The notes under the pieces were generated by a model that saw nothing but the letters and a program-made list of their open reading frames with translations, was not told the DNA's origin and did no database searches. The translations under genes and the position numbers were made by a program. Positions 1 to 64,000 of a DNA stretch of 64,000 nt are shown piece by piece. Every line of letters starts with the position of its first letter. Position 1 is the first letter of the stretch. Source of the stretch: a virus; IMG/VR virus record IMGVR_UViG_3300040801_000976, positions 1 through 64,000 of that record, one strand, 5' to 3'.

Positions 1-129
1 AACATCGGCTATAAAATCATTGCCGTTTTCGTGCTTATCTAAAGCTTCGTTCTCTTTACTCATTTTGTTTATATTTTAAAAGTTCAGCGTATTTAATCGG
101 CAACGCTTCATAGCCGTAGTACGTTAGCC
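1..129 (-). other. attC-like recombination site 1 (cut by window start)
   Basis: Imperfect inverted repeat. The left arm CGGCTATAAAATCATTGCC (6-24) pairs with the right arm GGCAACGCTTCATAGCCG (99-116). The right end carries a GTTAGCC box (123-129), and the window starts inside the matching AAC box. Unpaired bases between arms and boxes, and a stem that is conserved in shape rather than in sequence, are typical of integron attC sites. The stop codon of the gene at 124-333 lies in the box, as in classical cassettes. No integrase gene is visible in the window. Confidence 0.65.
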
Positions 130-333
130 ACCATTTAAAACAGGCTCTTTGCAAGCTCGGTGGTTTTCTAAAATACTAATCGCTTCATTTAGTTCTTCAA
201 TAGCATCTAAGTCAGCATCTACATCAGGACAAGGTACGTCAATTTTACAGTTTCTTTTTATGAAGCTGTTTTTAATAAATGTCTTTTCAGCTTTTTCTCG
301 CTGTTCTTTCAATTGTTGAATAATTCTTTCCAT
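124..333 (-). CDS. Small cassette-borne protein, unknown function
   Basis: 69-residue charged protein beginning MERIIQQLKEQREKAEK. The N-terminal third is a probable coiled coil, and a Cys-Pro pair (PCPDVDADLDAIEELNEAI) precedes an acidic helix. No family recognised. The ATG at 333 is preferred. An upstream GTG at 366 would add 11 residues encoded by the arm of the neighbouring attC-like site. The stop codon TAA lies inside the GCTAAC box of the attC-like site at 1-129, which is the normal gene-then-attC order of an integron cassette. It could be an orphan cassette gene of bacterial rather than phage origin. Confidence 0.5.
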   Translation of the reverse strand: MERIIQQLKEQREKAEKTFIKNSFIKRNCKIDVPCPDVDADLDAIEELNEAISILENHRACKEPVLNGG

Positions 334-345
334 AATAAAAACGGT

Positions 346-466
346 GGCTAACAAAGTATATAGCACATAGCCTGTCAGCCGTTTTTAAAACTATGTGCGG
401 TTATTAAATTATTTTTTATCTACTTAGGTCTGTGAGTGGCTACGTGCCATATACAAACCGTTGTGC
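346..466 (-). other. attC-like recombination site 2
   Basis: GGCTAAC box (346-352) followed by GTATATAGCACATAGCC. This pairs with GGCTACGTGCCATATAC near the other end (438-454), followed by GTTGTGC (460-466). Differences between the arms are single bulges or compensable pairs. The loop also holds a local hairpin (CACATAG/CTATGTG). It lies directly downstream of the broken gene at 569-1126. Confidence 0.65.
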
Positions 467-486
467 TTCATTAAAATGCCACTTCG

Positions 487-553
487 TTAAGCACAACACG
501 CAATAAAAATAATTGGCTTGTGCATCGTGCGAACGAAGTGCGTAATTGAAGGA
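487..553 (-). repeat. Inverted repeat, possible second attC-like fold
   Basis: Arms AACGAAGTG and CACTTCGTT are perfectly complementary over 9 bases, with a further inner pairing of GCACAA with TTGTGC. The element abuts attC-like site 2. It lacks clean GCTAAC/GTTAGC boxes at both ends, so it may be a decayed attC or a local terminator-like hairpin. Confidence 0.4.
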
Positions 554-568
554 ATAAAAACAAAATCA

Positions 569-1126
569 CTACGCACGGTACTCTTTGTTTAAATATTGCC
601 CATCTACGTGCGAACGTATATTATCGTGTACGTGTCCAGCTTCCCAAATTATATCTTCTTCCCTTCCGTTCACAAATCGCTCCAACACTTCTTGTTTAGT
701 GTAAAGCTCGGCTTTATGTATGTCGCTTGTATAGCCGTTTGAGTTTTTACCCCACCACAGTACGCTGTTGCCCACATAGCCGTTTTGAATGTAAAAGTTG
801 CTGTTGTCTGGGAATCGCTCCATCGCTTTCCTACGCTTATCTATTCTCTTTCGCTCTCGGTTCATCATTTCAACCTGCCAACGTTTCTTTTCACTACCTT
901 CAAACATCACCTTGTCCATGCCCGCAGTCCTTCGCACCTTTAAATCTGTGAACTTTGGCTCATCATCATAAAGCGTTCATTCAAACGGCTCTGTTACTAA
1001 CGATTTAGCCTCGCCTGGGCTATCTGCATAAGTAACTGGTATTTCATCAATTCTATAACCTTCGTGTGGGTTGTCGCTTAACATACCCTCGTGCCATATT
1101 CTAAATGCTTTTTTAATTAATTCCAT
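569..1126 (-). pseudogene. Cassette gene split by an in-frame TGA
   Basis: One reading frame runs from the ATG at 1126 to a TAG at 569 and is interrupted only by TGA at 977-979. The first part is 49 residues (starts MELIKKAFRIWHEGMLSD, ends VTEPFE). The second part continues TLYDDEPKFTDLKVRRTAGMD and runs to NKEYRA. The text across the stop reads as continuous protein, so this is either a recent nonsense mutation or a UGA read as an amino acid. A basic helix (EMMNRERKRIDKRRKAMERF) lies in the middle. No family recognised. An internal GTG at 937 could start the second part separately. Followed downstream by attC-like elements. Confidence 0.5.
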
Positions 1127-1229
1127 CGCTATATTTTGTTTTTATTTGTTCTCATATCAAGGTTTCTGCAAACTCGGATGAGCCAACTATTCTTATTGCC
1201 ATCCGTTAGCAACAAGGCTACCTATCGCC

Positions 1230-1406
1230 TCATATATCAGCTTCTTTATGATTATACATTAATTGCATCACCCAAGCATCTTCAAACTCATACATTCCAC
1301 AAGTTGTACACGCTTCATCCATTGTGTCGTAATAATTTATCTTTCCGTTTTCGTCCTTCATAAAGTCCATATTCCGAAGGTCTATAATTACAAATTGTCC
1401 TTTCAT
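1230..1406 (-). CDS. 58-residue cassette-borne protein, unknown
   Basis: Short frame MKGQFVIIDLRNMDFMKDE ... YNHKEADI with a CTTCGMYEFEDAW segment. The central Cys-Thr-Thr-Cys could bind metal, but nothing else supports that. It is framed by GTTAGC (1205-1210) downstream and by attC-like site 3 (1434-1525) upstream, so it has the size and position of a cassette gene. The downstream box at 1205-1210 has no convincing partner arm, so its own attC is either decayed or not resolved here. Confidence 0.5.
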   Translation of the reverse strand: MKGQFVIIDLRNMDFMKDENGKINYYDTMDEACTTCGMYEFEDAWVMQLMYNHKEADI

Positions 1407-1433
1407 AATTTATAGTTTTAAAACCGCCCGGTT

Positions 1434-1525
1434 GCTAACAATGTGTATAGCAAATAAGCCAGTTAAGTTTATATTTCAATTTATAGTTTTGTGGTGGCTT
1501 ACTTGCCATACACTCGTCCGTTAGC
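1434..1525 (-). other. attC-like recombination site 3 (best example)
   Basis: GCTAAC (1434-1439) then GTGTATAGCAAATAAGCCA. The far arm is TGGCTTACTTGCCATACAC, then GTTAGC (1520-1525). The arms pair almost perfectly, with one mismatch and one extrahelical base. This is the classic attC layout of outer boxes, spacer, inner stem and variable loop. The stop TAA of the upstream gene (1521-1739) sits inside the GCTAAC/GTTAGC box. Confidence 0.75.
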
Positions 1526-1739
1526 GGTAATGCTTAAAAACCGCTATCACGATCAACCACATGGGTACGACTAATATAAATCCTGCCAACAAATAACTTT
1601 TACTTTCTAATCCATATTCGCTACCTAAGTAAGCTAATGAAAGTACGCACGTTGCAAATAAATACACAAAAAGCACTACCGCTAACAAACGGTATAAAAA
1701 ATGCCTTTCTTTGTCTGTAATTTTAATATTTATTTTCAT
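1521..1739 (-). CDS. Small two-helix membrane protein in cassette
   Basis: 72 residues with a charged N-terminus (MKINIKITDKERHF), then two hydrophobic stretches at about residues 16-36 and 48-68, separated by GSEYGLESKS. It is probably an inner-membrane hairpin protein of unknown role. The first roughly 20 codons lie within the arm of the neighbouring attC-like site 4 (the RHFLYRLLAVV coding segment contains its GTTAGC box), so the N-terminus is partly built from recombination-site sequence. The stop codon overlaps the box of attC-like site 3. Confidence 0.55.
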   Translation of the reverse strand: MKINIKITDKERHFLYRLLAVVLFVYLFATCVLSLAYLGSEYGLESKSYLLAGFILVVPMWLIVIAVFKHYR

Positions 1740-1811
1740 ATCTAAAGTATTTATAATTTGATAATTAAGTCCATTTAATACGGCACATTTTCATACCGCA
1801 GTACGTTAGGC
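1681..1811 (-). other. attC-like recombination site 4
   Basis: GCTAAC (1681-1686) followed by CGGTATAAAAAATGCC. The partner arm is GGCACATTTTCATACCG, followed by GTTAGGC (1805-1811), which fits the GTTRRRY core. The gene at 1822-2028 ends 11 bases before this box. The loop is about 60 bases and contains the start codon of the gene at 1521-1739. Confidence 0.65.
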
Positions 1812-1821
1812 GTAATGCAAT

Positions 1822-2028
1822 TTAATCAGTACGCCTTTCAATATTTATAGTTCCTTCAAATGCTCTGGCGTTTGCAATCGTTTCGGCTTCTTCATAACTA
1901 TCGCAGTCAGCTTCCCATTGTCCATTTATATACACTTGGTAGTAAGCACTACGCCTAACACCGTGTAATAAATCATTACTTGGTAATGGTTCTAAATCTT
2001 CTACGTTAAAATCAAATAAGTCTGTCAT
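1822..2028 (-). CDS. 68-residue cassette-borne protein, unknown
   Basis: Acidic N-terminus (MTDLFDFNVEDLEPLPSN) followed by a compact segment RRSAYYQVYINGQWEADCDSYEEAETIANA. The latter reads like a small antiparallel sheet plus helix, as in short 'DUF'-type proteins with Y.V.v.G.w.....s.eeA..ia. The NDLLHGVRR codons fall in the left arm of attC-like site 5. No function can be assigned. It ends just before attC-like site 4. Confidence 0.5.
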   Translation of the reverse strand: MTDLFDFNVEDLEPLPSNDLLHGVRRSAYYQVYINGQWEADCDSYEEAETIANARAFEGTINIERRTD

Positions 2029-2083
2029 TTTAATATTATTTTAAGTTATTAATACGCAATGCTTAATACACTATTTCGTTAGC
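1953..2083 (-). other. attC-like recombination site 5
   Basis: GCCTAAC (1953-1959) then GTGTAATAAATCATT. The partner is AATGCTTAATACAC (2058-2071), then GTTAGC (2078-2083). The stop codon of the broken cassette gene at 2079-2315 lies inside the right-hand box. The left arm lies in the coding sequence of the gene at 1822-2028. Confidence 0.6.
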
Positions 2084-2315
2084 AACAATTTGCCCCACAA
2101 TCGCACTCTTGTCCATCAGGGTCGCTTAATGTTCGAGGTTCGCATCTTCCTGTATTGCCACATTTGGGGCAAACAGATTTGCTAACAAACGGTATATTTA
2201 ATGCTTGTAGTATCTTTTCATAGTAATCTGTCAAATTACAGTCCTACATTTGTAAACCTTTGTCATAAACTTCAAACAATAGCTTTTCAATCAATTTTCG
2301 TTTTTGCTTTGCCAT
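2079..2315 (-). pseudogene. Cassette zinc-ribbon-like gene with in-frame TAG
   Basis: A single frame from ATG (2315) to TAA (2079) is broken only by TAG at 2244-2246 (codon 24). Before it: MAKQKRKLIEKLLFEVYDKG. After it: DCNLTDYYEKILQALNIPF, then a cysteine-rich tail with CPKCG, C, C-x-C-G and a final CC. The tail resembles a small zinc ribbon. Continuity across the stop argues for a fresh nonsense mutation or a suppressed codon. The stop TAA overlaps the box of attC-like site 5, as in intact cassettes. An internal start after the TAG is not obvious. Confidence 0.5.
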
Positions 2316-2370
2316 TTCAAATTATATTTTGTGGTTAATAATCGCACTAAACATACCGCCAACCGTTAGC
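2181..2370 (-). other. attC-like recombination site 6
   Basis: GCTAAC (2181-2186) then CGGTATATTTAATGC. The partner is GCACTAAACATACCG, then GTTAGC (2365-2370). The arms pair with two mismatches. The loop of about 140 bases is long for an attC and contains the start of the gene at 2079-2315. The gene at 2378-2644 ends 8 bases before it. Confidence 0.55.
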
Positions 2371-2377
2371 GTCCAGT

Positions 2378-2644
2378 TTACTCCCATTTGGTTTCCCCTG
2401 TTTTCTTGTGCTTATATTGTATTCCATGCGGTGCGGTTTGTATTATCTCCCAATCAGGGTCGTAAACCGTATCGCCAACATGTTGTATAGGTAATAATTT
2501 TAAAAATAGTTCCTCCAATTCGGTAGCAACGCTCGGTGCATCGGGTGCATCCATTCCATCGCAATCTTCTCTTGGTATAGTTTTTACTACTTTGTAAATT
2601 TGTTCCCATACCTCGCTTCTTTGTATTCTGTTACTTTGTTCCAT
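2378..2644 (-). CDS. 88-residue cassette-borne protein, unknown
   Basis: Starts MEQSNRIQRSEVWEQIYKVV, with a helical N-terminal half and a C-terminal YDPDWEIIQTAPHGIQYKHKKTGETKWE that looks like two beta strands. No family recognised. Its neighbour at 2656-2832 ends 11 bases upstream with no attC between them, so the two may form one two-gene cassette. Attc-like site 6 follows directly. Confidence 0.5.
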   Translation of the reverse strand: MEQSNRIQRSEVWEQIYKVVKTIPREDCDGMDAPDAPSVATELEELFLKLLPIQHVGDTVYDPDWEIIQTAPHGIQYKHKKTGETKWE

Positions 2645-2655
2645 TTTATTAAGTT

Positions 2656-2832
2656 TTATCTGTTAATTATTTTTAAAATTATATACCCATACAGTTGATG
2701 CTCTTCATACCAACTACTTTCTCTTCCAGTATCAGGAAATATTACAGTATAGCTTTTTGTATTGTCTCCTCCGTATTGGTCTGCATAGCTTCCAACAACG
2801 ATAACATCTTTGTCATTTTCAAAATATTTCAT
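2656..2832 (-). CDS. 58-residue protein, unknown
   Basis: MKYFENDKDVIVVGSYADQYGGDNTKSY then a strand-rich end containing a DTGRESSWYEEHQLYGY segment. The ATG at 2832 is chosen over a TTG 12 bases upstream. It is the most upstream gene of the cassette-like block. The 130 bases before it (2845-2975) are AT-rich, with poly-T/A tracts and no visible attC or attI site. Confidence 0.45.
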   Translation of the reverse strand: MKYFENDKDVIVVGSYADQYGGDNTKSYTVIFPDTGRESSWYEEHQLYGYIILKIINR

Positions 2833-2975
2833 CGTTGAACCCAAATCTTTAGCTATATGTACTAAATTTCCTTTTTTAAATTTTTGTTTTTTTTTTTCAT
2901 TTTATTCAAGGATAATAACACTAAATATTCTATTACTATAATGTTTAAATTATTAATTTATTTATATTATTTAAG

Positions 2976-2988
2976 TGGACGTGCCGGG
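2976..2988 (-). ncRNA. 3' exon of the interrupted tRNA-like RNA
   Basis: Minus-strand CCCGG followed by CACGTCC and A. The first five bases complete the T-stem with TCGGG of the 5' exon (one G.U pair). The next seven would be the 3' acceptor strand, with A as discriminator. CCA is not encoded. The expected 5' acceptor strand GGACGTG was not found. The nearest match is GGACGTT at 4478-4484 (six of seven pairs). Confidence 0.5.
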
Positions 2989-3025
2989 CAATAGTTTATA
3001 ATTTGTTGAAATGAATTAAAATTCA

Positions 3026-3057
3026 TTTGGATATTTACAGGAAATGTAGTATATTTG
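3026..3057 (+). promoter_or_regulatory. Bacteroidota-type promoter for the homing endonuclease
   Basis: TATATTTG at 3050-3057 matches the -7 consensus TAnnTTTG. A TTTG-containing -33 element at 3026-3030 is spaced about 20 bases upstream. The start codon of the LAGLIDADG gene follows at 3085. This is the clearest host-sigma-type promoter seen in the window. Confidence 0.6.
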
Positions 3058-3084
3058 CAACTTATCCAAATAAATAATAACATT

Positions 3085-3504
3085 ATGAATATATCATATA
3101 TATCTGGATTTTTTGATGCTGATGGTTCTATAACTATGTGCCACAATTTAAAGAATGACAAATTTAAGACTATTAAAATAGATTTTACTAATATAGAATT
3201 AGAATTACTTAAATCCATACAATCTTATTTATTTGTAGAACATAATCTTAAGTTGTTTATATCTACAAAACCATCTAAAAGATCAGCACATTCTATTTCA
3301 TATAGTCTATCTTTATCAAGTAATCAAAAATGTATTACTTTATGTAAATTATTAAAGTCTAATCATCCAAAAAAATTACATAGAATAAATACTATAATTA
3401 AGTATCATGATAAAGTTACTAATAGAAATGGAAAATATACTGAACAACAAATTACGAGAAAGTTAGCTTATGAAAGGCTATTTTCCTCCACTAATTTTCA
3501 TTAG
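3085..3504 (+). CDS. Single-motif LAGLIDADG homing endonuclease
   Basis: 139 residues beginning MNISYISGFFDADGSITM. YISGFFDADGS is a LAGLIDADG helix with its catalytic acidic residue. Only one motif is present, so the protein would act as a homodimer like I-CreI. Basic, strand-rich segments follow, as expected for the DNA-binding saddle. The ATG at 3085 is chosen because the motif starts at residue 4. An upstream in-frame start at 3055 overlaps the promoter. The gene lies inside the group I intron but on the opposite strand, so it must be transcribed separately from its own promoter. It presumably cleaves the uninterrupted T-loop target. Confidence 0.8.
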   Translation: MNISYISGFFDADGSITMCHNLKNDKFKTIKIDFTNIELELLKSIQSYLFVEHNLKLFISTKPSKRSAHSISYSLSLSSNQKCITLCKLLKSNHPKKLHRINTIIKYHDKVTNRNGKYTEQQITRKLAYERLFSSTNFH

Positions 3505-3693
3505 TGATCGGACTATATTATCATCCGTTCTGGATGTCACTCGCTATGGACTTACCGTAGTATTCCTAGTCTCTGAACCTGCTTACTTCTTCCAGTAAGA
3601 TTGGCTGCTGATTGGCATAGATTTTTTCTTTAGCTTCCCAGCAATTCAAGTGATTTTTTCATTGTATATTCCTATACAAGCGACCCTTATTTA

Positions 3694-3834
3694 AGTCGAA
3701 CCCGAGTCCAAACAATTTCCAACCCATTATAAAACAACCATTCTTTAGTGGGTTTTTCGGGGTTTCTACACAAATAGAGATAAACCCTTGTCTCGTATTA
3801 TTTGTTTTGCAGCTCTCCTTAGAATGGTTGTAAA
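3694..3834 (-). ncRNA. tRNA/tmRNA-like 5' exon with pseudoknot-like structure
   Basis: Ends with GGACTCGGGTTCGACT, which resembles the 3' domain of tmRNA (GGACGCGGGTTC.ACT in E. coli). Upstream, ACAACCATTCT pairs perfectly with AGAATGGTTGT. AACCCA inside that helix pairs with TGGGTT outside it, making an H-type pseudoknot, and GGGTTT/AAACCC forms a hairpin. No ALAA-type tag frame was found. The best in-frame tag-like peptide after GCTGCA ends in LFV and is not convincing. It could be a divergent tmRNA, a tRNA with a second interruption, or another tRNA-like RNA. Confidence 0.45.
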
Positions 3835-3874
3835 ATAATCAAGGCTATGCCACCTTTAAATGTACATAATTACT

Positions 3875-3905
3875 ACGACAATGCAGGAATCGAACCTACC
3901 TTACA
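3875..3905 (-). ncRNA. tRNA T-arm and acceptor fragment
   Basis: GTAGG-TTCGATT-CCTGC forms a proper T-arm, followed by ATTGTCG as a 3' acceptor strand. The matching CGACAAT 5' strand and an anticodon arm that pairs with GGTCT were not found nearby. A D-arm-like stretch (GCTCATTTAGTTGAGAG) occurs at about 3970-3990, but its acceptor does not match. This is either a tRNA remnant or the 3' half of a tRNA with a large insertion. Confidence 0.4.
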
Positions 3906-4581
3906 GACCTTCTCTATGCCGTACCTTGATTAAAACTAAACAATCTATTCCAAAACTAACTATAACACCTATTCTCTCAACTAAATGAGCTTAATCTATC
4001 ACCAAGTTCTTATGTTTATGGTATAGGCTTTAGGATACTTTCAATAATTAGAACTCTTGTAGATTCATTAGAGTTTTTTTAAAACATGCTTTTGAAGAAA
4101 TATTCGGCATTCTGATGATTCTCATACAATAGTTAATATACCATATGTAATTCCTCAATTTATTCTTCAGCCAGTGATATTATCCAGCATATTTTCCGTT
4201 AGCTATAAAACTCTTGTTAGAGTACAACGATTGACTAACATGATCATTGTTTAAAATAAAAGATAATCTGACTTAACAGCATTTACCAGATTGTACGCTT
4301 CAGACATAGTGAATTATCAACTATGCTTGTAGTATCTTTTATTTATTTTAATTGAGTTGACAGCGCATACCTAATAATTATAGCATCGCAACCGTTTAGG
4401 ATGAGTATGTGCAATATGGCTCAATGTTAGTAATTAATAGTAATAAGTATTGGATAGACCACTTAACCCAACTTTTAACGTCCTTTTATGAACTTGTACT
4501 TCTTACCATTAAATTACCCTTGTAGGATATTTCCTACTGCGTTAATATTTAAGCTATCGCTGACGTGGTTTGATTTCACGT
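3906..4581. other. 676-base non-coding stretch, structured minus-strand RNA likely
   Basis: No credible gene. It holds a D-arm-like segment (about 3970-3990), the three-way-junction RNA at 4258-4340, and a further stem (GCACATAC with GTATGCGC, about 4362-4415). A GGACGTT heptamer at 4478-4484 could be the 5' acceptor strand of the interrupted tRNA-like RNA. The density of paired segments suggests an RNA gene cluster rather than spacer. Confidence 0.4.
4258..4340 (-). ncRNA. Three-way-junction RNA candidate
   Basis: Outer stem AAAAGATA/TATCTTTT (4333-4340 with 4258-4265) encloses two hairpins: CATAGT/ACTATG (4305-4310 with 4320-4325) and AATCTG/CAGATT (4265-4270 with 4287-4292). Junction strands do not match the hammerhead core or the purine riboswitch. 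Function unknown. Confidence 0.35.
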
Positions 4582-4767
4582 TTAATAAATATCAATTTCA
4601 GTTGCATCACAATCAGAAGTAAATCTTCCATTACCTCTGTAGTTTAATTCTTTTTTAAAGATACTAATCCATAACCCTCTTTCATAATCAGTATCAAACT
4701 TAATTCTATTATTTTCAATACAGTTTATTATGATAGAGTTCTTTAAAACTTGGTAAAGGGTTAACAT
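4582..4767 (-). CDS. 61-residue protein, unknown
   Basis: MLTLYQVLKNSIIINCIENNRIKFDTDYERGLW ... RFTSDCDATEIDIY. It overlaps the 3' end of the upstream gene (4715-5047) by 53 bases in another frame. That is long for a normal overlap, so it may start later from a non-ATG codon or be reached by a frameshift from the upstream gene. No family recognised. Confidence 0.4.
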   Translation of the reverse strand: MLTLYQVLKNSIIINCIENNRIKFDTDYERGLWISIFKKELNYRGNGRFTSDCDATEIDIY

Positions 4768-5047
4768 TGAATTTCTTTAATACTTTTGAAATAGTATTAT
4801 TTTCATCTTGAAATTCAATGGATGTGTAAAGATGCATACCATAATGCTCATTTTGAGTTGTTTTGCTTATAATAAACAAGTTGTTGATTTGTTCTTGGGT
4901 TAAATTATATTCATTAGGATATTCTTTACTATAAGCAGACTCTTTCATCAGTTTGTAATGGTCAGATAATGTTTCTAGTTGTTGTATATGCTCATAATTA
5001 TTATTTATCAATGAAATTAGTTCTAATTCTTTTATAAATGCTTTCAT
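4715..5047 (-). CDS. 110-residue helical protein downstream of a hammerhead ribozyme
   Basis: MKAFIKELELISLINNNYEHIQQLETLSDHY and so on, mostly helical, acidic and basic residues mixed, with a C-terminal VNPLPSFKELYHNKLY. Unknown family. The ATG at 5047 is the natural start because it follows the hammerhead cleavage site by 27 bases. Longer in-frame starts would lie inside the ribozyme. Cleavage would give this mRNA a defined 5' end and a short leader (AGGTATAAACAATT...). Confidence 0.5.
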   Translation of the reverse strand: MKAFIKELELISLINNNYEHIQQLETLSDHYKLMKESAYSKEYPNEYNLTQEQINNLFIISKTTQNEHYGMHLYTSIEFQDENNTISKVLKKFNVNPLPSFKELYHNKLY

Positions 5048-5068
5048 GATTATGAATTTTAATTGTTT

Positions 5069-5165
5069 ATACCTGACTACTAAGTTTCTTTTACTATAGA
5101 TACACTTCATCGTGTAGAGCTACAAATCTTAGTAGTTTCGTCTATTAAAGACTCATCAGAGGTAT
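5069..5165 (-). ncRNA. Type I hammerhead ribozyme 1
   Basis: On the minus strand, stem I ATACCT (5165-5160) pairs with AGGTAT (5074-5069). The core CTGATGA is followed by stem II GTCT/AGAC and then GAAA. Stem III ACTACTAAG/CTTAGTAGT is 9 bp and capped by a long loop with its own hairpin (TACAC/GTGTA). The cleavage triplet GTC is followed by AGGTAT, so cleavage falls between 5075 and 5074. All core nucleotides fit the consensus. Open at stem I, so type I. Confidence 0.85.
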
Positions 5166-5222
5166 TTTAAAATAACCAACACCAATAGCTAATTGGAATG
5201 ATATTTATTGTCACCTGACACG
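5166..5222 (-). promoter_or_regulatory. Repeated hairpin leader element, copy 1
   Basis: Minus strand: GGTGACAATAAATATCATT, hairpin CCAAT-TAGCT-ATTGG, then TGTTGGTTATTTTAAAATA leading straight into hammerhead 1. Copy 2 at 6213-6273 keeps both flanks but has the hairpin CCGACTT-TAGC-AAGTTGG, so the stem changes while pairing is kept. Confidence 0.5.
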
Positions 5223-5741
5223 CTGGCTTTACAACTCACAGATTGTAGCCCTAAGAGCTAGAACATATCATCAATCTTCTAAATTACAGTAGCTAACTGT
5301 TTGAGTAATTCTAAGTACTTTTTACATTGTGCAACAACTTAGATTCTATTTCAATAATTACTCTATTTATTTGATTTGTTGGTTATTTATACTTTAAAAA
5401 CAAAGCTACTTTGAGAAATATTAATTGCTTCTACTTCCCTTTATTACCAAATATGGTCTACATTGATTCTCTTACTCCATAGCTTTTAAAGTAGTCATTC
5501 TTTATGGTTCAATCAGCAATAAAGGCAGGTTACAAGCCTGATAATTCACAATTAATATCAACCAACATTTTCTCTCAACTCTCCAGTTGATTTATGATAG
5601 TTATAATGCAATAACCGCTTAGAAATAAATTTCCGCGCTCTTATTATTTGAAAACTTGATTAGTAGCTTTGTTGTTATTTATTTTTATACTATAATAATG
5701 GTTTTGCTTGATGAATTAAATCATCGAATGTTTTAGAGAAT
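5223..5741. other. 519-base non-coding stretch with hairpins
   Basis: No credible gene. Hairpins visible on the minus strand include TACAA-TCTGTGAG-TTGTA (5230-5247), and an anticodon-arm-like CAGG-CTTGTAA-CCTG (5526-5540) that would read UGU but lacks D- and T-arms. TTTTTATACTATAATAATG at 5685-5700 resembles the late-promoter 13-mer but differs in several bases and faces away from the local genes. Confidence 0.35.
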
Positions 5742-6167
5742 TTATCTCTTAATTCTTGGGTTTTGAAAGTCAATACCCCCGAACAACCAGCCTCCTCCCC
5801 CAACCCTTTTTTTGTTATTATAAAAATAAATAATATATTTTATAGTACCATCTTCCCAATCAGGCTTCCAACCACCATTCCAAATATCTCTAAATTTAAT
5901 TAATTGCATTAAAGCTAAAAATGCTTCAGCGTATTCTATGGATGTTATTGTATTAATATCTATTCTTACATCTCCAATACATTCAATAATAGATCCATTT
6001 GAACTGGAATAATAACAAACCTCAGGTAAAAAAGGTAAACATTCTTCATTACTTAATACCAACGGTGTTTCTTTTTTCTTTTTAAAAGATATATTACCAT
6101 CAGATAAATTAGACTTATCTAAATCTATCCCCACACCATCAGATATTTCAAAATTTATGTGTTTCAT
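5742..6167 (-). CDS. 141-residue protein, unknown
   Basis: MKHINFEISDGVGIDLDKSNLSDGN, then a cysteine in NEECLPFLPEVCYYSSSNGS and a Trp-rich segment (FRDIWNGGWKPDWEDGTIKYIIYFYNNKK). The W-N-G-G-W-K-P-D-W pattern is seen in small phage proteins of unknown role that follow a predicted beta-sheet, but I cannot name a family. It is preceded by leader-element copy 2. The last residues VGGGGWLFGGIDFQNPRIKR are glycine-rich. Confidence 0.55.
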   Translation of the reverse strand: MKHINFEISDGVGIDLDKSNLSDGNISFKKKKETPLVLSNEECLPFLPEVCYYSSSNGSIIECIGDVRIDINTITSIEYAEAFLALMQLIKFRDIWNGGWKPDWEDGTIKYIIYFYNNKKRVGGGGWLFGGIDFQNPRIKR

Positions 6168-6212
6168 AATTAAGTTTTAAATTGTTTTAGTTAGATTATA
6201 GTTCTTTATATT

Positions 6213-6273
6213 TAAAAATAACCAACACCAACTTGCTAAAGTCGGAATGATATTAATTGTCATCTCACCTTAA
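6213..6273 (-). promoter_or_regulatory. Repeated hairpin leader element, copy 2
   Basis: Minus strand: AGATGACAATTAATATCATT, then hairpin CCGACTT-TAGC-AAGTTGG, then TGTTGGTTATTTTTAAATA. Same flanks as copy 1 (5166-5222) with a different but still paired stem. Here no ribozyme follows. The gene at 5742-6167 starts 46 bases downstream. Confidence 0.5.
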
Positions 6274-6279
6274 TATAAG

Positions 6280-6486
6280 TTAGCAACAAGGCTTAGATTC
6301 AATCATCTTTAATCGCTCTATCTCTTCTTTTAACCTTCTCATCTCATGCTCTATCTCTGTAATTAGCATCACTGAGCCACCTGTATATCCTTCAAGTAAA
6401 TTATCATACAAGTTTTTTATTGGAGTTTCCAACCTTTTAGAAATTACATCTAAATTTTTAAATTTATCCATGTTTTTAAACCGCAT
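6280..6486 (-). CDS. 68-residue coiled-coil protein downstream of hammerhead 2
   Basis: MRFKNMDKFKNLDVISKRLETPIKNLYDNL, then a coiled coil (EIEHEMRRLKEEIERLKMIES) and a terminal CC. The ATG at 6486 follows the predicted ribozyme cleavage site by 11 bases. A second ATG at 6471 is possible. Unknown function, possibly a small oligomeric regulator. Confidence 0.5.
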   Translation of the reverse strand: MRFKNMDKFKNLDVISKRLETPIKNLYDNLLEGYTGGSVMLITEIEHEMRRLKEEIERLKMIESKPCC

Positions 6487-6491
6487 TGTTT

Positions 6492-6597
6492 ATACCTAAC
6501 TACCAACCTTATTTCCCTATTTACTAAATAATCCATATGTTATTTAGTCAACTAGTTAGTAGTTTCGTCTTAATTTTCAAAGACTCATCAAAAGTAT
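6492..6597 (-). ncRNA. Type I hammerhead ribozyme 2 (variant core)
   Basis: Stem I ATACTT/AGGTAT (one G.U), core TTGATGA (C3 replaced by U), stem II GTCTT/AAGAC, GAAA, stem III ACTACTAAC/GTTGGTAGT with a long capped loop (ACTAAATAA/TTATTTAGT), cleavage triplet GTT before AGGTAT (between 6498 and 6497). It has the same architecture and downstream leader as copy 1. The C3U change could lower activity. Stem sequences differ from copy 1 but pair. Confidence 0.7.
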
Positions 6598-6609
6598 TTT
6601 AAAATAATC

Positions 6610-6792
6610 CTAATACGTATTACCCTTCACATACTTAATAGCCTCATCTCTAAAACCAGCCTTAAACGGAGCCACAACTTGCTTACAAAAGGAACTCTCC
6701 TTAGCCTCATCAGTATCTCTTCTATCAAAATACCTCTTAGCCTAGTAAGTTCCATTAACATACTTACATCCCCACCACAAATTCTTATCCAT
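6610..6792 (-). pseudogene. Small basic protein gene with in-frame TAG
   Basis: Frame MDKNLWWGCKYVNGTY, TAG (6742-6744), AKRYFDRRDTDEAKESSF, ending VKGNTY at a TAG (6610). The sequence reads as one protein across the internal stop. Late genes in this window end in TAG (12555, 15171, 29035, 52562), so TAG is not generally sense here. Thus either a broken gene or local suppression. It overlaps the next gene upstream (6785-6991) by 8 bases. Confidence 0.45.
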
Positions 6793-6991
6793 AATAATGA
6801 TAATTAATTAAATAATAAAATATACTCCAAAACAACACAGCTAACAAACCATACACAAACTCTTTAGTAAAAGGTTCATAAATAGCTTTCACACTATATT
6901 TATTAAAACAACGTAACCAATGGTTAATCCATTGAAAGAAAAACAAAAAAGTAGTAAGTAAAGCTAATGTAAATGTAATAAAAAGTAACAT
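6785..6991 (-). CDS. Small membrane protein, two helices
   Basis: 68 residues. Hydrophobic helix at residues 1-21 (MLLFITFTLALLTTFLFFFQW), a basic linker, and a second helix at about 46-64 (FVYGLLAVLFWSIFYYLI). No signal-peptide cleavage site. Unknown role. Location with other minus-strand genes suggests early expression, perhaps at the host membrane. Confidence 0.5.
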   Translation of the reverse strand: MLLFITFTLALLTTFLFFFQWINHWLRCFNKYSVKAIYEPFTKEFVYGLLAVLFWSIFYYLINYHYYG

Positions 6992-7333
6992 ATATATATA
7001 TATAATATAATAATTTAGTTAATAATAAATAAGTAATAAAGTATAGAAACGAGTAGTAATAGAATTACTATCTAAAATAGTTAAGTAAAAGGTAATGAAA
7101 AAGTAAAAGGAAAAGGGGTAGTATGGTACAGTCACTCTACCTTTCACTCATTCTGTTATTATAAAACACGACAAAATGATCGAGTTTATATATTCTAGTA
7201 TATGTGTTTTCGAACGATTTGGCGGGTTTTTAAAAATTGGTCTTAGTAATCATATAGTTAACCTTAAAGTAATACTTTAGGTCAATTAATTAAAATATTA
7301 ACACCAAGTAATATTATTAAATAATAATACCAC
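6992..7333. other. 342-base AT-rich intergenic stretch
   Basis: Contains a (TA)n run at 6990-7005, many TAATAA-type words and a purine-rich tract (7080-7120). No gene, tRNA or clear terminator. It probably carries the promoter for the gene at 6785-6991, but no consensus was recognised. Confidence 0.4.
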
Positions 7334-7750
7334 CTATTCAATAACTTTAACATATAATACTTTATCTTTATTTATAGAACCTTTACCTAACCAATATTGT
7401 ACTACATTACATATTGCTGTATCCCTTCTAATTAATAAATTACGAGCCGAATTATCAAATACATCAATTTGAACTAAACGCATATCAGAACCGTACAATT
7501 TTCTAATAGAGGCAATGTAGGTGTAATCATCCGGTTCTTGTAGATATACAGCAACACGCTTTACATTTAAAAAAAGCATTAAACCATGAACATTATAAGA
7601 TATATCTTGTTTAAATCCCAAAAAACTTACACACCTACCTTCTTGAATAATAAAAGGTATGTTTAATAAAAATACAGGACCAAAATACCATAATGCTACA
7701 ACCACAATAAATATTGTTACAACCAGTGAAACTACAATAATATTTAACAT
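7334..7750 (-). CDS. Membrane-anchored protein, unknown
   Basis: 138 residues. Residues 5-33 form one or two membrane segments (IIVVSLVVTIFIVVVALWYFGPVFLL begins the protein). The soluble part is alpha/beta and includes VYLQEPDDYTYIASIRKLYG and a final KVLYVKVIE strand. Predicted N-in anchor. It is isolated between an upstream intrinsic terminator (7775-7814) and the AT-rich gap. No family recognised. Confidence 0.5.
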   Translation of the reverse strand: MLNIIVVSLVVTIFIVVVALWYFGPVFLLNIPFIIQEGRCVSFLGFKQDISYNVHGLMLFLNVKRVAVYLQEPDDYTYIASIRKLYGSDMRLVQIDVFDNSARNLLIRRDTAICNVVQYWLGKGSINKDKVLYVKVIE

Positions 7751-7774
7751 ATGTTTAAATTTTAAGTTAATACT

Positions 7775-7814
7775 AAAAAAAAATAACTCCCAATTAAATT
7801 AATAAAAGGGAGTT
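7775..7814 (-). terminator. Intrinsic terminator
   Basis: Minus strand AACTCCC ... GGGAGTT stem (7814-7808 with 7791-7785) followed by ATTTTTTTTT. It would end a transcript coming from the non-coding region above 7815, just before the gene at 7334-7750. Confidence 0.7.
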
Positions 7815-7898
7815 AAGGTATGTGTTTCTTGTTTATCTAAGTATCATTTAGCCACATCAGAGCTTTTGCTTAAGTAAACATAAATTTTACATTAGGAA

Positions 7899-8028
7899 AG
7901 TAAAGTTATTCTTATATGTATAGTTGCATAATAAAGAATAAAGTAATAATAAACCACTGTGTAAAACATAACTAACTAATTAATCGTTTATGCGATGAGA
8001 ATACATACAATTAGTGAATAACTTTACT
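7899..8028. ncRNA. Structured RNA candidate between two terminators
   Basis: AGTAAAGTTATTC (7899-7911) and GAATAACTTTACT (8016-8028) are perfect 13-base complements 104 bases apart. Just inside, ATGTAT and ATACAT extend the helix. The enclosed sequence has no gene. On the minus strand it sits between the terminators at 8062-8101 and 7775-7814, so it could be a discrete small RNA. The inverted repeat could alternatively be a DNA element such as a replication or binding site. Confidence 0.45.
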
Positions 8029-8061
8029 TATATATATTAAATTATGAACAGAATACTCAAT

Positions 8062-8101
8062 AAAAAAGAGTGCGGTAAACTTACAAATAAAACCCGCACT
8101 C
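8062..8101 (-). terminator. Intrinsic terminator of the minus-strand gene block
   Basis: Minus strand GAGTGCGG (8101-8094) pairs perfectly with CCGCACTC (8075-8068), followed by TTTTTTATT. The loop is 18 bases. It closes the transcript of the genes at 8555-11512 after a 450-base untranslated tail. Confidence 0.8.
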
Positions 8102-8554
8102 CAACTTAGATTATGAAAAAAGTAACTTTAAAAACGAGGTACCAACTCATTTATCTTATTCTCATTACGAGATAGAAGTTATGTATTCAATCAAGAACAC
8201 ATAACCAACTTTGTACAAAGTGAGGTTAAAAATGAACATAGCAGCTAACTATACCCACTCCTCTGGTTAACCTCATCACCAAAGTAACTTTTATACTTCT
8301 CTATCATACAGCTATATGATAAAGTTCAGACCCCTTCTACCACAGGACCAACGCAGAGTTTTCTTATCTATATTTCTATTTATTTAATTGAAAATTATGA
8401 ATAGGTAGATTATCCATAATCCTCAACGAGCTCCGGGCCAGAGCGTTATTCCCAACCAATATAAGGTTCCCACACCAGATAAAGGTTACCATGTTTCGCG
8501 GGCACTTGCATGGTTATAAGGACAGCTTGGTCTGCCCCTTAAATGATTTTAATT
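8102..8554 (-). ncRNA. 453-base structured 3' untranslated region or RNA gene
   Basis: No gene. A row of hairpins is visible on either strand: GTTATGT/ACATAAC, CTTTGTACAAAG, TGAGGTTAA/TTAACCTCA and TATCATA/TATGATA. It also has a long-range pair CAGACC/GGTCTG (about 8316 with 8530). Two tandem 20-base copies of the type AACCTTwATmTGGTkkGGGA lie at about 8449-8490. GC content is higher than in the flanking spacers. It could be an abundant phage RNA. Identity unknown. Confidence 0.4.
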
Positions 8555-9238
8555 TTATTCTTCGTTAGTATCTTTTACCAACAAGGTGAAAGTCCAGTTG
8601 GACATGTCATCAGCCTTCACAGAGTTTGCCAACTCAGGTTTTTTGTAATCTTCCGGCAAACCAACAGGACGGTTGTCGCCAGACATTTTTAGGTAAGATT
8701 TAAAATCATCCCTTGTCAAGAAGGCATTCGGCTCCTGCGTTACTTTTCTGTGGTGACGTAATACCTGCGAATAATGTTTGTACCTACGGAGAGGTATAGC
8801 AGGTTTACCGGAATCTTCGTCTTTAATTACTACAGCACCAACAACTTCAAGCTTGTTTGGGAAATTAAAGCCTTCGTCATCATCGTACTGAGAATTAAAT
8901 AATACAGAATCCTGTAACTTGTCGGAAACTTCGTCTTGGAAGTAAATACCTTTAGCATCTTCATTGATAGTTTTACCATCAAAGTCACCTTTAAGTAAAC
9001 GGGCATTTGAAATTTGAAAACCTGAGATTGATGCACTTCCTCCGATTGGAGTTTTTACATCTACCGCGAAGTTATCTACATCATCGTCATCAGATGCGCT
9101 ACGGCTCTTAAAAGGACGTATATTACGAATCTCGTACTCACCAATAAATCCGTCAAAAAGACCAAAACCCTCAGTCCTTAATAATCCATTTTTACGCATG
9201 GTTTTAACCAGCGTTGCGTCTAATTGATTTGTTTTCAT
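8555..9238 (-). CDS. 227-residue protein, paralog of the gene at 9565-10245
   Basis: Start MKTNQLDATLVKTMRKNGLLRTEGFGLFDGFIGEYE. It aligns along its length with the upstream gene: both have S/L-xx-T/S-L-x-K-x-MR near the N-terminus, R-T-x-G-x-x-L/F-x-x-G-F-x-GEY, a middle IPLxRYxxY segment and an 'LTRD' before the C-terminal domain. An acidic run (SDDDDVD) lies at about residues 48-54. The ATG at 9238 is chosen because the paralog starts at the same place. Family unknown. Abundant small single-strand-specific or regulatory proteins occur at such positions, but nothing here proves a function. Confidence 0.55.
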   Translation of the reverse strand: MKTNQLDATLVKTMRKNGLLRTEGFGLFDGFIGEYEIRNIRPFKSRSASDDDDVDNFAVDVKTPIGGSASISGFQISNARLLKGDFDGKTINEDAKGIYFQDEVSDKLQDSVLFNSQYDDDEGFNFPNKLEVVGAVVIKDEDSGKPAIPLRRYKHYSQVLRHHRKVTQEPNAFLTRDDFKSYLKMSGDNRPVGLPEDYKKPELANSVKADDMSNWTFTLLVKDTNEE

Positions 9239-9316
9239 ATAAACAGTTTTAAAAATAATAAATCCGATGCCACAATACAGCTCGTACCGCGCCAATCGGC
9301 TAACCAAAATAGTACT

Positions 9317-9334
9317 AAGTTTAGAAGGATGTTC
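9317..9334 (-). promoter_or_regulatory. GAACAT element upstream of 8555-9238
   Basis: Minus strand GAACATCCTTCTAAACTT. The identical 18-mer lies at 11679-11696 upstream of the other end of this gene block, and a related palindromic form lies at 10288-10304. A second GAACATCC occurs 16 bases further upstream. Probably a phage promoter or operator for the minus-strand genes. Confidence 0.5.
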
Positions 9335-9371
9335 AGATGGTAGGATGTTCGATTGTATAAAAAAAGGGCGG

Positions 9372-9572
9372 TTATAAACCTACCCTATTTCCATTAGCAT
9401 CACACTCATACATATGAAGGTGAACAGCCTCTGGATTATTCCTACGTACCGCCGCCAGATATTTTCTCGGATTACTTGTTGTATAGATTCTATCACCTAT
9501 ACGAACAAACTTACCTCCAGACGCATTTGGTTGCGCCTGAAAGCAAGTCGGTACTAGTTGTGGTCTACTCAT
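9372..9572 (-). CDS. 66-residue basic protein, unknown
   Basis: MSRPQLVPTCFQAQPNASGGKFVRIGDRIYTTSNPRKYLAAVRRNN ... YECDANGNRVGL. ATG at 9572 overlaps the stop of the upstream gene (9565-10245), which suggests translational coupling. The core KFVRIGDRIY.TSNPRKYLAAVRR looks like a small beta-hairpin plus basic helix. No family recognised. Confidence 0.5.
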   Translation of the reverse strand: MSRPQLVPTCFQAQPNASGGKFVRIGDRIYTTSNPRKYLAAVRRNNPEAVHLHMYECDANGNRVGL

Positions 9573-10245
9573 CACGCCAATCCTCTATGATTAACGTTGG
9601 ATTCCAATTACGTACATTCCATATCTCCTCGTCCGGGAGCTGGAACTTGTAATTCTTTGGTAGTCCATCCACACCATTCTCAGAGTGTAGATAACCATCA
9701 ATCTCATCTCTCGTGAGGTAGAGAGCACCAGGAACCTTCTTCTGATGGTGTGCCAGAATTGTCCTGTAAAACGGATATCTGGTCAGTGGAATATACGGAT
9801 GGTCCGTACCTTTCTCCCTGCTAACCATCGCACCTATTACGTGGAATTTCTCTGGTAAGCGGAAATCCTCCGTATCCTCCATCAGGGTATTAACCCTAAA
9901 ACCTTTTCGAAGCATCTCCTCGGCTTGGTCGAAGAATACTACATTGTTGTATTCGTCTCCTTCCTTCACCTGTGCATCAGGCACGGTCACACCTTGCTCA
10001 ACAACTATTGCGTTATTGAACAGGAAACCATTAATATCATGCACACCAGATTCGGACTTACACTCAATTCTGTACAAATCTGCTTCCTCATCACCCTTGT
10101 AATTCCTTGTTCGATAAGGAACCACGTTGGTTGTTGTGTACTCGCCAGCAAAACCAGCATGTAGGCTGTAACCGTTTGTACGGAAACGCCTTTCTTCCCT
10201 CATAACCTTGATAAGGGAAGATGAAATAACTAAATTACTTTTCAT
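9565..10245 (-). CDS. 226-residue protein, paralog of the gene at 8555-9238
   Basis: MKSNLVISSSLIKVMREERRFRTNGYSLHAGFAGEYTTTNVVPYRTRN. It shares the segment order of its downstream paralog, including HVIGAMVSRE, IPLTRYPFY, LTRDE and a C-terminal W-N-x-T-L-I strand. Tandem duplication is the simplest explanation. ATG at 10245 is preferred over an upstream in-frame start because both paralogs begin MK(T/S)N. It overlaps the next gene by 8 bases. Confidence 0.55.
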   Translation of the reverse strand: MKSNLVISSSLIKVMREERRFRTNGYSLHAGFAGEYTTTNVVPYRTRNYKGDEEADLYRIECKSESGVHDINGFLFNNAIVVEQGVTVPDAQVKEGDEYNNVVFFDQAEEMLRKGFRVNTLMEDTEDFRLPEKFHVIGAMVSREKGTDHPYIPLTRYPFYRTILAHHQKKVPGALYLTRDEIDGYLHSENGVDGLPKNYKFQLPDEEIWNVRNWNPTLIIEDWRDE

Positions 10246-10287
10246 AGTCGGTACTATTTTAAAGTTAAAATTACTAAAGTTTATCGT

Positions 10288-10304
10288 AGTATAGAACAAT
10301 GTTC
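10288..10304 (-). promoter_or_regulatory. GAACAT element, palindromic variant
   Basis: Contains GAACATTGTTC, a perfect palindrome with one central base, followed on the minus strand by TATACT. It aligns with GAACATCCTTCTAAACT of the other two copies and lies 43 bases upstream of the gene at 9565-10245. Confidence 0.45.
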
Positions 10305-10335
10305 AATCATCTACGATAAAAGAAAGAAAAGAGGG

Positions 10336-10824
10336 TTAAACCCTCCAATCTTTTATAATCCAGTTACCGTTGTCATCGAAACCTTCAACCTCGAAAACCT
10401 CGGGAACTTCGAAATCCTCATCTCTGTCAACCAGTATGTAGACCCAATCATTGCCTACACGAGCATGAAGAAATGTGTTTAAGTTAATATCCGTAGGACT
10501 ACCATTCATCTTGCACTTAAGTACAAAATTACCCTCATCAATATCGAACACCGATATTCTACTACCTTGAGGTATAGTGTTGATAATCATATCGGAGTTA
10601 ACTACCATAACATCAAACTCTCTAGGAAAGTTGTATGAGTCATAGTGATTGCGTAACTTGTTGCCGAACGTACTCCATGATGACAATATACTTTCGTAAG
10701 GCATAGATAACTTCTTACCGTCCTCGTTAACTAACTTCAACACGGTATCCATATCTTTAGTTATCCGAAGCTCTGTCACGCGGTACTTACCAGGTAACAG
10801 AAGAACTTTCTTATCTTTTTCCAT
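10336..10824 (-). CDS. 162-residue beta-rich protein, unknown
   Basis: MEKDKKVLLLPGKYRVTELRITKDMDTVLKLVNEDGKKLSMPYES and so on. It is mostly predicted beta strands with GKYRVTEL and GSRISVFDIDEGNFVLKCKMNG, plus acidic loops, and ends in FDDNGNWIIKDWRV. Its last residues resemble the 'WRDE' end of its neighbour, which may be chance. Soluble, no motif recognised. The gene overlaps the one at 10811-10969 by 14 bases. Confidence 0.55.
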   Translation of the reverse strand: MEKDKKVLLLPGKYRVTELRITKDMDTVLKLVNEDGKKLSMPYESILSSWSTFGNKLRNHYDSYNFPREFDVMVVNSDMIINTIPQGSRISVFDIDEGNFVLKCKMNGSPTDINLNTFLHARVGNDWVYILVDRDEDFEVPEVFEVEGFDDNGNWIIKDWRV

Positions 10825-10969
10825 TGTTCCTACGTTTTAATTTATTGATGAATTGATTTACTAACGGCTCAGACCAGGTTCCGTCTGGTTGACGCCATGG
10901 AAGTATGGCAATAACCACAAATAGGTTGATTACCATACCCATCACTATAAATATACTACCATTTGACAT
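10811..10969 (-). CDS. 52-residue single-helix membrane protein
   Basis: MSNGSIFIVMGMVINLFVVIAILPWRQPDGTW, then a basic tail (NQFINKLKRRNNGKR). One membrane helix at residues 5-24, then a cytoplasmic basic end. ATG at 10969 overlaps the stop of the previous gene by 14 bases. A longer frame from 11080 is open but overlaps it heavily. Typical of small early phage membrane proteins of unknown role. Confidence 0.45.
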   Translation of the reverse strand: MSNGSIFIVMGMVINLFVVIAILPWRQPDGTWSEPLVNQFINKLKRRNNGKR

Positions 10970-11201
10970 CGCTACAAGCTTTAATTGTATAATGCCTTGA
11001 CAGTTTTTTAAGAGCCGACAACTCCTGACGGTCAAAGTCATCAGGAGAAGTATAATACAATTCATTACCTTGCGGTTCAATGTAAACTACGCCAGATTCA
11101 CGTAGTACTTCAATAGAACCAGAGTACGAAGCCGTTCTATTAACCATCGTGGTTGATGCTATAGCTACTACAACAACAACCATCAGAACTAGCCACCTCA
11201 C
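10956..11201 (-). CDS. 81-residue protein with N-terminal membrane anchor
   Basis: MRWLVLMVVVVVAIASTTMVNR is a signal-anchor or signal peptide, followed by a soluble tail (YSGSIEVLRESGVVYIEPQGNELYYTSPDDF) and a basic cysteine-containing end. Probably exported or membrane-anchored on the host inner membrane. Overlaps the upstream gene by 4 bases (ATGA), indicating coupling. Confidence 0.5.
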   Translation of the reverse strand: MRWLVLMVVVVVAIASTTMVNRTASYSGSIEVLRESGVVYIEPQGNELYYTSPDDFDRQELSALKKLSRHYTIKACSDVKW

Positions 11202-11512
11202 GATACCAGTTGTTTCTGAGTCAATACAACGGTCTTAATTCTCTCATCAACTACAAAGCGAGAGTCAGAAGTTCTCATACTTTGTAGAAATCTAAACGCA
11301 CCCGTCATTGAGAGGGTTTCAATATCTCTTGAGCAAACACAATCTGTGCTTGTCAATATTCTACCACAATGCATACATACGGAAGGACCACTGTATGACA
11401 CTGCCACTAGACCTGACTTACATGGTAGGTATTTCTCAACCGTACCGTCTGCTTTTTCCAGTCTAACGGAAAACCCAAGGTCCATAAGACGTCTTAATCT
11501 ATTCGCATCCAT
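11198..11512 (-). CDS. 104-residue zinc-finger-like protein, first gene of the minus-strand block
   Basis: N-terminal helix-rich MDANRLRRLMDLGFSVRLEK, then a cysteine cluster CMHCGRILTSTDCVC (C-x2-C, C-x-C) that could bind one zinc ion. The rest is helical. This could be a small regulator, but the spacing does not match a family I can name. It is the first gene of the block that runs to 8555. The GAACAT element at 11679-11696 lies upstream. Confidence 0.5.
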   Translation of the reverse strand: MDANRLRRLMDLGFSVRLEKADGTVEKYLPCKSGLVAVSYSGPSVCMHCGRILTSTDCVCSRDIETLSMTGAFRFLQSMRTSDSRFVVDERIKTVVLTQKQLVS

Positions 11513-11678
11513 ATTGTTAATGCCTGTATTAAACCCTTAATAGGACTTTATTAAGGTCGATTCAACGCATTTTACCCATAACGTTGACATGGAGATGCCG
11601 TTTAACGTGCAGCATCAATATCCGGCTTGGAATAGCTACTATACCTTCACTATTATTACAAGCTTCCAAGATTTCGTC

Positions 11679-11696
11679 AAGTTTAGAAGGATGTTC
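11679..11696 (-). promoter_or_regulatory. GAACAT element upstream of 11198-11512
   Basis: GAACATCCTTCTAAACTT on the minus strand, identical over 18 bases to 9317-9334. It lies 167 bases before the ATG at 11512. Confidence 0.5.
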
Positions 11697-11847
11697 TTTT
11701 TTTTTTATTTTTATTTCGAGGTACGCCCCCTTGCTTTTTTATCAAAACGGATTTCCCCTAGAAAAAAGGGGAGGGGGTAAAGTATAATTGACACCACACA
11801 TTTACCACACGCACAAAATTCAAAATTTTTTTCATATACCATTTATT

Positions 11848-11860
11848 TTTACTATAATAC
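11848..11860 (+). promoter_or_regulatory. Late promoter copy 1, TTTACTATAATAC
   Basis: First of five identical 13-mers on the plus strand (others at 19765, 39221, 48742, 63786), each preceded by an AT-rich run. It lies 31 bases before the first late gene. TATAAT differs from the host -7 motif TAnnTTTG, so a phage-specific factor or polymerase is likely. Confidence 0.7.
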
Positions 11861-11891
11861 ACATATGGATGTTAAATAAATTTTATGTTTT

Positions 11892-12320
11892 ATGAAAATT
11901 GATAGAGAACTAGATGTGATTATGCGCGTTCCTCTTTATGGTACGCATTTGGCTTTTAGATTACTTACGGAAGAGAAAACACTATCTGTGAAGGATAGAT
12001 ATGTATATACGGATAGTGAGTTAGAGCAGGTAGTTCATTATGGTATTACCACCACAAACTACAATTATAATAAGGATAATGCATACTATAAATGCGTTAC
12101 CATAGCTCTGAACACTTCTTATTTTGAAGGTATAAGCCATGGCGTGATAGCGCATGAGGCACTACACGCTACGAATATGATACTTTCCGATGCTGGAATA
12201 TCTTTCTCCAATGAATCAGAAGAAGCCTTTAGTCACTTATTATCTTGGGTAGTAAATAGTATTTATTCCGTATTAAAAAGTAAGGATTTGCTGAAAGAAC
12301 TTAATACTACTAATAACTAA
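11892..12320 (+). CDS. Minimal zinc metallopeptidase-like protein
   Basis: 142 residues. GVIAHEALHATNMIL carries H88-E89-A90-L91-H92, the HExxH zinc site, followed by the acidic stretch NESEEAFSHLLSWVV whose E110/E111 could be a third ligand, as in gluzincins. The N-terminal part (MKIDRELDVIMRVPLYGTHLAFRLLTEE) is helical. It has no signal peptide and is very short for a protease domain. It is the first gene after late promoter 1 and precedes genes for packaging, so a role in particle maturation or host-protein processing is possible but unproved. Confidence 0.6.
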   Translation: MKIDRELDVIMRVPLYGTHLAFRLLTEEKTLSVKDRYVYTDSELEQVVHYGITTTNYNYNKDNAYYKCVTIALNTSYFEGISHGVIAHEALHATNMILSDAGISFSNESEEAFSHLLSWVVNSIYSVLKSKDLLKELNTTNN

Positions 12321-12327
12321 TGTCGTC

Positions 12328-12555
12328 ATGAACGTATGGTATAATAAATTATCCTTATGGCTCATTCCTATGGGTATATGGTTTTCAGAAGATGGTGATA
12401 TATGGCGTATATCTGCGCGTTTACCTAATGAAAATCCGTTTGAAGATGGTTACTATGATTTTCAATCTAATGATTTGAAAGATGTTGCTGTTGTGGGTAG
12501 TATTAGTTATAATGAGCATTTAATTGGAGTTTATGAAATTAGCAAAGATAAATAG
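12328..12555 (+). CDS. 75-residue protein, unknown
   Basis: MNVWYNKLSLWLIPMGIWFSEDGDIW then a mixed segment RLPNENPFEDGYYDFQSNDLKDVAVVGSISYNEHLIGVYEI. A short hydrophobic stretch at 10-20. Starts 8 bases after its upstream neighbour and ends in TAG overlapping the next gene by 23 bases, so it is part of the same operon. Confidence 0.5.
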   Translation: MNVWYNKLSLWLIPMGIWFSEDGDIWRISARLPNENPFEDGYYDFQSNDLKDVAVVGSISYNEHLIGVYEISKDK

Positions 12556-13294
12556 TAATAGTAGTAGTTTACTGGAAAAAATAGATAATAGTAATAAATC
12601 TATAAAGTGGACTAATAGATATGATGCGCCACCAGGTTATTCATTTAATGACAGTGGCTGGGTACAAACTGTTGTTCCATTTCCTAAAATCACGGTATCC
12701 TTTTTACCTCACTTAGTTAGGAAGCTAGGTGAAGAAAATGTACTTATACAGAATCTTCTTGCTCTAAGACTACTTAATGATTTAAACCACGCTGTGTTAG
12801 AGAGTGCATTAAGTAATAGATACAAGCAAGCTTTTTTAGGTAAAGATTGTGATGAAGAAATATGGCAGCGCGTTGTACACGTTTCTAGGTCTATAACGGA
12901 TAAAGAGAACCTTCCCGTGTTTGATAAGGAAATACTTACGATGGATGATATATGGTATTCCAGGGATTGTAGTGAGGGAAGTAAGGCTTCTATACGAAAA
13001 TTAATTAGACAGAACTATATAGATAATGTTAGGAGCCTAATGCCTATAAATAGGAAGTATAAGACAAATGAAGTTATGTTGGATGCGGACGTTAGTAAAT
13101 ATTCCGTTAACGAGTACTGGCGTAAAAATGCTTTAGATGCTAAAAATAGAGCAATGTCTGCTATTTCTGAGGCAATAATAGATTTGATAGATAGGAATGT
13201 TCGACTTGACCAGTCTAGTATAGCTGCGTTAGCAGGCTTATCCGTTAGATCGATACAACGATATAAAGATACTATGATAATGTTAAATAAATAA
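12533..13294 (+). CDS. 253-residue protein with C-terminal helix-turn-helix
   Basis: The last 30 residues (LDQSSIAALAGLSVRSIQRY then KDTMIMLNK) match a HTH: 'QSSIAALAGLSVRSIQRY' has the A-A-x-x-G-x-S turn and recognition helix. The remainder is helical with conserved-looking W and R residues (DDIWYSRD, SKASIRKLIRQNYIDNVRSL). The ATG at 12533 is inside the upstream gene. Its position before a nuclease and the large terminase fits a small terminase subunit or a late transcription regulator. Neither is proved. No oligomerisation coiled coil is obvious. Confidence 0.55.
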   Translation: MKLAKINSNSSSLLEKIDNSNKSIKWTNRYDAPPGYSFNDSGWVQTVVPFPKITVSFLPHLVRKLGEENVLIQNLLALRLLNDLNHAVLESALSNRYKQAFLGKDCDEEIWQRVVHVSRSITDKENLPVFDKEILTMDDIWYSRDCSEGSKASIRKLIRQNYIDNVRSLMPINRKYKTNEVMLDADVSKYSVNEYWRKNALDAKNRAMSAISEAIIDLIDRNVRLDQSSIAALAGLSVRSIQRYKDTMIMLNK

Positions 13295-13303
13295 TGTATT
13301 ATA

Positions 13304-14164
13304 ATGAATGATGAATTACTGAAGAAGTACGATAATCTAAGTGTGGATAATAAAGTTGGTTTTTTAGAGAAGGGTCATAGATACGAACGCGTGGGACAAG
13401 AAGATTTTACCTATAACTCTGTGACTACTCTAATTAAGGATTATAAAAATAACTTTGATGCCATTACTGTTGCTAAGAAAAAGGTGAAGGATGTAGATTC
13501 TGAGTATTTTGGGGAAGATTCGGAAGAGGTTGTTAAAAAATGGCAGCATTATGCCAAATTAAAGTCTGATGAGGGAACGGCCTTACATGCTTATGGTGAG
13601 GATGTTTTGAACAATAAAAGTGATATAGTTGTTCCAAGCTTAAAGAAAGCTAAGTGGGTTCCCATAATTGTAGATAGATTACATAAAGAAGGATATGCCC
13701 TAGCTAGAACAGAGTTACTTGTATATAGTGATATACTAAATATTGCGGGTCAGTCGGATATAATTCTTAAGAAAGAGGTTGATGGAGAGATTTTCTTCAT
13801 GATTTACGACTGGAAGTTTTTGTCAAAGAAATTATCGCGTAAGTCTTTTTATAATGCATATGCTAAGAGATATAAGAAAATGATGGGTCCATTCAAGCAT
13901 TTAATGGATTGTAATTGGATTCATTACAGTATACAATTAGCAATATACCAAACTTTAACGGGAGATCCAAATAGAATAAAGGAGAAGGTTCTTGTAGTTG
14001 TTTACGATGATGGTTATGAATTAGTACCCGCGTACCCTATGCGCGTTTTTTGGGATGAGAATAAAGAACTACAGGCTGTTTACGAAGTTTATAACGGTAA
14101 GTTCTACGATAGTAGAACGGATGAATCATATAATACTTGGCCTTCAGATATAAAAGGTAGATAA
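13304..14164 (+). CDS. PD-(D/E)XK (RecB-like) nuclease
   Basis: 286 residues. The nuclease core is visible: E at about 138 (ARTELLVYSD), then AGQSDII (D152), a strand, and YDWK (D169-W170-K171), matching the GxxD ... (D/E)xK pattern of RecB/Cas4-type nucleases. A conserved HxSIQLAIYQ-like motif follows (WIHYSIQLAIYQ), as the Q-x-x-x-Y motif of this family. Likely trims or recombines phage DNA. Homologous nucleases occur near packaging genes of crAss-like phages. No helicase or ssDNA annealing partner is adjacent. Confidence 0.75.
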   Translation: MNDELLKKYDNLSVDNKVGFLEKGHRYERVGQEDFTYNSVTTLIKDYKNNFDAITVAKKKVKDVDSEYFGEDSEEVVKKWQHYAKLKSDEGTALHAYGEDVLNNKSDIVVPSLKKAKWVPIIVDRLHKEGYALARTELLVYSDILNIAGQSDIILKKEVDGEIFFMIYDWKFLSKKLSRKSFYNAYAKRYKKMMGPFKHLMDCNWIHYSIQLAIYQTLTGDPNRIKEKVLVVVYDDGYELVPAYPMRVFWDENKELQAVYEVYNGKFYDSRTDESYNTWPSDIKGR

Positions 14165-14205
14165 TATAAAATATATATATAATTTATGTAAAATTTAGTA
14201 AAAAT

Positions 14206-14427
14206 ATGAATGATAATGAAATTTACTTCATGCCGGGTGATGAAGTTATATTAAGGCAAGTGTATGCTAAAAGTCCCGTGATGGTGGTACAATCTGTAGA
14301 TAAGGTGTCGAAGGATAATGAGAGACCACAGTTACTGGGAATTACTTGTTTCTGGTTTGATTTGCAAAATAGGTTACAGCGTAATAGATTTAATAGCAAA
14401 GATCTAAAACCATATGTAAATGATTAA
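14206..14427 (+). CDS. 73-residue SH3-like protein, unknown
   Basis: MNDNEIYFMPGDEVILRQVYAKSPVMVVQSVDKVSK... FWFDLQNRLQRNRFNSKDLKPY. The pattern PGDEVxLRQ....PVMVVQ....., then ITCFWFDLQNRLQRNRFNSKDLK, is that of small DUF2158-like/SH3-fold proteins. It overlaps the next gene by 8 bases. Confidence 0.55.
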   Translation: MNDNEIYFMPGDEVILRQVYAKSPVMVVQSVDKVSKDNERPQLLGITCFWFDLQNRLQRNRFNSKDLKPYVND

Positions 14428-14617
14428 CTTACTTATAGACGACGAAAATAAGATGATAGATGGTGCACATAGATTATTACACAAGAAGTGGAAAGCGAAG
14501 GATAAGGAGCCGGAGTGTTTTCATGAATCCGATGGAATGATATATGATACCACAGATAAATTTCAAACATTACGCTGTAGATTATGCGGCGTATTTTATG
14601 ATAAACAAATACAATGA
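14420..14617 (+). CDS. 65-residue protein with possible zinc site
   Basis: Contains PECFHESDGM and then RCRLCG: C-x-H with C-x2-C is a possible CHCC zinc site similar to short phage zinc-ribbon proteins. Overlaps both neighbours by 4 to 8 bases, so translational coupling is likely. Function unknown. Confidence 0.5.
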   Translation: MINLLIDDENKMIDGAHRLLHKKWKAKDKEPECFHESDGMIYDTTDKFQTLRCRLCGVFYDKQIQ

Positions 14618-15171
14618 CAATCTTATTTAAAAAACTACAAGAAGGCGGTGTCCACACAGGTGTTGGTAAGAAGTTACCGGCACTGGAACGTGCACAGCAG
14701 CGAGCTTTGTTGGGACAGGAAAATACTAAATCTATTATATCTTCTGATTTGACGGAAGAGAATGAGTATTTAAAAGAAGCGTGGAAAGTTTTAGCAGAGG
14801 AGTTTAAAAATAAGTATCCGGAAGTGGATTATGGTAATGTAAAAACTAGTATAGATAGTGTCAATCCTAATTTCAGGCCGGAGTGGAAAACTAGAACAGA
14901 CCAGTTCGCAAATCAAATGATAAGTGAGTACGGTGATAATTTTCTAACGCAAGATGAGATGCGCGCAGCGCTAGAACGAAAAGGTATGGATATAGGTAGA
15001 TTCGGTTCCAGTAGTAATACTGTCCTAAATAGATTGGGGGAGCGGGGTGTAGAAGTTCCGTATAAAGGAGAGGTTGAGCCTACTATCCGGAACTGGGGTT
15101 GGCGACAACTCGCTGCGCCATTACACTCTGTTCCTAAGGAACAAGACCGATACTTTAATATGTTTGACTAG
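14614..15171 (+). CDS. 185-residue helical protein, unknown
   Basis: MTILFKKLQEGGVHTGVGKKLPALERAQQRALLG, then charged helices and TQDEMRAALERKGMDIGRFG. It ends in a short WGWRQLAAPLHSVPKEQDRYFNMFD. The N-terminal 'F.k.qeGG.' resembles small virion proteins of this phage type. It may be a head-associated protein, but no domain was recognised. Ends in TAG. Confidence 0.5.
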   Translation: MTILFKKLQEGGVHTGVGKKLPALERAQQRALLGQENTKSIISSDLTEENEYLKEAWKVLAEEFKNKYPEVDYGNVKTSIDSVNPNFRPEWKTRTDQFANQMISEYGDNFLTQDEMRAALERKGMDIGRFGSSSNTVLNRLGERGVEVPYKGEVEPTIRNWGWRQLAAPLHSVPKEQDRYFNMFD

Positions 15172-15203
15172 TTTACACATTCTAAACTAAATAATTTAAA
15201 AAG

Positions 15204-15797
15204 ATGGCATTAAAATTTAACTTTAGGAAAGAGAGAATAGTTCTGGATGAAAAGTTCTTTATGTTCAAGGAGTTTGTAGATATATGGAAAAGTGATAAAA
15301 CTAAAAACAAATCCAAAGCTAACGCTATGTTGAGGTTTGTTTTCTTGTTATCTGATATCACGGAAGATAATCCGATAAGGGACGAGACTTCAGAAAAGAA
15401 AGAGCAGGAAGCTAAGTTTAGAGCATTTAAAGATACTAATAAAAAGTTTAGTAAAAAAGAGTATGACTATCTTACGCGTGCTGTTAAAAAGTACGTAGAA
15501 CTAAACACAACGCCAGAAGAATTACTTCTAAATGTATTTGATGCATACGCGGAAAACTTAAGTGATATTCTAGAGTCTCAGGTACCAGAAACAGAAACTA
15601 ATGAAGAGAATGGTGTGGTAACCTACGTTAGTAATTCTAAAATAATATCTGACGCATTATTTAAATTATCTGAATTAAGAAAAGGAAGGGAGACCTTACT
15701 AGCTTCTATAAAGAAGGAGGCTATCTCTTCTAGAGTACGCGGTCAACTAAAGTTATCTCCTCTAGTTCGTGGAGAAATAAATTTACCTAGACAGTAA
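15204..15797 (+). CDS. 197-residue protein, paralog of 15812-16396
   Basis: MALKFNFRKERIVLDEKFFMFKEFVDIWKSDK. Shared with its neighbour are a helical segment before 'DNPIRDETSEKK/ENPIRDFTFTKR', 'G.V.YVSNSKIISD/GTVSYSSNLSIISN' and a C-terminal 'LSPLVRGEINLP/LSPLNKGKINTS'. The two are tandem duplicates, about 35 percent alike by eye. Their position between small head-side genes and the terminase fits packaging or virion roles. Unknown family. Confidence 0.55.
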   Translation: MALKFNFRKERIVLDEKFFMFKEFVDIWKSDKTKNKSKANAMLRFVFLLSDITEDNPIRDETSEKKEQEAKFRAFKDTNKKFSKKEYDYLTRAVKKYVELNTTPEELLLNVFDAYAENLSDILESQVPETETNEENGVVTYVSNSKIISDALFKLSELRKGRETLLASIKKEAISSRVRGQLKLSPLVRGEINLPRQ

Positions 15798-15811
15798 TTA
15801 ATTTTATAATT

Positions 15812-16396
15812 ATGTTTTACTTATATAAAGAAAGTATTCAATTAGATGTTAATCAAATAGAGGTAGAGTCCCTTAAAGAGTTAGTCAAATCAATGAAGAA
15901 GGAGGATTACATCAAAGTTATACTGTATATTTATTTATTGTATGACAGAGGAGATGAAAATCCTATTAGGGACTTTACCTTTACAAAAAGAAATTTAGAG
16001 GCTAAGAGCATAGCGTTCGGTAACGAAAGCTTTAACATAAAGGATGCGTATGATAAATGGTGGCCCCAGATTGTGACGTGTATAGAGGATTATAAAGAGT
16101 CTGTGGATAAGGTACAGCGGGATGTTGATTTGTATGATAAGAAAATATTTCAGTTTATAGATTTGCTTACAGATGTTAAAAACAAACCTACTATCAAGAA
16201 AAATGTGCATGATAAGAAAGGTACGGTATCTTATTCATCAAACTTATCTATAATATCAAATGTTTTAGAAAGTGTTTTAAAGATAATATACGATAAAGCT
16301 CAGGTGGTCAATGTACAAAAAGGCGGTAAGTTTGTTAAAAGCCTTCGTGGTACACTATCACCACTTAATAAAGGAAAAATAAATACAAGTACATAA
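15812..16396 (+). CDS. 194-residue protein, paralog of 15204-15797
   Basis: MFYLYKESIQLDVNQIEVESLKELVKSMKKEDYIKVILY, followed by the same NPIRD, GTVSYSSN and LSPLNKGKI segments as its upstream neighbour. Both have a positively charged C-terminus. The copies have diverged most in the central helical region. It ends one base before the next gene. Confidence 0.55.
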   Translation: MFYLYKESIQLDVNQIEVESLKELVKSMKKEDYIKVILYIYLLYDRGDENPIRDFTFTKRNLEAKSIAFGNESFNIKDAYDKWWPQIVTCIEDYKESVDKVQRDVDLYDKKIFQFIDLLTDVKNKPTIKKNVHDKKGTVSYSSNLSIISNVLESVLKIIYDKAQVVNVQKGGKFVKSLRGTLSPLNKGKINTST

Positions 16397-16397
16397 T

Positions 16398-16673
16398 ATG
16401 ACTGTGTTATATAAAAAAGGCGGTAGTTGTAAAAAAGGTTGTGCTCTCCGAAACTATAAGAGAGGTGGCGGTCTTAAGAGAACTGATGATTACGGTTCTA
16501 AAAAGAAACCTTATCCTTCTGTAGATAAGAAAGACTTTGCTGGAGGAGATAGGTCATACCCAATACCCACTAAAGCAGATGCGGTAGATGCTTTGAGATT
16601 AGCAGGATTACACAATAGACCTGACGTTAAGGCAAAGGTGTATAAAAAGTATCCCAGTTTAAAGAAAAAATAA
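16398..16673 (+). CDS. 91-residue basic protein with a conserved phage 'AG...YPIPT...A..AL' motif
   Basis: Lysine- and glycine-rich N-terminus (KKGGSCKKGCALRNYKRGGG), then KKDFAGGDRSYPIPTKADAV, then DALRLAGLHNRPDVKAKVYKKYPSL. The second half matches a motif I recognise from phage proteins of several families (FAg..r.yPIp...dA..AL...g.....r..v...v..kYP). Its function is not known to me. Its position directly before the terminase suggests a virion or packaging role. The N-terminus may bind DNA. Confidence 0.55.
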   Translation: MTVLYKKGGSCKKGCALRNYKRGGGLKRTDDYGSKKKPYPSVDKKDFAGGDRSYPIPTKADAVDALRLAGLHNRPDVKAKVYKKYPSLKKK

Positions 16674-16683
16674 AAGATGATTT

Positions 16684-18927
16684 ATGACTGATGTAAAACT
16701 GAATAAGGAAAATGTAGATAATATTATTGATTTATGGTTACCGGATAAAGAATTATGTGCAGAACAACAAGAATTTCGCGCAAAAAACGAGTGGCGTAGG
16801 GATAAGTATAGTGGTATTATCAAACCTTCTGAGTTGGGTATCGAGAAGTACCGCTACGGAGATATATTACACCCTAACTTTTACTCGGGTAGAACTCCGC
16901 CTCAAGTTCCGATGGACTCGGTGGAGAATCTAGAGTGGTACGAAGAACAGTTAAAAAGATGTGTTTATGGTTATGAATATGGTAACCAAAGAATTACTGG
17001 AGATCATTATTGGTTTCTGAACTTCACACCCTTTTTAATAGCATTAAAAGATAAAAACGGTAACCCAACAACAAACTTTGACACAGATTTTCCGTATTTC
17101 TCGTACCAACACGATTATATATTCAAACTTATTGAAGAAGCACATAGTACATCAAAAGCTATAATGCTTATGGGCGGTCGTGGTTTTGGTAAGACTTATA
17201 TGATGCTAAGTATTTCTGCTAAAGCATATTACCTAAAACCAGAAAGCCACAATGTTATATCTGGAACTAATTCGGGTCACGCGGGAGAAGCTTTCTCGAA
17301 GATGAGAGATATGTTAAGGGCTATAGACTCGGCTCATCCTACACTAGCACTATCCCGGCTAATTAACACAAAATATTTCATTAAGTCAGGTTACGAAGTA
17401 ACGAGAGATGGTGTAAAGAAGGAGGAAGGTCCTATGTCTAAGTTACAGTGCGTTATATATGGTGATAATCCAGGTGTTACGCGTGGATCCAGACCAGATA
17501 CCTTTTTGATGGAGGAGATAGGTGACTGGGCTTCTGGTAAGGCTAATCTTAAAGCTTGTATAAATGCTTCCGAGGGTTCTTGGAAGGTAGGATCAATCTT
17601 TAAGACAAGGTTGATGATGATTGGTACGGGTGGTTCTGTATCTACGGACCAAGCTAAAGATTTATTTACTAATCCGGATGCTTATGATATTCTAGCGGTT
17701 AAAGATTTCCCCACAGGTAAAATGCATAAGCACGCTGTGTTTATTCCCTCAGACTATCTATTAGGAGGTATGGGCTGGGAACGCACAGGCGTGAACAACA
17801 ACGAAGAGGCTAGAAAATTCCTCAATAACCGACGGGAGTTGGCTAAAGAGGATATGGAATTATTAGATAGTAGAACGCGCGAGTGGCCTTTCACAATAGA
17901 AGAAGTTTTTAAGAGAACGGGAACTAATATATTCAATCAGCGTAAGATATCGAAACAATGGGTTGATATAGAATTAGGTGCTGATCACGTGGTTAAACCA
18001 GAACGTGGTATGCTAGAATGGGTTCGATCTAAAGGAGGTTCTATAGTAGATGTAAAGTGGTCTAAAAACCCTAACGGAAACATAGAAATAGTAGAACATC
18101 CTTTTCGAGGTGAGAAAGGTGATAGACTATTTAATAAATTATATGTGATAGGAGTTGATAGTATTGATCAAGGTCAGTTAGACAGTACATCTTTAAAAAA
18201 CAGATCATCATTAGCAGCTTTAGTCAAGAAAAGAATCGCGGACGGTGGTTATTTCACGCAGACCTCGAATTTATACGTTGCGAAGTTTCTCGGTAGAAGT
18301 TTAGATGTTAGGGATGACTATGAAGAGGTGTTAAAACTTTCTATGTACTATAATGGTCAGATAAACCTTGAATACACAAAGATTGGTTTGGTACACTACT
18401 TTAGAGAGAAGAAGCAGTGGCACCGTTTCATGAAACGACCGCAGGTAGCAATGCCTTCCGCAGATGACGGTTCATTACGAAGATTAGGTGTTCTTAAAAA
18501 CGATACATTAATAGGAACAACTACATCGCCTGGAGTTATTGACCATCAGGATGGTAAAATCAAAGAGTATATTAACGAATACTGTCATCAGATATTTTTT
18601 CGTGACGTATTGGAACAACTTAGGGATTATCAAAGAGAAGATCGTAGAAAATATGACCTTGTTGTAGCTATGGGTCTTTGTGAGATAGCTGATGAAGATT
18701 TACTTGGGGAACCTGCAAAGGATGAGAGAACCGAGACGGAAAATTTTAAACAGTTTGGTTACTATAAAGATGAATATGGTCGGACTCAGTTTGGTGTATT
18801 ACCTGCCAGTAAAACATTAGACGACGAAATACGTATGGAGAATAAAATGGATTTTTCGTGGGTAGATTCGACAGGCACTCCTCGATTCGATAAAAAATAT
18901 GATGTGCTAGATGCACGCGATTTATAA
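16684..18927 (+). CDS. terL: Large terminase subunit
   Basis: 747 residues. Walker A GGRGFGKT at 164-171 with a following helix. Walker B near 273-278 (TFLMEE). The linker to the nuclease domain is about residues 430-480, then GVDSIDQG (D about 492) and, near the end, DLVVAMGLCEIADEDL (D about 658), the metal-binding acidic residues of the RNase H-like nuclease. The length fits crAss-like TerL. It powers DNA packaging through the portal (22213-24498) and cuts the concatemer. The stop is followed 12 bases later by a small membrane protein gene. Confidence 0.9.
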   Translation: MTDVKLNKENVDNIIDLWLPDKELCAEQQEFRAKNEWRRDKYSGIIKPSELGIEKYRYGDILHPNFYSGRTPPQVPMDSVENLEWYEEQLKRCVYGYEYGNQRITGDHYWFLNFTPFLIALKDKNGNPTTNFDTDFPYFSYQHDYIFKLIEEAHSTSKAIMLMGGRGFGKTYMMLSISAKAYYLKPESHNVISGTNSGHAGEAFSKMRDMLRAIDSAHPTLALSRLINTKYFIKSGYEVTRDGVKKEEGPMSKLQCVIYGDNPGVTRGSRPDTFLMEEIGDWASGKANLKACINASEGSWKVGSIFKTRLMMIGTGGSVSTDQAKDLFTNPDAYDILAVKDFPTGKMHKHAVFIPSDYLLGGMGWERTGVNNNEEARKFLNNRRELAKEDMELLDSRTREWPFTIEEVFKRTGTNIFNQRKISKQWVDIELGADHVVKPERGMLEWVRSKGGSIVDVKWSKNPNGNIEIVEHPFRGEKGDRLFNKLYVIGVDSIDQGQLDSTSLKNRSSLAALVKKRIADGGYFTQTSNLYVAKFLGRSLDVRDDYEEVLKLSMYYNGQINLEYTKIGLVHYFREKKQWHRFMKRPQVAMPSADDGSLRRLGVLKNDTLIGTTTSPGVIDHQDGKIKEYINEYCHQIFFRDVLEQLRDYQREDRRKYDLVVAMGLCEIADEDLLGEPAKDERTETENFKQFGYYKDEYGRTQFGVLPASKTLDDEIRMENKMDFSWVDSTGTPRFDKKYDVLDARDL

Positions 18928-18939
18928 AATTACAAATTT

Positions 18940-19167
18940 ATGTCTTACTTTAAGCGATTGACGGATAATGATGATCCTACAGCTAACTCTAAGATATTTA
19001 TATCAATAGCAGCTTTAGTTGTATACATAGGAGTAGTAGTAGCCGCTGTATGGTGGGGTAAAGATGTTCCAGACAATATACTGTGGTCTTTACTTATACT
19101 AATTGGTACTGGAGCTGGTATATCAGAGTTATCATCACTTATTAAATTATTAAAAAAACCAAAATGA
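18940..19167 (+). CDS. Small holin-like membrane protein
   Basis: 75 residues with two hydrophobic helices (about 21-40 and 48-66) joined by a short turn (GKDVPDN), a charged N-terminus and a lysine-rich C-terminus. The size and topology fit a class II holin. The next gene is membrane-anchored and an amidase lies 2 kb downstream, which supports a lysis role. The start overlaps no other gene, and the end overlaps the next start by 4 bases. Confidence 0.5.
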   Translation: MSYFKRLTDNDDPTANSKIFISIAALVVYIGVVVAAVWWGKDVPDNILWSLLILIGTGAGISELSSLIKLLKKPK

Positions 19168-19745
19168 AAAAAATAGTAACAATTATTTTACTAATACTGT
19201 TCTCTGTTTCCTTATTAAGTGTAATAGTTAAACAGAGGTCGAAATTAGAGCGAATAGAGGACAATAACAGGATTATGGTTGCTCGGTATCAAAAGGACTC
19301 TGTAAATGCCGCAAAAGAGCTTAAACTAACTAAAAAAGAGTTCTCTGATTATGTATCAGGATCAGATACAAGAATCCAAGTACTACTAGATAGATTGGAC
19401 GTTAAAGATAAACAGGTTCAAGAATACAAAAGGCTAGCATCAGAGACAAAGGTAAGCGTGGTAACGGAATTAAGAGATACAGTCATTTATAGATACGATA
19501 CAGTCGTGAGAGTTAGGGCTTTTTCGTGGAAAGATCCGTGGACAACTATTTCCGGGTATACTGATTCTTTGAACATAACAATAGACTACAGAAGTGTTGA
19601 TACATTGCACTTATTAAAGTATTGGGAGAGAAATTTTCAATGGAGATGGCCTTTTATAGTTAAAGAGGAGGATTTTAGTATTACTAACAATAATCCGAAC
19701 GCTTCCTATATACTGGATGAAAATATCGAAATTATTAAAAAATGA
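19164..19745 (+). CDS. Membrane-anchored coiled-coil protein, possible spanin
   Basis: 193 residues. N-terminal membrane helix (MKKIVTIILLILFSVSLLSVIV), then coiled coil (residues about 25-110) ending in RLASETKVSVVTELRDTV, then a beta-rich C-terminal domain (YDTVVRVRAFSWKDPWTTISGYTDSLNITIDYRS). Proteins of this layout, an anchored coil followed by a beta domain, occur beside lysis genes of Bacteroidota phages. It is therefore a candidate inner spanin or structural lysis factor. No lipoprotein partner was seen. Confidence 0.5.
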   Translation: MKKIVTIILLILFSVSLLSVIVKQRSKLERIEDNNRIMVARYQKDSVNAAKELKLTKKEFSDYVSGSDTRIQVLLDRLDVKDKQVQEYKRLASETKVSVVTELRDTVIYRYDTVVRVRAFSWKDPWTTISGYTDSLNITIDYRSVDTLHLLKYWERNFQWRWPFIVKEEDFSITNNNPNASYILDENIEIIKK

Positions 19746-19764
19746 GTTTACTTTTTAAAATAAA

Positions 19765-19777
19765 TTTACTATAATAC
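19765..19777 (+). promoter_or_regulatory. Late promoter copy 2, TTTACTATAATAC
   Basis: Identical to copy 1 over 13 bases. It lies 35 bases before the gene at 19812 and so marks a new transcription start inside the lysis region. Confidence 0.65.
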
Positions 19778-19811
19778 AATTGTACCTTTTAAAAACAGCG
19801 ATAAACACACT

Positions 19812-20717
19812 ATGAAGAAATTAGTATTACTATTTACAGTATTATACTTTATAACTATATCATTTACCTCTAGTTTAAGCGGTGACTGGTATATACCATC
19901 GAATTGGGTTGGTAATCAAGTGCCTACAGACAGTAATGATATTGTTACAATAGATAACAATGATGATATGTCATTAAGTAGTAATATTATTACTATTGTA
20001 TCAGATATAACATTTAGAAATAATAGTGGTGTGCATATTACTGTGGGAGATACACTTTCCGTGAACAATGTTATAATAGAAAACAATGCTTATATAGTAG
20101 TAGATGGTTCATTGGTTGTACGCGGTTCCGTAATCATGAATAATAACAGTAACTTAAATATTAGTTCGGATGGCAACGTCCATATCCTTGGTGATGTTGA
20201 TAATTCAAAGGGTATAATAACTAATATGGGAGGAGAGGTTATTATCGAAGGTGATTTAATAAACGACGGTAGTATTATCAACGACGGCAGTATAACGGTA
20301 AATGGTGAGGTGACAGGTGTAGGATCTGTTTCAGGTAATCCATTACCTATTATACTCGATTACTTTATTTGTTACTACGAAAAGAGTGTTATTATTTTAG
20401 AATGGAAAACTTTAGAAGAATATAATAATGATTACTTCCTTATAAGCTGTAGTACGGATGCTTTAGTTTGGGAAGAATCCAAAACCGTGGTGGCACTAAA
20501 CAAACCCTCCATTTACAGGTTCTATGTTTCTTGTAACCATAAGTACTACAGACTAACACAAGTTGATTACGATGGAACCACTGCTGTGTTTCCAATAGTA
20601 TCAATACCTAATCGCCACGGTTTTGGGGAACCTGATTTATTAGATATCAGAGGAATACCAGTACATAATACCAGAGAGTCTTCAATACTAAAAGGTAATG
20701 TACTAATAAAATATTAA
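19812..20717 (+). CDS. Secreted beta-solenoid protein resembling a host T9SS substrate
   Basis: 301 residues. Signal peptide MKKLVLLFTVLYFITISFTS. Residues 24-160 have beta-helix repeats (SNWVGNQVPTDSNDIVTI, then NNSGVHITVGDTLSVNNVIIENN and so on). Then LPIILDYFICYYEKSVIILEW, then NDYFLISCSTDALVWEE and YYRLTQVDYDG, the signature of an immunoglobulin-like domain common in Bacteroidota proteins that end in a type IX secretion signal. The C-terminus (LLDIRGIPVHN...NVLIKY) resembles the last domain of such proteins but is short. It may act outside the cell or on the outer membrane. It could be host-derived. Confidence 0.65.
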   Translation: MKKLVLLFTVLYFITISFTSSLSGDWYIPSNWVGNQVPTDSNDIVTIDNNDDMSLSSNIITIVSDITFRNNSGVHITVGDTLSVNNVIIENNAYIVVDGSLVVRGSVIMNNNSNLNISSDGNVHILGDVDNSKGIITNMGGEVIIEGDLINDGSIINDGSITVNGEVTGVGSVSGNPLPIILDYFICYYEKSVIILEWKTLEEYNNDYFLISCSTDALVWEESKTVVALNKPSIYRFYVSCNHKYYRLTQVDYDGTTAVFPIVSIPNRHGFGEPDLLDIRGIPVHNTRESSILKGNVLIKY

Positions 20718-20720
20718 GAT

Positions 20721-20794
20721 AGCGAGGTAGAGCAGTTGGTCAGCTCGTCAGGCTCATAACCTGGAAGTCGTAGGTTCGAGTCCTACCCTCGCTA
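20721..20794 (+). tRNA. tRNA-Met (anticodon CAU)
   Basis: Clear cloverleaf: acceptor AGCGAGG/CCTCGCT, D-arm GAGC-AGTTGGTCA-GCTC, anticodon arm TCAGG-CTCATAA-CCTGG (anticodon CAT at the expected loop position), 5-base variable loop, T-arm GTAGG-TTCGAGT-CCTAC, discriminator A. CCA is not encoded. The paired A1-U72 and lack of GGG:CCC in the anticodon stem argue for elongator Met (or Ile2 if the C is modified) rather than initiator. It lies in the plus-strand operon. Confidence 0.95.
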
Positions 20795-20836
20795 CTAAAG
20801 ATAAATGAATGTTAATTATCAAAACAAAAATGAAAA

Positions 20837-21052
20837 ATGAAGAATGAATTTACAACCGTTAGCGTAGAAACATTAAACAGTGTAGTTAATTATTTAGCTA
20901 ATAGGCCGTGGAAAGAAGTGAATGGTTTGTTGACCAGACTCAGCTCCGACAGCAAAAAATCTGCAGAACAAGCAAAACCTGTTGATAAACCAAGTACTGC
21001 AAGTAAGAGCATTAAACAAGAATCAGAACCAGAACTAGAGATTGCAGAATAA
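20837..21052 (+). CDS. 71-residue protein, unknown
   Basis: MKNEFTTVSVETLNSVVNYLANRPWKEVNGLLTRL followed by a disordered, Lys/Ser/Glu-rich tail (SDSKKSAEQAKPVDKPSTAS, then KSIKQESEPELEIAE). The first half is helical with 'YLANRPWKEVNGLL', which recalls small phage proteins with a 'L...P..ev..ll' helix pair. Ends with the stop overlapping the next start (ATAATG). Position near lysis genes. Confidence 0.5.
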   Translation: MKNEFTTVSVETLNSVVNYLANRPWKEVNGLLTRLSSDSKKSAEQAKPVDKPSTASKSIKQESEPELEIAE

Positions 21053-21501
21053 TGAGGAACATAAATAAAATAATTATACATTGTTCTGACAGCGATATAC
21101 CTAGTCATGATGACATCTCCGTTATAGATGATTGGCACAAACAACGTGGATTTAAACTAACATTACCTGACGGTAATGTAATGCACGTTGGTTATCACTA
21201 CTTCATACAATCAGACGGATCCGTACAAAACGGTAGACCTGAAGAATACACGGGAGCCCATTGTTTAGGACATAACCACGATTCGATAGGAATATGTCAG
21301 CATGGAATAAATAAATTTTCCGACAAACAATTTAAATCGTTGGCCAAATTGGTACTAAAACTTCTAAATAAGTATGATGCCACAATACATGGTCATAACG
21401 AATTTTCTGACAAAGATTGTCCAGGTTTTAATATAGATGATTTTATAGAAAAATACATTGCTAATATAGGTAGTGTAGATGTTAATGGTAAAAAGAAGTA
21501 A
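21052..21501 (+). CDS. N-acetylmuramoyl-L-alanine amidase (endolysin)
   Basis: 149 residues, amidase_2 family, like T7 lysozyme. IIIHCSDS carries zinc ligand H10. GYHYFIQSDGSVQNGRP carries the catalytic Tyr (48). HGHNEFSDKDCPG carries zinc ligand H115, Lys 121 and zinc ligand C123, the same H/H/C set with Y and K as in T7 lysozyme. No signal peptide, so it depends on holin-like proteins for access to peptidoglycan. The gene starts one base before the previous stop and is followed directly by the co-chaperonin gene. Confidence 0.9.
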   Translation: MRNINKIIIHCSDSDIPSHDDISVIDDWHKQRGFKLTLPDGNVMHVGYHYFIQSDGSVQNGRPEEYTGAHCLGHNHDSIGICQHGINKFSDKQFKSLAKLVLKLLNKYDATIHGHNEFSDKDCPGFNIDDFIEKYIANIGSVDVNGKKK

Positions 21502-22113
21502 ATGGTAATAAATAATATTAATAGTATAGAACCAAAACAAGATATGGTTCTAGTAGAGGTAACAACATTAGTTGATAGTGAATTAGTAATAACAGAAGAT
21601 TCATTACCTGACAAACCAGCAATGCGTTTTGCTAAAGTTATATCAATGGGCCCTGATGTAACAAGTAAAGAACATTGCCCTGGTTTAAAAGTAGGGGATC
21701 ACGTATCTTTTACGGAGTTTGCGGGTTATCATTTAGCTGTAGACAGCAAGGATATAGTAAAAGTTATTAGAGGTTATGATATACTATCAATAATTACAGA
21801 TATGAACAATATAAATTCGGATACAGTTGTACCAACCACAGACCGGTTATTAGTAGAGGAATTGCCGCAGGGTGTAGAGCAGGATGGTTTATTTCTAGGA
21901 AATGCTTCCGCAGACCCACGGTTAGCCAGTTTAAATTACGGTAAAGTATTATCAATAGGACCATCGTGCCTAGATAAAACAATTACCAAAGACTCCATAG
22001 TGGCGTATGCTCCTTACGTAGGAGAGACTATAAGAGAGTACGAATCGGAAGATAAAAAAGGATTAAGGGTAGTACGCCAACCGGATGTACTACTGACAAT
22101 GAAAGCAGAATAA
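21502..22113 (+). CDS. Tandem GroES-like co-chaperonin
   Basis: 203 residues. First domain residues 13-98: MVLVEVTTLV, FAKVISMGPDV, LKVGDHVSFTEFAGY and VDSKDIVKVIRGYDILSII follow the Cpn10 order (R/LVE, G-x-V-x-x-x-G, KxGDxVxF, IL). The second domain residues 111-200 repeats the pattern (DRLLVEEL, GKVLSIGP, ITKDSIVAYAPYVG, DVLLTM). Tandem GroES domains are unusual in phages. The gene could supply a co-chaperonin for folding the capsid or other large phage proteins with the host GroEL. A terminator follows directly. Confidence 0.75.
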   Translation: MVINNINSIEPKQDMVLVEVTTLVDSELVITEDSLPDKPAMRFAKVISMGPDVTSKEHCPGLKVGDHVSFTEFAGYHLAVDSKDIVKVIRGYDILSIITDMNNINSDTVVPTTDRLLVEELPQGVEQDGLFLGNASADPRLASLNYGKVLSIGPSCLDKTITKDSIVAYAPYVGETIREYESEDKKGLRVVRQPDVLLTMKAE

Positions 22114-22130
22114 GTGCTTATATAGAACAG

Positions 22131-22162
22131 GCCCGGCAAATTAATTTTTGTTGGGCTTTTTT
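22131..22162 (+). terminator. Intrinsic terminator after the co-chaperonin gene
   Basis: GCCCGGCAAA (22131-22140) pairs with TTTGTTGGGC (22147-22156) through two G.U pairs, followed by TTTTTT. It separates the lysis/chaperonin genes from the portal operon. Confidence 0.75.
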
Positions 22163-22212
22163 AGTTTACGAGAAATATTATTTAAAATATATACATTAAA
22201 GATCATTTGCAA

Positions 22213-24498
22213 ATGACAAGACCATCACTATCATCTTATCCCACTGCTTATTATGAAGACGTTCATTTAAGCGAAAAAGATAAGTCATCTAAAGAATACC
22301 TACAGGCGAGCATGAACCACTGGGTATCTTCTCTGGTGCACGATAAGAGTTATATGAAAACTTATCGAGATTACTATAATGGTGTTAGGAATAATAAAGA
22401 TTTTGAGTACCTAACAGATAATTATGGTATAGGTACACCTACTGCTCTAAAGTTTACTAATATAATTAAACCTCGCGTCGACTCTCTGGTGTCACAAATA
22501 ACAGACGATAATTTTACTTACACTGTTTCGTGTACCGACGATAAGACATTGGATTTAATACAGGAAGAGAAGAAAAATAAGAAATTAAAAGAGATAAACG
22601 AGGCTCTAGATTCGTTTTCTAACTCCATATTAAGTAGTAAGAAATCTATAACACAATCGGATTACCGTTCAAATCTAGCACGTATAACTAAAAAATACGA
22701 AACTAACTACTTATCTGATTTTGAAGTAGCTGCCCAAAAAGTATGCTCTTACTTCGAGAGAAGTAATGAATTAGGTATAAGGCAAAAACTAATTACCCTA
22801 GCTACTGACCTTATAGTGGTTGGCGAATGTTATTGGCGCGTTTATTTTACTAAATACGGCTCCGACCCAAAGTTAGAGATAATAAAACCAGAGAACTTTT
22901 TCCACAACAAAAGTACTAACACACCTTTCCTGGATACAACCGATGCGGTAGTTAGGAGAGAATACCTGACACACAAAGAAGTAGTTCGTAAGTTTGGTAA
23001 GTTTTTATCTAAGGATGACCTCACGGAGATGTTTGGTGATCGTTACATGACTATGTCATCACGTAATTTAAATTCCGGACTTGATTTAGAACTATATTAC
23101 GGTGAGGACAATCCACAATTACAAGACAGACACTACAGTACAGCCTACACCGTGGAAACTCTTCATATCGAATGGAAGGTTACTAATGAAAGCGATTTGG
23201 ATGATGAAGAACGAGCTAGTTACCAAACTATAGATAGTGGTTTTAACAACGAGCCTAAATCTACATCTAGAAGGGAAGACTTATACGAGGGAACACGTAT
23301 AGGCGGTAAATGGTTTGTAAATTGTGGTAAGGTAGAGAATACGCCAAGATCTTCCAACGACCCAGAAGCTGTGGAATTTACCTACGGAGGTATATGTAAT
23401 AACGACAGGGCGGGTAAACCATTTTCTATCGTTGGTTCATTAAAGGATATCCAAGATACCTACGACCTAATAATATTCTATAGAGATAACCTAGTAGCTA
23501 ACTCGGGTGTATCTGGCGATAGAATAAATTTGGCCGGTATACCTAAAGCTTTGGGAAACAATTTCATGGATAGACTATTCAAATTCATAGCACTTAAAAA
23601 GAATGGTGTAGAGTTGATAGATCCTACGGAGCCTGGAGCACAGTTATTTCAACACTACGGATCCTTTAATAATACTCTTGATGGAAGAGCAGTAGACTCC
23701 ATCGAATCACTACTTAGATTTATAGAACATCAGGCAGATATAGCAGCAGGCACTACCCAGCAAATGTTGGGACAGATTGCGGAGCGCGAAGCCATAGGTA
23801 ATGTCAAGATTGGATTACACCAGTCATTACTTATAAACCAAGTTCTATTTGGACTATTTAGATCGGCGCATACAAATGTCATGTCTAAGTTGTTAAAGAG
23901 CTCACAAGTATCGTACCAGGAGGGTAAAAAGATATCTTACGTGGCGGGTACAGAATCTTATGTATTCGGTATATTACCTGAAAAATTCTCGTATACGGAC
24001 TACGCGTTGTCAATAGGATATGCCTCGAAAGATACGCAAAAATTACTGGAATTAAAAGCACTTGCTAAAGAGCTTGTGTCGAACCAAATGGTTGATCCAG
24101 ATGTTATAACCAAAATAATGCTTTCCGATTCTATCACGGAGATACAGAGATTGATTACACAGAACTGGTTAGAGAAGAAAGAAGAGTCTATGGGATTATC
24201 TAAAGCCAACAGTATCATTGAACAGATGGAAGACCAGATCAAACAACTTGAAGGCGAATTAACCAATGCTAAACAGCAACTCGAGGCTTCTACAGGCGGT
24301 GATAAAGGACTCAAAATTAAAGAACTAGAGTTAAAACAGTTTGAGATAGAGAGAAAGCTTGAGATTGAAGGTAAGAAGGTTAAGGACGCTAATGATTACC
24401 AAGACAAGAAAATTGACTTGGATAAAGAACGTGTTCAACTAGAGAGAGAACAGTTATATTTGGGAACAGGTCCTGAACGCGAAGTAAGAAATTCTTAA
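22213..24498 (+). CDS. Portal protein
   Basis: 761 residues. Starts MTRPSLSSYPTAYYEDVHLSEKDKS. Portal-like order: an N-terminal region with 'KTYRDYYNGVRNN', a long stem-type helix, 'NIIKPRVDSLVSQI', then a barrel and wing region, and a C-terminal helical domain with a strong coiled coil (about residues 655-740). ATG at 22213 is preferred to a TTG six bases upstream. The size fits crAss-like portals. The dodecameric ring would take DNA from the terminase and carry the tail. The next genes are the connector and fibre proteins. Confidence 0.8.
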   Translation: MTRPSLSSYPTAYYEDVHLSEKDKSSKEYLQASMNHWVSSLVHDKSYMKTYRDYYNGVRNNKDFEYLTDNYGIGTPTALKFTNIIKPRVDSLVSQITDDNFTYTVSCTDDKTLDLIQEEKKNKKLKEINEALDSFSNSILSSKKSITQSDYRSNLARITKKYETNYLSDFEVAAQKVCSYFERSNELGIRQKLITLATDLIVVGECYWRVYFTKYGSDPKLEIIKPENFFHNKSTNTPFLDTTDAVVRREYLTHKEVVRKFGKFLSKDDLTEMFGDRYMTMSSRNLNSGLDLELYYGEDNPQLQDRHYSTAYTVETLHIEWKVTNESDLDDEERASYQTIDSGFNNEPKSTSRREDLYEGTRIGGKWFVNCGKVENTPRSSNDPEAVEFTYGGICNNDRAGKPFSIVGSLKDIQDTYDLIIFYRDNLVANSGVSGDRINLAGIPKALGNNFMDRLFKFIALKKNGVELIDPTEPGAQLFQHYGSFNNTLDGRAVDSIESLLRFIEHQADIAAGTTQQMLGQIAEREAIGNVKIGLHQSLLINQVLFGLFRSAHTNVMSKLLKSSQVSYQEGKKISYVAGTESYVFGILPEKFSYTDYALSIGYASKDTQKLLELKALAKELVSNQMVDPDVITKIMLSDSITEIQRLITQNWLEKKEESMGLSKANSIIEQMEDQIKQLEGELTNAKQQLEASTGGDKGLKIKELELKQFEIERKLEIEGKKVKDANDYQDKKIDLDKERVQLEREQLYLGTGPEREVRNS

Positions 24499-24509
24499 TA
24501 AAAACAGAA

Positions 24510-25454
24510 ATGGTAAAAGAAGTTGAATTTTCGAATGTAGTAGAGTTATTAAACAGCGCTGCTACTTTTTACAGCGATGGTCCTAATCAACCTATGTTTG
24601 ATGGCAAATTATCTAACGAAGGTAAGAGTCTTACTATAACCGTTGGTAGAAAATTACCTATAGTGACGGTAGGAGGTCGTATGTTGATACTATACTTTGG
24701 TAACGTTGATTTTGAAAATAAACTAATCAATTACACGGAACTATCTCGTACCGACTTGGAGTACGATTCTACTGGTTTATATAATAGAGAATACACATTT
24801 GATATATCAAAGGTCTTAACGATACCACGAAAAGTATACAATACATCTGGTACTTCGGAGATAACCATAGATCTATATACTTACGAAGCCAATATAACAA
24901 CAGATTACGGCAGTAAACGGCTATCTGTTCCTTATTCTGTAAATGCGGACTCCACCTACACCTACGATAACTCCACAGATGGTTTGTTTAAATTAGTGAT
25001 GGTAGATTTCCCTCTATGGAATATCAATACCACATACTACAAAGGAGATATTGCAATAAGAGATGGTGCCTTAATAGTGTGTAGAGCTGATGGAGTCGTG
25101 GGTTCTTACCTGGGTTGGGAAACTCCCACAGACATCGACATTGAAAACGCTGTTTACGGTGCTACGTTCAACGAACCATTATCAGCAATAATCTCTGATA
25201 TTCTTATAAGTCGACACGCTAAATATAACTATATAATGGAAGCTTTAAAATCCACGGGTTTTAAAGAGTACGATGATGTAGATAATTTTAGAGTTGTAAA
25301 ACTTATGCAATCATATAGAGAGAAAGCTTTATTTGATTTACTGGACCACCAACCAATAAGTGCTGTTACCAACTTAATGAAGTTGAGAAGGGCTTTTTCT
25401 ATAGTTAACAACAACAACGATACAAGACTGTATGAGATAAATTATACATTATGA
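24510..25454 (+). CDS. 314-residue structural protein, unknown
   Basis: Starts MVKEVEFSNVVELLNSAATFYSD and continues with strand-rich segments (KSLTITVGRKLPIVTVGGRMLILYF, DITIDLYTYEANITTDYG-type). Gene position directly after the portal and before two similar mid-size genes suggests a portal-associated or head-vertex protein. Ends overlapping the next start (ATTATGATAAAA). No family recognised. Confidence 0.55.
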   Translation: MVKEVEFSNVVELLNSAATFYSDGPNQPMFDGKLSNEGKSLTITVGRKLPIVTVGGRMLILYFGNVDFENKLINYTELSRTDLEYDSTGLYNREYTFDISKVLTIPRKVYNTSGTSEITIDLYTYEANITTDYGSKRLSVPYSVNADSTYTYDNSTDGLFKLVMVDFPLWNINTTYYKGDIAIRDGALIVCRADGVVGSYLGWETPTDIDIENAVYGATFNEPLSAIISDILISRHAKYNYIMEALKSTGFKEYDDVDNFRVVKLMQSYREKALFDLLDHQPISAVTNLMKLRRAFSIVNNNNDTRLYEINYTL

Positions 25455-26350
25455 TAAAAAATACATTTTTAGGAAAGTTAGTTAAAGTTATAAATGACGA
25501 GGTGATATCTGATGCTATAGTAGATAACATATCTGTAAGATGTGACTCTGTGGGTATCGAGATTGATACCTTTGATGTATCAGGTACAGCAGCTCCGGGT
25601 AAATTGGATATACTGTATTATAATTCTATAAATAGATTTGGGGAAATACTTCGAAGTGTAGTTTTTATATCTGATATGAAGCTAAGTGAGGATACCTCAC
25701 CAATATACCATAGACCAGATAAATATCTTAATAACTCAACTCTGGAGAAGAACTTAGTAATAGATAACTTTGATAACAAAACGTGGTTAAATTCAGAGAT
25801 TGAACAATCTAATGTAAATTTGTTAGAGAATTCCTCCAGAGGTACAGAACAGTTATTTGATAGGTTTGACCTAGAATCTGATTCTGCATCCGAAATATCT
25901 GATAATAGGCACTCTTATGATGGATGGTATACACTTGTATCTTTGTCGTTACCAATAATAGATGATTTGGAACAGATAGCAGACATCGGTAAATTAGTAT
26001 GGTGGCAAGGAAATGTACTATATGCTATAGAAGAAAATCCCAGGGATATATCTGATTGGAAATTCCTTCCAGAGGATATAGTATCTAGTATACCAATATT
26101 TAACATTTTGGGAAAAGGTTCAGACGAGGTTGAGTTTGTTAGTAAAGATATTTTTGTGATACAAAAAACGCACACACTATATAAAGAATTATTAGAATCT
26201 TTTCTAGATAGAGAAGGTTTTAATACATTTAATAAGATAAGACCAAAAATAAGATCTTTATACTCCTCTGCCACCTCAGATGATGACTTTTCTCTTGCAC
26301 AGACAATATTAAATTCAATCGCGTTATCTTTAGATAATGTTAAACACTAA
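25451..26350 (+). CDS. 299-residue structural protein, unknown
   Basis: MIKNTFLGKLVKVINDEVISDAIVDNISV. The first third is beta-rich with 'AAPGKLDILYYNSINRFGEILRSVVFISDMKL', then an asparagine- and acid-rich stretch, then helical YKELLESFLDREGFNTFNKI. Part of the portal-proximal cluster. The start overlaps its upstream neighbour by 4 bases. Function unknown. Confidence 0.5.
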   Translation: MIKNTFLGKLVKVINDEVISDAIVDNISVRCDSVGIEIDTFDVSGTAAPGKLDILYYNSINRFGEILRSVVFISDMKLSEDTSPIYHRPDKYLNNSTLEKNLVIDNFDNKTWLNSEIEQSNVNLLENSSRGTEQLFDRFDLESDSASEISDNRHSYDGWYTLVSLSLPIIDDLEQIADIGKLVWWQGNVLYAIEENPRDISDWKFLPEDIVSSIPIFNILGKGSDEVEFVSKDIFVIQKTHTLYKELLESFLDREGFNTFNKIRPKIRSLYSSATSDDDFSLAQTILNSIALSLDNVKH

Positions 26351-26356
26351 TTATAT

Positions 26357-26944
26357 ATGTCATTATACAGTAATAGATTAAATCTATTTCTATTAAACTC
26401 GCTGGAACCAGAGATAAACAGATTAAACTTACAAGCCTCGTCATTAGAGGAAATAGGTTTCGAGAACGAGTACCTGTTAGGCGTTAGAAATAAGTTGGAA
26501 AAGCTAATACCAATATATGATTTTCTAAAGGAGTACGCGGATGGGGGCGAGGAGTGCGACTGGTCAGATTTAATAGAGTTAATAAGGATAACGGGATTGG
26601 ATATATTAGATATAAACTCAGAGCAACCAACCATACCAAGTTCCGTTAATTCAGATAGCACTAGTATACCAGCAGAGGAATCCCAGTACTTCGTGTTATT
26701 GATAAATGGTAAAGTATATGATGGATCAATACTAAACTCCAATAAATCGTATAACTTCTCCTTTGTACCTGCTACAGATGTAGACAGTATAACCGTACTA
26801 TTCGGTGAATCAACATTTACCAAGAATACAACGGTAAAAATAATTAACCCAGTATTAACTTCTGGAACCAACACTTTTTCCGTTACAGGTATTAAGGATG
26901 GTTTGATAACTTTTAATAAAAAAATTACAATTCAAGTAGAATAA
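26357..26944 (+). CDS. 195-residue structural protein with C-terminal Ig-like beta domain
   Basis: N-terminal half helical (MSLYSNRLNLFLLNSLEPEINRL). C-terminal half (residues about 100-195) is a strand-rich domain with 'SQYFVLLINGKVYDGSILNSN', 'KSYNFSFVPATDVDSITVLFG' and 'TNTFSVTGIKDGLITFNKKI', the look of an Ig-like or carbohydrate-binding module. Probably an accessory to the fibres that follow. The frame on the other strand at this site is much less protein-like. Confidence 0.55.
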   Translation: MSLYSNRLNLFLLNSLEPEINRLNLQASSLEEIGFENEYLLGVRNKLEKLIPIYDFLKEYADGGEECDWSDLIELIRITGLDILDINSEQPTIPSSVNSDSTSIPAEESQYFVLLINGKVYDGSILNSNKSYNFSFVPATDVDSITVLFGESTFTKNTTVKIINPVLTSGTNTFSVTGIKDGLITFNKKITIQVE

Positions 26945-26947
26945 ATT

Positions 26948-29035
26948 ATGCTGCTATATTCTGTAAAAAGTGAGGGTGATTATCTCACGTTCACCGGTCT
27001 AACAAAAACTTTGGTGGAAGGTATAATAATATCCCATCGAAAACAATTAATTAAAAAGGTTCAGGAGGATATATCGAGATCTACCGTTTTGTTGGTTGAT
27101 ATCAATGATATTAGTTCTGAGTATGCTTACTATGAGGTTAAAAACCCATCGACAGGTTTTGCATTTTCTTCACTATCATCATTTCTACTCTATATAATAA
27201 CGGAGTTAAATAATGTAGAATTTGACAGCAACTTATTTATAGATAATTGGGACGCCGTAGCTAATAAACCAGTTCTAACCAACGGAGCATTATATGATAA
27301 TGATGGTGATTCGATAGCTGAGACTGTAGCACCTAACTCCTTCTATTTTATAGTTACCAATGCTGATACCGAACCCTCTGGAAATACAACATTAAACGGA
27401 GAAAATTCTTGGACCGTTGGCGACATAGTTAGATCTACTGGTACCAAGTGGGTTAGACAACCTTGCGTTACGCAGGTAGCCGCCTTTAATGTTTCTTACG
27501 TAAATACCGTTGGTAGTACTGACTCGTCTTGGAATACCATTGATGAGGTACAGGGTGCTATTGATGAGTTATACAGTAGGGTTCAAAACTTTAACGGTAC
27601 GCTGGCTTCACTAGACGATACGGATTTCGAAACGACTGCTCCAGTCGAAGGAGATACATTATTATTCAACGGTTCGGGCTGGGTACCTGGTACTATCTCC
27701 GGTCGAGACTATGTATACGTAATAGCTGATGCCGACGGAACGACTACAGCTCCATCCGTAGATGGTAATTACATACTTAAAACTGGTACTAGTTCCGGTT
27801 GGGTCCCTCCCACAGCTTCTGTAAACGATGTACTTAATCTTAATGAAGGTACCTGGTCTTTACTATACGATGTTAGTGAAGAGAATCCTGGAGCATTAGA
27901 GGTCGAGTATACCGCTTCTCCCAGAGACGGTTCTAATTACGTCTGGACTGGTACAGTGTGGGAAGATATTGATGCTTACGAGCCTAGTGTATCTCTTGAT
28001 TCAGTACTAGTCGCTAACAATAATTTAGGTGATATCAGTGACCCTCCTTACGGCGCTCCTTCTTTTAGAGGAAACACACTGCGAGGTAGAAGCATAAGTA
28101 AGATACTAGACGATATTATATTTTCAACAACACCTCATACATACAACGGACCAAGTTTATCTGTATCCAGATCCGTCGGAGGTTTTGGAAATTTTGAACG
28201 AGGTACAGATATAACAGGTTTATTAACTACTTCGTATACTAAAAATGACGGTGGTGATTTAGATAATACCGATCCTTCACACCCAGGCGGAGATGAAATA
28301 AAACTAGAGTTAGTGGTAGGTTCAGATTCTTTGACCAAAGTTAGTAATACACATGCGTCGGGAAATAGAAGTTTATCCATCGATGCCAACTCGGAGATAG
28401 ACACCAACATACCTGATTCAGCATCTACCTCGGCTGTAGGTTATTTAAGAGGTACGGCTATTACAGCAGATGGTGATGCTATAGCAGACAATAAAGGTAA
28501 TGATACACCGAGGAATTCTGGTTATGGGGATAACACACTAGCCCAAACCCTTACTTCACAACAGAATTTCTACTCGCGGTATCCAATATGGATTGGCCAT
28601 ACTACACAGAGATTCACGATTGGAACTACTATAGCTGAATCGACAGATATTACAATAGACCCTAATTCTGGATCAAACCAAGCTGGTACAAAGATAAATA
28701 ACACCTGGCTACAAGGAGCTGGTTCTGCGTTCAAAAGATTGTTTACATCTAATATATCACAAGATATTTCAATATCACCCTCCTCAGGAGATGCGCATAT
28801 ATTAATTATATGTCCTCCAGGAATTACGGTACAGAGTATACAAGAGTCTGTAGCCGGTCAGTGGGTTAGTATGACTTTTGGCTCAAACTATAGTGTGTTT
28901 GATCTTACTGGAATTACTAGTCTGAATGGTTTAGAGCCTAAAACTTACAAGTGTTATTACCTACGAGACTTATCAAACCCAACATTTTCTAGCAGGACTC
29001 TTAGATTTACTACCACAGGTACCATTACCGTATAG
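26948..29035 (+). CDS. 695-residue fibre or adhesin protein
   Basis: Helical N-terminal 90 residues (MLLYSVKSEGDYLTFTG), then 'SFLLYIITELNNVEFDSN' and strand-rich repeats. Segments 'FYFIVTNADTEPSGNTTLNG', 'GDIVRSTGTKWVRQ' and 'GRDYVYVIADADGTTTAPSV' resemble the collar-attached fibre repeats seen in Bacteroidota phages. The last 300 residues are Ser/Thr/Gly-rich beta. It ends in TAG. Likely a head-vertex or tail fibre of unknown ligand. Confidence 0.6.
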   Translation: MLLYSVKSEGDYLTFTGLTKTLVEGIIISHRKQLIKKVQEDISRSTVLLVDINDISSEYAYYEVKNPSTGFAFSSLSSFLLYIITELNNVEFDSNLFIDNWDAVANKPVLTNGALYDNDGDSIAETVAPNSFYFIVTNADTEPSGNTTLNGENSWTVGDIVRSTGTKWVRQPCVTQVAAFNVSYVNTVGSTDSSWNTIDEVQGAIDELYSRVQNFNGTLASLDDTDFETTAPVEGDTLLFNGSGWVPGTISGRDYVYVIADADGTTTAPSVDGNYILKTGTSSGWVPPTASVNDVLNLNEGTWSLLYDVSEENPGALEVEYTASPRDGSNYVWTGTVWEDIDAYEPSVSLDSVLVANNNLGDISDPPYGAPSFRGNTLRGRSISKILDDIIFSTTPHTYNGPSLSVSRSVGGFGNFERGTDITGLLTTSYTKNDGGDLDNTDPSHPGGDEIKLELVVGSDSLTKVSNTHASGNRSLSIDANSEIDTNIPDSASTSAVGYLRGTAITADGDAIADNKGNDTPRNSGYGDNTLAQTLTSQQNFYSRYPIWIGHTTQRFTIGTTIAESTDITIDPNSGSNQAGTKINNTWLQGAGSAFKRLFTSNISQDISISPSSGDAHILIICPPGITVQSIQESVAGQWVSMTFGSNYSVFDLTGITSLNGLEPKTYKCYYLRDLSNPTFSSRTLRFTTTGTITV

Positions 29036-29110
29036 ACTATACATGGATAAAAAAGATATTAATCTACACAATATATATATATATAACTAACTTTTTAAAT
29101 TATTTCTTAA
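29036..29110 (+). other. Short spacer with AT repeat
   Basis: Carries an (AT)n run (29071-29085) and nothing that looks like a promoter. No gene. Confidence 0.5.
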
Positions 29111-32100
29111 ATGGCTATTACGAGTCCTCAGGGATATAATATTCAAGCTCAAGCACCTATAGATGATAGGTTTGTTAGAAACACCATAGCAGAGAGGAAT
29201 CTCTTATCCTTGGCGACAAGGTATGAGGGTTTAACAATGTACGTACTAGATGATGGTGCCGGTAAAGCCCGTAACTATCAGTTAGTAGGTGGTATAACTA
29301 ATGATGATTGGCAAGAACTACAGGGTGGTGGTGCAATAAGCGAAGACGCCGCCCGTACACAAGATATACTCATATTTGACGGTGAAGAGTATTCTCCTTT
29401 CGAGGCACCCGTTATGTATGAAGATGTTGACTTAACGGATCTAACTACCATTTGTTTGGGATTAAGCGTTACTGATTTTAACATCGACGCGTTTGTTGGT
29501 ATAAATAAAGAAACGGGATCCGCGTCTCTAGAAATAGGATCATCCGGTAGCTCCGATATGCTAGCCATTTATGCAGAAGGAGAGACAGTTCCATCCTTAA
29601 ACATCAGAAACGATAACACAATATATGGACTAAATAGTACTGGTGCGACTGCAAAAATATTTGACGATGCAAATTTATACGTCAGTAAGTGGTATGACCC
29701 AACAGGCAACTCTAGTATAGAACTAACTGACGGCGGGGGTATGCTTTCAAATATAAGTTCGATTAGTACCAACACACCAATAGATTTATCTATAGAACCA
29801 GTAGCTACGCAAGATGTAAGTATTATAACACTATCTTCTATAGCTAATGATGGTTTTGACGGATCTGTCACACCGCAGTCAGTTGTAAAATCATATCTAG
29901 ATTTAACAGCATTGTCTGGGAGCTCTCATGAGTTAGATATATTCAGATTATTCGAGGCGGATGTACTAGAGGGAGTAGGAGATCACGGAGAGTTACAGGC
30001 TTTTTACGCCAATAAAGGTTCCGTGGTTCTAGACGAAGGTACATTAATGCTGGGTGACCCAAGCGAACAAAGAAACAACTCTTATATATCTATACAAGAT
30101 AGCCAGGATATGGACTACTTCTGCTATATGAGAAGATCGGATGGCGGATCGGCTCTGATATTAGACTCTGAAGGACGGTCAAACTTTGGTAATCACATGG
30201 TAGTTTCCGGGGAAGTTCAGTCTAATTTCACCAGGACAAGTCTGGTTAATGGTTGTAGGAAAGATGCTCCTTTACCAGGAGAAGAGGGGTATTTTGCTTA
30301 TATTGGTTTAATTTCTCAAGTAACAAAAAGTGCTACTTGGAAGATAGAGTATGCTCTAAGTAATTCTACAACAATGGGTGCTTTTATTGTAAACGTGAGG
30401 CCGGGTCAAGAACCTAATGCGGTTAATGTACTATATCCTGGTACCACCGAATATGGTAAGATACCCGAATTATTCCTGGTGGATACCGTAGATCCAAGCG
30501 ATAAAGTTAGTATATATATTAGGACTAATTGGCCGTCCTCGTATATGTCCTACAACGTATCTATATACACAGATCTAGCTGGAGTTAGAGCTTACGTGAC
30601 AGATAGACCAGAGATGTATGCTGTACAAAATGTGGCTGCATTACCTGCCGGAACAGTTTATACTGCTATTACCTCCAGCGAGAGTTACTGGGATATGGAT
30701 GTAAATGGTAATATAACAAATAATAATTCAGGATATCTAAATCTGTCTGGTAATATTTATTTTGATGACTTATTATCTTTTATAGCAGACGGTGATACCG
30801 CTGAATTAACACATGTACCATCGGAAAATCTATCTCTTTACTGGGACACTAATGGAAACCTTGGTATTAATACCAACTCTATAGTTAGTGGAGAGAATGT
30901 GTCTATTGCTGGTGATGCTGGTATATCAAGTCTAGTAAGGGTGGGTACTAGTATTGCAGAAGCAGCTCAGGTACTTGCTTATGATTCAACTGAAAATAAA
31001 TACTTACCAAAACACTTATTTACGCAATCTTCTATTAGTCTACCTACAGGAACTGGTTCAATAGTAGGTTCTGTATTACAAGAAGAGTTGGAAGTTACTG
31101 ACTATTTTGAAGATGTTATAATTATAACAGGTCCGACATCAGCTACAGGGTATGATTCTGTTGAATGTTATATACCAAATAGCGTTTTACCAGGACATAA
31201 AACAACCTTATATTTAACAGCCAACAGTTCCGTTGTTCCTATATACGTTAAAGCTTTAGGTACAGGTGGTAAGATAAATGACTCTTCAAATGGTTTTAGA
31301 CTACCACTACGCAGTTTAGTTACATTCGTGTGCATGGGTAGTAATGAGTGGGTAGCAGAGATGAGTTCTGTGGCTTATGTTCCAGAAAATACTATCCTAA
31401 CCGGTGACTCCTTATTCTGGAATGATTCGGAAAGTAAGTATACACCACAAAAATCTTCCAAAAGTACTTTAATAGATTTAGCAGATAGTACCGAAACTGG
31501 TGTCAACAATACTACAGTACTAAGTAGTTCCGGCGTATTATTTGATATGCTCTCTATAGCAGATACAACAACACCTGGGGATTTCGCCAGCTTGGTAGTA
31601 CAACTACCAATCAGTCCTACAGATGGTTATAAAATATCTCTAAAGCTGAGTGGTGTGGTATCTGGTACACCGATAGTGATACAGGGAGGGACAGAATCTT
31701 TAGATGTTTCTGATATTACTATGGTGGAAGATTATATCTATGAGTTTGTATATTCTAGTACCGCTTCCTCGTGGATAGCCCAAATACCATACAGCACCGA
31801 CGCAGAATCTTTTCCATCTTCTACTGAAGGAAATGCTTTATTCTGGGATGTTGCAGAGAGTAAGTATACACCACAAACTGCGGTGGGTAGTTATGAACTA
31901 GAAACTCTTACTGCGTCCGGTGTAATTGAGACTGATATAAACAAAATAACACTGAGTCGAAGTAATATTTTATCAGACTTAGCTATAATAACAGATAATG
32001 TTAACTCTTCTGAATCAGGTTATAGTTCTTTTAACTTTAACTTACCATCGTCACCGATAGATGGGTACAAAATATCACTTAAGTTAGTATCTTCTACTTC

Positions 32101-35100
32101 GGAAAAACCTATATACATTAAGGGTGGGGATAATACCATCAATGAGTCCGAAGACATCATAATGGATACGTCATCTGTTTATGAGTTTACTTTTAGTGTT
32201 GATGCAGATACCTGGGTATATAATAAAACTAGTAGTTCCGCGTCAATTATAGAAGAGAAAAGTACTAGCTTTACTATAGGTTCAACTACTAAGTCAGGAA
32301 CTTTATTTGTTGTATCTAATGATGCTGACGTAACCCTGTCTAATCCAACTAATTTTCCTGACGGATTTAAGGTAAACATTTATAATTCAGACGGATCAGA
32401 TATAGATGTATTTCCATACGGATCAGATGTGATAAAACTATATGGTAAGTATGATTCGATAGAACTTACTAAGTTAGGCAGCACTTATATTATAAGCGGT
32501 ACGGGTTCACCCATAGATTCCGAGCACGTAATTTCTTACGGAAGTCCTTTATCAACCTGGGATTTTTCATTTAGTTCGGCAGCTGTTATTACTCTCACAG
32601 GTAATACAGAATTGAATCTAACAGGGGTGCAGGGCGGTGATACAGGTATTTTACGCGTGGTACAAGATTCCACGGGAGGTCATACACTAACCTTACCATC
32701 AAATAGCCAAACATATGGAATAGATAGTTTAGATATGTCGCCCGGATCCGTGGTTATATTATCTTTTTACTACGATGGAACAACATTAAACTGGACTGCT
32801 ACCTCAACAGGTTCTCTTAATTTTAATATAGAGGATTTGTTAAATGTAATAGTAACTGAGCCGCTAAACGGTGAAGTATTAACATTTAATGGCGTAAGCT
32901 GGGTTAATGCTGAACCAACAACAGGTGCAGTTGATTTTCTAAGTTTGTCTGATGTTACACCAACTACTTATACAGATAACGCGGGTAAACTTGTGGCTGT
33001 AAATTCTACACCCGATGCCTTGGAATTTGTAGATACCGTTGATTACACACTTGCAACAGGTACAGCAAACAACGATAAATTAGCTACACAAGGTTATGTG
33101 GATGATAATGTGAGTGCAGGATCACCATCATTTGGAAGTGATAATCAGATTCCATACATAAATTCATCTGGAGATGATTTTGACTATTCAAGTCAATTAA
33201 CATTTGATGGAACAAATTTAACAGTAAATGGTAATATTACTGGTGGTGCTTTTATTAAACCCGGGGGTCTTTCAACACAATTTTTAAAAGCAAACGGTAC
33301 GTTAGATTCTACTACATATCAAGATATAACTGAGAAAGGTGCAAGTAATGGTTATGCATCATTAGATTCAGCGGGTAAAGTCCCAATAACACAATTACCT
33401 TCATCTATTATGGAGTATAAAGGAGTTTGGGATGCAAGTACTAATACACCAACTTTAACAGACGGTGTAGGAAATACTGGTGATACATATAGAGTATCTG
33501 TTGCTGGAACACAAAATTTAGGTAGTGGAAATATATCATTTGAAGTTGGGGATTATGTTATTTATAATGGTACAGAATGGGAAAAGTCAGATACCACAGA
33601 TGCAGTCGCTTCAGTTAATGGTCAAACTGGTATAGTATCATTAGATTTAGCGGATATAGGCGAAAGCTATGCGAGCATTAATTATTGGACGTTGGGGAGT
33701 GGGCAGGTTAGCTATTTGGGCAACGTAGGTATAGGTACTGATTCGCCTACAAATACACTTGCTGTTCAAAGTAATATGGACTTTATGTATAACAATAGCA
33801 GGAGAATGACAGTAGGTTTTGATGGTTCTACTGGCTATGGGTTAATTGAAGGGCTTGATACATTAAATGGTGTTCGGATTGGAACTGACACAAATAATAA
33901 TATGTTTGTTGTTAAATTTGACGGCAATGTAGGTGTAGGCACTATTTTACCTTTAGTAAAATTTGAAGTCTTAGATAATACCGGATATGCAAAAACAATT
34001 TCAGATGGTGGGTGGAATGTAAAGAGGGATGTAGTAGGTAGTGGCAGCTCTATATTTTTATTATTAAACGGGAATGATGAATTAGCTCTTTCAGTAAGGG
34101 GAAATAAAGATTCTATTTTTTATGGCAACGTAGGCATTGGTAATGATTCACCTGCTTACAAATTAGATGTAAACGGTACTGGTAGGTTTACGGGTGACTT
34201 GCGTTCGGACGGTGTTATCCAATCGTCAGCTTATTTTAAAAGTGCAGGTACTACTGCTGTGGTTGGTACAAATGCCGATGGTGAAGTTAGATTAAGGCCA
34301 AGCGGTCATTTATCTACAATTGCCCAAAGTACATTTACAACCAGTTTAGCTACAATAGGAACTGATGCTTATTTTACTGGCAACGTAGGTATAGGTACTG
34401 ATACTCCCAGTGCTAAATTACATATCACAGGCGATATATTTTCAGATGTTATTAACGACGTGCAATTCAGAGGGCCTAACAATTGGTTTACAATAAGTAA
34501 CCAAAGTGGTTATAGTTACTTGTCTTGGTTTGGGTATTTCGATGGTACGAATTGGCGCGGTACACATCCTACTTTAGGTTCATCGAGAATACGTGGTGTA
34601 GGTGGTGATATTAGATTTTCAACAGCATCTAATAATGGTGATGAAGGAATATTAACGTATACTGATAAATTAGTCATTAACGAAAACGGTAACGTAGGTA
34701 TTGGTAATGATTCACCTGCTTACAAATTAGACGTAAACGGTACTGGGAGGTTTACTGATACTGTATTAGGCAAAACAGAAGCCCTATCAGACAATTCAAC
34801 GAAATTAGCTACCACAGCCTTTGTTAAAGGACAGGGGTACACTACACATGATGCAGTAACTGTAACAGATAGCAGTGAGATTGATTTTACTTTAACAGGT
34901 CAAAATATAACAGCTTCACTTAAACCAGGAAGTATTGATGAATCAAAGCTCGATATAAGTGTAAATGCAAGCTTAGATTTGGCTGATAGTGCAGTTCAGC
35001 CCGGAGATTTGGCTGACGTAGCAACAAGTGGTTCTTATGATGATTTAACAGATAAACCATTAAGTCAAACAAGTATAGCAAGTGCAACATCAATAACACC

Positions 35101-35377
35101 AACAGGTGGTTCAAGGGAAAATGAGCACTACGTAACCACATTGGCGGCTAATTTAACTATTAACGCACCAAGCGGAACAGCTGCAAATGGCAATAATTTA
35201 ATGATAAGAATACAAGATAACGGAACATCACGAACATTAACATGGAACGCTATTTATGAAGTTGTTGGAACTACATTACCAACAAGTACAACGGCAGGTA
35301 AAAAAATGTACATAGGCTGTATTTATAATTCAACGGATAGTAAGTGGGATGTTGTATCAGTAATCGAGGAGGTATAA
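29111..35377 (+). CDS. 2088-residue repetitive tail fibre
   Basis: Beta-rich protein with repeated modules: three copies of a roughly 120-residue unit marked by 'G(D/N)(S/A)LFW(N/D)' and '(S/A)(E)SKYTPQ' (about residues 770-1150), then from about residue 1270 repeats of 'GNVGIG(T/N)DSP', a motif common in tail fibres of Bacteroidota phages. C-terminal 150 residues (NASLDLADSAVQPGDLADVA, then LTINAPSGTAANGNNLMIRIQDNG) look like a needle/tip domain. No intramolecular chaperone recognised. Codon use in the 3' third (from about 32.9 kb) looks different, suggesting exchange. The stop overlaps the next start. Confidence 0.7.
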   Translation: MAITSPQGYNIQAQAPIDDRFVRNTIAERNLLSLATRYEGLTMYVLDDGAGKARNYQLVGGITNDDWQELQGGGAISEDAARTQDILIFDGEEYSPFEAPVMYEDVDLTDLTTICLGLSVTDFNIDAFVGINKETGSASLEIGSSGSSDMLAIYAEGETVPSLNIRNDNTIYGLNSTGATAKIFDDANLYVSKWYDPTGNSSIELTDGGGMLSNISSISTNTPIDLSIEPVATQDVSIITLSSIANDGFDGSVTPQSVVKSYLDLTALSGSSHELDIFRLFEADVLEGVGDHGELQAFYANKGSVVLDEGTLMLGDPSEQRNNSYISIQDSQDMDYFCYMRRSDGGSALILDSEGRSNFGNHMVVSGEVQSNFTRTSLVNGCRKDAPLPGEEGYFAYIGLISQVTKSATWKIEYALSNSTTMGAFIVNVRPGQEPNAVNVLYPGTTEYGKIPELFLVDTVDPSDKVSIYIRTNWPSSYMSYNVSIYTDLAGVRAYVTDRPEMYAVQNVAALPAGTVYTAITSSESYWDMDVNGNITNNNSGYLNLSGNIYFDDLLSFIADGDTAELTHVPSENLSLYWDTNGNLGINTNSIVSGENVSIAGDAGISSLVRVGTSIAEAAQVLAYDSTENKYLPKHLFTQSSISLPTGTGSIVGSVLQEELEVTDYFEDVIIITGPTSATGYDSVECYIPNSVLPGHKTTLYLTANSSVVPIYVKALGTGGKINDSSNGFRLPLRSLVTFVCMGSNEWVAEMSSVAYVPENTILTGDSLFWNDSESKYTPQKSSKSTLIDLADSTETGVNNTTVLSSSGVLFDMLSIADTTTPGDFASLVVQLPISPTDGYKISLKLSGVVSGTPIVIQGGTESLDVSDITMVEDYIYEFVYSSTASSWIAQIPYSTDAESFPSSTEGNALFWDVAESKYTPQTAVGSYELETLTASGVIETDINKITLSRSNILSDLAIITDNVNSSESGYSSFNFNLPSSPIDGYKISLKLVSSTSEKPIYIKGGDNTINESEDIIMDTSSVYEFTFSVDADTWVYNKTSSSASIIEEKSTSFTIGSTTKSGTLFVVSNDADVTLSNPTNFPDGFKVNIYNSDGSDIDVFPYGSDVIKLYGKYDSIELTKLGSTYIISGTGSPIDSEHVISYGSPLSTWDFSFSSAAVITLTGNTELNLTGVQGGDTGILRVVQDSTGGHTLTLPSNSQTYGIDSLDMSPGSVVILSFYYDGTTLNWTATSTGSLNFNIEDLLNVIVTEPLNGEVLTFNGVSWVNAEPTTGAVDFLSLSDVTPTTYTDNAGKLVAVNSTPDALEFVDTVDYTLATGTANNDKLATQGYVDDNVSAGSPSFGSDNQIPYINSSGDDFDYSSQLTFDGTNLTVNGNITGGAFIKPGGLSTQFLKANGTLDSTTYQDITEKGASNGYASLDSAGKVPITQLPSSIMEYKGVWDASTNTPTLTDGVGNTGDTYRVSVAGTQNLGSGNISFEVGDYVIYNGTEWEKSDTTDAVASVNGQTGIVSLDLADIGESYASINYWTLGSGQVSYLGNVGIGTDSPTNTLAVQSNMDFMYNNSRRMTVGFDGSTGYGLIEGLDTLNGVRIGTDTNNNMFVVKFDGNVGVGTILPLVKFEVLDNTGYAKTISDGGWNVKRDVVGSGSSIFLLLNGNDELALSVRGNKDSIFYGNVGIGNDSPAYKLDVNGTGRFTGDLRSDGVIQSSAYFKSAGTTAVVGTNADGEVRLRPSGHLSTIAQSTFTTSLATIGTDAYFTGNVGIGTDTPSAKLHITGDIFSDVINDVQFRGPNNWFTISNQSGYSYLSWFGYFDGTNWRGTHPTLGSSRIRGVGGDIRFSTASNNGDEGILTYTDKLVINENGNVGIGNDSPAYKLDVNGTGRFTDTVLGKTEALSDNSTKLATTAFVKGQGYTTHDAVTVTDSSEIDFTLTGQNITASLKPGSIDESKLDISVNASLDLADSAVQPGDLADVATSGSYDDLTDKPLSQTSIASATSITPTGGSRENEHYVTTLAANLTINAPSGTAANGNNLMIRIQDNGTSRTLTWNAIYEVVGTTLPTSTTAGKKMYIGCIYNSTDSKWDVVSVIEEV
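34124..34191 (+). repeat. 68-base repeat in fibre gene, copy 1
   Basis: Almost identical to 34688-34755 (three or four differences by eye). Encodes GNVGIGNDSPAYKLDVNGTG and nearby residues. Such near-identical in-frame repeats can recombine to change fibre length. Confidence 0.65.
34688..34755 (+). repeat. 68-base repeat in fibre gene, copy 2
   Basis: Second copy of the sequence at 34124-34191, in the same frame, 564 bases downstream. Confidence 0.65.
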
Positions 35378-36306
35378 TGAAGAATTTGCAATTATTGATG
35401 ATGAATAAAAGTACTGATGTATTTGAACTCAAATCGCATGTATATTTATCAAATTCAATATCTACATATATAGATGAAGATTTTATTATTGTTGGAACGT
35501 CTAATTCTATTAGAACTTATACTTATAACACCTCTGGATCAGTGACATTTGTTGATTCTCAGAGTATATCTGGAGGATGTTACAAAATCGTAAGAGATGG
35601 TAATTATATTATAACCGCCTGTTTCTCTGGAGGAATAAGACTTTATACAATAGATGCTTCAGGGAATTTAACATTTCAAGATTCTGATAATATATCCAAT
35701 GGTACATATTGGTCTTTATGGACAGATTCTTCTTATATTTATTGTGTTGGACAATTAAATAGCAGGGGAATAATCACATATTCTATAGATGGTAGTGATA
35801 ATTTAGTTTATGAAAGTAGGTTAGATATAAACCTCACGTACACGGATATTGTTGGTGATTCTGGATATTTATATACTACTGTATATACATCTGGGGGACA
35901 AGTATGTTCATATGATGGATCTGGTACTGTTTCATATGAAAGCGCAGTATCTGACGGAGGGAGTTATGTAGAAGTGTGTTTAGCTGGAAATTTTGTAATA
36001 TTTGCAAGTAGTAATTATTTATTATCATATTCAAAAAGTAGTGGAGCTTTAACATTAGAAGACAATTCTATAACTGGGAGTTATTCTTGTGTAACTTATG
36101 AAAATTCAAAAATATTTACAAGTAAATCAGATACTGTAGATAAAATCCAATCATATAGTATTGATATAAATGGAGATTTAACATTAATTCATTCACAAGA
36201 TATTCCTGAAACAAGCAGTTCTTTTACTGCTATTGAAGCATATGGAGATTTTATTTCATGTGTAGACAATGGAAGTGGTTTATATTTATATAAGTATAAT
36301 GGTTGA
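35377..36306 (+). CDS. 309-residue beta-propeller-like protein
   Basis: MKNLQLLMMNKSTDVFELKSHVYLSNSI followed by six or seven repeats of about 40 residues: 'IVGTSNSIRTYTYNTSGSVTF', 'IITACFSGGIRLYTIDASGN', 'IYCVGQLNSRGIITYSIDGSD', 'VIFASSNYLLSYSKSSGA' and so on, each a four-stranded blade with 'Y.id.sG.l....'. Position between fibre genes suggests a fibre-tip or receptor-binding role. The start overlaps the stop of the previous gene by one base (TAATG). Confidence 0.6.
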   Translation: MKNLQLLMMNKSTDVFELKSHVYLSNSISTYIDEDFIIVGTSNSIRTYTYNTSGSVTFVDSQSISGGCYKIVRDGNYIITACFSGGIRLYTIDASGNLTFQDSDNISNGTYWSLWTDSSYIYCVGQLNSRGIITYSIDGSDNLVYESRLDINLTYTDIVGDSGYLYTTVYTSGGQVCSYDGSGTVSYESAVSDGGSYVEVCLAGNFVIFASSNYLLSYSKSSGALTLEDNSITGSYSCVTYENSKIFTSKSDTVDKIQSYSIDINGDLTLIHSQDIPETSSSFTAIEAYGDFISCVDNGSGLYLYKYNG

Positions 36307-36360
36307 AATATAATAGATAATGATGATTCAAATATATAATAAAATTAAATATAAAACAAC

Positions 36361-37104
36361 ATGCCAATAATAAAACTACCAACAGGGATATTGAAAATAA
36401 GTGGATCTGCTATTAAAGTACCTGAACCAATACCAGAAGGCTTAGGCTACGGATTACTTTATAACTGGTATACTGTTGAAGGTAACGCCTCAAACCTCAT
36501 AACAGATTTACACGTTCCGAGCGATACTGAATGGACTACTTTAGAAACATATTTAGGTGGTTCGAGCGTGGCTGGAGGTAAACTAAAACAAACTGGTACG
36601 TTAGAAGCTGGTACTGGGTTGTGGTATGACCCAAATACAGGGGCCACTGATGAAGTTAATTTTACAGCCCTTCCGGGAAGCACTAGGGATAGTAATGATG
36701 GAGCGTTCTACGATGATGGTACTGATGCTTGGTTTTGGACAACTACAGAAGGAAGATTTGAAAGAGCTTTTTATTATAATATTAATTATTCTGATAGTTT
36801 TTTATTCGTAACTGATATTAATTATAGATTTGGGTGTAGTGTCCGTTGCCTCCGCACCCTAACAGCGCAAGAACAAATAGATTTTGCAGACGGTGATGTA
36901 GTTGAAACTAAAACAGATTATGATGGTAACAGCTACGATGTAGTAAGGATAGGTACACAAGGCTGGAGTGTTGGTAGCTTAAAAACTACACATTATTTGG
37001 ACGGCACAGCCCTAACAAAAGTAACAGATAATACAACTTGGTCTAACGCCGGAACAGGTGATGCTTATTATTGTGCTTATGATAACGATGAAGGTAATGT
37101 ATAA
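36361..37104 (+). CDS. FISUMP-domain protein (C-type-lectin-like)
   Basis: 247 residues. 'GYGLLYNWYTV', 'LHVPSDTEWTTLETYLGG', 'FTALPGSTRDSNDG', 'WFWTTTEG', 'YRFGCSVRCLR', followed by a second segment 'DYDGNSYDVVRIGTQGWS', 'LKTTHYLDGTALTKVTDN', 'WSNAGTGDAYYCAYDNDEGNV'. This is the Fibrobacter succinogenes major paralogous (FISUMP) domain, related in fold to C-type lectins, with one and a half units. In phage it would display a ligand-binding surface. The C-terminal end is short, so the second unit is truncated. Confidence 0.75.
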   Translation: MPIIKLPTGILKISGSAIKVPEPIPEGLGYGLLYNWYTVEGNASNLITDLHVPSDTEWTTLETYLGGSSVAGGKLKQTGTLEAGTGLWYDPNTGATDEVNFTALPGSTRDSNDGAFYDDGTDAWFWTTTEGRFERAFYYNINYSDSFLFVTDINYRFGCSVRCLRTLTAQEQIDFADGDVVETKTDYDGNSYDVVRIGTQGWSVGSLKTTHYLDGTALTKVTDNTTWSNAGTGDAYYCAYDNDEGNV

Positions 37105-37113
37105 TACTATTAT

Positions 37114-39123
37114 ATGAAACTAGTAAAAGTTTACAAGAAAAATAATGCTGTCTTAATAGAACAAGATGGTAAAGATACCATATACATAAATCCCGACGAC
37201 GCGAGACTTTTGGTGTCTAAGGGGTTCTTAATGATACATGATGGTCAGTCAGGTAAGAGTTTTGAGTTAGGTCCTTATACCAACATCAGGACGGAAGCTA
37301 ATTCTGCATTCTCTTCTTACGACCAGTGCTTTGATTACTTAGTGTCTTCATTAGAGACAGCGGGCGCTATCACCTTAGACTCTGGAAGAATAACTGTACA
37401 AAACCCTCTACCCTCAGACGGCGATTCGATTTATGCTAAAGATATAGATGTAGCTAATAGTACGGTTACGGGGTGGGTAGATGATTTGGATGCGGAAGTA
37501 AGTAATAATGTGTTAATACCATTCACGGACTTACATACTACTGTTAAGAATACAAGTTCCAGTAATCCTAAGACGCTATTAATTCATTTTAACAGAAGTA
37601 TTAATGCGCATCAGGTTGGTTTAGGTTGTTATGACGATACGTACAACTTTTCAAACATAGTGGTAAAACTATTAGGTAGTTCTGGTACAGTTCGGTATGT
37701 AAAAGATTTATCGTCCGACAATACTAAGTATAATAGTACTAACATACAATTCGAGCCACAACTCTTTAATGCATTGTTACTGGAGTTTCATACTACGGAT
37801 CCAGTTGCTATATCAAACATCACTGTACAAAAAGCAGAGGTGGTTGAAGCTACACTTAAGGGATGTACCGATGCAGGAGATACAGAATTTGTTAAAACTT
37901 CTATACTAGGTAATTTACGCGTTGCATTGGCAGAATATCAAGGTGATGCTTTCGGTAGGTTACGTGTATCCGAACCATATACGATAGCGGACCATACCAT
38001 GGTTTATGAGGATGCAGTAAGTCTTTTCTGGAGTAACAGAGCTGAAGGTGTGGGGTCATTGATTACTTGGGATAAAGCTACATCCAAACAAACATTATCA
38101 GTAACCAGCAATGGTGAATGGGCTGCTAGTCAAACTAAACAGAGATTCACTTACCAGAGTGGTAAAAGCCATGAATTGTTGGTAACTGGTATATTTTCAC
38201 CGGAAGTTGATGTAGAAAAGTACGTTGGTTACTGTGATTTAGATAATTATAATGCACCTGTTATAGACGGCAACATTAAGAACGGCATAGCTATGTGTTC
38301 CAAAGAGGCTGGCGTGTATTTCCAGATATACAATAATGGCGTACTGGTCGAGGAGGTCGAAAGGGCTAACTGGAATTTCGATAAGTTGGACGGTAATGGG
38401 CCTTCTGGCATGACATTAAATATGTTATATGGTCAGATTGTTTTTATGGATCTGGAATGGTTAGGTTTAGGAACTGTACGCGCAGGGTTTGCTTTAAATG
38501 GAACTATTATAAATTGTCATCTATTTCATCACGCGAACGTACTGTCCCAAGATGTATATATGCGCACCGCTAACCTACCCATAATGTATATGATAAAATC
38601 CACGGGCGGTTCTGGTAGTATGAAGCAGATTTGTAATACAGTTATATCAGAGGGTGGTTTTAATCCTGAAGGAAACAAGCCATCTATAGTGAGTAACGGA
38701 GCTATTAGTGTTTTATCTGGCGACGAGGAATTAGTTTTAGGTATAAGGTTAAAAGAAGCTTCCTTCGACGCAACAGTTATACCTCTGGCAGTAAAGATAA
38801 TTAACTTACTTGATGCTTCCGGAGAAGTGACGTTAGGTTTTAATCCTACGTACACGGGCACTGTGACATGGACCGATTTACCAACTTCTAGCATACAAGT
38901 GGCTTATAATAATAATAATGAAGTAACGGACAGAGGTTTAATACAGTTCGCTGATTTTGTTGGAGCTTCAAAACAAAGCACGGGAACTATATCAGGTCAG
39001 GTAGCCTCTTCCGTGAAGATAGGTAAAGACCTGTATGGTAATTACGATGAATTATGGGTTATGTTTAAAGCTGATGGCGATTCTAGTGTAAAAGGTATAC
39101 TTGAAATTAAAGATTTATTATAA
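37114..39123 (+). CDS. 669-residue structural protein, likely baseplate or fibre
   Basis: MKLVKVYKKNNAVLIEQDGKDTIYINPDD then a region with 'GRLRVSEPYTIADHTMVYED', 'GVGSLITWDKATSKQTLSV', 'VYFQIYNNGVLVEEVERANW' and 'LGLGTVRAGFALNG'. This 'FGRLRVSEP.T..D....YD......W' block is known to me from phage virion proteins of several groups, sometimes near the tail tip. Beta-rich throughout. No catalytic motif seen. Confidence 0.6.
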   Translation: MKLVKVYKKNNAVLIEQDGKDTIYINPDDARLLVSKGFLMIHDGQSGKSFELGPYTNIRTEANSAFSSYDQCFDYLVSSLETAGAITLDSGRITVQNPLPSDGDSIYAKDIDVANSTVTGWVDDLDAEVSNNVLIPFTDLHTTVKNTSSSNPKTLLIHFNRSINAHQVGLGCYDDTYNFSNIVVKLLGSSGTVRYVKDLSSDNTKYNSTNIQFEPQLFNALLLEFHTTDPVAISNITVQKAEVVEATLKGCTDAGDTEFVKTSILGNLRVALAEYQGDAFGRLRVSEPYTIADHTMVYEDAVSLFWSNRAEGVGSLITWDKATSKQTLSVTSNGEWAASQTKQRFTYQSGKSHELLVTGIFSPEVDVEKYVGYCDLDNYNAPVIDGNIKNGIAMCSKEAGVYFQIYNNGVLVEEVERANWNFDKLDGNGPSGMTLNMLYGQIVFMDLEWLGLGTVRAGFALNGTIINCHLFHHANVLSQDVYMRTANLPIMYMIKSTGGSGSMKQICNTVISEGGFNPEGNKPSIVSNGAISVLSGDEELVLGIRLKEASFDATVIPLAVKIINLLDASGEVTLGFNPTYTGTVTWTDLPTSSIQVAYNNNNEVTDRGLIQFADFVGASKQSTGTISGQVASSVKIGKDLYGNYDELWVMFKADGDSSVKGILEIKDLL

Positions 39124-39130
39124 GATACGT

Positions 39131-39298
39131 ATGAAAGAAACTATAAAAAAGATAAAAAAGTTAAGAATATTACTTAGAGATAAAAGTTTTCGTAAATGGT
39201 TATTTATAATCTTAACTTTTTTTACTATAATACTTAGAGAGGTAGAGATAGTACCATTTTTATACCTGGCCTCTGTTATTTATCTACTTAAAGATTAA
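39131..39298 (+). CDS. 55-residue two-helix membrane protein
   Basis: MKETIKKIKKLRILLRDKSFRKWLFIILTFFTIILREVEIVPFLYLASVIYLLKD. Basic N-terminus and two hydrophobic stretches (about 23-34 and 40-53). It could be a second holin-like protein. Its coding sequence contains late promoter copy 3. The ATG at 39131 is chosen because the earlier in-frame start overlaps the previous gene. Confidence 0.4.
   Translation: MKETIKKIKKLRILLRDKSFRKWLFIILTFFTIILREVEIVPFLYLASVIYLLKD
39221..39233 (+). promoter_or_regulatory. Late promoter copy 3, TTTACTATAATAC
   Basis: Identical 13-mer, located inside the small membrane-protein gene and 77 bases before the LRR fibre gene. Confidence 0.6.
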
Positions 39299-39309
39299 TA
39301 CTTATATAC

Positions 39310-42300
39310 ATGAGATCTAGTAACAATAAAAAGTTTTTATTCAACTCACTTCCTGGTAAGAGAAGTTACGGAGGTATTATATTTTATACCACGCGTTATG
39401 GGGAGTTTAATCCGACAGCTGTAACTAATGACGGAACTTCTGTGACTTGGTCTGTTTCTGGCTATGAGCCCCAAACAACCAACACACCGTCCTTTACTCT
39501 AGGAGCTGGGTTAAAAACTGTAACTCTAATACCTAATACACCGGAAAGTCTTATAGAGTTAGATCTGTCTAATCAAGCTATTTTAAAGGGATTTAGTATA
39601 AGATCGGCTCCAAACCTAGAAAACCTATACTTAAATAATAATATCGATCTAACATCAGTATCTGTAAATATTCAGGGCGATGTAGGTGTGAAAGTATATC
39701 TGGCTAATTCCGGCATTCTTTCTTTTTATAATCTAGGTAATTTACGCGGTTTGGATATTAGTAATACACCTATAACATCGCTTTCTTCTTTGGTATCTGG
39801 TACCGAGGGTGCTTTTTTTAAGGCGCAAAATGTACAATCTATCACTAACGTAGATCTCAGTAATTATGTAGTAACGGAGTTGTTGAACCTTCAGGATAGT
39901 TCTATAGTTAATCTTACCGGCCTCTCTTTTATAGATGGTGATCCGGACTATCTCACTGAATTTCGATTGAAAAACTCGGTGCTTAGTACTACTTTACCAC
40001 CATTGAGTGTCACGCTTGCACTAGATCTAGAAAATACGGGTATTAAAGACGTTACCTTTCTTTATTTGGACACAGCTTCTACGTCAGGTCCATATAACAC
40101 TGATTACGTATCATTTAAGGATAATGATCTATCGTCAGCTGAAGTAAATACTATATTAAATAAGTTAACAACAGAAAACATAGAAAATGCCACTATAGAT
40201 GTAAGTGGTATTAATTCAGTACTTGATGGTGATGCGGGTGGATTAGATGGATGGGCATTGGTAAACTCTTTAGAAGCTAGAGGTAATACTGTGCTGTTTA
40301 ATTATAACGCAGCTTCTTTGTATTCGGGCACGACGGGTAATTTACGTATGACTGTTTATACCACTGATACCTCTGATGTACGAGTAAATATAAATGGTAC
40401 TTATGTCCAGACAATAAGCGGCGGTACAGTTTTATCTGTAGAAGAAGGTGATTTTATAGAGTTTATACCCGAACGATTAAACTACTTCACGGGCCTATAC
40501 CATAACGCTGGGTTAGATGCCGGAGCAATAAGAGGTACTTTAGATATATCGAATACCTACATAAATGAAGTAGTGTTACCAGAGCCTCTACCTAACTTAA
40601 ATAGTGTAAACTTATCTTCCCAATCAACACAGCAGTTAATATTTACCTCAGATCTCGGTGCTATGTATAACATTAGTGCGGATACTGCGGGAAGAGTATC
40701 AGCTATTATGACGATATCCAACGCATCTAGATTAAATAATATTGATTTTGGTGAAGTACCAACTCAAATAGATTTTTTAAATATACCCAACCTACAGTCC
40801 ATTACAAACCTACATCTTTTTAATAGTTTGGTAATGACCGACGTACCTTTATCTGCCGGACTAACTGTTACATCAGGAACAGACATTGATTTCTCAATCA
40901 ACAATAGTTTGTTATCTTCCCTTGATTTATCTGATGTAACGCTAAATTCTCTAGAGTTAAGTGATAATTTATCATTAAGTACTTTAGTTGTACCAAGCGG
41001 TACCTATAACGTTGACATAGATAACTGTGAGGCTCTAGTATCAGCGGATTTTTCCGGTGTACAAGTAGTCTCCTTATTTAGGTTCACGGATGGTACTGCT
41101 CCTAGTCTAACATTACCATCAGTAATCGCAGATGCTTCGGAAATTCATTTAGAGAATAACTCTTTTAGCCCTGCTGCTGTAAATAATTATCTGCAACAAC
41201 TAGATGCAACTGGTATATCAAGCGGAACCATTTACTTAAATGGTACTAACGATGTAGCAGATACTGTATCCGGTGGTATAGATGGTATACTGTATAAAGA
41301 AAATTTGGAATCTAGAGGTAATACTGTTTATTGTGATGTAGCACCAGAGACTCTTAGTTTTACAACTGTAAAGAACGGAGAGGTATTATTAGATATTACA
41401 CCGTCTGTATCATGGTCAACGGATAAGGGTCATAGCGGCGTTGGTAATCCTTCGTTCACAAACGATGGTACTGCAACCGTTATTACATTAAATGTAGTCG
41501 ACTTAGAGGATATATTGAGTCTTCAATTCGCGAATCAAGGATTGGTTGGTAGTGTTGACCTTTCTGGTCTTACTAACCTGAGCGTTTTGGATTTATCGGG
41601 TAACGCAATAACTTCGGTTCTAAACCTGGAAACTACGTCGCTAGAGTCGTTGACGTTAGATAATACATCAATAATCTCACTAGATTTATCGTCTTGTTCT
41701 AATTCGGTAGAACCTGTTACACTAATAAGTTTGGTAGATATTCCTAGTCTAACCTCCCTGCAACTATTTTCGGGTGCCGTACAGGAGGTACAGGATTTAT
41801 CAATACAAGATACAGGTATTAATTCCATAGACTTATCATTTGTAGATATAGTTTTACGAGTATCAATTACTGGCGGAAGTGTAACATCTATAACGGAGTT
41901 GACCGCGTCTGCTATGATTGAATCGTGCGAAGTAGATTCTACGTCTATTACCTCGTTGAACCTAAATGGTTTAACATCTGATTATATAAAGATAACCAAT
42001 AATGACACTTTGTCGAGTGTGACGGGATTTCCTTCAGGTGTAAGGATGATAGATGGTTTGGATATCTACAATAACAATTTAACGTCTGTTCTTGATTTAA
42101 ACAATGTACAGATCTCAGACCATGTAGATTTCAGCAACAACACGTTATTGACCGGTATAACAAATCTAAGAGGTTATTTGACAACCAGTCCTATATCTAT
42201 AAACGGAGATAATTGTTCGTCATTAACCACACTTAACTTAGTAGATGTCACGTTAACAGGTACATTATCGTTACAAAATACGACCTCACTAACTACTTTA

Positions 42301-44256
42301 AGTAACTTGTCAGATAACGGTAATACTGTTATTATTGACTTACGTGGTACGGGCCTAACGTCTGTGGATCTTAGTAATGTTACTATAAACGATATCTTTA
42401 ACGCCAGTAACTCCGATTTGGAGACTATTACGGGAATGTCTATTGCTGTAAACTCCGTGATGGATATGGATGTGGATATTAGTAACGCTAATCTACAAGG
42501 GAGTTTATCCATCGAATTACAATCTGGTTACCTAAATTTATCAGGTAATTCCGGTCTAACTGCTTTGGTAGATACTAATGTTACAGCAAAAACTTTAGTA
42601 CCGAATCTATCCAACACCTCGATATCAGACATTAATTTTCCAAATGCTTACCTTGTAGGAGATTGTTTGTTTGAGACAATGGACATAGATTCTATAAGTG
42701 TGCAAGGTATTTCTGATGACCCAGGAATTAGTACTAGTATATCTTTTAGAGACGGACTAACTTCTGTCGCAGGTAATAATAATATACTATCCACGCTAGA
42801 CGGTGAGGCGTATGCAGGATCAACAGTTGATTTTACTAATTCTCTATATGGATATGATTCTACATCTGGCGGAGTAGATGGCAAGACGGCGTATAATAAT
42901 CTGGTTGCTGCTTCCGTAGTTATAGTGGGATTATACCAAACATTCAAATTTACTACTACTTATAACGGTAATATTGCACCATTCATATCGTTTGTTGTCG
43001 GGTCACCAAGTGTTGTATGGATGGTGGATGGTAACTCTTACACGGGCAGTAATCCATCATTACCGATAACGGGAGTCAGTACAGATGTATTCTTTACGAT
43101 AAAGTCTAGTGAACCAATAAATAGCCTGAGACTAAACGGCATGGGTTTAACAGCGTTTGAAAACCCTAACCTAATAATGACTGGTGAATTAAATATTAGT
43201 AATAATTCCTCACTGAGTAGTTTTTCTATAGGTCACGGTACCTCTGGACTAGACTTAAATGTCAGTTCGACAGCCATAACTACAGTAGGAGGACTGGCAT
43301 TCCCAAAAATAAAGAATAGGTTATTAGCCCAAACTTGCGCTTCTGTCACTACTTTATCGGCAATATCTCAAGATAATCCTATAGAACTTAGATTAACGGG
43401 AACGCAACTTGTATCAGCGGATTTATCAAATGTAGATTTCTATAGAATTGAATTAAAGAGTAATAGTTTACTAACTACTATAGCAAATATAACATCTACT
43501 TATGTAGGTCAGGTAATTGGAGATTTCTCCAATAATGATTTAACGGGTAATATTAGTTTCGCCAACCTTGATTGGAGTTATTTAAACCTAAATAATAATC
43601 CAAATCTCGGTATCTTTGGTGATTTAATATCTACCGCAGGTACTTTGGAATTAGCGAATACATCTAGACCGTCTACATTAAACTTGACTGCTTTTGTACT
43701 AAGTAATAACGGAACACTAAATATAAAAAACAATACATCTGTAACAAGTCTTACACTACCAGATACTAACAATTACTTTGCACTAGATGCATCTAATTGT
43801 TCAATAAGTACTATTAGTAGAGCTGTTAGTGGTACACCAAATATAACTAATTATCTGTTATTACCAAACAATGCGTTGGCAGCTTATCCTACTTTTAACA
43901 CGGCTAGTAATATACGTATGGACATTAGTGGTATTAGTACGATATCAGGTTCATTAGATATCAGTGGTAATTTATTCAAGACGTCGGTAAATATGTCTGG
44001 ACTAGGTGCCTTAACGGATTTGATAGTAACTAATTCTATATTCAGTGCTGGCACACTCATTGATCTTAGTGATAGTGTGCCTGTTGTAGACAATGTAAAT
44101 AAAATATTATATAATATGTCTCAGACAAATATATTTAATTGTACAATAGATATAAGTGGTACCAATCCAGCTCCGGACGCAACTTCCGGAGGATTCGACG
44201 GATTGGCTGCTGTAGTGGCTTTGGAGTCTAATGGTAATACAATAATAACATCATGA
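39310..44256 (+). CDS. 1648-residue leucine-rich-repeat adhesin
   Basis: Repeated short beta-turn units of the type 'L..LdLsnn.it.l', seen for example in 'LSVLDLSGNAITSVLNLE' and 'LESLTLDNTSIISLDLSS'. Four large modules end in a common closing motif 'DG.A..N.LE..GNTV' (residues about 320, 670, 1205 and 1640), with Ig-like segments before the second and third ('SWSTDKGHSGVGNPSFTNDG', 'VVWMVDGNSYTGSNPSLPI'). LRR proteins are rare as phage virion parts and are typical of bacterial surface adhesins. No signal peptide. Likely a receptor-binding fibre. Preceded by its own late promoter and ends in TGA overlapping the next start. Confidence 0.7.
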   Translation: MRSSNNKKFLFNSLPGKRSYGGIIFYTTRYGEFNPTAVTNDGTSVTWSVSGYEPQTTNTPSFTLGAGLKTVTLIPNTPESLIELDLSNQAILKGFSIRSAPNLENLYLNNNIDLTSVSVNIQGDVGVKVYLANSGILSFYNLGNLRGLDISNTPITSLSSLVSGTEGAFFKAQNVQSITNVDLSNYVVTELLNLQDSSIVNLTGLSFIDGDPDYLTEFRLKNSVLSTTLPPLSVTLALDLENTGIKDVTFLYLDTASTSGPYNTDYVSFKDNDLSSAEVNTILNKLTTENIENATIDVSGINSVLDGDAGGLDGWALVNSLEARGNTVLFNYNAASLYSGTTGNLRMTVYTTDTSDVRVNINGTYVQTISGGTVLSVEEGDFIEFIPERLNYFTGLYHNAGLDAGAIRGTLDISNTYINEVVLPEPLPNLNSVNLSSQSTQQLIFTSDLGAMYNISADTAGRVSAIMTISNASRLNNIDFGEVPTQIDFLNIPNLQSITNLHLFNSLVMTDVPLSAGLTVTSGTDIDFSINNSLLSSLDLSDVTLNSLELSDNLSLSTLVVPSGTYNVDIDNCEALVSADFSGVQVVSLFRFTDGTAPSLTLPSVIADASEIHLENNSFSPAAVNNYLQQLDATGISSGTIYLNGTNDVADTVSGGIDGILYKENLESRGNTVYCDVAPETLSFTTVKNGEVLLDITPSVSWSTDKGHSGVGNPSFTNDGTATVITLNVVDLEDILSLQFANQGLVGSVDLSGLTNLSVLDLSGNAITSVLNLETTSLESLTLDNTSIISLDLSSCSNSVEPVTLISLVDIPSLTSLQLFSGAVQEVQDLSIQDTGINSIDLSFVDIVLRVSITGGSVTSITELTASAMIESCEVDSTSITSLNLNGLTSDYIKITNNDTLSSVTGFPSGVRMIDGLDIYNNNLTSVLDLNNVQISDHVDFSNNTLLTGITNLRGYLTTSPISINGDNCSSLTTLNLVDVTLTGTLSLQNTTSLTTLSNLSDNGNTVIIDLRGTGLTSVDLSNVTINDIFNASNSDLETITGMSIAVNSVMDMDVDISNANLQGSLSIELQSGYLNLSGNSGLTALVDTNVTAKTLVPNLSNTSISDINFPNAYLVGDCLFETMDIDSISVQGISDDPGISTSISFRDGLTSVAGNNNILSTLDGEAYAGSTVDFTNSLYGYDSTSGGVDGKTAYNNLVAASVVIVGLYQTFKFTTTYNGNIAPFISFVVGSPSVVWMVDGNSYTGSNPSLPITGVSTDVFFTIKSSEPINSLRLNGMGLTAFENPNLIMTGELNISNNSSLSSFSIGHGTSGLDLNVSSTAITTVGGLAFPKIKNRLLAQTCASVTTLSAISQDNPIELRLTGTQLVSADLSNVDFYRIELKSNSLLTTIANITSTYVGQVIGDFSNNDLTGNISFANLDWSYLNLNNNPNLGIFGDLISTAGTLELANTSRPSTLNLTAFVLSNNGTLNIKNNTSVTSLTLPDTNNYFALDASNCSISTISRAVSGTPNITNYLLLPNNALAAYPTFNTASNIRMDISGISTISGSLDISGNLFKTSVNMSGLGALTDLIVTNSIFSAGTLIDLSDSVPVVDNVNKILYNMSQTNIFNCTIDISGTNPAPDATSGGFDGLAAVVALESNGNTIITS

Positions 44257-46439
44257 GTTTAATAAAAATAGATAGTAATATAAACTTTCTTGAAATTACG
44301 TATCCGGACGGTAGAAAAGAGTATTTTAATTATTTCCTAACAAAGAGGTTATTGTATGACGACGTAGATGATATGGTTATACTCGTTATGGCGGATGGTA
44401 ATACTAAAGAATTATATTATAAAAAAATAACAATACCGCTATATGACGATATACCGTTTTCTACAGGAACGGCCCTACTATCTTACCTAGCTTCGTTATA
44501 CGGCTTTGAGTTAGATGAAGGACAAACGTCAATAGAACTACAGAATGTATTTTCTAGTAAGATTGTGGAGAAGGATGGTCTTTATTACTATCCCGACTTA
44601 TCTGGAAATGGTAATGATATACAGATTAAAAATACCCAAATAGCCACCCTTGACGGAAATGTTTACCTAAAATCTGATTACAACCTAACCCTAAGAGGGA
44701 TTACAGTAGAAGAATTTATAGGCACTTCAACACCAACTATTGATGGTTTTAATATAACTTTTACAGCCGGAACAGCTATCTATATGAAGCTTTCTAATGG
44801 TGCTGAGTATTGGTTTCAGGCAAGTAATGGTATAAAGGTTTACGATTTGAATGGTATTACACCTGACTTTATAGTTGCGCAAGATGTACTTTCCACCCCA
44901 CCAACCCAAATAGGTAGCGATTGGGGCTTTGAGGACAGAACTACTTATGGAAACGATTTAACAATAAAAAATACACAGGTAGCTAAATTTAACGGTATAG
45001 CATTCATAACAGGTAACTTTACAGGTTACACTATTTCATCACAAGAAGGTACGGCAACAGCCACAAAAACTAATGACAGCAGAATTGATGTAACATCAGG
45101 ATTGATTTATTCAATAACAATAACCAACGGAACGTTCACGCTAACTTGGTATGCTCAGGAGAGTGATTTTGGAGAGCTATATTTTGCTGATGATTTAGGT
45201 AACACTTTGATTGCTCAATTAGATACCGCAAATTTAGAAGATATTTGGTCTGAGGTTTCAAGTTTGCCATATCCTGCTTTATCTGCAAAAGGGTATTCAA
45301 AATATTTAATTTGCAAAACAGCTGGTACAACAGCACATTTAGCAGAACCTGATAAAAGTAATTTAGGTAGTGAATTAGTTGTTAATGGGATGTTTGATAC
45401 TGACAGTAATTGGATAAAAGACGCTGGATGGTCGATTTCAGGCGGTGTTGCTAGTTGTGATGGAACTAATAGTGCTGCTATTAAACAAGTAATACCTGAA
45501 TTATTAGGTAGTAATTATAAACTTACATTTGACATAACCCAATATGTTTCCGGGTCAATAACTGCTTATTTGCCTTTTGGTACTTTTAATCTTGGAAATT
45601 ATTCTGAAGACGGTACTTATACACTTATAGTTATAGTCGGTTCTCTTCCAACCTTAGATTTATATTTTAAGTCAAACTCATTTGTTGGCTCAATTGATAA
45701 TATCTCAGTAAAAGAAATTCAGCCTATTGATTTAACAGCTCAGGAAAATACTTGGGAGTTTAGTTTTAAACTTAATAACGGTTCAATTAATCATTTTGTA
45801 TCAATATTTACTGATAATATTGATTGGTTAAATGGTTTTGGTTGTTATCTTAATTTAAGAACTGTAAATGGTGCGTTTCAATTATCTGAAAGAAATGGTT
45901 CTGGGGTACTTTTTATAACTGATAATAATTATATTGATATTAACCAATATTATACATTAAAAATTATACGTTCTACATTAGGTGAATTTACTGCTTATAT
46001 AAAAGGTAATAAGTTTGGAAATGATTATGTTTTAGTTGATACAACTGGTGGTTATGGAACAAATCCCGTGATTGGAAACACACATACAACATCTAAATTT
46101 ATGGTTATAGATAATAACGCTGGTGATAAAGTTTCTAATATTAAATTTAATAATGAAAGTTATGATGTTAGTAATTTTGTTGATAATACAGGCTCTTATG
46201 GCGTTCAAAAAGTGATAGCAGCATCAGAATTATTAGATGCTAAAGGAAATGAATTAGAAATACCCGCAAACGTGGTAAGTAATTCAGGTAACACCTACGA
46301 TGGGTTGCAAGTAACAGGCAAAGAAACAGACGCTACTTATGGTGATATTTATGAAATTGAAAACTCAGTAAATGTTGAAATAACCAAGACAGCAAATAAG
46401 CAAATGGGATATGTTGAACGAATAAAAATTAAACAATAA
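44253..46439 (+). CDS. 728-residue fibre protein with LamG-like domain
   Basis: N-terminal beta region, then 'STPPTQIGSDWGFEDRTTYG' (residues about 213-232), which recurs in the gene at 46786-48696. A concanavalin-like lectin (LamG) domain lies at about 500-620 ('NTWEFSFKLNNGSINHFVSI', 'YIDINQYYTLKIIRSTLGEF'). The C-terminal 'SNSGNTYDGLQVTGKETDAT' closes with the same motif as its paralog. Start overlaps the LRR gene by four bases. Possible sugar-binding function. Confidence 0.65.
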   Translation: MSLIKIDSNINFLEITYPDGRKEYFNYFLTKRLLYDDVDDMVILVMADGNTKELYYKKITIPLYDDIPFSTGTALLSYLASLYGFELDEGQTSIELQNVFSSKIVEKDGLYYYPDLSGNGNDIQIKNTQIATLDGNVYLKSDYNLTLRGITVEEFIGTSTPTIDGFNITFTAGTAIYMKLSNGAEYWFQASNGIKVYDLNGITPDFIVAQDVLSTPPTQIGSDWGFEDRTTYGNDLTIKNTQVAKFNGIAFITGNFTGYTISSQEGTATATKTNDSRIDVTSGLIYSITITNGTFTLTWYAQESDFGELYFADDLGNTLIAQLDTANLEDIWSEVSSLPYPALSAKGYSKYLICKTAGTTAHLAEPDKSNLGSELVVNGMFDTDSNWIKDAGWSISGGVASCDGTNSAAIKQVIPELLGSNYKLTFDITQYVSGSITAYLPFGTFNLGNYSEDGTYTLIVIVGSLPTLDLYFKSNSFVGSIDNISVKEIQPIDLTAQENTWEFSFKLNNGSINHFVSIFTDNIDWLNGFGCYLNLRTVNGAFQLSERNGSGVLFITDNNYIDINQYYTLKIIRSTLGEFTAYIKGNKFGNDYVLVDTTGGYGTNPVIGNTHTTSKFMVIDNNAGDKVSNIKFNNESYDVSNFVDNTGSYGVQKVIAASELLDAKGNELEIPANVVSNSGNTYDGLQVTGKETDATYGDIYEIENSVNVEITKTANKQMGYVERIKIKQ

Positions 46440-46786
46440 TGCCGACAACTACGTACACACCGAAAGAGACATTTTTTTTCATAGCGACCCCGGCAATACT
46501 GGGTGCTGTGATACCTGAACAGATAAAATCTGAATTGGGATATGCGCAGGATTACACGCTAAGAGAAACAGCTCAAATAGTAAGGGAAATGGCGGACGGC
46601 AATTTTGCCGTATCAGTTCAATTATGCCCAAACCCTCTATTGCCTAACAAGTGCGTTAACGGATTTATAACCGAACAGGATTTTAACAAAGCCCTGCAAA
46701 ATTATCAAGCATTTGGAATAACCGAATTTTTAACGTTACAAGAGTTTAGGGAATTGGAATTTAAAGGAAACGAAATTTTAGAATAA
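46439..46786 (+). CDS. 115-residue protein between fibre genes
   Basis: MPTTTYTPKETFFFIATPAILGAVIPEQIKSELGYAQDYTLRETAQ with conserved-looking helices and 'CPNPLLPNKCVNGFITEQDFNKAL'. Coupled to both fibre genes by 1-base overlaps, so stoichiometry may be linked. No homology recognised. Could be a fibre assembly factor. Confidence 0.5.
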   Translation: MPTTTYTPKETFFFIATPAILGAVIPEQIKSELGYAQDYTLRETAQIVREMADGNFAVSVQLCPNPLLPNKCVNGFITEQDFNKALQNYQAFGITEFLTLQEFRELEFKGNEILE

Positions 46787-48696
46787 TGGATTTAACTTTA
46801 TATACAGATGCGACCGAAATATTAACAGAAGATTTATCTCCTGATTCAGTATATTATGGTGCAGAATCAAATAAGCCATTTGCAGCATTAACGTTGTCAA
46901 GTGAACTTGATGCAACTGATTTAGGTTATGTGTCCACTGATGATGCTAACAATCATCTTGCTGCATCTGCTTCTGGATGGGTTGGGCATATTATAAAATT
47001 AGTAACTACAAGTTCAAGCATTACGCAAATATCGGTTACAGCTAAAGGGTATGGTACAGGTGGTGGAACTTCTGATTGCGGATGGAGTATGCATATATGG
47101 AATTTTACAACTGAATCATTTAGCGCAAGTTTAGATTCACATACTACTACAAGTAAAGATACCTTAACGGCTAATATAACTACTAATTTATCTGACTATG
47201 TAGACGCAAGTGGTAATATTTATGTATTACTACAAGCAACAGTAGGTACAGAAGGTGCAGGAAGTGGCAGCTACTTGTATTATGCAGAAAGTACAATATC
47301 CTACCAACAAGATTTAGGTGAAACGGAATTATCAGGAGCAGCGCTAACAGCATTTTGGGCTACTCGATCAGATGCAGCTTTTCCGGCTTTATTGAAGTAC
47401 GGGTATGATGTTTATGCTGAGATAGGGGATTTAACTAATCAAAGTAAGTGGCAATACATTATTCTTACAGAGGGGAAGTCTAAGACCATTGATGTACCTA
47501 CAGGTTATCAGTATTCTCATACAGTACCCCCTCGCTCGGGATTTAGTAACACTGGTAATACATTATTACAGAAGGCTGGAAGCAATGAATTATATGAACA
47601 TTCTGAATCGTATAACCTACAGTGGTATTCCGAGAACTCTAGTAATCCAACTATAATTAACTGGAATACTCTTATGGATTACTTGAGTGGTTCAATTTAC
47701 GAAATAGACAAAACAGCCAATTATATAACTAGGTTTAAAACTGATGACCAGGACGTAGTATCCACTCCACCAACCCAAATAGGCAGCGATTGGGGGTTTG
47801 AAGATGCTACCAGTAATGGTAATGATTTATTGGTTAAAGATGTACAGGTGGGTTATTTTGATGGCATTGTTTCTACGGTTATTTTTGATGATTGGGAGTT
47901 TACTGTTGGCGATGAAATTATAATCAATATAAACCTTGGCGAGGTTGATGATACTCAATATTTTCTTGGAAGAAATGTTACTGGAGATGGCGGAGGTCTG
48001 CGTTATAATAGAAGTAATATATTATTTTTTGCAAACGTTTCTGCAAATAATGGGACTTGGGATTATTTAGCACCAAATAAAATAGTAGAACTTAGATTAG
48101 TTAGGAATACATCGACTGTTTTTGAATTATTTATCGATGGAAGTACATTAGGTGTTATATCATTAAGTGATTCAGTTATTTATTTTAATAGGATTAGTGA
48201 AAGATATGACGGGTACAATTTTAAAGGGTTAATTAGTAGTGTTAAATTAGGAAATGATATTTCATATAATTTCCGAACAGGCGGCGGTACAGAAATTTTT
48301 GACAATTCAGGCAACGGCAATCACGGCACTTTAACAGGAGCGAATTTAGAAAGTTTTTGGGGCACTAAAGTTTCGGGTATTGCAGATGCATTCATTGAAA
48401 ATGGTGGTAAGGTTTACGGAGAAACAGGTGATTTAACCAATAAATCAAAATGGCGATATGTTGTTGCACAGGATGATGGCACTTACTTAACACCAACCAT
48501 AACTGGATATGAAGTAATTGCTACGATTCCACCGGGAGTTATTTCAGATAGCGGTAATACTTTTGACGGATTGCAAGTAGCAGGTTTAGAAACAGGAGCT
48601 ACTTATGCAGATATTGATAATGTTATACCAGAAAATGTTTTGAAATTTGATTATGAAGATAATGTGTTTAAGAGTATGATTAGCTATAAAAAGTAA
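46786..48696 (+). CDS. 636-residue fibre protein, partial paralog of 44253-46439
   Basis: Segment 'STPPTQIGSDWGFEDATSNG' (about residues 325-344) is nearly identical at the DNA level to that of the upstream fibre (44885-44935 against 47757-47805). A LamG-like beta domain (about 365-490: 'FDDWEFTVGDEIIININLGE', 'VELRLVRNTSTVFELFIDGS') follows. It then has a two-part C-terminus with 'GNTFDGLQVAGLETGATYAD'. The shared block argues for module exchange. Confidence 0.65.
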   Translation: MDLTLYTDATEILTEDLSPDSVYYGAESNKPFAALTLSSELDATDLGYVSTDDANNHLAASASGWVGHIIKLVTTSSSITQISVTAKGYGTGGGTSDCGWSMHIWNFTTESFSASLDSHTTTSKDTLTANITTNLSDYVDASGNIYVLLQATVGTEGAGSGSYLYYAESTISYQQDLGETELSGAALTAFWATRSDAAFPALLKYGYDVYAEIGDLTNQSKWQYIILTEGKSKTIDVPTGYQYSHTVPPRSGFSNTGNTLLQKAGSNELYEHSESYNLQWYSENSSNPTIINWNTLMDYLSGSIYEIDKTANYITRFKTDDQDVVSTPPTQIGSDWGFEDATSNGNDLLVKDVQVGYFDGIVSTVIFDDWEFTVGDEIIININLGEVDDTQYFLGRNVTGDGGGLRYNRSNILFFANVSANNGTWDYLAPNKIVELRLVRNTSTVFELFIDGSTLGVISLSDSVIYFNRISERYDGYNFKGLISSVKLGNDISYNFRTGGGTEIFDNSGNGNHGTLTGANLESFWGTKVSGIADAFIENGGKVYGETGDLTNKSKWRYVVAQDDGTYLTPTITGYEVIATIPPGVISDSGNTFDGLQVAGLETGATYADIDNVIPENVLKFDYEDNVFKSMISYKK

Positions 48697-48741
48697 TGTA
48701 TTAAAATTATATATAGTGATATATTTCATTTTTAAAATATT

Positions 48742-48754
48742 TTTACTATAATAC
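48742..48754 (+). promoter_or_regulatory. Late promoter copy 4, TTTACTATAATAC
   Basis: Identical 13-mer, 44 bases before the scaffold gene. It separates the fibre genes from the scaffold-capsid block. Confidence 0.7.
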
Positions 48755-48797
48755 TGACGTAGAACATTTTTACAAATTTAATAAGTTTAATGGAAAA

Positions 48798-49958
48798 ATG
48801 GATATTGATGATATTTATGATGATCCTGTAGTAGAGGATCCAAAAAATGATACCACTGGGGATCCTAGTAAGGATACCGACGAAGATGGTGATCAAAAAC
48901 AAACCGATGGTAATTCCGTTACAGATAAAGATACATCTAATAGTAACGATGATGGTAAAGGAAGTACTGATAAAGTAGAATCAGACGCTGAGGATAAGGA
49001 CTCCGACAAACCAAAAGACGAGGAAGAGGAGGGTTCTGGTACTGAGGATTTATCGGGTACTGAACGTTACTTGTCGCGTTTTGGTATAGAAGCCGGTATG
49101 ATCGAGTTTGATAACGGTGAATCGAAACACTTTGACGAACTTGACGCAGAGAAACAAGAAGAGGTATTAGCTCAGTTACACTCCAGCAACGAAACTTCTA
49201 TAGAAGAGAAGTATGGTTTAGATGAGAAGGAGATAGGATTTATAAATTATTTAAGGGAGAATAAAACTTCTGTAGAAGAGTTTATACAAGATGCCGCTGC
49301 TCGTAGGGTACAGACAATACTTGCTCAACAACAAGTTGGTAACGAGGATTATGATAAGTTAGATGAAGATATGATCTTTACCGCTTTCTTAAAGAAAAAT
49401 AATCCTGAAGCAACTCCCGAAGAAATCGAGGAAGATCTTAAAAAAGCCAAAGAGTTAAAGGGTTATAAGACTACTGTAAACGGAATACGAGAACAATTTA
49501 AAAAAGATCAGAAAGCAGAAGTAGAGACTTTACGTACCAAAAGTTTACAAGATAGGCAAAAAGAACTTGAGGAAGAGAGAAAATTAGTTGTAAACAAAGT
49601 TTCCGAGCTAAACGATATAGACGGATTTCAGTTAGATGATAGTACTAAAAACTCGGTTCTTGACTTAATTCTGGAAGTAGACGAGGACGGAGACTCTAGA
49701 TTTCTTACAGAGGTTTTTAGTGACCCAGAAAAATTATTTCGTGCAGCATGGTGGTACCAGAATGGTTCCGACGTGATGAAGCAGCGAGAGGAATACTGGA
49801 AAAAAGAAAAGTCCGCCGCATATAAACGTGGGCAATCTACTAAAGAATCTAAGAAACAAAGTTTTAAGTCAAATGATTCTGATTTAAGCAATAAAGATAA
49901 AACCACACCGACACCAGGTAATTATGATAATACATATTCCCTGGATGATTTATATTAA
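48798..49958 (+). CDS. Scaffold-like acidic head protein
   Basis: 386 residues. The first 95 are strongly acidic and disordered (MDIDDIYDDPVVEDPKNDTTG). The rest is helical coiled coil (for example EEIEEDLKKAKELKGYKTTV and KSLQDRQKELEEERKLVVNK), with a basic C-terminus. An acidic, coiled, non-globular protein directly before the capsid gene is the usual profile of a scaffold. Alternative: minor head protein. A start 8 bases upstream is in another frame. Confidence 0.65.
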   Translation: MDIDDIYDDPVVEDPKNDTTGDPSKDTDEDGDQKQTDGNSVTDKDTSNSNDDGKGSTDKVESDAEDKDSDKPKDEEEEGSGTEDLSGTERYLSRFGIEAGMIEFDNGESKHFDELDAEKQEEVLAQLHSSNETSIEEKYGLDEKEIGFINYLRENKTSVEEFIQDAAARRVQTILAQQQVGNEDYDKLDEDMIFTAFLKKNNPEATPEEIEEDLKKAKELKGYKTTVNGIREQFKKDQKAEVETLRTKSLQDRQKELEEERKLVVNKVSELNDIDGFQLDDSTKNSVLDLILEVDEDGDSRFLTEVFSDPEKLFRAAWWYQNGSDVMKQREEYWKKEKSAAYKRGQSTKESKKQSFKSNDSDLSNKDKTTPTPGNYDNTYSLDDLY

Positions 49959-49988
49959 TATTAATATTTTAAATTTTATTTTTGAAAA

Positions 49989-52562
49989 ATGAAGATTGTT
50001 GATAAGAAAACGGTTCTCCACAATATGGGAGAAACAAGAACCGTTCAGAATTTCAATCAGGTATTTGGAACAAAACCGCATCGTATGGGTTTAGTAGCCT
50101 CACTCTATCCAGATTTGGCTATCACTATACTTACCGATGCACTAAAAAACATTTTCTATAATAAATCTAAGGGAGCTGATAGTTTCCAACCAATTAACTC
50201 AATGGCTGTTGAATGGACTGTTGACGTTAACTACATTAAAAAAGTAGAGATTGCGGAAGATGTTACAACTGCTACACCGGGTATGAATAAAGTGCCTGTT
50301 ACCATGATTTTGAAAGAAAAGTATTACGATAAAAATGATACTTTTTCATTAGAAAACCACCAACAAGCGTTGGTTATTGCTCCTCCTAGACAATTAGGAC
50401 CAGCAAGATGGGAACATGTCGTAGTTTTAGTAGGTAATGATTATTCCAAATCGTTTGACCCACGGTTCTTAAAAAGAGGTAAATTTACTAGATACCGTAG
50501 TAATTACCATCCTGAGTTGTCAGAGAGAGGATATACCAAGTATACGGATAACACCGAAACACACAGAAACTGGATGTCTAGGCACAGAGCTTCTGATACT
50601 GTATCGGCTGATTATAAAATGCAAGAGTCCGTATATTTAGAGATTGCTAAGAAAGATAAAAAAGAGTATTACAAGATGCATCAACATGAGGTAGACGTGA
50701 TGAATACGTTTATGTTGGCTAAAAATAACTCTTGTATCTTTTCTCAAACCAACTATGATGTAAATGGTAAATGCCTTGACCAGGATGAGAGAGGTCGTGA
50801 TGTACCAATGTCAGATGGTGTATTACCGCAAATAGAACGTTAAACTTCGCAATGGCGTTCCAAAACTTGTTTAACTGCTGGAAACTTCGTTAATTAATAT
50901 ACACTACAACATAACTCGAAAGGAGTAAGTGTGAATGTTAAAAAGTATATTAATCGAACAATCAGCAGCCAGGTGCCTAAGTTTTTATATGGTACAAGGT
51001 TCAGAGACTATCGAAAGCCTATACGTAGAGTGAGTAGAGTAATAACAATGAAACAACAAGATGAAGTATATAGTTTATATTACAACAAACACAATTAATA
51101 CCAAGATATACGTAGGAGTGCATAAAGTAGAAGATCCAAACGTATTTGACGGGTATATAGGTTGTGGAATAAAATCCGACAAACAGAAGTTAAATGATAA
51201 TTTATTTCATAAAGCTGTTAAAAAGCACGGATACCACAACTTCACAAGACACACATTAGCTGTATTTAATACAGCGGAAGAGGCTTATCATTTAGAAAGA
51301 CAGATTGTTACACAAGCTTTTGTACAATCAAGATTCACTTACAACTGCATAAAAGGCGGTATTTGTAATGCTGGTACTAAGAATAAGTGCAGTATAATAC
51401 AATATACAATGAGCGGTAAATTTGTAAGAGAATGGTCTTCAATAACAGAAGCTTCAGAGTCAGTTAATTGTTCTCCAGGAACTTTAAGACAGGCATTATC
51501 ACCTCCTTATAAATCCAGAGCCGGTTACCAGTGGAGGTATAAAACAGAAGACTATCCATTATATATAGGTTACTATAACTCTAAACTTAGAGTTGCACAA
51601 TATGATAAGGATGGTAATTTTATTAAGTTATGGTCTTCCTGTAAAGCCGCAGCCGCGAATTTTGGTAAAAAAAGTGATTCCGCGTTACTTTCGTATGCAA
51701 AGAGTCATAAATTGTACGAGGATTACCAGTGGAGGATTATTAGAAACCATGAAGAGGTTCCTGATTTTATTGAGGAATATAAGGATAAAAATATTATTCT
51801 ACAAATGACTTTGGATAACCAAGTTGTGAGAGAGTGGGATAAAAGAATTCTTTATAAAGATAGTGTGTTTAAAAACGTTAAGGATTGTGTTAATGGTCGT
51901 TGTAAAACTTACAAAGGCTTTAAGTGGAAATATAAATATAAACTATAATATTCATAAGATATAGTCCACACAACAAAGGGGTTTAGTTAGCCCGAGATTG
52001 CGATAAATTTAACTATAGTATGCTTTCTTCTGAGGTACTGGATGATGTTATTGGTGCTATGGTTGAAAAATCAGCCAAGCCTACGGGTAATATCTACACA
52101 GCTATCGTGAATGAAAGATTTTACACCCAGTTTGGTCGCGTTGGCCAATCTGACTACAGGTTCAATGCTCCTAACGATGCTTCTTACCTGTACTCGAAAG
52201 AGAGCGGTAAAGTAAGGATGGGTGCTGAATTTGATGGTTATAGAATACAAGGAAACGAAATTATATTTATTCCGGATAGGGCTCTTTCTCAAGAGTTTGC
52301 GGAGTATGGTTATGCTGTTTTCTTAGATACTACCGCTGATATAAAATCTGGAAAACCAGGTATTGCTTCATTTACCTTAGAAGGTAGTGAGATGGTTGAT
52401 GGTTTTGTAGAAGGTCTTGGCGGACGTTCAGGTAACGATAGTGGTGGAAGTATCTCCACGGGAGTACATGGTTCAGAATATCACGTTCTTGGTTATAGTT
52501 GTTCTGTGGTATTTAATCCATACAAATCGTTTATTTTAAAAGAAAATGTGTACATCGACTAG
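49989..52562 (+). CDS. Major capsid protein, interrupted by a group I intron
   Basis: Two exons: 49989-50841 and 52003-52562, joined length 1413 bases, giving 470 residues. Exon 1 ends ...GVLPQIER plus the first base of a Tyr codon, and exon 2 resumes YKFNYSMLSSEVLDDVIGAM. The capsid identity rests on gene order (directly after scaffold), high expression position (own late promoter) and size. The motif 'PQIERY...L....D....M..KS..PTGN' resembles crAss-like capsid proteins as I know them. Splicing is required: unspliced mRNA would stop two bases into the intron. The intron holds a GIY-YIG gene. Confidence 0.8.
50842..52002 (+). ncRNA. Group I intron in the capsid gene
   Basis: 1161 bases. P1 pairs exon GAACGTT with GGCGTTC, with U.G at the splice site. 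Core signatures are ACTTGTTTAACTGCTGG, AATCAGCAGCC and GTTCAGAGACTAT, and TAAGATATAGTCC is near the 3' end. The last base is G. Splice sites chosen to restore the reading frame at 50841/52003. The intron belongs to the same class as that at 2989-3693 on the other strand. It contains the homing endonuclease gene at 51061-51948. Confidence 0.85.
51061..51948 (+). CDS. GIY-YIG homing endonuclease with NUMOD-type repeats
   Basis: 295 residues. N-terminal catalytic module (MKYIVYITTNTINTKIYVGVHK) carries the GIY-YIG pair as IVY at about 4-6 and YVG at 17-19, with an Arg/Glu pair (LERQ) further on. Three repeats follow, each with a G-x-F/V-x-x-x-W/xx beta-strand and a helix: about residues 116-160 (GKFVREWSSITEASESV), 178-222 (GNFIKLWSSCKAAAANFG) and 243-290 (NQVVREWDKRILYKDSVF). 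These look like NUMOD1 DNA-binding modules. Starts within the intron loop. Likely makes the intron mobile into intron-less capsid genes. Confidence 0.8.
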   Translation: MKYIVYITTNTINTKIYVGVHKVEDPNVFDGYIGCGIKSDKQKLNDNLFHKAVKKHGYHNFTRHTLAVFNTAEEAYHLERQIVTQAFVQSRFTYNCIKGGICNAGTKNKCSIIQYTMSGKFVREWSSITEASESVNCSPGTLRQALSPPYKSRAGYQWRYKTEDYPLYIGYYNSKLRVAQYDKDGNFIKLWSSCKAAAANFGKKSDSALLSYAKSHKLYEDYQWRIIRNHEEVPDFIEEYKDKNIILQMTLDNQVVREWDKRILYKDSVFKNVKDCVNGRCKTYKGFKWKYKYKL

Positions 52563-52589
52563 TTCGATTGTACTAAATAATATAATGAT

Positions 52590-52625
52590 TAGTAACGGGT
52601 AGTTAATACTCGTTACTATTTAATT
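52590..52625 (+). terminator. Terminator after the capsid gene
   Basis: TAGTAACG (52590-52597) pairs with CGTTACTA (52611-52618), followed by TTTAATTTT. Partial read-through would still supply downstream head genes, which fits higher capsid expression. Confidence 0.6.
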
Positions 52626-52651
52626 TTAATGTAAATAGGTAAGAAAGAAAG

Positions 52652-53458
52652 ATGAATAAAACGATACTTACGGAGGAGCAACTACAAAGAGGTACTCCCC
52701 AAGATAAAATTATAGAAATTAAATCTGTATACAAAAATGGTAAGACCACTGTTCAACCTGTTAGAGACCCGTTAACCGGATGGTTTAAAGGTATTGAAAG
52801 ATTGTCTGAGGACGATAAGAAGAAGAAGAAATTCTGGGCAGAGGCACACCATAAATTTGTTTTAAAAGAAGGTGTTACTTTTGATTTAAATAATGAAGAA
52901 CAAGTAGTTATATGGGAATGGGTTAAACATCAACCCTGTCTAGCATCCAGCTACGAAGAAGCACAGGTGAAATCCGGTGCTGAATTTTATATCCATAGAA
53001 GGCATAAAGAAGCAGTTAAAAGCGTTACGTCTAAACAGACGAAGTTGAAAGCTATGCGTCTTGTAGACGAAGATAAAGTAGAAAATTACTCACTTCGCGC
53101 TAAACTTTTGGGTATTCCAATGGATGGAGAGGATCCTTTAATCATCAAAAACTTTTTATTAGATCAAGCAGATAGTAATCCCGCGAGAGTATTAAAAATA
53201 TATGAAGATTCTCAGTTATCTCTGAGGCTTCTATTAATAAAAGCCCTTGAAAAAGGGAAAGTAACGATTGATCCTTCTGGAGCTTACCGTTACGGTCATG
53301 TCCTTATGGGTATGAGCGAAGATTCTGTGGTTTCATGGATGTCCAGCTCAGATAATAAGAACACCGTTAATTTACTAGAGCGGGAAGTTAATCCCGACTA
53401 TTTTGAGAAGGAGGGTAGTGCCAAGAAAGAGACACCACCTGCCTTAGAAAGAAATTAA
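52652..53458 (+). CDS. 268-residue head protein, unknown
   Basis: MNKTILTEEQLQRGTPQDKIIEIKSVYKNGKTTVQP, then lysine-rich 'DDKKKKKFWAEAHHKFVLKEG' and helical segments ('YEEAQVKSGAEFYIHRRHKEAVKSV'). The start follows the capsid terminator. Gene order suggests an auxiliary capsid or cargo protein. Disordered, Glu/Lys-rich C-terminus. Confidence 0.55.
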   Translation: MNKTILTEEQLQRGTPQDKIIEIKSVYKNGKTTVQPVRDPLTGWFKGIERLSEDDKKKKKFWAEAHHKFVLKEGVTFDLNNEEQVVIWEWVKHQPCLASSYEEAQVKSGAEFYIHRRHKEAVKSVTSKQTKLKAMRLVDEDKVENYSLRAKLLGIPMDGEDPLIIKNFLLDQADSNPARVLKIYEDSQLSLRLLLIKALEKGKVTIDPSGAYRYGHVLMGMSEDSVVSWMSSSDNKNTVNLLEREVNPDYFEKEGSAKKETPPALERN

Positions 53459-53476
53459 TAAAAATACTTTTAGTCA

Positions 53477-54589
53477 ATGACTGCAAGAGAAGTTTACGAG
53501 GCTGTGCTGGTCGAAGTAAACAAGGAGAATTCCGCAACATTTACGATTGAAGAATTTAATTATGTGTTAAACAAATCTATTCTAGCTTTCGTAAACGAAA
53601 AATATAATTTCTTTGCTTCAAATCAACAACTTTCTGATGATCTGCGTGTACTATTAAAACCCGCTAAGTTTAATTTAGAGAACGAGGGTGATAGTGGTAT
53701 AGAGGAAACTTTTAATCCGGTACGAAGTTACGTGTTGGAGGATTATGATTTTGGTGATGAGGTGATTGGTGTGTCTTTACTAACTGATTTAGAGGTAAAT
53801 TCACGTATAAAGTTTGGTAACCATACCCAAGAATATCGGATCACGGCTGTGAATGATAGTTCGTACCCGTACACAATATCAGTATCGCCTACAAGCGGTG
53901 GAACAGGTTTACTCACAGCCGTACCACGTCATACTTCTATATTGGTTAGAACGGCTGTTGTAGACTATACCCAGTGGGAAACAAGTCCAACAACAGATAG
54001 AGTAATACCAGTAACTTTTCCTTCTTCAGATTACCTACACATGTTATCGTGTCGTGTGTTCTGGAGTGGTAGGAAAGCTGGAGACGATCAGGACGCTTAC
54101 CTAGCATTTCCCGCTAAGAGGCTTACATATGATATGTTAAATGCTATTGAGAATAATGTATACATGAGACCGGCTCCTAACAGACCGTATTATCAGGTAC
54201 ACGATAGTCAATTTAACAGTGGTGTGGTTAAACAACTAGCCGGTGATTTGAGTGCTTATAGAGCATATCAGAACCGACCAAAGATTGAAGTACACATAGG
54301 TAGACCTAGTACTTACATGAAGCCAACGCAGATAGTGATAAATTATCTTAAACTTCCAGAATTAGTGATTTTGGATGATATTGATATTTTCACAGCCGGA
54401 GCCGATTCATCACAATCATTAGAATTACCTGATTATTTGAAGAATGAAATTGTACGCAGAGCAGCGGACTATTTATTAGAAAAGAATAGAGATCCTAGGA
54501 TTTCTACTCACCCACAGCTTAATCAAGAAATACCTACTGTTCCTATTAATATCCAGCAACAAGCTGCAAATGATAGGGCAAAACAGTAA
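53477..54589 (+). CDS. 370-residue head/tail ring protein candidate
   Basis: 'YEAVLVEVNKENSATFTIEEFNYVLNKSILAFVNEKYNFFASNQQLSDDLRVLL' at the N-terminus is a pattern I know from ring-type neck proteins of crAss-like phages (helix bundle with 'EFN..LN...L...N..Y..f...Q...D'). The remainder is beta-rich with 'RSYVLEDYDFGDEVIGVSLL' and a C-terminal Arg-rich helix. Gene order between capsid and giant tail protein agrees. Confidence 0.6.
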   Translation: MTAREVYEAVLVEVNKENSATFTIEEFNYVLNKSILAFVNEKYNFFASNQQLSDDLRVLLKPAKFNLENEGDSGIEETFNPVRSYVLEDYDFGDEVIGVSLLTDLEVNSRIKFGNHTQEYRITAVNDSSYPYTISVSPTSGGTGLLTAVPRHTSILVRTAVVDYTQWETSPTTDRVIPVTFPSSDYLHMLSCRVFWSGRKAGDDQDAYLAFPAKRLTYDMLNAIENNVYMRPAPNRPYYQVHDSQFNSGVVKQLAGDLSAYRAYQNRPKIEVHIGRPSTYMKPTQIVINYLKLPELVILDDIDIFTAGADSSQSLELPDYLKNEIVRRAADYLLEKNRDPRISTHPQLNQEIPTVPINIQQQAANDRAKQ

Positions 54590-54630
54590 AATCTATACAA
54601 TTATTTTTAATTATTTAATACTTTATTTTT

Positions 54631-55827
54631 ATGTCATTTAGTTTAGGGTATAAAGAGGCTATACTAAACAACGCTTCAATCTATCCCATTACAACCAGTG
54701 ATGGAGGTGCCAAGTTACATATCAGAGGATATGGTAATTTTGACCAATCTAAAATTCAATCAGCCTTCGGGCAAAGGTACGTTGCTCCTAGAACAGGAGG
54801 TTTGGTTATAACGGCTCCTACTACCACCGCTTTAGGAATTGAAGACGCTGATGTTAATGTGCCAGTTATAGTACATATCAGAGTTAATACTAGCAGACAC
54901 AGTTCTGAATGGGCTACTGATTTTATCAAGAGGGGGCGTCCTTTTGTATTTGAGTTAAAAGTGAATGGAGGCGAATCTTCTATAGCTATCGCTACCAAAC
55001 TTTACGAAGCTTTAGTTGATTATGAATCAAAGTTCAATTTCTCAAGTGGATTACCTTTTACCTATTCAGACGATGAGGCTGGTAATGTAACCCTGATTTT
55101 AAAGGCCGATCATCTATCGTTTCAGAATTATGTGGATTTCCTACCAAAAGGATTAACTTATGGAGTACAGGCTACCACAAGTAATATACTTCCAATGTAC
55201 GATGCTGACGGTACAACTCAATCACTTGTAGATGGAGTAAATGCGGAGGATGCAACTACTCTTAGTGTGGTTGATAGTACCAATATGCGTGTCGGTGATG
55301 AGATATATATCGAAGATGATACTACTAAATATACCATTGAATCTATTACAAACGGCACAACAGTAGTACTTACTTCAGGATTAGTAGCTGCTACTACTGG
55401 TGATGAAAAAATCACGTATGTACGCAACGGGGAAGAAGCTAAATTATCTGGAAAATATCTAGAAGAAAACGTTCGTATGAGTACACCTTATACCTCGGAT
55501 TCTTACGGTATATCTCCAGATGAGAAACCATTTATTTCAGGTAAATATACCACCATTTCATTTAGAATGAAAGGTACGTATTCCGAAGGTATTGGCGGTG
55601 GTTATGTACCACATAGAAGTCTAGGAACAACTGCTGGTGAACAAGAGGGAGATTGCTTCTTCATGTTTACTTTGTATTTCTTAGAGGGATCAGATTTATT
55701 TGGCACAAGCAATGAACTAGATACAGTTGTTACTTGGTTAAACGGTAGTGCTAATGTAAATGTTACTACTGACTTCCTAAAAGCAAATAAAGATGTTTCT
55801 GCTAGTGTTGCAGATTTCATTGCATAG
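54631..55827 (+). CDS. 398-residue virion protein with beta-rich domain
   Basis: MSFSLGYKEAILNNASIYPITTSDGGAKLHIRG, then repeated strand pairs (GLVITAPTTTALGIEDADVN, VPVIVHIRVNTSRHSSEW) and a C-terminal 'TISFRMKGTYSEGIGGGYVP' segment. A middle insert of about 75 residues (VDGVNAEDATTLSVVDSTNM, then VGDEIYIEDD) reads as a separate Ig- or barrel-like module. Possibly an auxiliary capsid or head-fibre protein. A terminator follows. Confidence 0.55.
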   Translation: MSFSLGYKEAILNNASIYPITTSDGGAKLHIRGYGNFDQSKIQSAFGQRYVAPRTGGLVITAPTTTALGIEDADVNVPVIVHIRVNTSRHSSEWATDFIKRGRPFVFELKVNGGESSIAIATKLYEALVDYESKFNFSSGLPFTYSDDEAGNVTLILKADHLSFQNYVDFLPKGLTYGVQATTSNILPMYDADGTTQSLVDGVNAEDATTLSVVDSTNMRVGDEIYIEDDTTKYTIESITNGTTVVLTSGLVAATTGDEKITYVRNGEEAKLSGKYLEENVRMSTPYTSDSYGISPDEKPFISGKYTTISFRMKGTYSEGIGGGYVPHRSLGTTAGEQEGDCFFMFTLYFLEGSDLFGTSNELDTVVTWLNGSANVNVTTDFLKANKDVSASVADFIA

Positions 55828-55868
55828 AATTAGTTATCAGTAAAGAAAGATAAATAAATCATAACTTA

Positions 55869-55904
55869 AGGGTGATTGGCCGTATATGCCGGTCACCCTT
55901 TTTT
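55869..55904 (+). terminator. Intrinsic terminator
   Basis: AGGGTGA...TGGC (55869-55880) pairs with GCCG...TCACCCT (55888-55899), followed by TTTTTT. It separates the head genes from the tail genes. Confidence 0.8.
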
Positions 55905-55947
55905 ATTTATTATAGTTGTATTTATTATTAACTTAATACAAGAATAA

Positions 55948-56628
55948 ATGACATTAGAAGAAATGGCTAGTACCATACGTAATGATGTAGGTTCTGGTCT
56001 AAAAGAAGTGGCTAACTTTAATTATTCATTAGACCAGATCAAAGATGAAATAAGTAATGTTAGAAGCTCAATAATTCTGGAAACTTCCAAAGCCGGCACA
56101 TTAAATCATTCCTACTTTTCCCAAAGAAGAGATAATGTAAAACTGTCTTCTGATGTTTTTCCAGAAAATGGTTATAGAGAAAGTAACCAATTTGTTTTGA
56201 AAGCATTTATACCGAAGTTAGCGATGACTAAAGATAACTCGTCGGTATTATATATAGGACCAGCGGACATGTCTCTAAATTTAAAATTATACTATGATTA
56301 TACGGATGTTAAGAATCACAAACACTCCCGTGTTATAAAGAATAGACCGTTTGCGTTTATTGACCTGGCTCAGGATGGTAATGGAAACCTTCCAGTATAT
56401 GTATTTAATACAGGGCCTGCTTCATTCAAATTAATGTCTGTGAGAGCTATTTTTGATGACCCCGTTAGATTGTTACGAGAGGATGGTATATTTCCAGATG
56501 ATGAAGAATTCCCCGCTCCGCTAGCTGTACAAAAAATGATAATGGATAGGTTAACTATGAAGTACATTAAGTTCTACAAACAGTTAAGTGGTCCTAATGA
56601 ACCTAATGATCAAACAGATAAAACATAA
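55948..56628 (+). CDS. 226-residue neck/tail protein
   Basis: Starts MTLEEMASTIRNDVGSGLKEVANFNYSLDQIKDEISNVRSSI, a helical N-terminal domain typical of ring proteins, then a beta domain with 'FVLKAFIPKLAMTKDNSSVLYIGPADMSL' and 'PVYVFNTGPASFKLMSVRAIF', then a C-terminal helix. Gene order fits a head-tail connector ring. It overlaps the next gene by one base. Confidence 0.6.
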   Translation: MTLEEMASTIRNDVGSGLKEVANFNYSLDQIKDEISNVRSSIILETSKAGTLNHSYFSQRRDNVKLSSDVFPENGYRESNQFVLKAFIPKLAMTKDNSSVLYIGPADMSLNLKLYYDYTDVKNHKHSRVIKNRPFAFIDLAQDGNGNLPVYVFNTGPASFKLMSVRAIFDDPVRLLREDGIFPDDEEFPAPLAVQKMIMDRLTMKYIKFYKQLSGPNEPNDQTDKT

Positions 56629-57344
56629 TGGATAGAATAGCTAAAAAAAATAATTTAAACTTTCTAACGGCCTACCAGACTGCACGTAATCTGTACCACC
56701 TCGATATGACTGAGGATGACTTTATAGAGACAGCTTACCCCGTATGGAGATCTATAGGTAATATTGCTAAAACAATAAGAAGATATTCCTCAGAGATACC
56801 TAGTGATTTGGTACTAGAACTTCCACCGGACGCGGAGTTTGTAAAGACTGTTACAATAATTACAGGTAGGAAGCCTTCCGGTATGTATGATAGTGGAGGT
56901 TACAAAGATCGAAACTATCCCGCTAAACAAGAGGTTAGTATTGATCCATCGTTGGGGGATTCCGTATCAAGTGCTTATGGTATTTATGCCAACTACGAGG
57001 TTGGTGATGGTTATATTAAATTTACATCTAACGATGTCGCAGGTCAGCAAGCTTTGGTGATATATGAGGCTATTGATAAGGATGATATTGGATTACCTTT
57101 ACTCAACGACCTTGAGGTGGCAGCTATTGCGGCAGAGGTTACTAGAATAGATACAGTAAGACAATCTTTCCAAGGTGTGACTACAAAGCAACAAATGTTG
57201 GAGTATATTACTAATGAAGCTAGACGTTTAATGACGGCGGCTAAAATGGATGAGAATATGAGTGACGACGGTTTAAATAAGATATTAGATCAGAAAGTTT
57301 CTTGGGATAGAAAGGTCTACAATAGAAGAATGAATTTAACGTAA
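56628..57344 (+). CDS. 238-residue neck/tail protein
   Basis: MDRIAKKNNLNFLTAYQTARNLYHLDMTEDDFIETAYPVWRSIGNI. N-terminal helical domain, a Pro-rich linker, and a beta part with 'DGYIKFTSNDVAGQQALVIYEAID'. Its C-terminal 'LEYITNEARRLMTAAKMDENMSDD' is helical. Coupled to both neighbours by short spacing. Probable ring or stub protein. No homolog recalled with certainty. Confidence 0.55.
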   Translation: MDRIAKKNNLNFLTAYQTARNLYHLDMTEDDFIETAYPVWRSIGNIAKTIRRYSSEIPSDLVLELPPDAEFVKTVTIITGRKPSGMYDSGGYKDRNYPAKQEVSIDPSLGDSVSSAYGIYANYEVGDGYIKFTSNDVAGQQALVIYEAIDKDDIGLPLLNDLEVAAIAAEVTRIDTVRQSFQGVTTKQQMLEYITNEARRLMTAAKMDENMSDDGLNKILDQKVSWDRKVYNRRMNLT

Positions 57345-57354
57345 GTATTGGTTT

Positions 57355-57885
57355 ATGGCTACATTTGCATACGATGATAATGGTAATAAGGTACAGTTTG
57401 CTAGGTATGATACATCCGGTGTATATAATACCAAGGATCTGTTCCCGGATAATGATGAGGTTAAGAAGTTATTAAAGAAAAAGACTAAAAATATTAATCT
57501 ACAAAAGATTTATGGTCATCACCATAGTCAAGAACTAGTTCGTCGAATTTTCCATATATTTATGTTAAAGGTATTAGAGCGTGTCGCGGAAGGGGATGTG
57601 TTTATTTTTCCAGGTAAAACTGGAGCTAATATTTCCCTTAAACCTTACGATGATGATTATGTAAAGGGAACGCGTCAGGCCGGAAAATTTAAAGAAATTG
57701 ATATAATAAAATCCAACTTCAAGATACCGTACTTTGCTTTTGATTTCGGACCTAAATATAACAGAAAAGAGAGGCGACTATACGTTCCTAAATACATTAC
57801 TACGAAAGCATTTAGAAACGCAGAGAATAGAAGTTTAAAATGGAGTTATGTACGAAAAACCCTTTCCCATGATAGTATCGTATAA
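57355..57885 (+). CDS. 176-residue neck/tail protein
   Basis: MATFAYDDNGNKVQFARYDTSGVYNTKDLFPDND, a basic helix 'NINLQKIYGHHHSQELVRRI' then 'FPGKTGANISLKPYDDDYVKG'. The C-terminal part is basic. It overlaps the small gene at 57848 by 38 bases. Likely a small tail component. Confidence 0.5.
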   Translation: MATFAYDDNGNKVQFARYDTSGVYNTKDLFPDNDEVKKLLKKKTKNINLQKIYGHHHSQELVRRIFHIFMLKVLERVAEGDVFIFPGKTGANISLKPYDDDYVKGTRQAGKFKEIDIIKSNFKIPYFAFDFGPKYNRKERRLYVPKYITTKAFRNAENRSLKWSYVRKTLSHDSIV

Positions 57886-58147
57886 GGATATACTTCCTGA
57901 TTTGGAAAAAGAGTTTCCTGACCTTACCACAAAGTCACTAGAGTCAATATGTAAGAGAGGTTTGCGTGGAATAAACAGGTTAATGCGCGAGGGTGAGGAG
58001 GTGGTACTAAGTAATACTCGGAAGCAACCTATTAAATTTTATATTCCTATGTCCCAGGAGAAGTACAATGCTACAGCTCTGAAGAGGAAACGTAAAAAGG
58101 ATTTAAAGGATAAAAAGAAATATGACAAAGAAAGCAGTAATAAATAG
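57848..58147 (+). CDS. 99-residue basic protein
   Basis: MYEKPFPMIVSYKDILPDLEKEFPDLTTKSLESICKRGLRGINRLM then 'KQPIKFYIPMSQEKYNATALKRKRKKDLKD'. A second ATG at 57869 (MIVSYKD) may be the true start, shortening the overlap to 17 bases. Lysine-rich end overlaps the next gene by 26 bases. Position between ring genes and the giant tail gene suggests a tail assembly role. Confidence 0.5.
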   Translation: MYEKPFPMIVSYKDILPDLEKEFPDLTTKSLESICKRGLRGINRLMREGEEVVLSNTRKQPIKFYIPMSQEKYNATALKRKRKKDLKDKKKYDKESSNK

Positions 58148-61100
58148 TTTTAACCAAGGTGTTAATTCTGATATATCGGAAGAGAACTTTAGTACTCAGT
58201 CACTAATATCCGGTCATAATATAAAAATAACCAGTAACGATGATAAACAATTCATACTACAGAAAGAGGAAGGTAGGATTGAGGAAATAGATGCTTTTCC
58301 GTCTGGTGTTGTACCTTTAGCAGTGAAGGAATTTAACGACGTTGCTTATCTGGTAAATTATAATAAAAATACTAACAAGGTTGAATACGGAATGTACCCT
58401 TCTGTTTATCCCGGAGGTTCTTTAATAACCGAGATTGATGGAGCTACAATGCCTGTTATAAATACAGAACTACTAGATGTTCGGATATCTGAGGTCACGG
58501 AAATACCAGAGAGTCCAGACAGTCATTTCTCATTTAAAATAACTAATCACTCAGACCTTACAGTTACTATTAAAATCAATAGTAATCTTGCTTTTAGAGA
58601 TGGTACTGTAAATTCCAATGATTATACGGCTTATGTAAATCTGGCTTCGGGTTCATATAAAACGTACTATCTTAGACCCGGCTTAGGAACACAAATACAA
58701 GAGGATCCGCGTGGTTTTGGAGGTATAGAGACAGATACTCCTAAGTTACAGGTATCCGTTACCAATGTGTTAGGTAATTATAGATTTATCAGATATGTGG
58801 CTGATGAAGTAGATTTGGTTAATAATTTTGCGCCGGATGATTTTTACTATGTAAACATAGCCGACTATGCTGTATCAGGCATGTTCGAAGAAGAGAATGA
58901 TATAGAGTTTAGGGGCTCTGAAGTTACTAGAAACATATGGTCTGGTGTAGATTTGACTGCTATAGACGGTATGGTGTTTAGAGCTTTTAATGATAACGGA
59001 CACCAGATTGGTGTTAAAACTATAGAGGGCGGTTGGTCTTCTGGTGATAATGATAATTATACTATTTCCCTAGGCTCGTCTGTCGATTCATTTAAAATAG
59101 ATTTGAATACAGATACTAACTCCTTACTGATATACGATTTTCCTGAAGGTGTTAGGTATATACAGGTAGAAAATATAAATAACCAGTTCCCTGAGGATGT
59201 TTACTCATACATCAGCTTATCTACTACTGCCACCACTCCGTTAGGTATTTACGACGGTCTAAACAGGCAATTAGTAACATTAGATTTTGATACAGTATCT
59301 ACTCTATACCGATTAACAGAAAATAGGTATATTGATTTATCTGCTGTTCTTGGAAATAATTCTAAAATACGTTTCTCGGTAGAGGATAGTATAAGTGTTT
59401 ACAGAGAAGATCCTGCTGACGAAAGTAATTTTTCTTTGTTTCGAGATTCAGAAGTATCTGACACACGATACATAAAGGTTATATGCTTGCTAGATGGTAG
59501 TGATGCTGTAAGTTTTACTGCTTTGAGGTTAAGAGAATTACAAGACGAGTACCCAATTATATATGAATACAATCCATTCATCAATTTTTATGATGGTGAT
59601 ACATCAAGCGGAGATTTAACCACACAAAACTACTCTGATTTTTTTGCTACAGATAAAATAGAATATAATTCGGAATCAGTAGTTGACTTAGAGGTTCAGT
59701 CTTCATATGACGGATCTGTAAATTTAATCTCGGCCTCCAAAGGAACGGCTCCGCGTATCGTGAATAGTAGAACACAGATAGATGTAGTTGAGGGATCAGG
59801 TACACTTATTATGCGTAACGGCAATAATTTAGATAATGTTTATTCCGACGACACTATAGAAAAAACTAGGTTAATACCTTATTTAGGAGAAACAGTAGTA
59901 GATCTATCCTTTGAAGGTGTTATACCAAATTCAGGTAATTTGGCAGCTGGTGGTTATAAATACTATTTTAAATTAATGACTGGAGATGGGACTGAGTCAG
60001 AAATAGTTGAACAGTCGAGGTTGGTTTCCGTACATATAGGAGAGAAGTTTGGCAACTCTCACTCCGCTCTCGATGGTAGAAATACAGGTAAATCCGTTAG
60101 ATTTAAAATATCTAATATTGATAATAAAAGTTTTAGGTTCTTATCCGTTTATTATACTATTACCACCGGAGAGACAGATACACCTTCAGTCACAGGTTAT
60201 AAGATAAATAGAAAATACGAGATAAACACGGATACTGCTGAATGTTTTGTAGAACATACGGGTGATGAAGATGTGGATCAGATAGATGTAACTGAGTTAC
60301 AGGTTGAATATACTCCTATTGTTAGTGCTGAAGCAGTAAACCAACAAAATAGTAGGTTATTATTAGGAAATACAGTAGTAAAAAATATTTATTCCGATAC
60401 ATTAAAGAAAGCGGCTTTATCCTGTTATCCCAGTTCGGGAAGCAATATTATAAATGTTGTTTCACAAAGACTGGAGTTACCGGGTTTTTTTACAGTAGAG
60501 AATACATATGCTAGTCCCGATAATATTTACTATAAGTTAGGTTACTTACCTGGTGAAACATATGAACTTGCTATAAATTATGTATTTGATACAGGTAATG
60601 TATCCCCATCATACCCTATACAAGGATTTGATTTTACTCGTGACGGCGAAGTATTAGATTCTAGTTATTTAAGTAAAGATTTTGGGTGGTTACCCAGCGG
60701 TCAAAATTCGAAAGGAGTAATAAGAACTGAGGATAAAACAATCGGAGACGCCGTACCATCAACTTATAAATTAAATTGTTATACCATCGGAATAAATACC
60801 CAATCCATGGTGGATAATTTTACCGATGACTTGAAGGATTTAGGTGTAGTTGGTTATTTTATCTCTCGTAGAAAAAGGAAGCCCGATATGTTGATGGAGG
60901 GTTTAATATCTTTAACAGCCACAGCTCCTAAATCTCCAAGTTCTAATATAGAAAGTAATGTATTTACATCAGGAGAATATCTAGGAGTTGGTTGTGATCC
61001 AGAACGTGTAGGTAGTAGGTATGTTATTTTTCCTACGCCTGGTAATGTAATGAATTTTAGTACAGAAGATATAATTTGGTCCAACCAACCGTTTGATGCA

Positions 61101-63782
61101 TTGTTGTATGCTCCTGTACCATTTCAGGAAAGAAATAAGTATTTATCTTTTCTATCTCCTGATATAATGATGGATGGAGCTAGATTTGCTTCTAGGTTTG
61201 TTTCATCCAATTCTTATGGATTACATGTGACTAAAGATTATCTGGGCCAACATATAGCTTATGACACCGGATACATATTAAAACAACCGGCCGCAAACCC
61301 AGGAGAAAGGTATGGCAGGATAGCATATCCGTCCGGTATTATTCAGGCACCAGAAGGGGATGTATATTTATCCTCACCTACAATAACGTTCGTGGGTGAC
61401 TCTTATCGAAGTTTGTCTGACAGGTCTTTTACTTCAAGGATCGACAGACAACTAGCACTAATGGCTCCTTTTAAGCTTGGTGGTAATAGTCCAAAAGTAG
61501 GAGGTACTAATCCTATAGTATATACTCTAAACGGTGCTAAAAGTAGTTTTTTCGGCTTTCTTGGCACGGTAAAAAGTGATGTGGATTACAGCAAAAGAAC
61601 GCACTTCTACTATGATGACGCTATAGAACTGAGTACTGGTTACGAGTTAGATACAGAGGATTTGGCTAATCAGAACGAGAGGATACTTTTATCAAATGTG
61701 GCATATTCGCCGTATTTGGGTATAGAAGTTGGTAGTGCTTCCTCCATAAATCAAATTGTAGATAATTTAAATCCGCCCACAGTAGAAGAAGGCGGTTTGC
61801 CTCGGGTAAATTATGTATTTAATAATCCTGACATTACCACGGGAGCTTTAGCAGATTATTCACAATTACCGGTATCGAACACTACTGTTCTCGGGGTTAT
61901 AGGTAGAATTTACTCTAGTAGTAATGGGAAGAAATTATCCAACGAAGCTTGGGAAAGTAGGTATTCCTCCGAAAGAAGTGATGGCTATTTTGCTATATCA
62001 CAAAGGTATAAAATTGACGAACCTCTAGATGATAAAAGTATGACTGGTGGGGATGCTTATGTTGGTTATTTTTACCACAGATTATTTAGACCCGGAGGTG
62101 TTGAAGGAGCTCCAACAGCATCCAATCCACAGGATTATAAGAATGATGATGGTTCCGGTCGTGAGGGTACGGGATTAACTAACGCAGGTTATGGTGTGTG
62201 TTTTCCCGTGAGGTCTAGTTATAACTTTGCTCTACGTGCTTTAGATAAAGTATCTGACGAGGAATATGCTATACACAGGTCGGAGAGAACTTATCTATCT
62301 GATAAGAATCGAGATAAGATACGCGGAAATATGCAAGCAGAAACACTAACCTCTAATTACGGTAATTATATTGAGAATTCAATTGTTAAAAAATCTCAAT
62401 ACAACAACTCTATACCTTTCAATCAAGTAAACCAACCAAACAGGGTTTATATATCTTCCGCAGATATAACGAGTGAGTTTGAAAATGGTTATAGAGATTT
62501 TAGGGGTTTTAATTTTAGGGACTATGAAAATAAGTTGGGTCCTTTAACCAAGATTGAGTCAAATGGTATACTCACATACTTAATATTCATAAGCGGAGTT
62601 GCTGTAATAGAAGTTTCTGAAAGAGCCGCAATACAGTCTGAGCAAGGTAATAACGTTTACATGGCTAATGCAGCCGTTTTACCAGATAAAGCCAATACTG
62701 TTTTATCGTTTATAGGATCAAAATATCTTAAATCAGTGGTATCAACCAACTATGGTATATATGGTGTGGATACGGATAAAAAGAAAATATGGCAGATACT
62801 AGGTTCACAGCCGAAAATAATATCTGACAGTCGTGTACAATCTATAATAAATCCTTGGTTTACAGATGAGTTAACAAACATTTACTCAAGTCATAACTCT
62901 ATAACCGACGAGGTTAAGTTTGTTTTTGAGTATTCAGATAATTCATATAATACTATATGGTACAACAGTAAATTAGATACGTGGTATGGTACTTCAGATT
63001 TTAGTCCTATTTATCAATTTGCAGTGGCAAATAAGCATTATAATGTTGAAAAGGTAGGTACAGACACTTTTAAGTTTTTGAACACGGATAATAGTCTTAA
63101 AACGCTTTCTTTTTACGAAGATGCCTATCATAAGTTTAACGCCAGTTTTGAGTTTGTTATTCGAGATGAGTCAGGTTTAAGGTTTATGTTAGATAATCTC
63201 GTCGTTAATGGTGAGTGTGTGCCTGATTCTATAGATATCGTACCACAATCATATGCACCTTATTCGGTAGATAAAATGAATGTAACGGGATTTTCCGGTA
63301 TACCTTGTCATACTAACTCTTATGTAGCTGATACAACATCTATAACAGTGGTAGACGATTATACTATATCTGCAAACTTTGTTAGAGAATTTAAAGTCGG
63401 TGACTTAATCACATTGAAGGTGGATGATGTATTAAAACAGTTTATAGTTTCCAAGGTAACTATGGCTGGTAGTACTTCTACTATAGTGTTAAATAAAGAA
63501 GTTGGTGCAACGTCTAGTGTTACTGAATCCTACTTTGGTTGGAGAATACCTTTGAGATTAAGTCTTATGGAATACTATGAAGATACATTGAAGGTAAGTA
63601 TACCAACTAAACAGTTTGCGGAACTTCTTAGCGGTGTCACCATCGACAAGAATACTTCTAGAACAAATCAAGATAATGCTAGACCTTCTGGCAGGTGGAT
63701 AAAAGTGAAATTTAACTTTGAAGGAATAGATCCCGTGTACATAAACTCGATTATTTCCTCAATTAATTTTACTTATTCATAA
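58122..63782 (+). CDS. 1886-residue giant tail protein (nozzle/muzzle candidate)
   Basis: Begins MTKKAVINSFNQGVNSDISEENFSTQSLISGHNIKI, with the 'GvnsD' start seen in tail-tube/nozzle proteins of podovirus-like phages. Multiple beta-rich domains follow, then 'SGEYLGVGCDPERVGSRYVIFPTPGN'-type segments, and the C-terminus is beta ('VTGFSGIPCHTNSYVADTTS', 'VTIDKNTSRTNQDNARPSGR'). Length and position (last of the capsid-to-tail set) match the muzzle-type tail protein of crAss-like phages. The gene is followed at once by late promoter 5. Confidence 0.65.
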   Translation: MTKKAVINSFNQGVNSDISEENFSTQSLISGHNIKITSNDDKQFILQKEEGRIEEIDAFPSGVVPLAVKEFNDVAYLVNYNKNTNKVEYGMYPSVYPGGSLITEIDGATMPVINTELLDVRISEVTEIPESPDSHFSFKITNHSDLTVTIKINSNLAFRDGTVNSNDYTAYVNLASGSYKTYYLRPGLGTQIQEDPRGFGGIETDTPKLQVSVTNVLGNYRFIRYVADEVDLVNNFAPDDFYYVNIADYAVSGMFEEENDIEFRGSEVTRNIWSGVDLTAIDGMVFRAFNDNGHQIGVKTIEGGWSSGDNDNYTISLGSSVDSFKIDLNTDTNSLLIYDFPEGVRYIQVENINNQFPEDVYSYISLSTTATTPLGIYDGLNRQLVTLDFDTVSTLYRLTENRYIDLSAVLGNNSKIRFSVEDSISVYREDPADESNFSLFRDSEVSDTRYIKVICLLDGSDAVSFTALRLRELQDEYPIIYEYNPFINFYDGDTSSGDLTTQNYSDFFATDKIEYNSESVVDLEVQSSYDGSVNLISASKGTAPRIVNSRTQIDVVEGSGTLIMRNGNNLDNVYSDDTIEKTRLIPYLGETVVDLSFEGVIPNSGNLAAGGYKYYFKLMTGDGTESEIVEQSRLVSVHIGEKFGNSHSALDGRNTGKSVRFKISNIDNKSFRFLSVYYTITTGETDTPSVTGYKINRKYEINTDTAECFVEHTGDEDVDQIDVTELQVEYTPIVSAEAVNQQNSRLLLGNTVVKNIYSDTLKKAALSCYPSSGSNIINVVSQRLELPGFFTVENTYASPDNIYYKLGYLPGETYELAINYVFDTGNVSPSYPIQGFDFTRDGEVLDSSYLSKDFGWLPSGQNSKGVIRTEDKTIGDAVPSTYKLNCYTIGINTQSMVDNFTDDLKDLGVVGYFISRRKRKPDMLMEGLISLTATAPKSPSSNIESNVFTSGEYLGVGCDPERVGSRYVIFPTPGNVMNFSTEDIIWSNQPFDALLYAPVPFQERNKYLSFLSPDIMMDGARFASRFVSSNSYGLHVTKDYLGQHIAYDTGYILKQPAANPGERYGRIAYPSGIIQAPEGDVYLSSPTITFVGDSYRSLSDRSFTSRIDRQLALMAPFKLGGNSPKVGGTNPIVYTLNGAKSSFFGFLGTVKSDVDYSKRTHFYYDDAIELSTGYELDTEDLANQNERILLSNVAYSPYLGIEVGSASSINQIVDNLNPPTVEEGGLPRVNYVFNNPDITTGALADYSQLPVSNTTVLGVIGRIYSSSNGKKLSNEAWESRYSSERSDGYFAISQRYKIDEPLDDKSMTGGDAYVGYFYHRLFRPGGVEGAPTASNPQDYKNDDGSGREGTGLTNAGYGVCFPVRSSYNFALRALDKVSDEEYAIHRSERTYLSDKNRDKIRGNMQAETLTSNYGNYIENSIVKKSQYNNSIPFNQVNQPNRVYISSADITSEFENGYRDFRGFNFRDYENKLGPLTKIESNGILTYLIFISGVAVIEVSERAAIQSEQGNNVYMANAAVLPDKANTVLSFIGSKYLKSVVSTNYGIYGVDTDKKKIWQILGSQPKIISDSRVQSIINPWFTDELTNIYSSHNSITDEVKFVFEYSDNSYNTIWYNSKLDTWYGTSDFSPIYQFAVANKHYNVEKVGTDTFKFLNTDNSLKTLSFYEDAYHKFNASFEFVIRDESGLRFMLDNLVVNGECVPDSIDIVPQSYAPYSVDKMNVTGFSGIPCHTNSYVADTTSITVVDDYTISANFVREFKVGDLITLKVDDVLKQFIVSKVTMAGSTSTIVLNKEVGATSSVTESYFGWRIPLRLSLMEYYEDTLKVSIPTKQFAELLSGVTIDKNTSRTNQDNARPSGRWIKVKFNFEGIDPVYINSIISSINFTYS

Positions 63783-63785
63783 TTT

Positions 63786-63798
63786 TTTACTATAATAC
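63786..63798 (+). promoter_or_regulatory. Late promoter copy 5, TTTACTATAATAC
   Basis: Identical 13-mer. TATAAT (63791-63796) lies only 6 bases before the ATG at 63803, so if the sequence acts as a -10 box, transcription would begin at or near the start codon and give a leaderless mRNA. Confidence 0.65.
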
Positions 63799-63802
63799 TA
63801 AT

Positions 63803-64000
63803 ATGAAAAAACCTTATTTATTAATGAAGAAAGGTCCGAGAGGCGTACTTAAGGGTCAAGAGGGCCTTCTTCTTTCAAACTATGATACCAATAAGGCGAT
63901 GAAGCAGGCTTGGGACAGCTCATTTAGTGGCAGTGCTTTTGGGGGGCGGAAACCCGGGTTTACTACAGATTTATATAGTGGTGATATAACCGATGGTGTA
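63803..64000 (+). CDS. Partial gene, unknown (cut by window end)
   Basis: MKKPYLLMKKGPRGVLKGQEGLLLSNYDTNKAMKQAWDSSFSGSAFGG, continuing to KPGFTTDLYSGDITDGV at the window edge. Basic, glycine-rich start. In crAss-like phages the genes after the large tail protein often encode cargo proteins and the virion RNA polymerase, but the 66 residues here are too few to judge. Starts 20 bases after the giant gene. Confidence 0.55.
   Translation, partial: MKKPYLLMKKGPRGVLKGQEGLLLSNYDTNKAMKQAWDSSFSGSAFGGRKPGFTTDLYSGDITDGV

Follow-up and report, generated by a model that had tools for sequence, protein, structure and literature searches.

The minus strand of this phage DNA carries, judging from its sequence, a complete type I hammerhead ribozyme (HHR) at positions 5165-5069, an assignment that we could confirm as an observation on core and stems. 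We give a probability of about 0.75 to a model in which this element (copy 1; 5069-5165) acts in cis within a leftward polycistronic transcript and trims the message of the 110-aa open reading frame (ORF) downstream of it (4715-5047, minus strand). Positions refer to the window, meaning the whole 64,000-nt stretch that was analyzed, which belongs to an IMG/VR virus record of 128,786 bp. Copy 1 is another example of the already known phage hammerheads near small genes. Unusual here are its 61-nt stem III region, a duplicate with a C3U change, neighboring predicted structured RNAs, and how often HHRs occur in Bacteroidetes podoviruses.

On the minus strand, copy 1 reads AUACCU-CUGAUGA-GUCUUUAAUAGAC-GAA-ACUACUAAG(N43)CUUAGUAGU-C^AGGUAU. 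Stem I pairs AUACCU (5165-5160) with AGGUAU (5074-5069; 6/6 paired), stem II pairs GUCU with AGAC (5152-5149/5143-5140; 4 bp), and stem III pairs ACUACUAAG with CUUAGUAGU (5136-5128/5084-5076; 9/9 paired), so that 19 of 19 base pairs form across the three helices. The core segments CUGAUGA (5159-5153) and GAA (5139-5137) agree with the HHR consensus (CUGANGA / GAA with A15.1-U16.1) at every nucleotide. The three helices (6/4/9 bp) surround this core, and stem I is an open helix, which defines the topology as type I. Moreover, the minimum-energy fold of 5172-5062 is exactly the hammerhead structure (z -2.6). The stem II hairpin, GUCUUUAAUAGAC, recurs identically in other viral HHRs (for example, L019 and L025). 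By comparison, the stem III region (5076-5136, minus strand; 61 nt) combines the 9-bp helix with a long insert that forms a hairpin of its own (UACAC/GUGUA); a stem III region longer than 43 nt occurs in only 4 of 119 other type I HHRs.

The position of the cut within a hammerhead is given by the chemistry of the motif. Copy 1 has a GUC cleavage triplet, in line with the NUH rule, and since U16.1 and C17 occupy 5076-5075, the predicted cut falls between 5075 and 5074, with C17 at 5075 and a new 5′-OH end at A5074. From there to the ATG at 5047 is 27 nt. Our ORF caller starts the downstream ORF at an ATG at 5110; this codon lies inside the ribozyme, which makes 5047, the start codon chosen in the earlier sequence-only reading, the sensible one. 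The ribozyme identity, topology, cut position and 27-nt spacing proposed in that reading all agree with the core, the stems and the minimum-energy fold.

As a control for chance matches, we searched 1262 simulated genomes of 128,786 bases each with the same dinucleotide content. A descriptor requiring stems of at least 5/4/5 bp found 0 matches in this set, and the loosest descriptor (4/3/4) found 12 altogether; copy 1 is not a chance match. We also built a covariance model from 20 aligned HHRs from IMG/VR with a fixed core pattern, taken from other phages only and with the window left out; this training set was picked for pairing, and its 100% pairing is by construction. In the 64-kb window, the top match of the model is copy 1 (33.3 bits, E 1.8e-6), the second is another element, copy 2 (20.5 bits, E 0.007), and the one after that has E 0.6. 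For both copies the match rests mostly on stem II and the core, which are well aligned; the model does not span the long stem III and misplaces the 3′ part. Rfam models at gathering thresholds reported no hammerhead in the window or the rest of the genome. Their best score for copy 1, 23.2 bits to Hammerhead_3 (RF00008; cutoff 48.5), came with the wrong topology and fell below threshold, mainly on account of the long stem III. The Rfam cutoff is a score criterion, not a structural feature, and the models are unsuited to a 61-nt stem III. Descriptors for type II and type III HHRs gave no matches in the genome, and a permissive descriptor asking for a minimal stem II recovered just the two copies.

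For 119 type I HHRs on viral and bacterial contigs, we next measured the distance from cut to start codon, counting an ATG only if it opens at least 40 codons. Random points in same-strand intergenic DNA served as the control, replacing an antisense control, which the co-orientation of phage genes makes unsuitable. An ATG follows at 15-50 nt in 65% of the HHRs versus 15% of the random points, and the median distance is 33 nt versus 87 nt. The distribution peaks at 20-45 nt, which offers a numerical rule: the cut usually falls 20-45 nt before a start codon. On the other side, 60 of the 109 HHRs with an upstream ORF lie at most 60 nt from its stop codon. This spacing, together with the stop-codon proximity, indicates that phage type I hammerheads typically occupy the space between two genes, so that the next message keeps a short leader. 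The sharp peak in these other HHRs and the 27 nt of copy 1 favor 5′-end processing of the downstream mRNA, lending weight to the earlier suggestion that cleavage would create the mRNA 5′ end. In the same sample, where the stem II region measures at most 14 nt, stem I is at least 6 bp long in 64 of 67 HHRs, compared with 15 of 52 where that region is longer; copy 1, with a 6-bp stem I and a 13-nt stem II region, belongs to the dominant coupled class. Contact between loop II and stem I is a known feature of type I hammerheads, and we read the length coupling as a trace of it.

Copy 2 (6492-6597, minus strand) repeats the layout of copy 1 before the next small ORF, on the same strand and 1423 nt away. 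All its stems are kept, and every stem difference from copy 1 preserves pairing: stem III shows a compensatory change (G-C to C-G), and the changes of C-G to U-G in stem I and U-A to U-G in stem III leave a wobble pair in place. Its stem II hairpin, GUCUUUGAAAAUUAAGAC, is of another type, one also seen commonly elsewhere, and H17 is U, giving a GUU triplet. The core departs from the consensus at C3, which is U, while G8 is unchanged. Scanning the viral collection, we found that 119 of 130 stretches with a C3 core are hammerheads; of 47 stretches with a U3 core, a weak hammerhead could be imposed on one. C3U is practically absent from phage HHRs, and natural U3 variants carry a compensating A8 (Perreault et al., PMC3088659). 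Given this rarity and the unchanged G8, copy 2 is probably crippled, either slow or dead. The ORF downstream (6280-6486, minus strand) encodes 68 aa from an ATG at 6486; an ATG at 6471 lies 26 nt past the copy 2 cut, close to the spacing in copy 1. A small ORF at 6791-6610 (minus strand; MDKNLWWGCKYVNGTY*AKRYFDRRDTDEAKESSF...) stops just before copy 2 and contains one in-frame TAG (6737-6735), for which amber readthrough, recoding, a pseudogene or an assembly error are alternatives.

Two same-strand HHRs around small phage ORFs (5069-5165 and 6492-6597) form the arrangement described for clustered phage hammerheads. The sequence-only reading had presented the repeated unit as the novelty; clusters flanking small phage genes were already published (PMC3088659, PMC6155905) and have been known since 2011 (Perreault et al., PMC3088659). 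Nor can the two units be treated as equal copies, since copy 2 carries C3U. In these publications, phage HHRs occur in clusters, flank small non-conserved genes and lie near start codons (PMC3088659; PMC6155905), as with HHphage of haloviruses HF1/HF2, located 13 nt before a helicase start codon (PMC3088659). The type I HHRs of phages and prophages from the 2011 study (PMC3088659) share with our elements the core, topology, GUC triplet, start-codon proximity and occurrence in several copies flanking small genes; here, in contrast, stem III spans 61 nt with an internal hairpin, copy 2 combines C3U with an unchanged G8, and the two copies have stem II hairpins of different types.

The terminase and portal of this virus match phrog_6681 and phrog_6547. 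By tblastn, the terminase finds crAss-like and Flavobacterium phages at roughly 24-30%, and the portal behaves likewise; these matches point to a Crassvirales-type podovirus without close kinship to any named one. Both families occur in 21 of 50 large hammerhead-bearing IMG/VR records, and the portal occurs in 0 of 33 other viral contigs, which are shorter. The portal from one hammerhead-bearing record matches phages of Flavobacterium, Cellulophaga and other Flavobacteriia. Our searches place predicted HHRs in many podoviruses of Bacteroidetes, among them Crassvirales and the cultured Flavobacterium elemo phages.

Flavobacterium phage vB_FspP_elemoE_6-9C carries an HHR (NC_055854 16299-16366, minus strand) in a region common to 68 phage records, and its cut lies 28 nt before the start of gp66, a layout in a cultured relative that supports 5′-end processing. 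It shares with copy 1 the type I topology, the UUUAAUA stem II hairpin loop and a related portal and terminase type, but has a short stem III, was found as a single copy and neighbors non-homologous genes. Antisense over this hammerhead lies a small annotated ORF, gp65 (NC_055854; L244 1490-1597), which is probably a mis-annotation. CrAssphage cr131_1 (NC_055902), of the same order Crassvirales, contains three unannotated HHRs (L246 1362-1406 and 2028-2114, L245 414-479) around tRNA genes, small ORFs and a non-coding stretch. One of them has a 54-nt stem III region, and the stem II hairpin of copy 2 recurs in one; unlike our copies, two precede tRNAs rather than small ORFs. Since these HHRs also precede tRNA genes and a non-coding stretch, mRNA 5′-end formation is not the sole use of such elements. 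A relative (IMGVR 3300033146_001588; terminase ~62% identical) likewise has an HHR in its minus-strand early gene cluster, directly after a stop codon (L135 4618-4566, minus strand; Rfam 27.0 bits, E 0.027). This HHR differs in its type II topology and its gene neighbors, and also in a possible loop I/3′-tail pseudoknot, in which 5′-AAGC of loop I can pair with the tail GCUU.

Two structured RNAs are predicted upstream of copy 1 on the minus strand: one at 5170-5388, with a perfect 12-bp closing stem (AAAUAACCAACA/UGUUGGUUAUUU; z -3.0), and one at 5395-5677 (closing stem ACAAAGCUACU/AGUAGCUUUGU; z -2.5). A search for homologues of these RNAs found none; relative G004 matches the upstream structured RNA over 66 nt, antisense in an ORF and in AT-rich sequence, and we did not count this as conservation. 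A repeated element, present at 5165-5219 upstream of copy 1 and at 6209-6268 (both minus strand), consists of G-UGACAAUWAAUAUCAUUCC, a hairpin and GGUGUUGGUUAUUUU. Its two copies lie upstream of two genes, the second before an ORF at 5742-6167 without a ribozyme, so only one precedes a hammerhead. The hairpin arms differ between the copies yet pair in each (CCAAU/AUUGG and CCGACUU/AAGUUGG).

In the 5′-end processing model, we infer that a minus-strand polycistronic RNA of the Crassvirales-type podovirus carries copy 1, which would fold during synthesis and cut itself between 5075 and 5074. The upstream piece would retain the ribozyme and a 2′,3′-cyclic phosphate, and the downstream piece would be the message for the 110-aa ORF, with a 5′-OH and a leader of 27 nt, unstructured and rich in A/U. 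The probable advantage would be punctuation, splitting the small gene's message from the structured RNA upstream, together with a 5′ end that lacks the phosphate promoting 5′-end-dependent decay; the gain may be one of stability or of translation. Besides the low Rfam score and the cr131_1 HHRs that precede tRNA genes and a non-coding stretch, these observations count against this model: the downstream ORF has no detectable relatives (homologue searches with the 110-aa, 68-aa and 138-aa proteins found none), and no close homologue of the copy 1 ribozyme was found, with IMG/VR searches for close DNA homologues of the ribozyme or the repeated upstream element giving none or two matches, judged to be at about chance level.

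The main product of cleavage could instead be the upstream RNA, if the cut defines where a structured non-coding RNA (5170-5677) has its 3′ end. We consider this unlikely, although it draws on the two predicted domains, each closed by a strong stem, that immediately precede copy 1, on the cr131_1 HHRs that punctuate a cluster of tRNAs and small ORFs, and on theta ribozymes, reported beside phage tRNAs and proposed to act at tRNA ends (PMC10879173). These HDV-like ribozymes of gut phages are likewise small self-cleaving RNAs that process phage transcripts, but have an unrelated fold and are located at tRNA ends (PMC10879173). Against an upstream product, copy 2 comes after a protein-coding ORF rather than a structured RNA, the upstream RNAs have no homologues that we could find, and the spacing rule derived from HHRs in general implicates the start codon downstream. 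Somewhat less probable still is that the ribozyme is a relic, which arrived on a duplicated or imported segment and has ceased to matter, copy 2 already being in decay. The C3U change, the lack of conservation of either downstream ORF and the absence of the ribozyme from sampled relatives would fit such decay; the perfect core and fully paired stems of copy 1, and stem differences between the copies that all keep pairing, would not.

Two further readings are more doubtful. The long stem III insert, shared by both copies and one cr131_1 HHR, might conceivably act as a sensor in which binding of a ligand, protein or RNA switches cleavage; if so, this would be a natural regulated hammerhead controlling early phage genes. 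Least probable of all, and very much so, is that the tandem HHRs free and circularize the intervening 1.4-kb RNA as in retrozymes or viroid-like RNAs. Two HHRs on the same strand 1423 nt apart invite this idea, but retrozymes and viroid-like RNAs have an active HHR pair bounding a repeat unit, whereas here copy 2 has the C3U core almost never seen in phage HHRs and the interval is a row of ordinary ORFs. Moreover, a search by Perreault et al. for circular or spliced RNAs arising from tandem phage HHRs was negative (PMC3088659).

The role of hammerheads in phages is still called an open question (PMC6155905). The presence of HHRs in the cultured Flavobacterium elemo phages makes this role testable in a plaque-forming laboratory phage.

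Downstream of the 110-aa ORF, the minus strand at 3489-3703 contains a group I intron core (Rfam 90.5 bits), adjoined by an ORF for a LAGLIDADG homing endonuclease (3055-3504, plus strand). Between the intron core and the 110-aa ORF, at 3700-4715 (minus strand), lies ~1 kb that shows no clear ORF or Rfam match and is predicted to be densely structured; near 3890, AAUCAAGG/CCUUGAUU enclose a tRNA-like T-loop (GGUUCGAUUCC). This region is possibly a large structured phage RNA.
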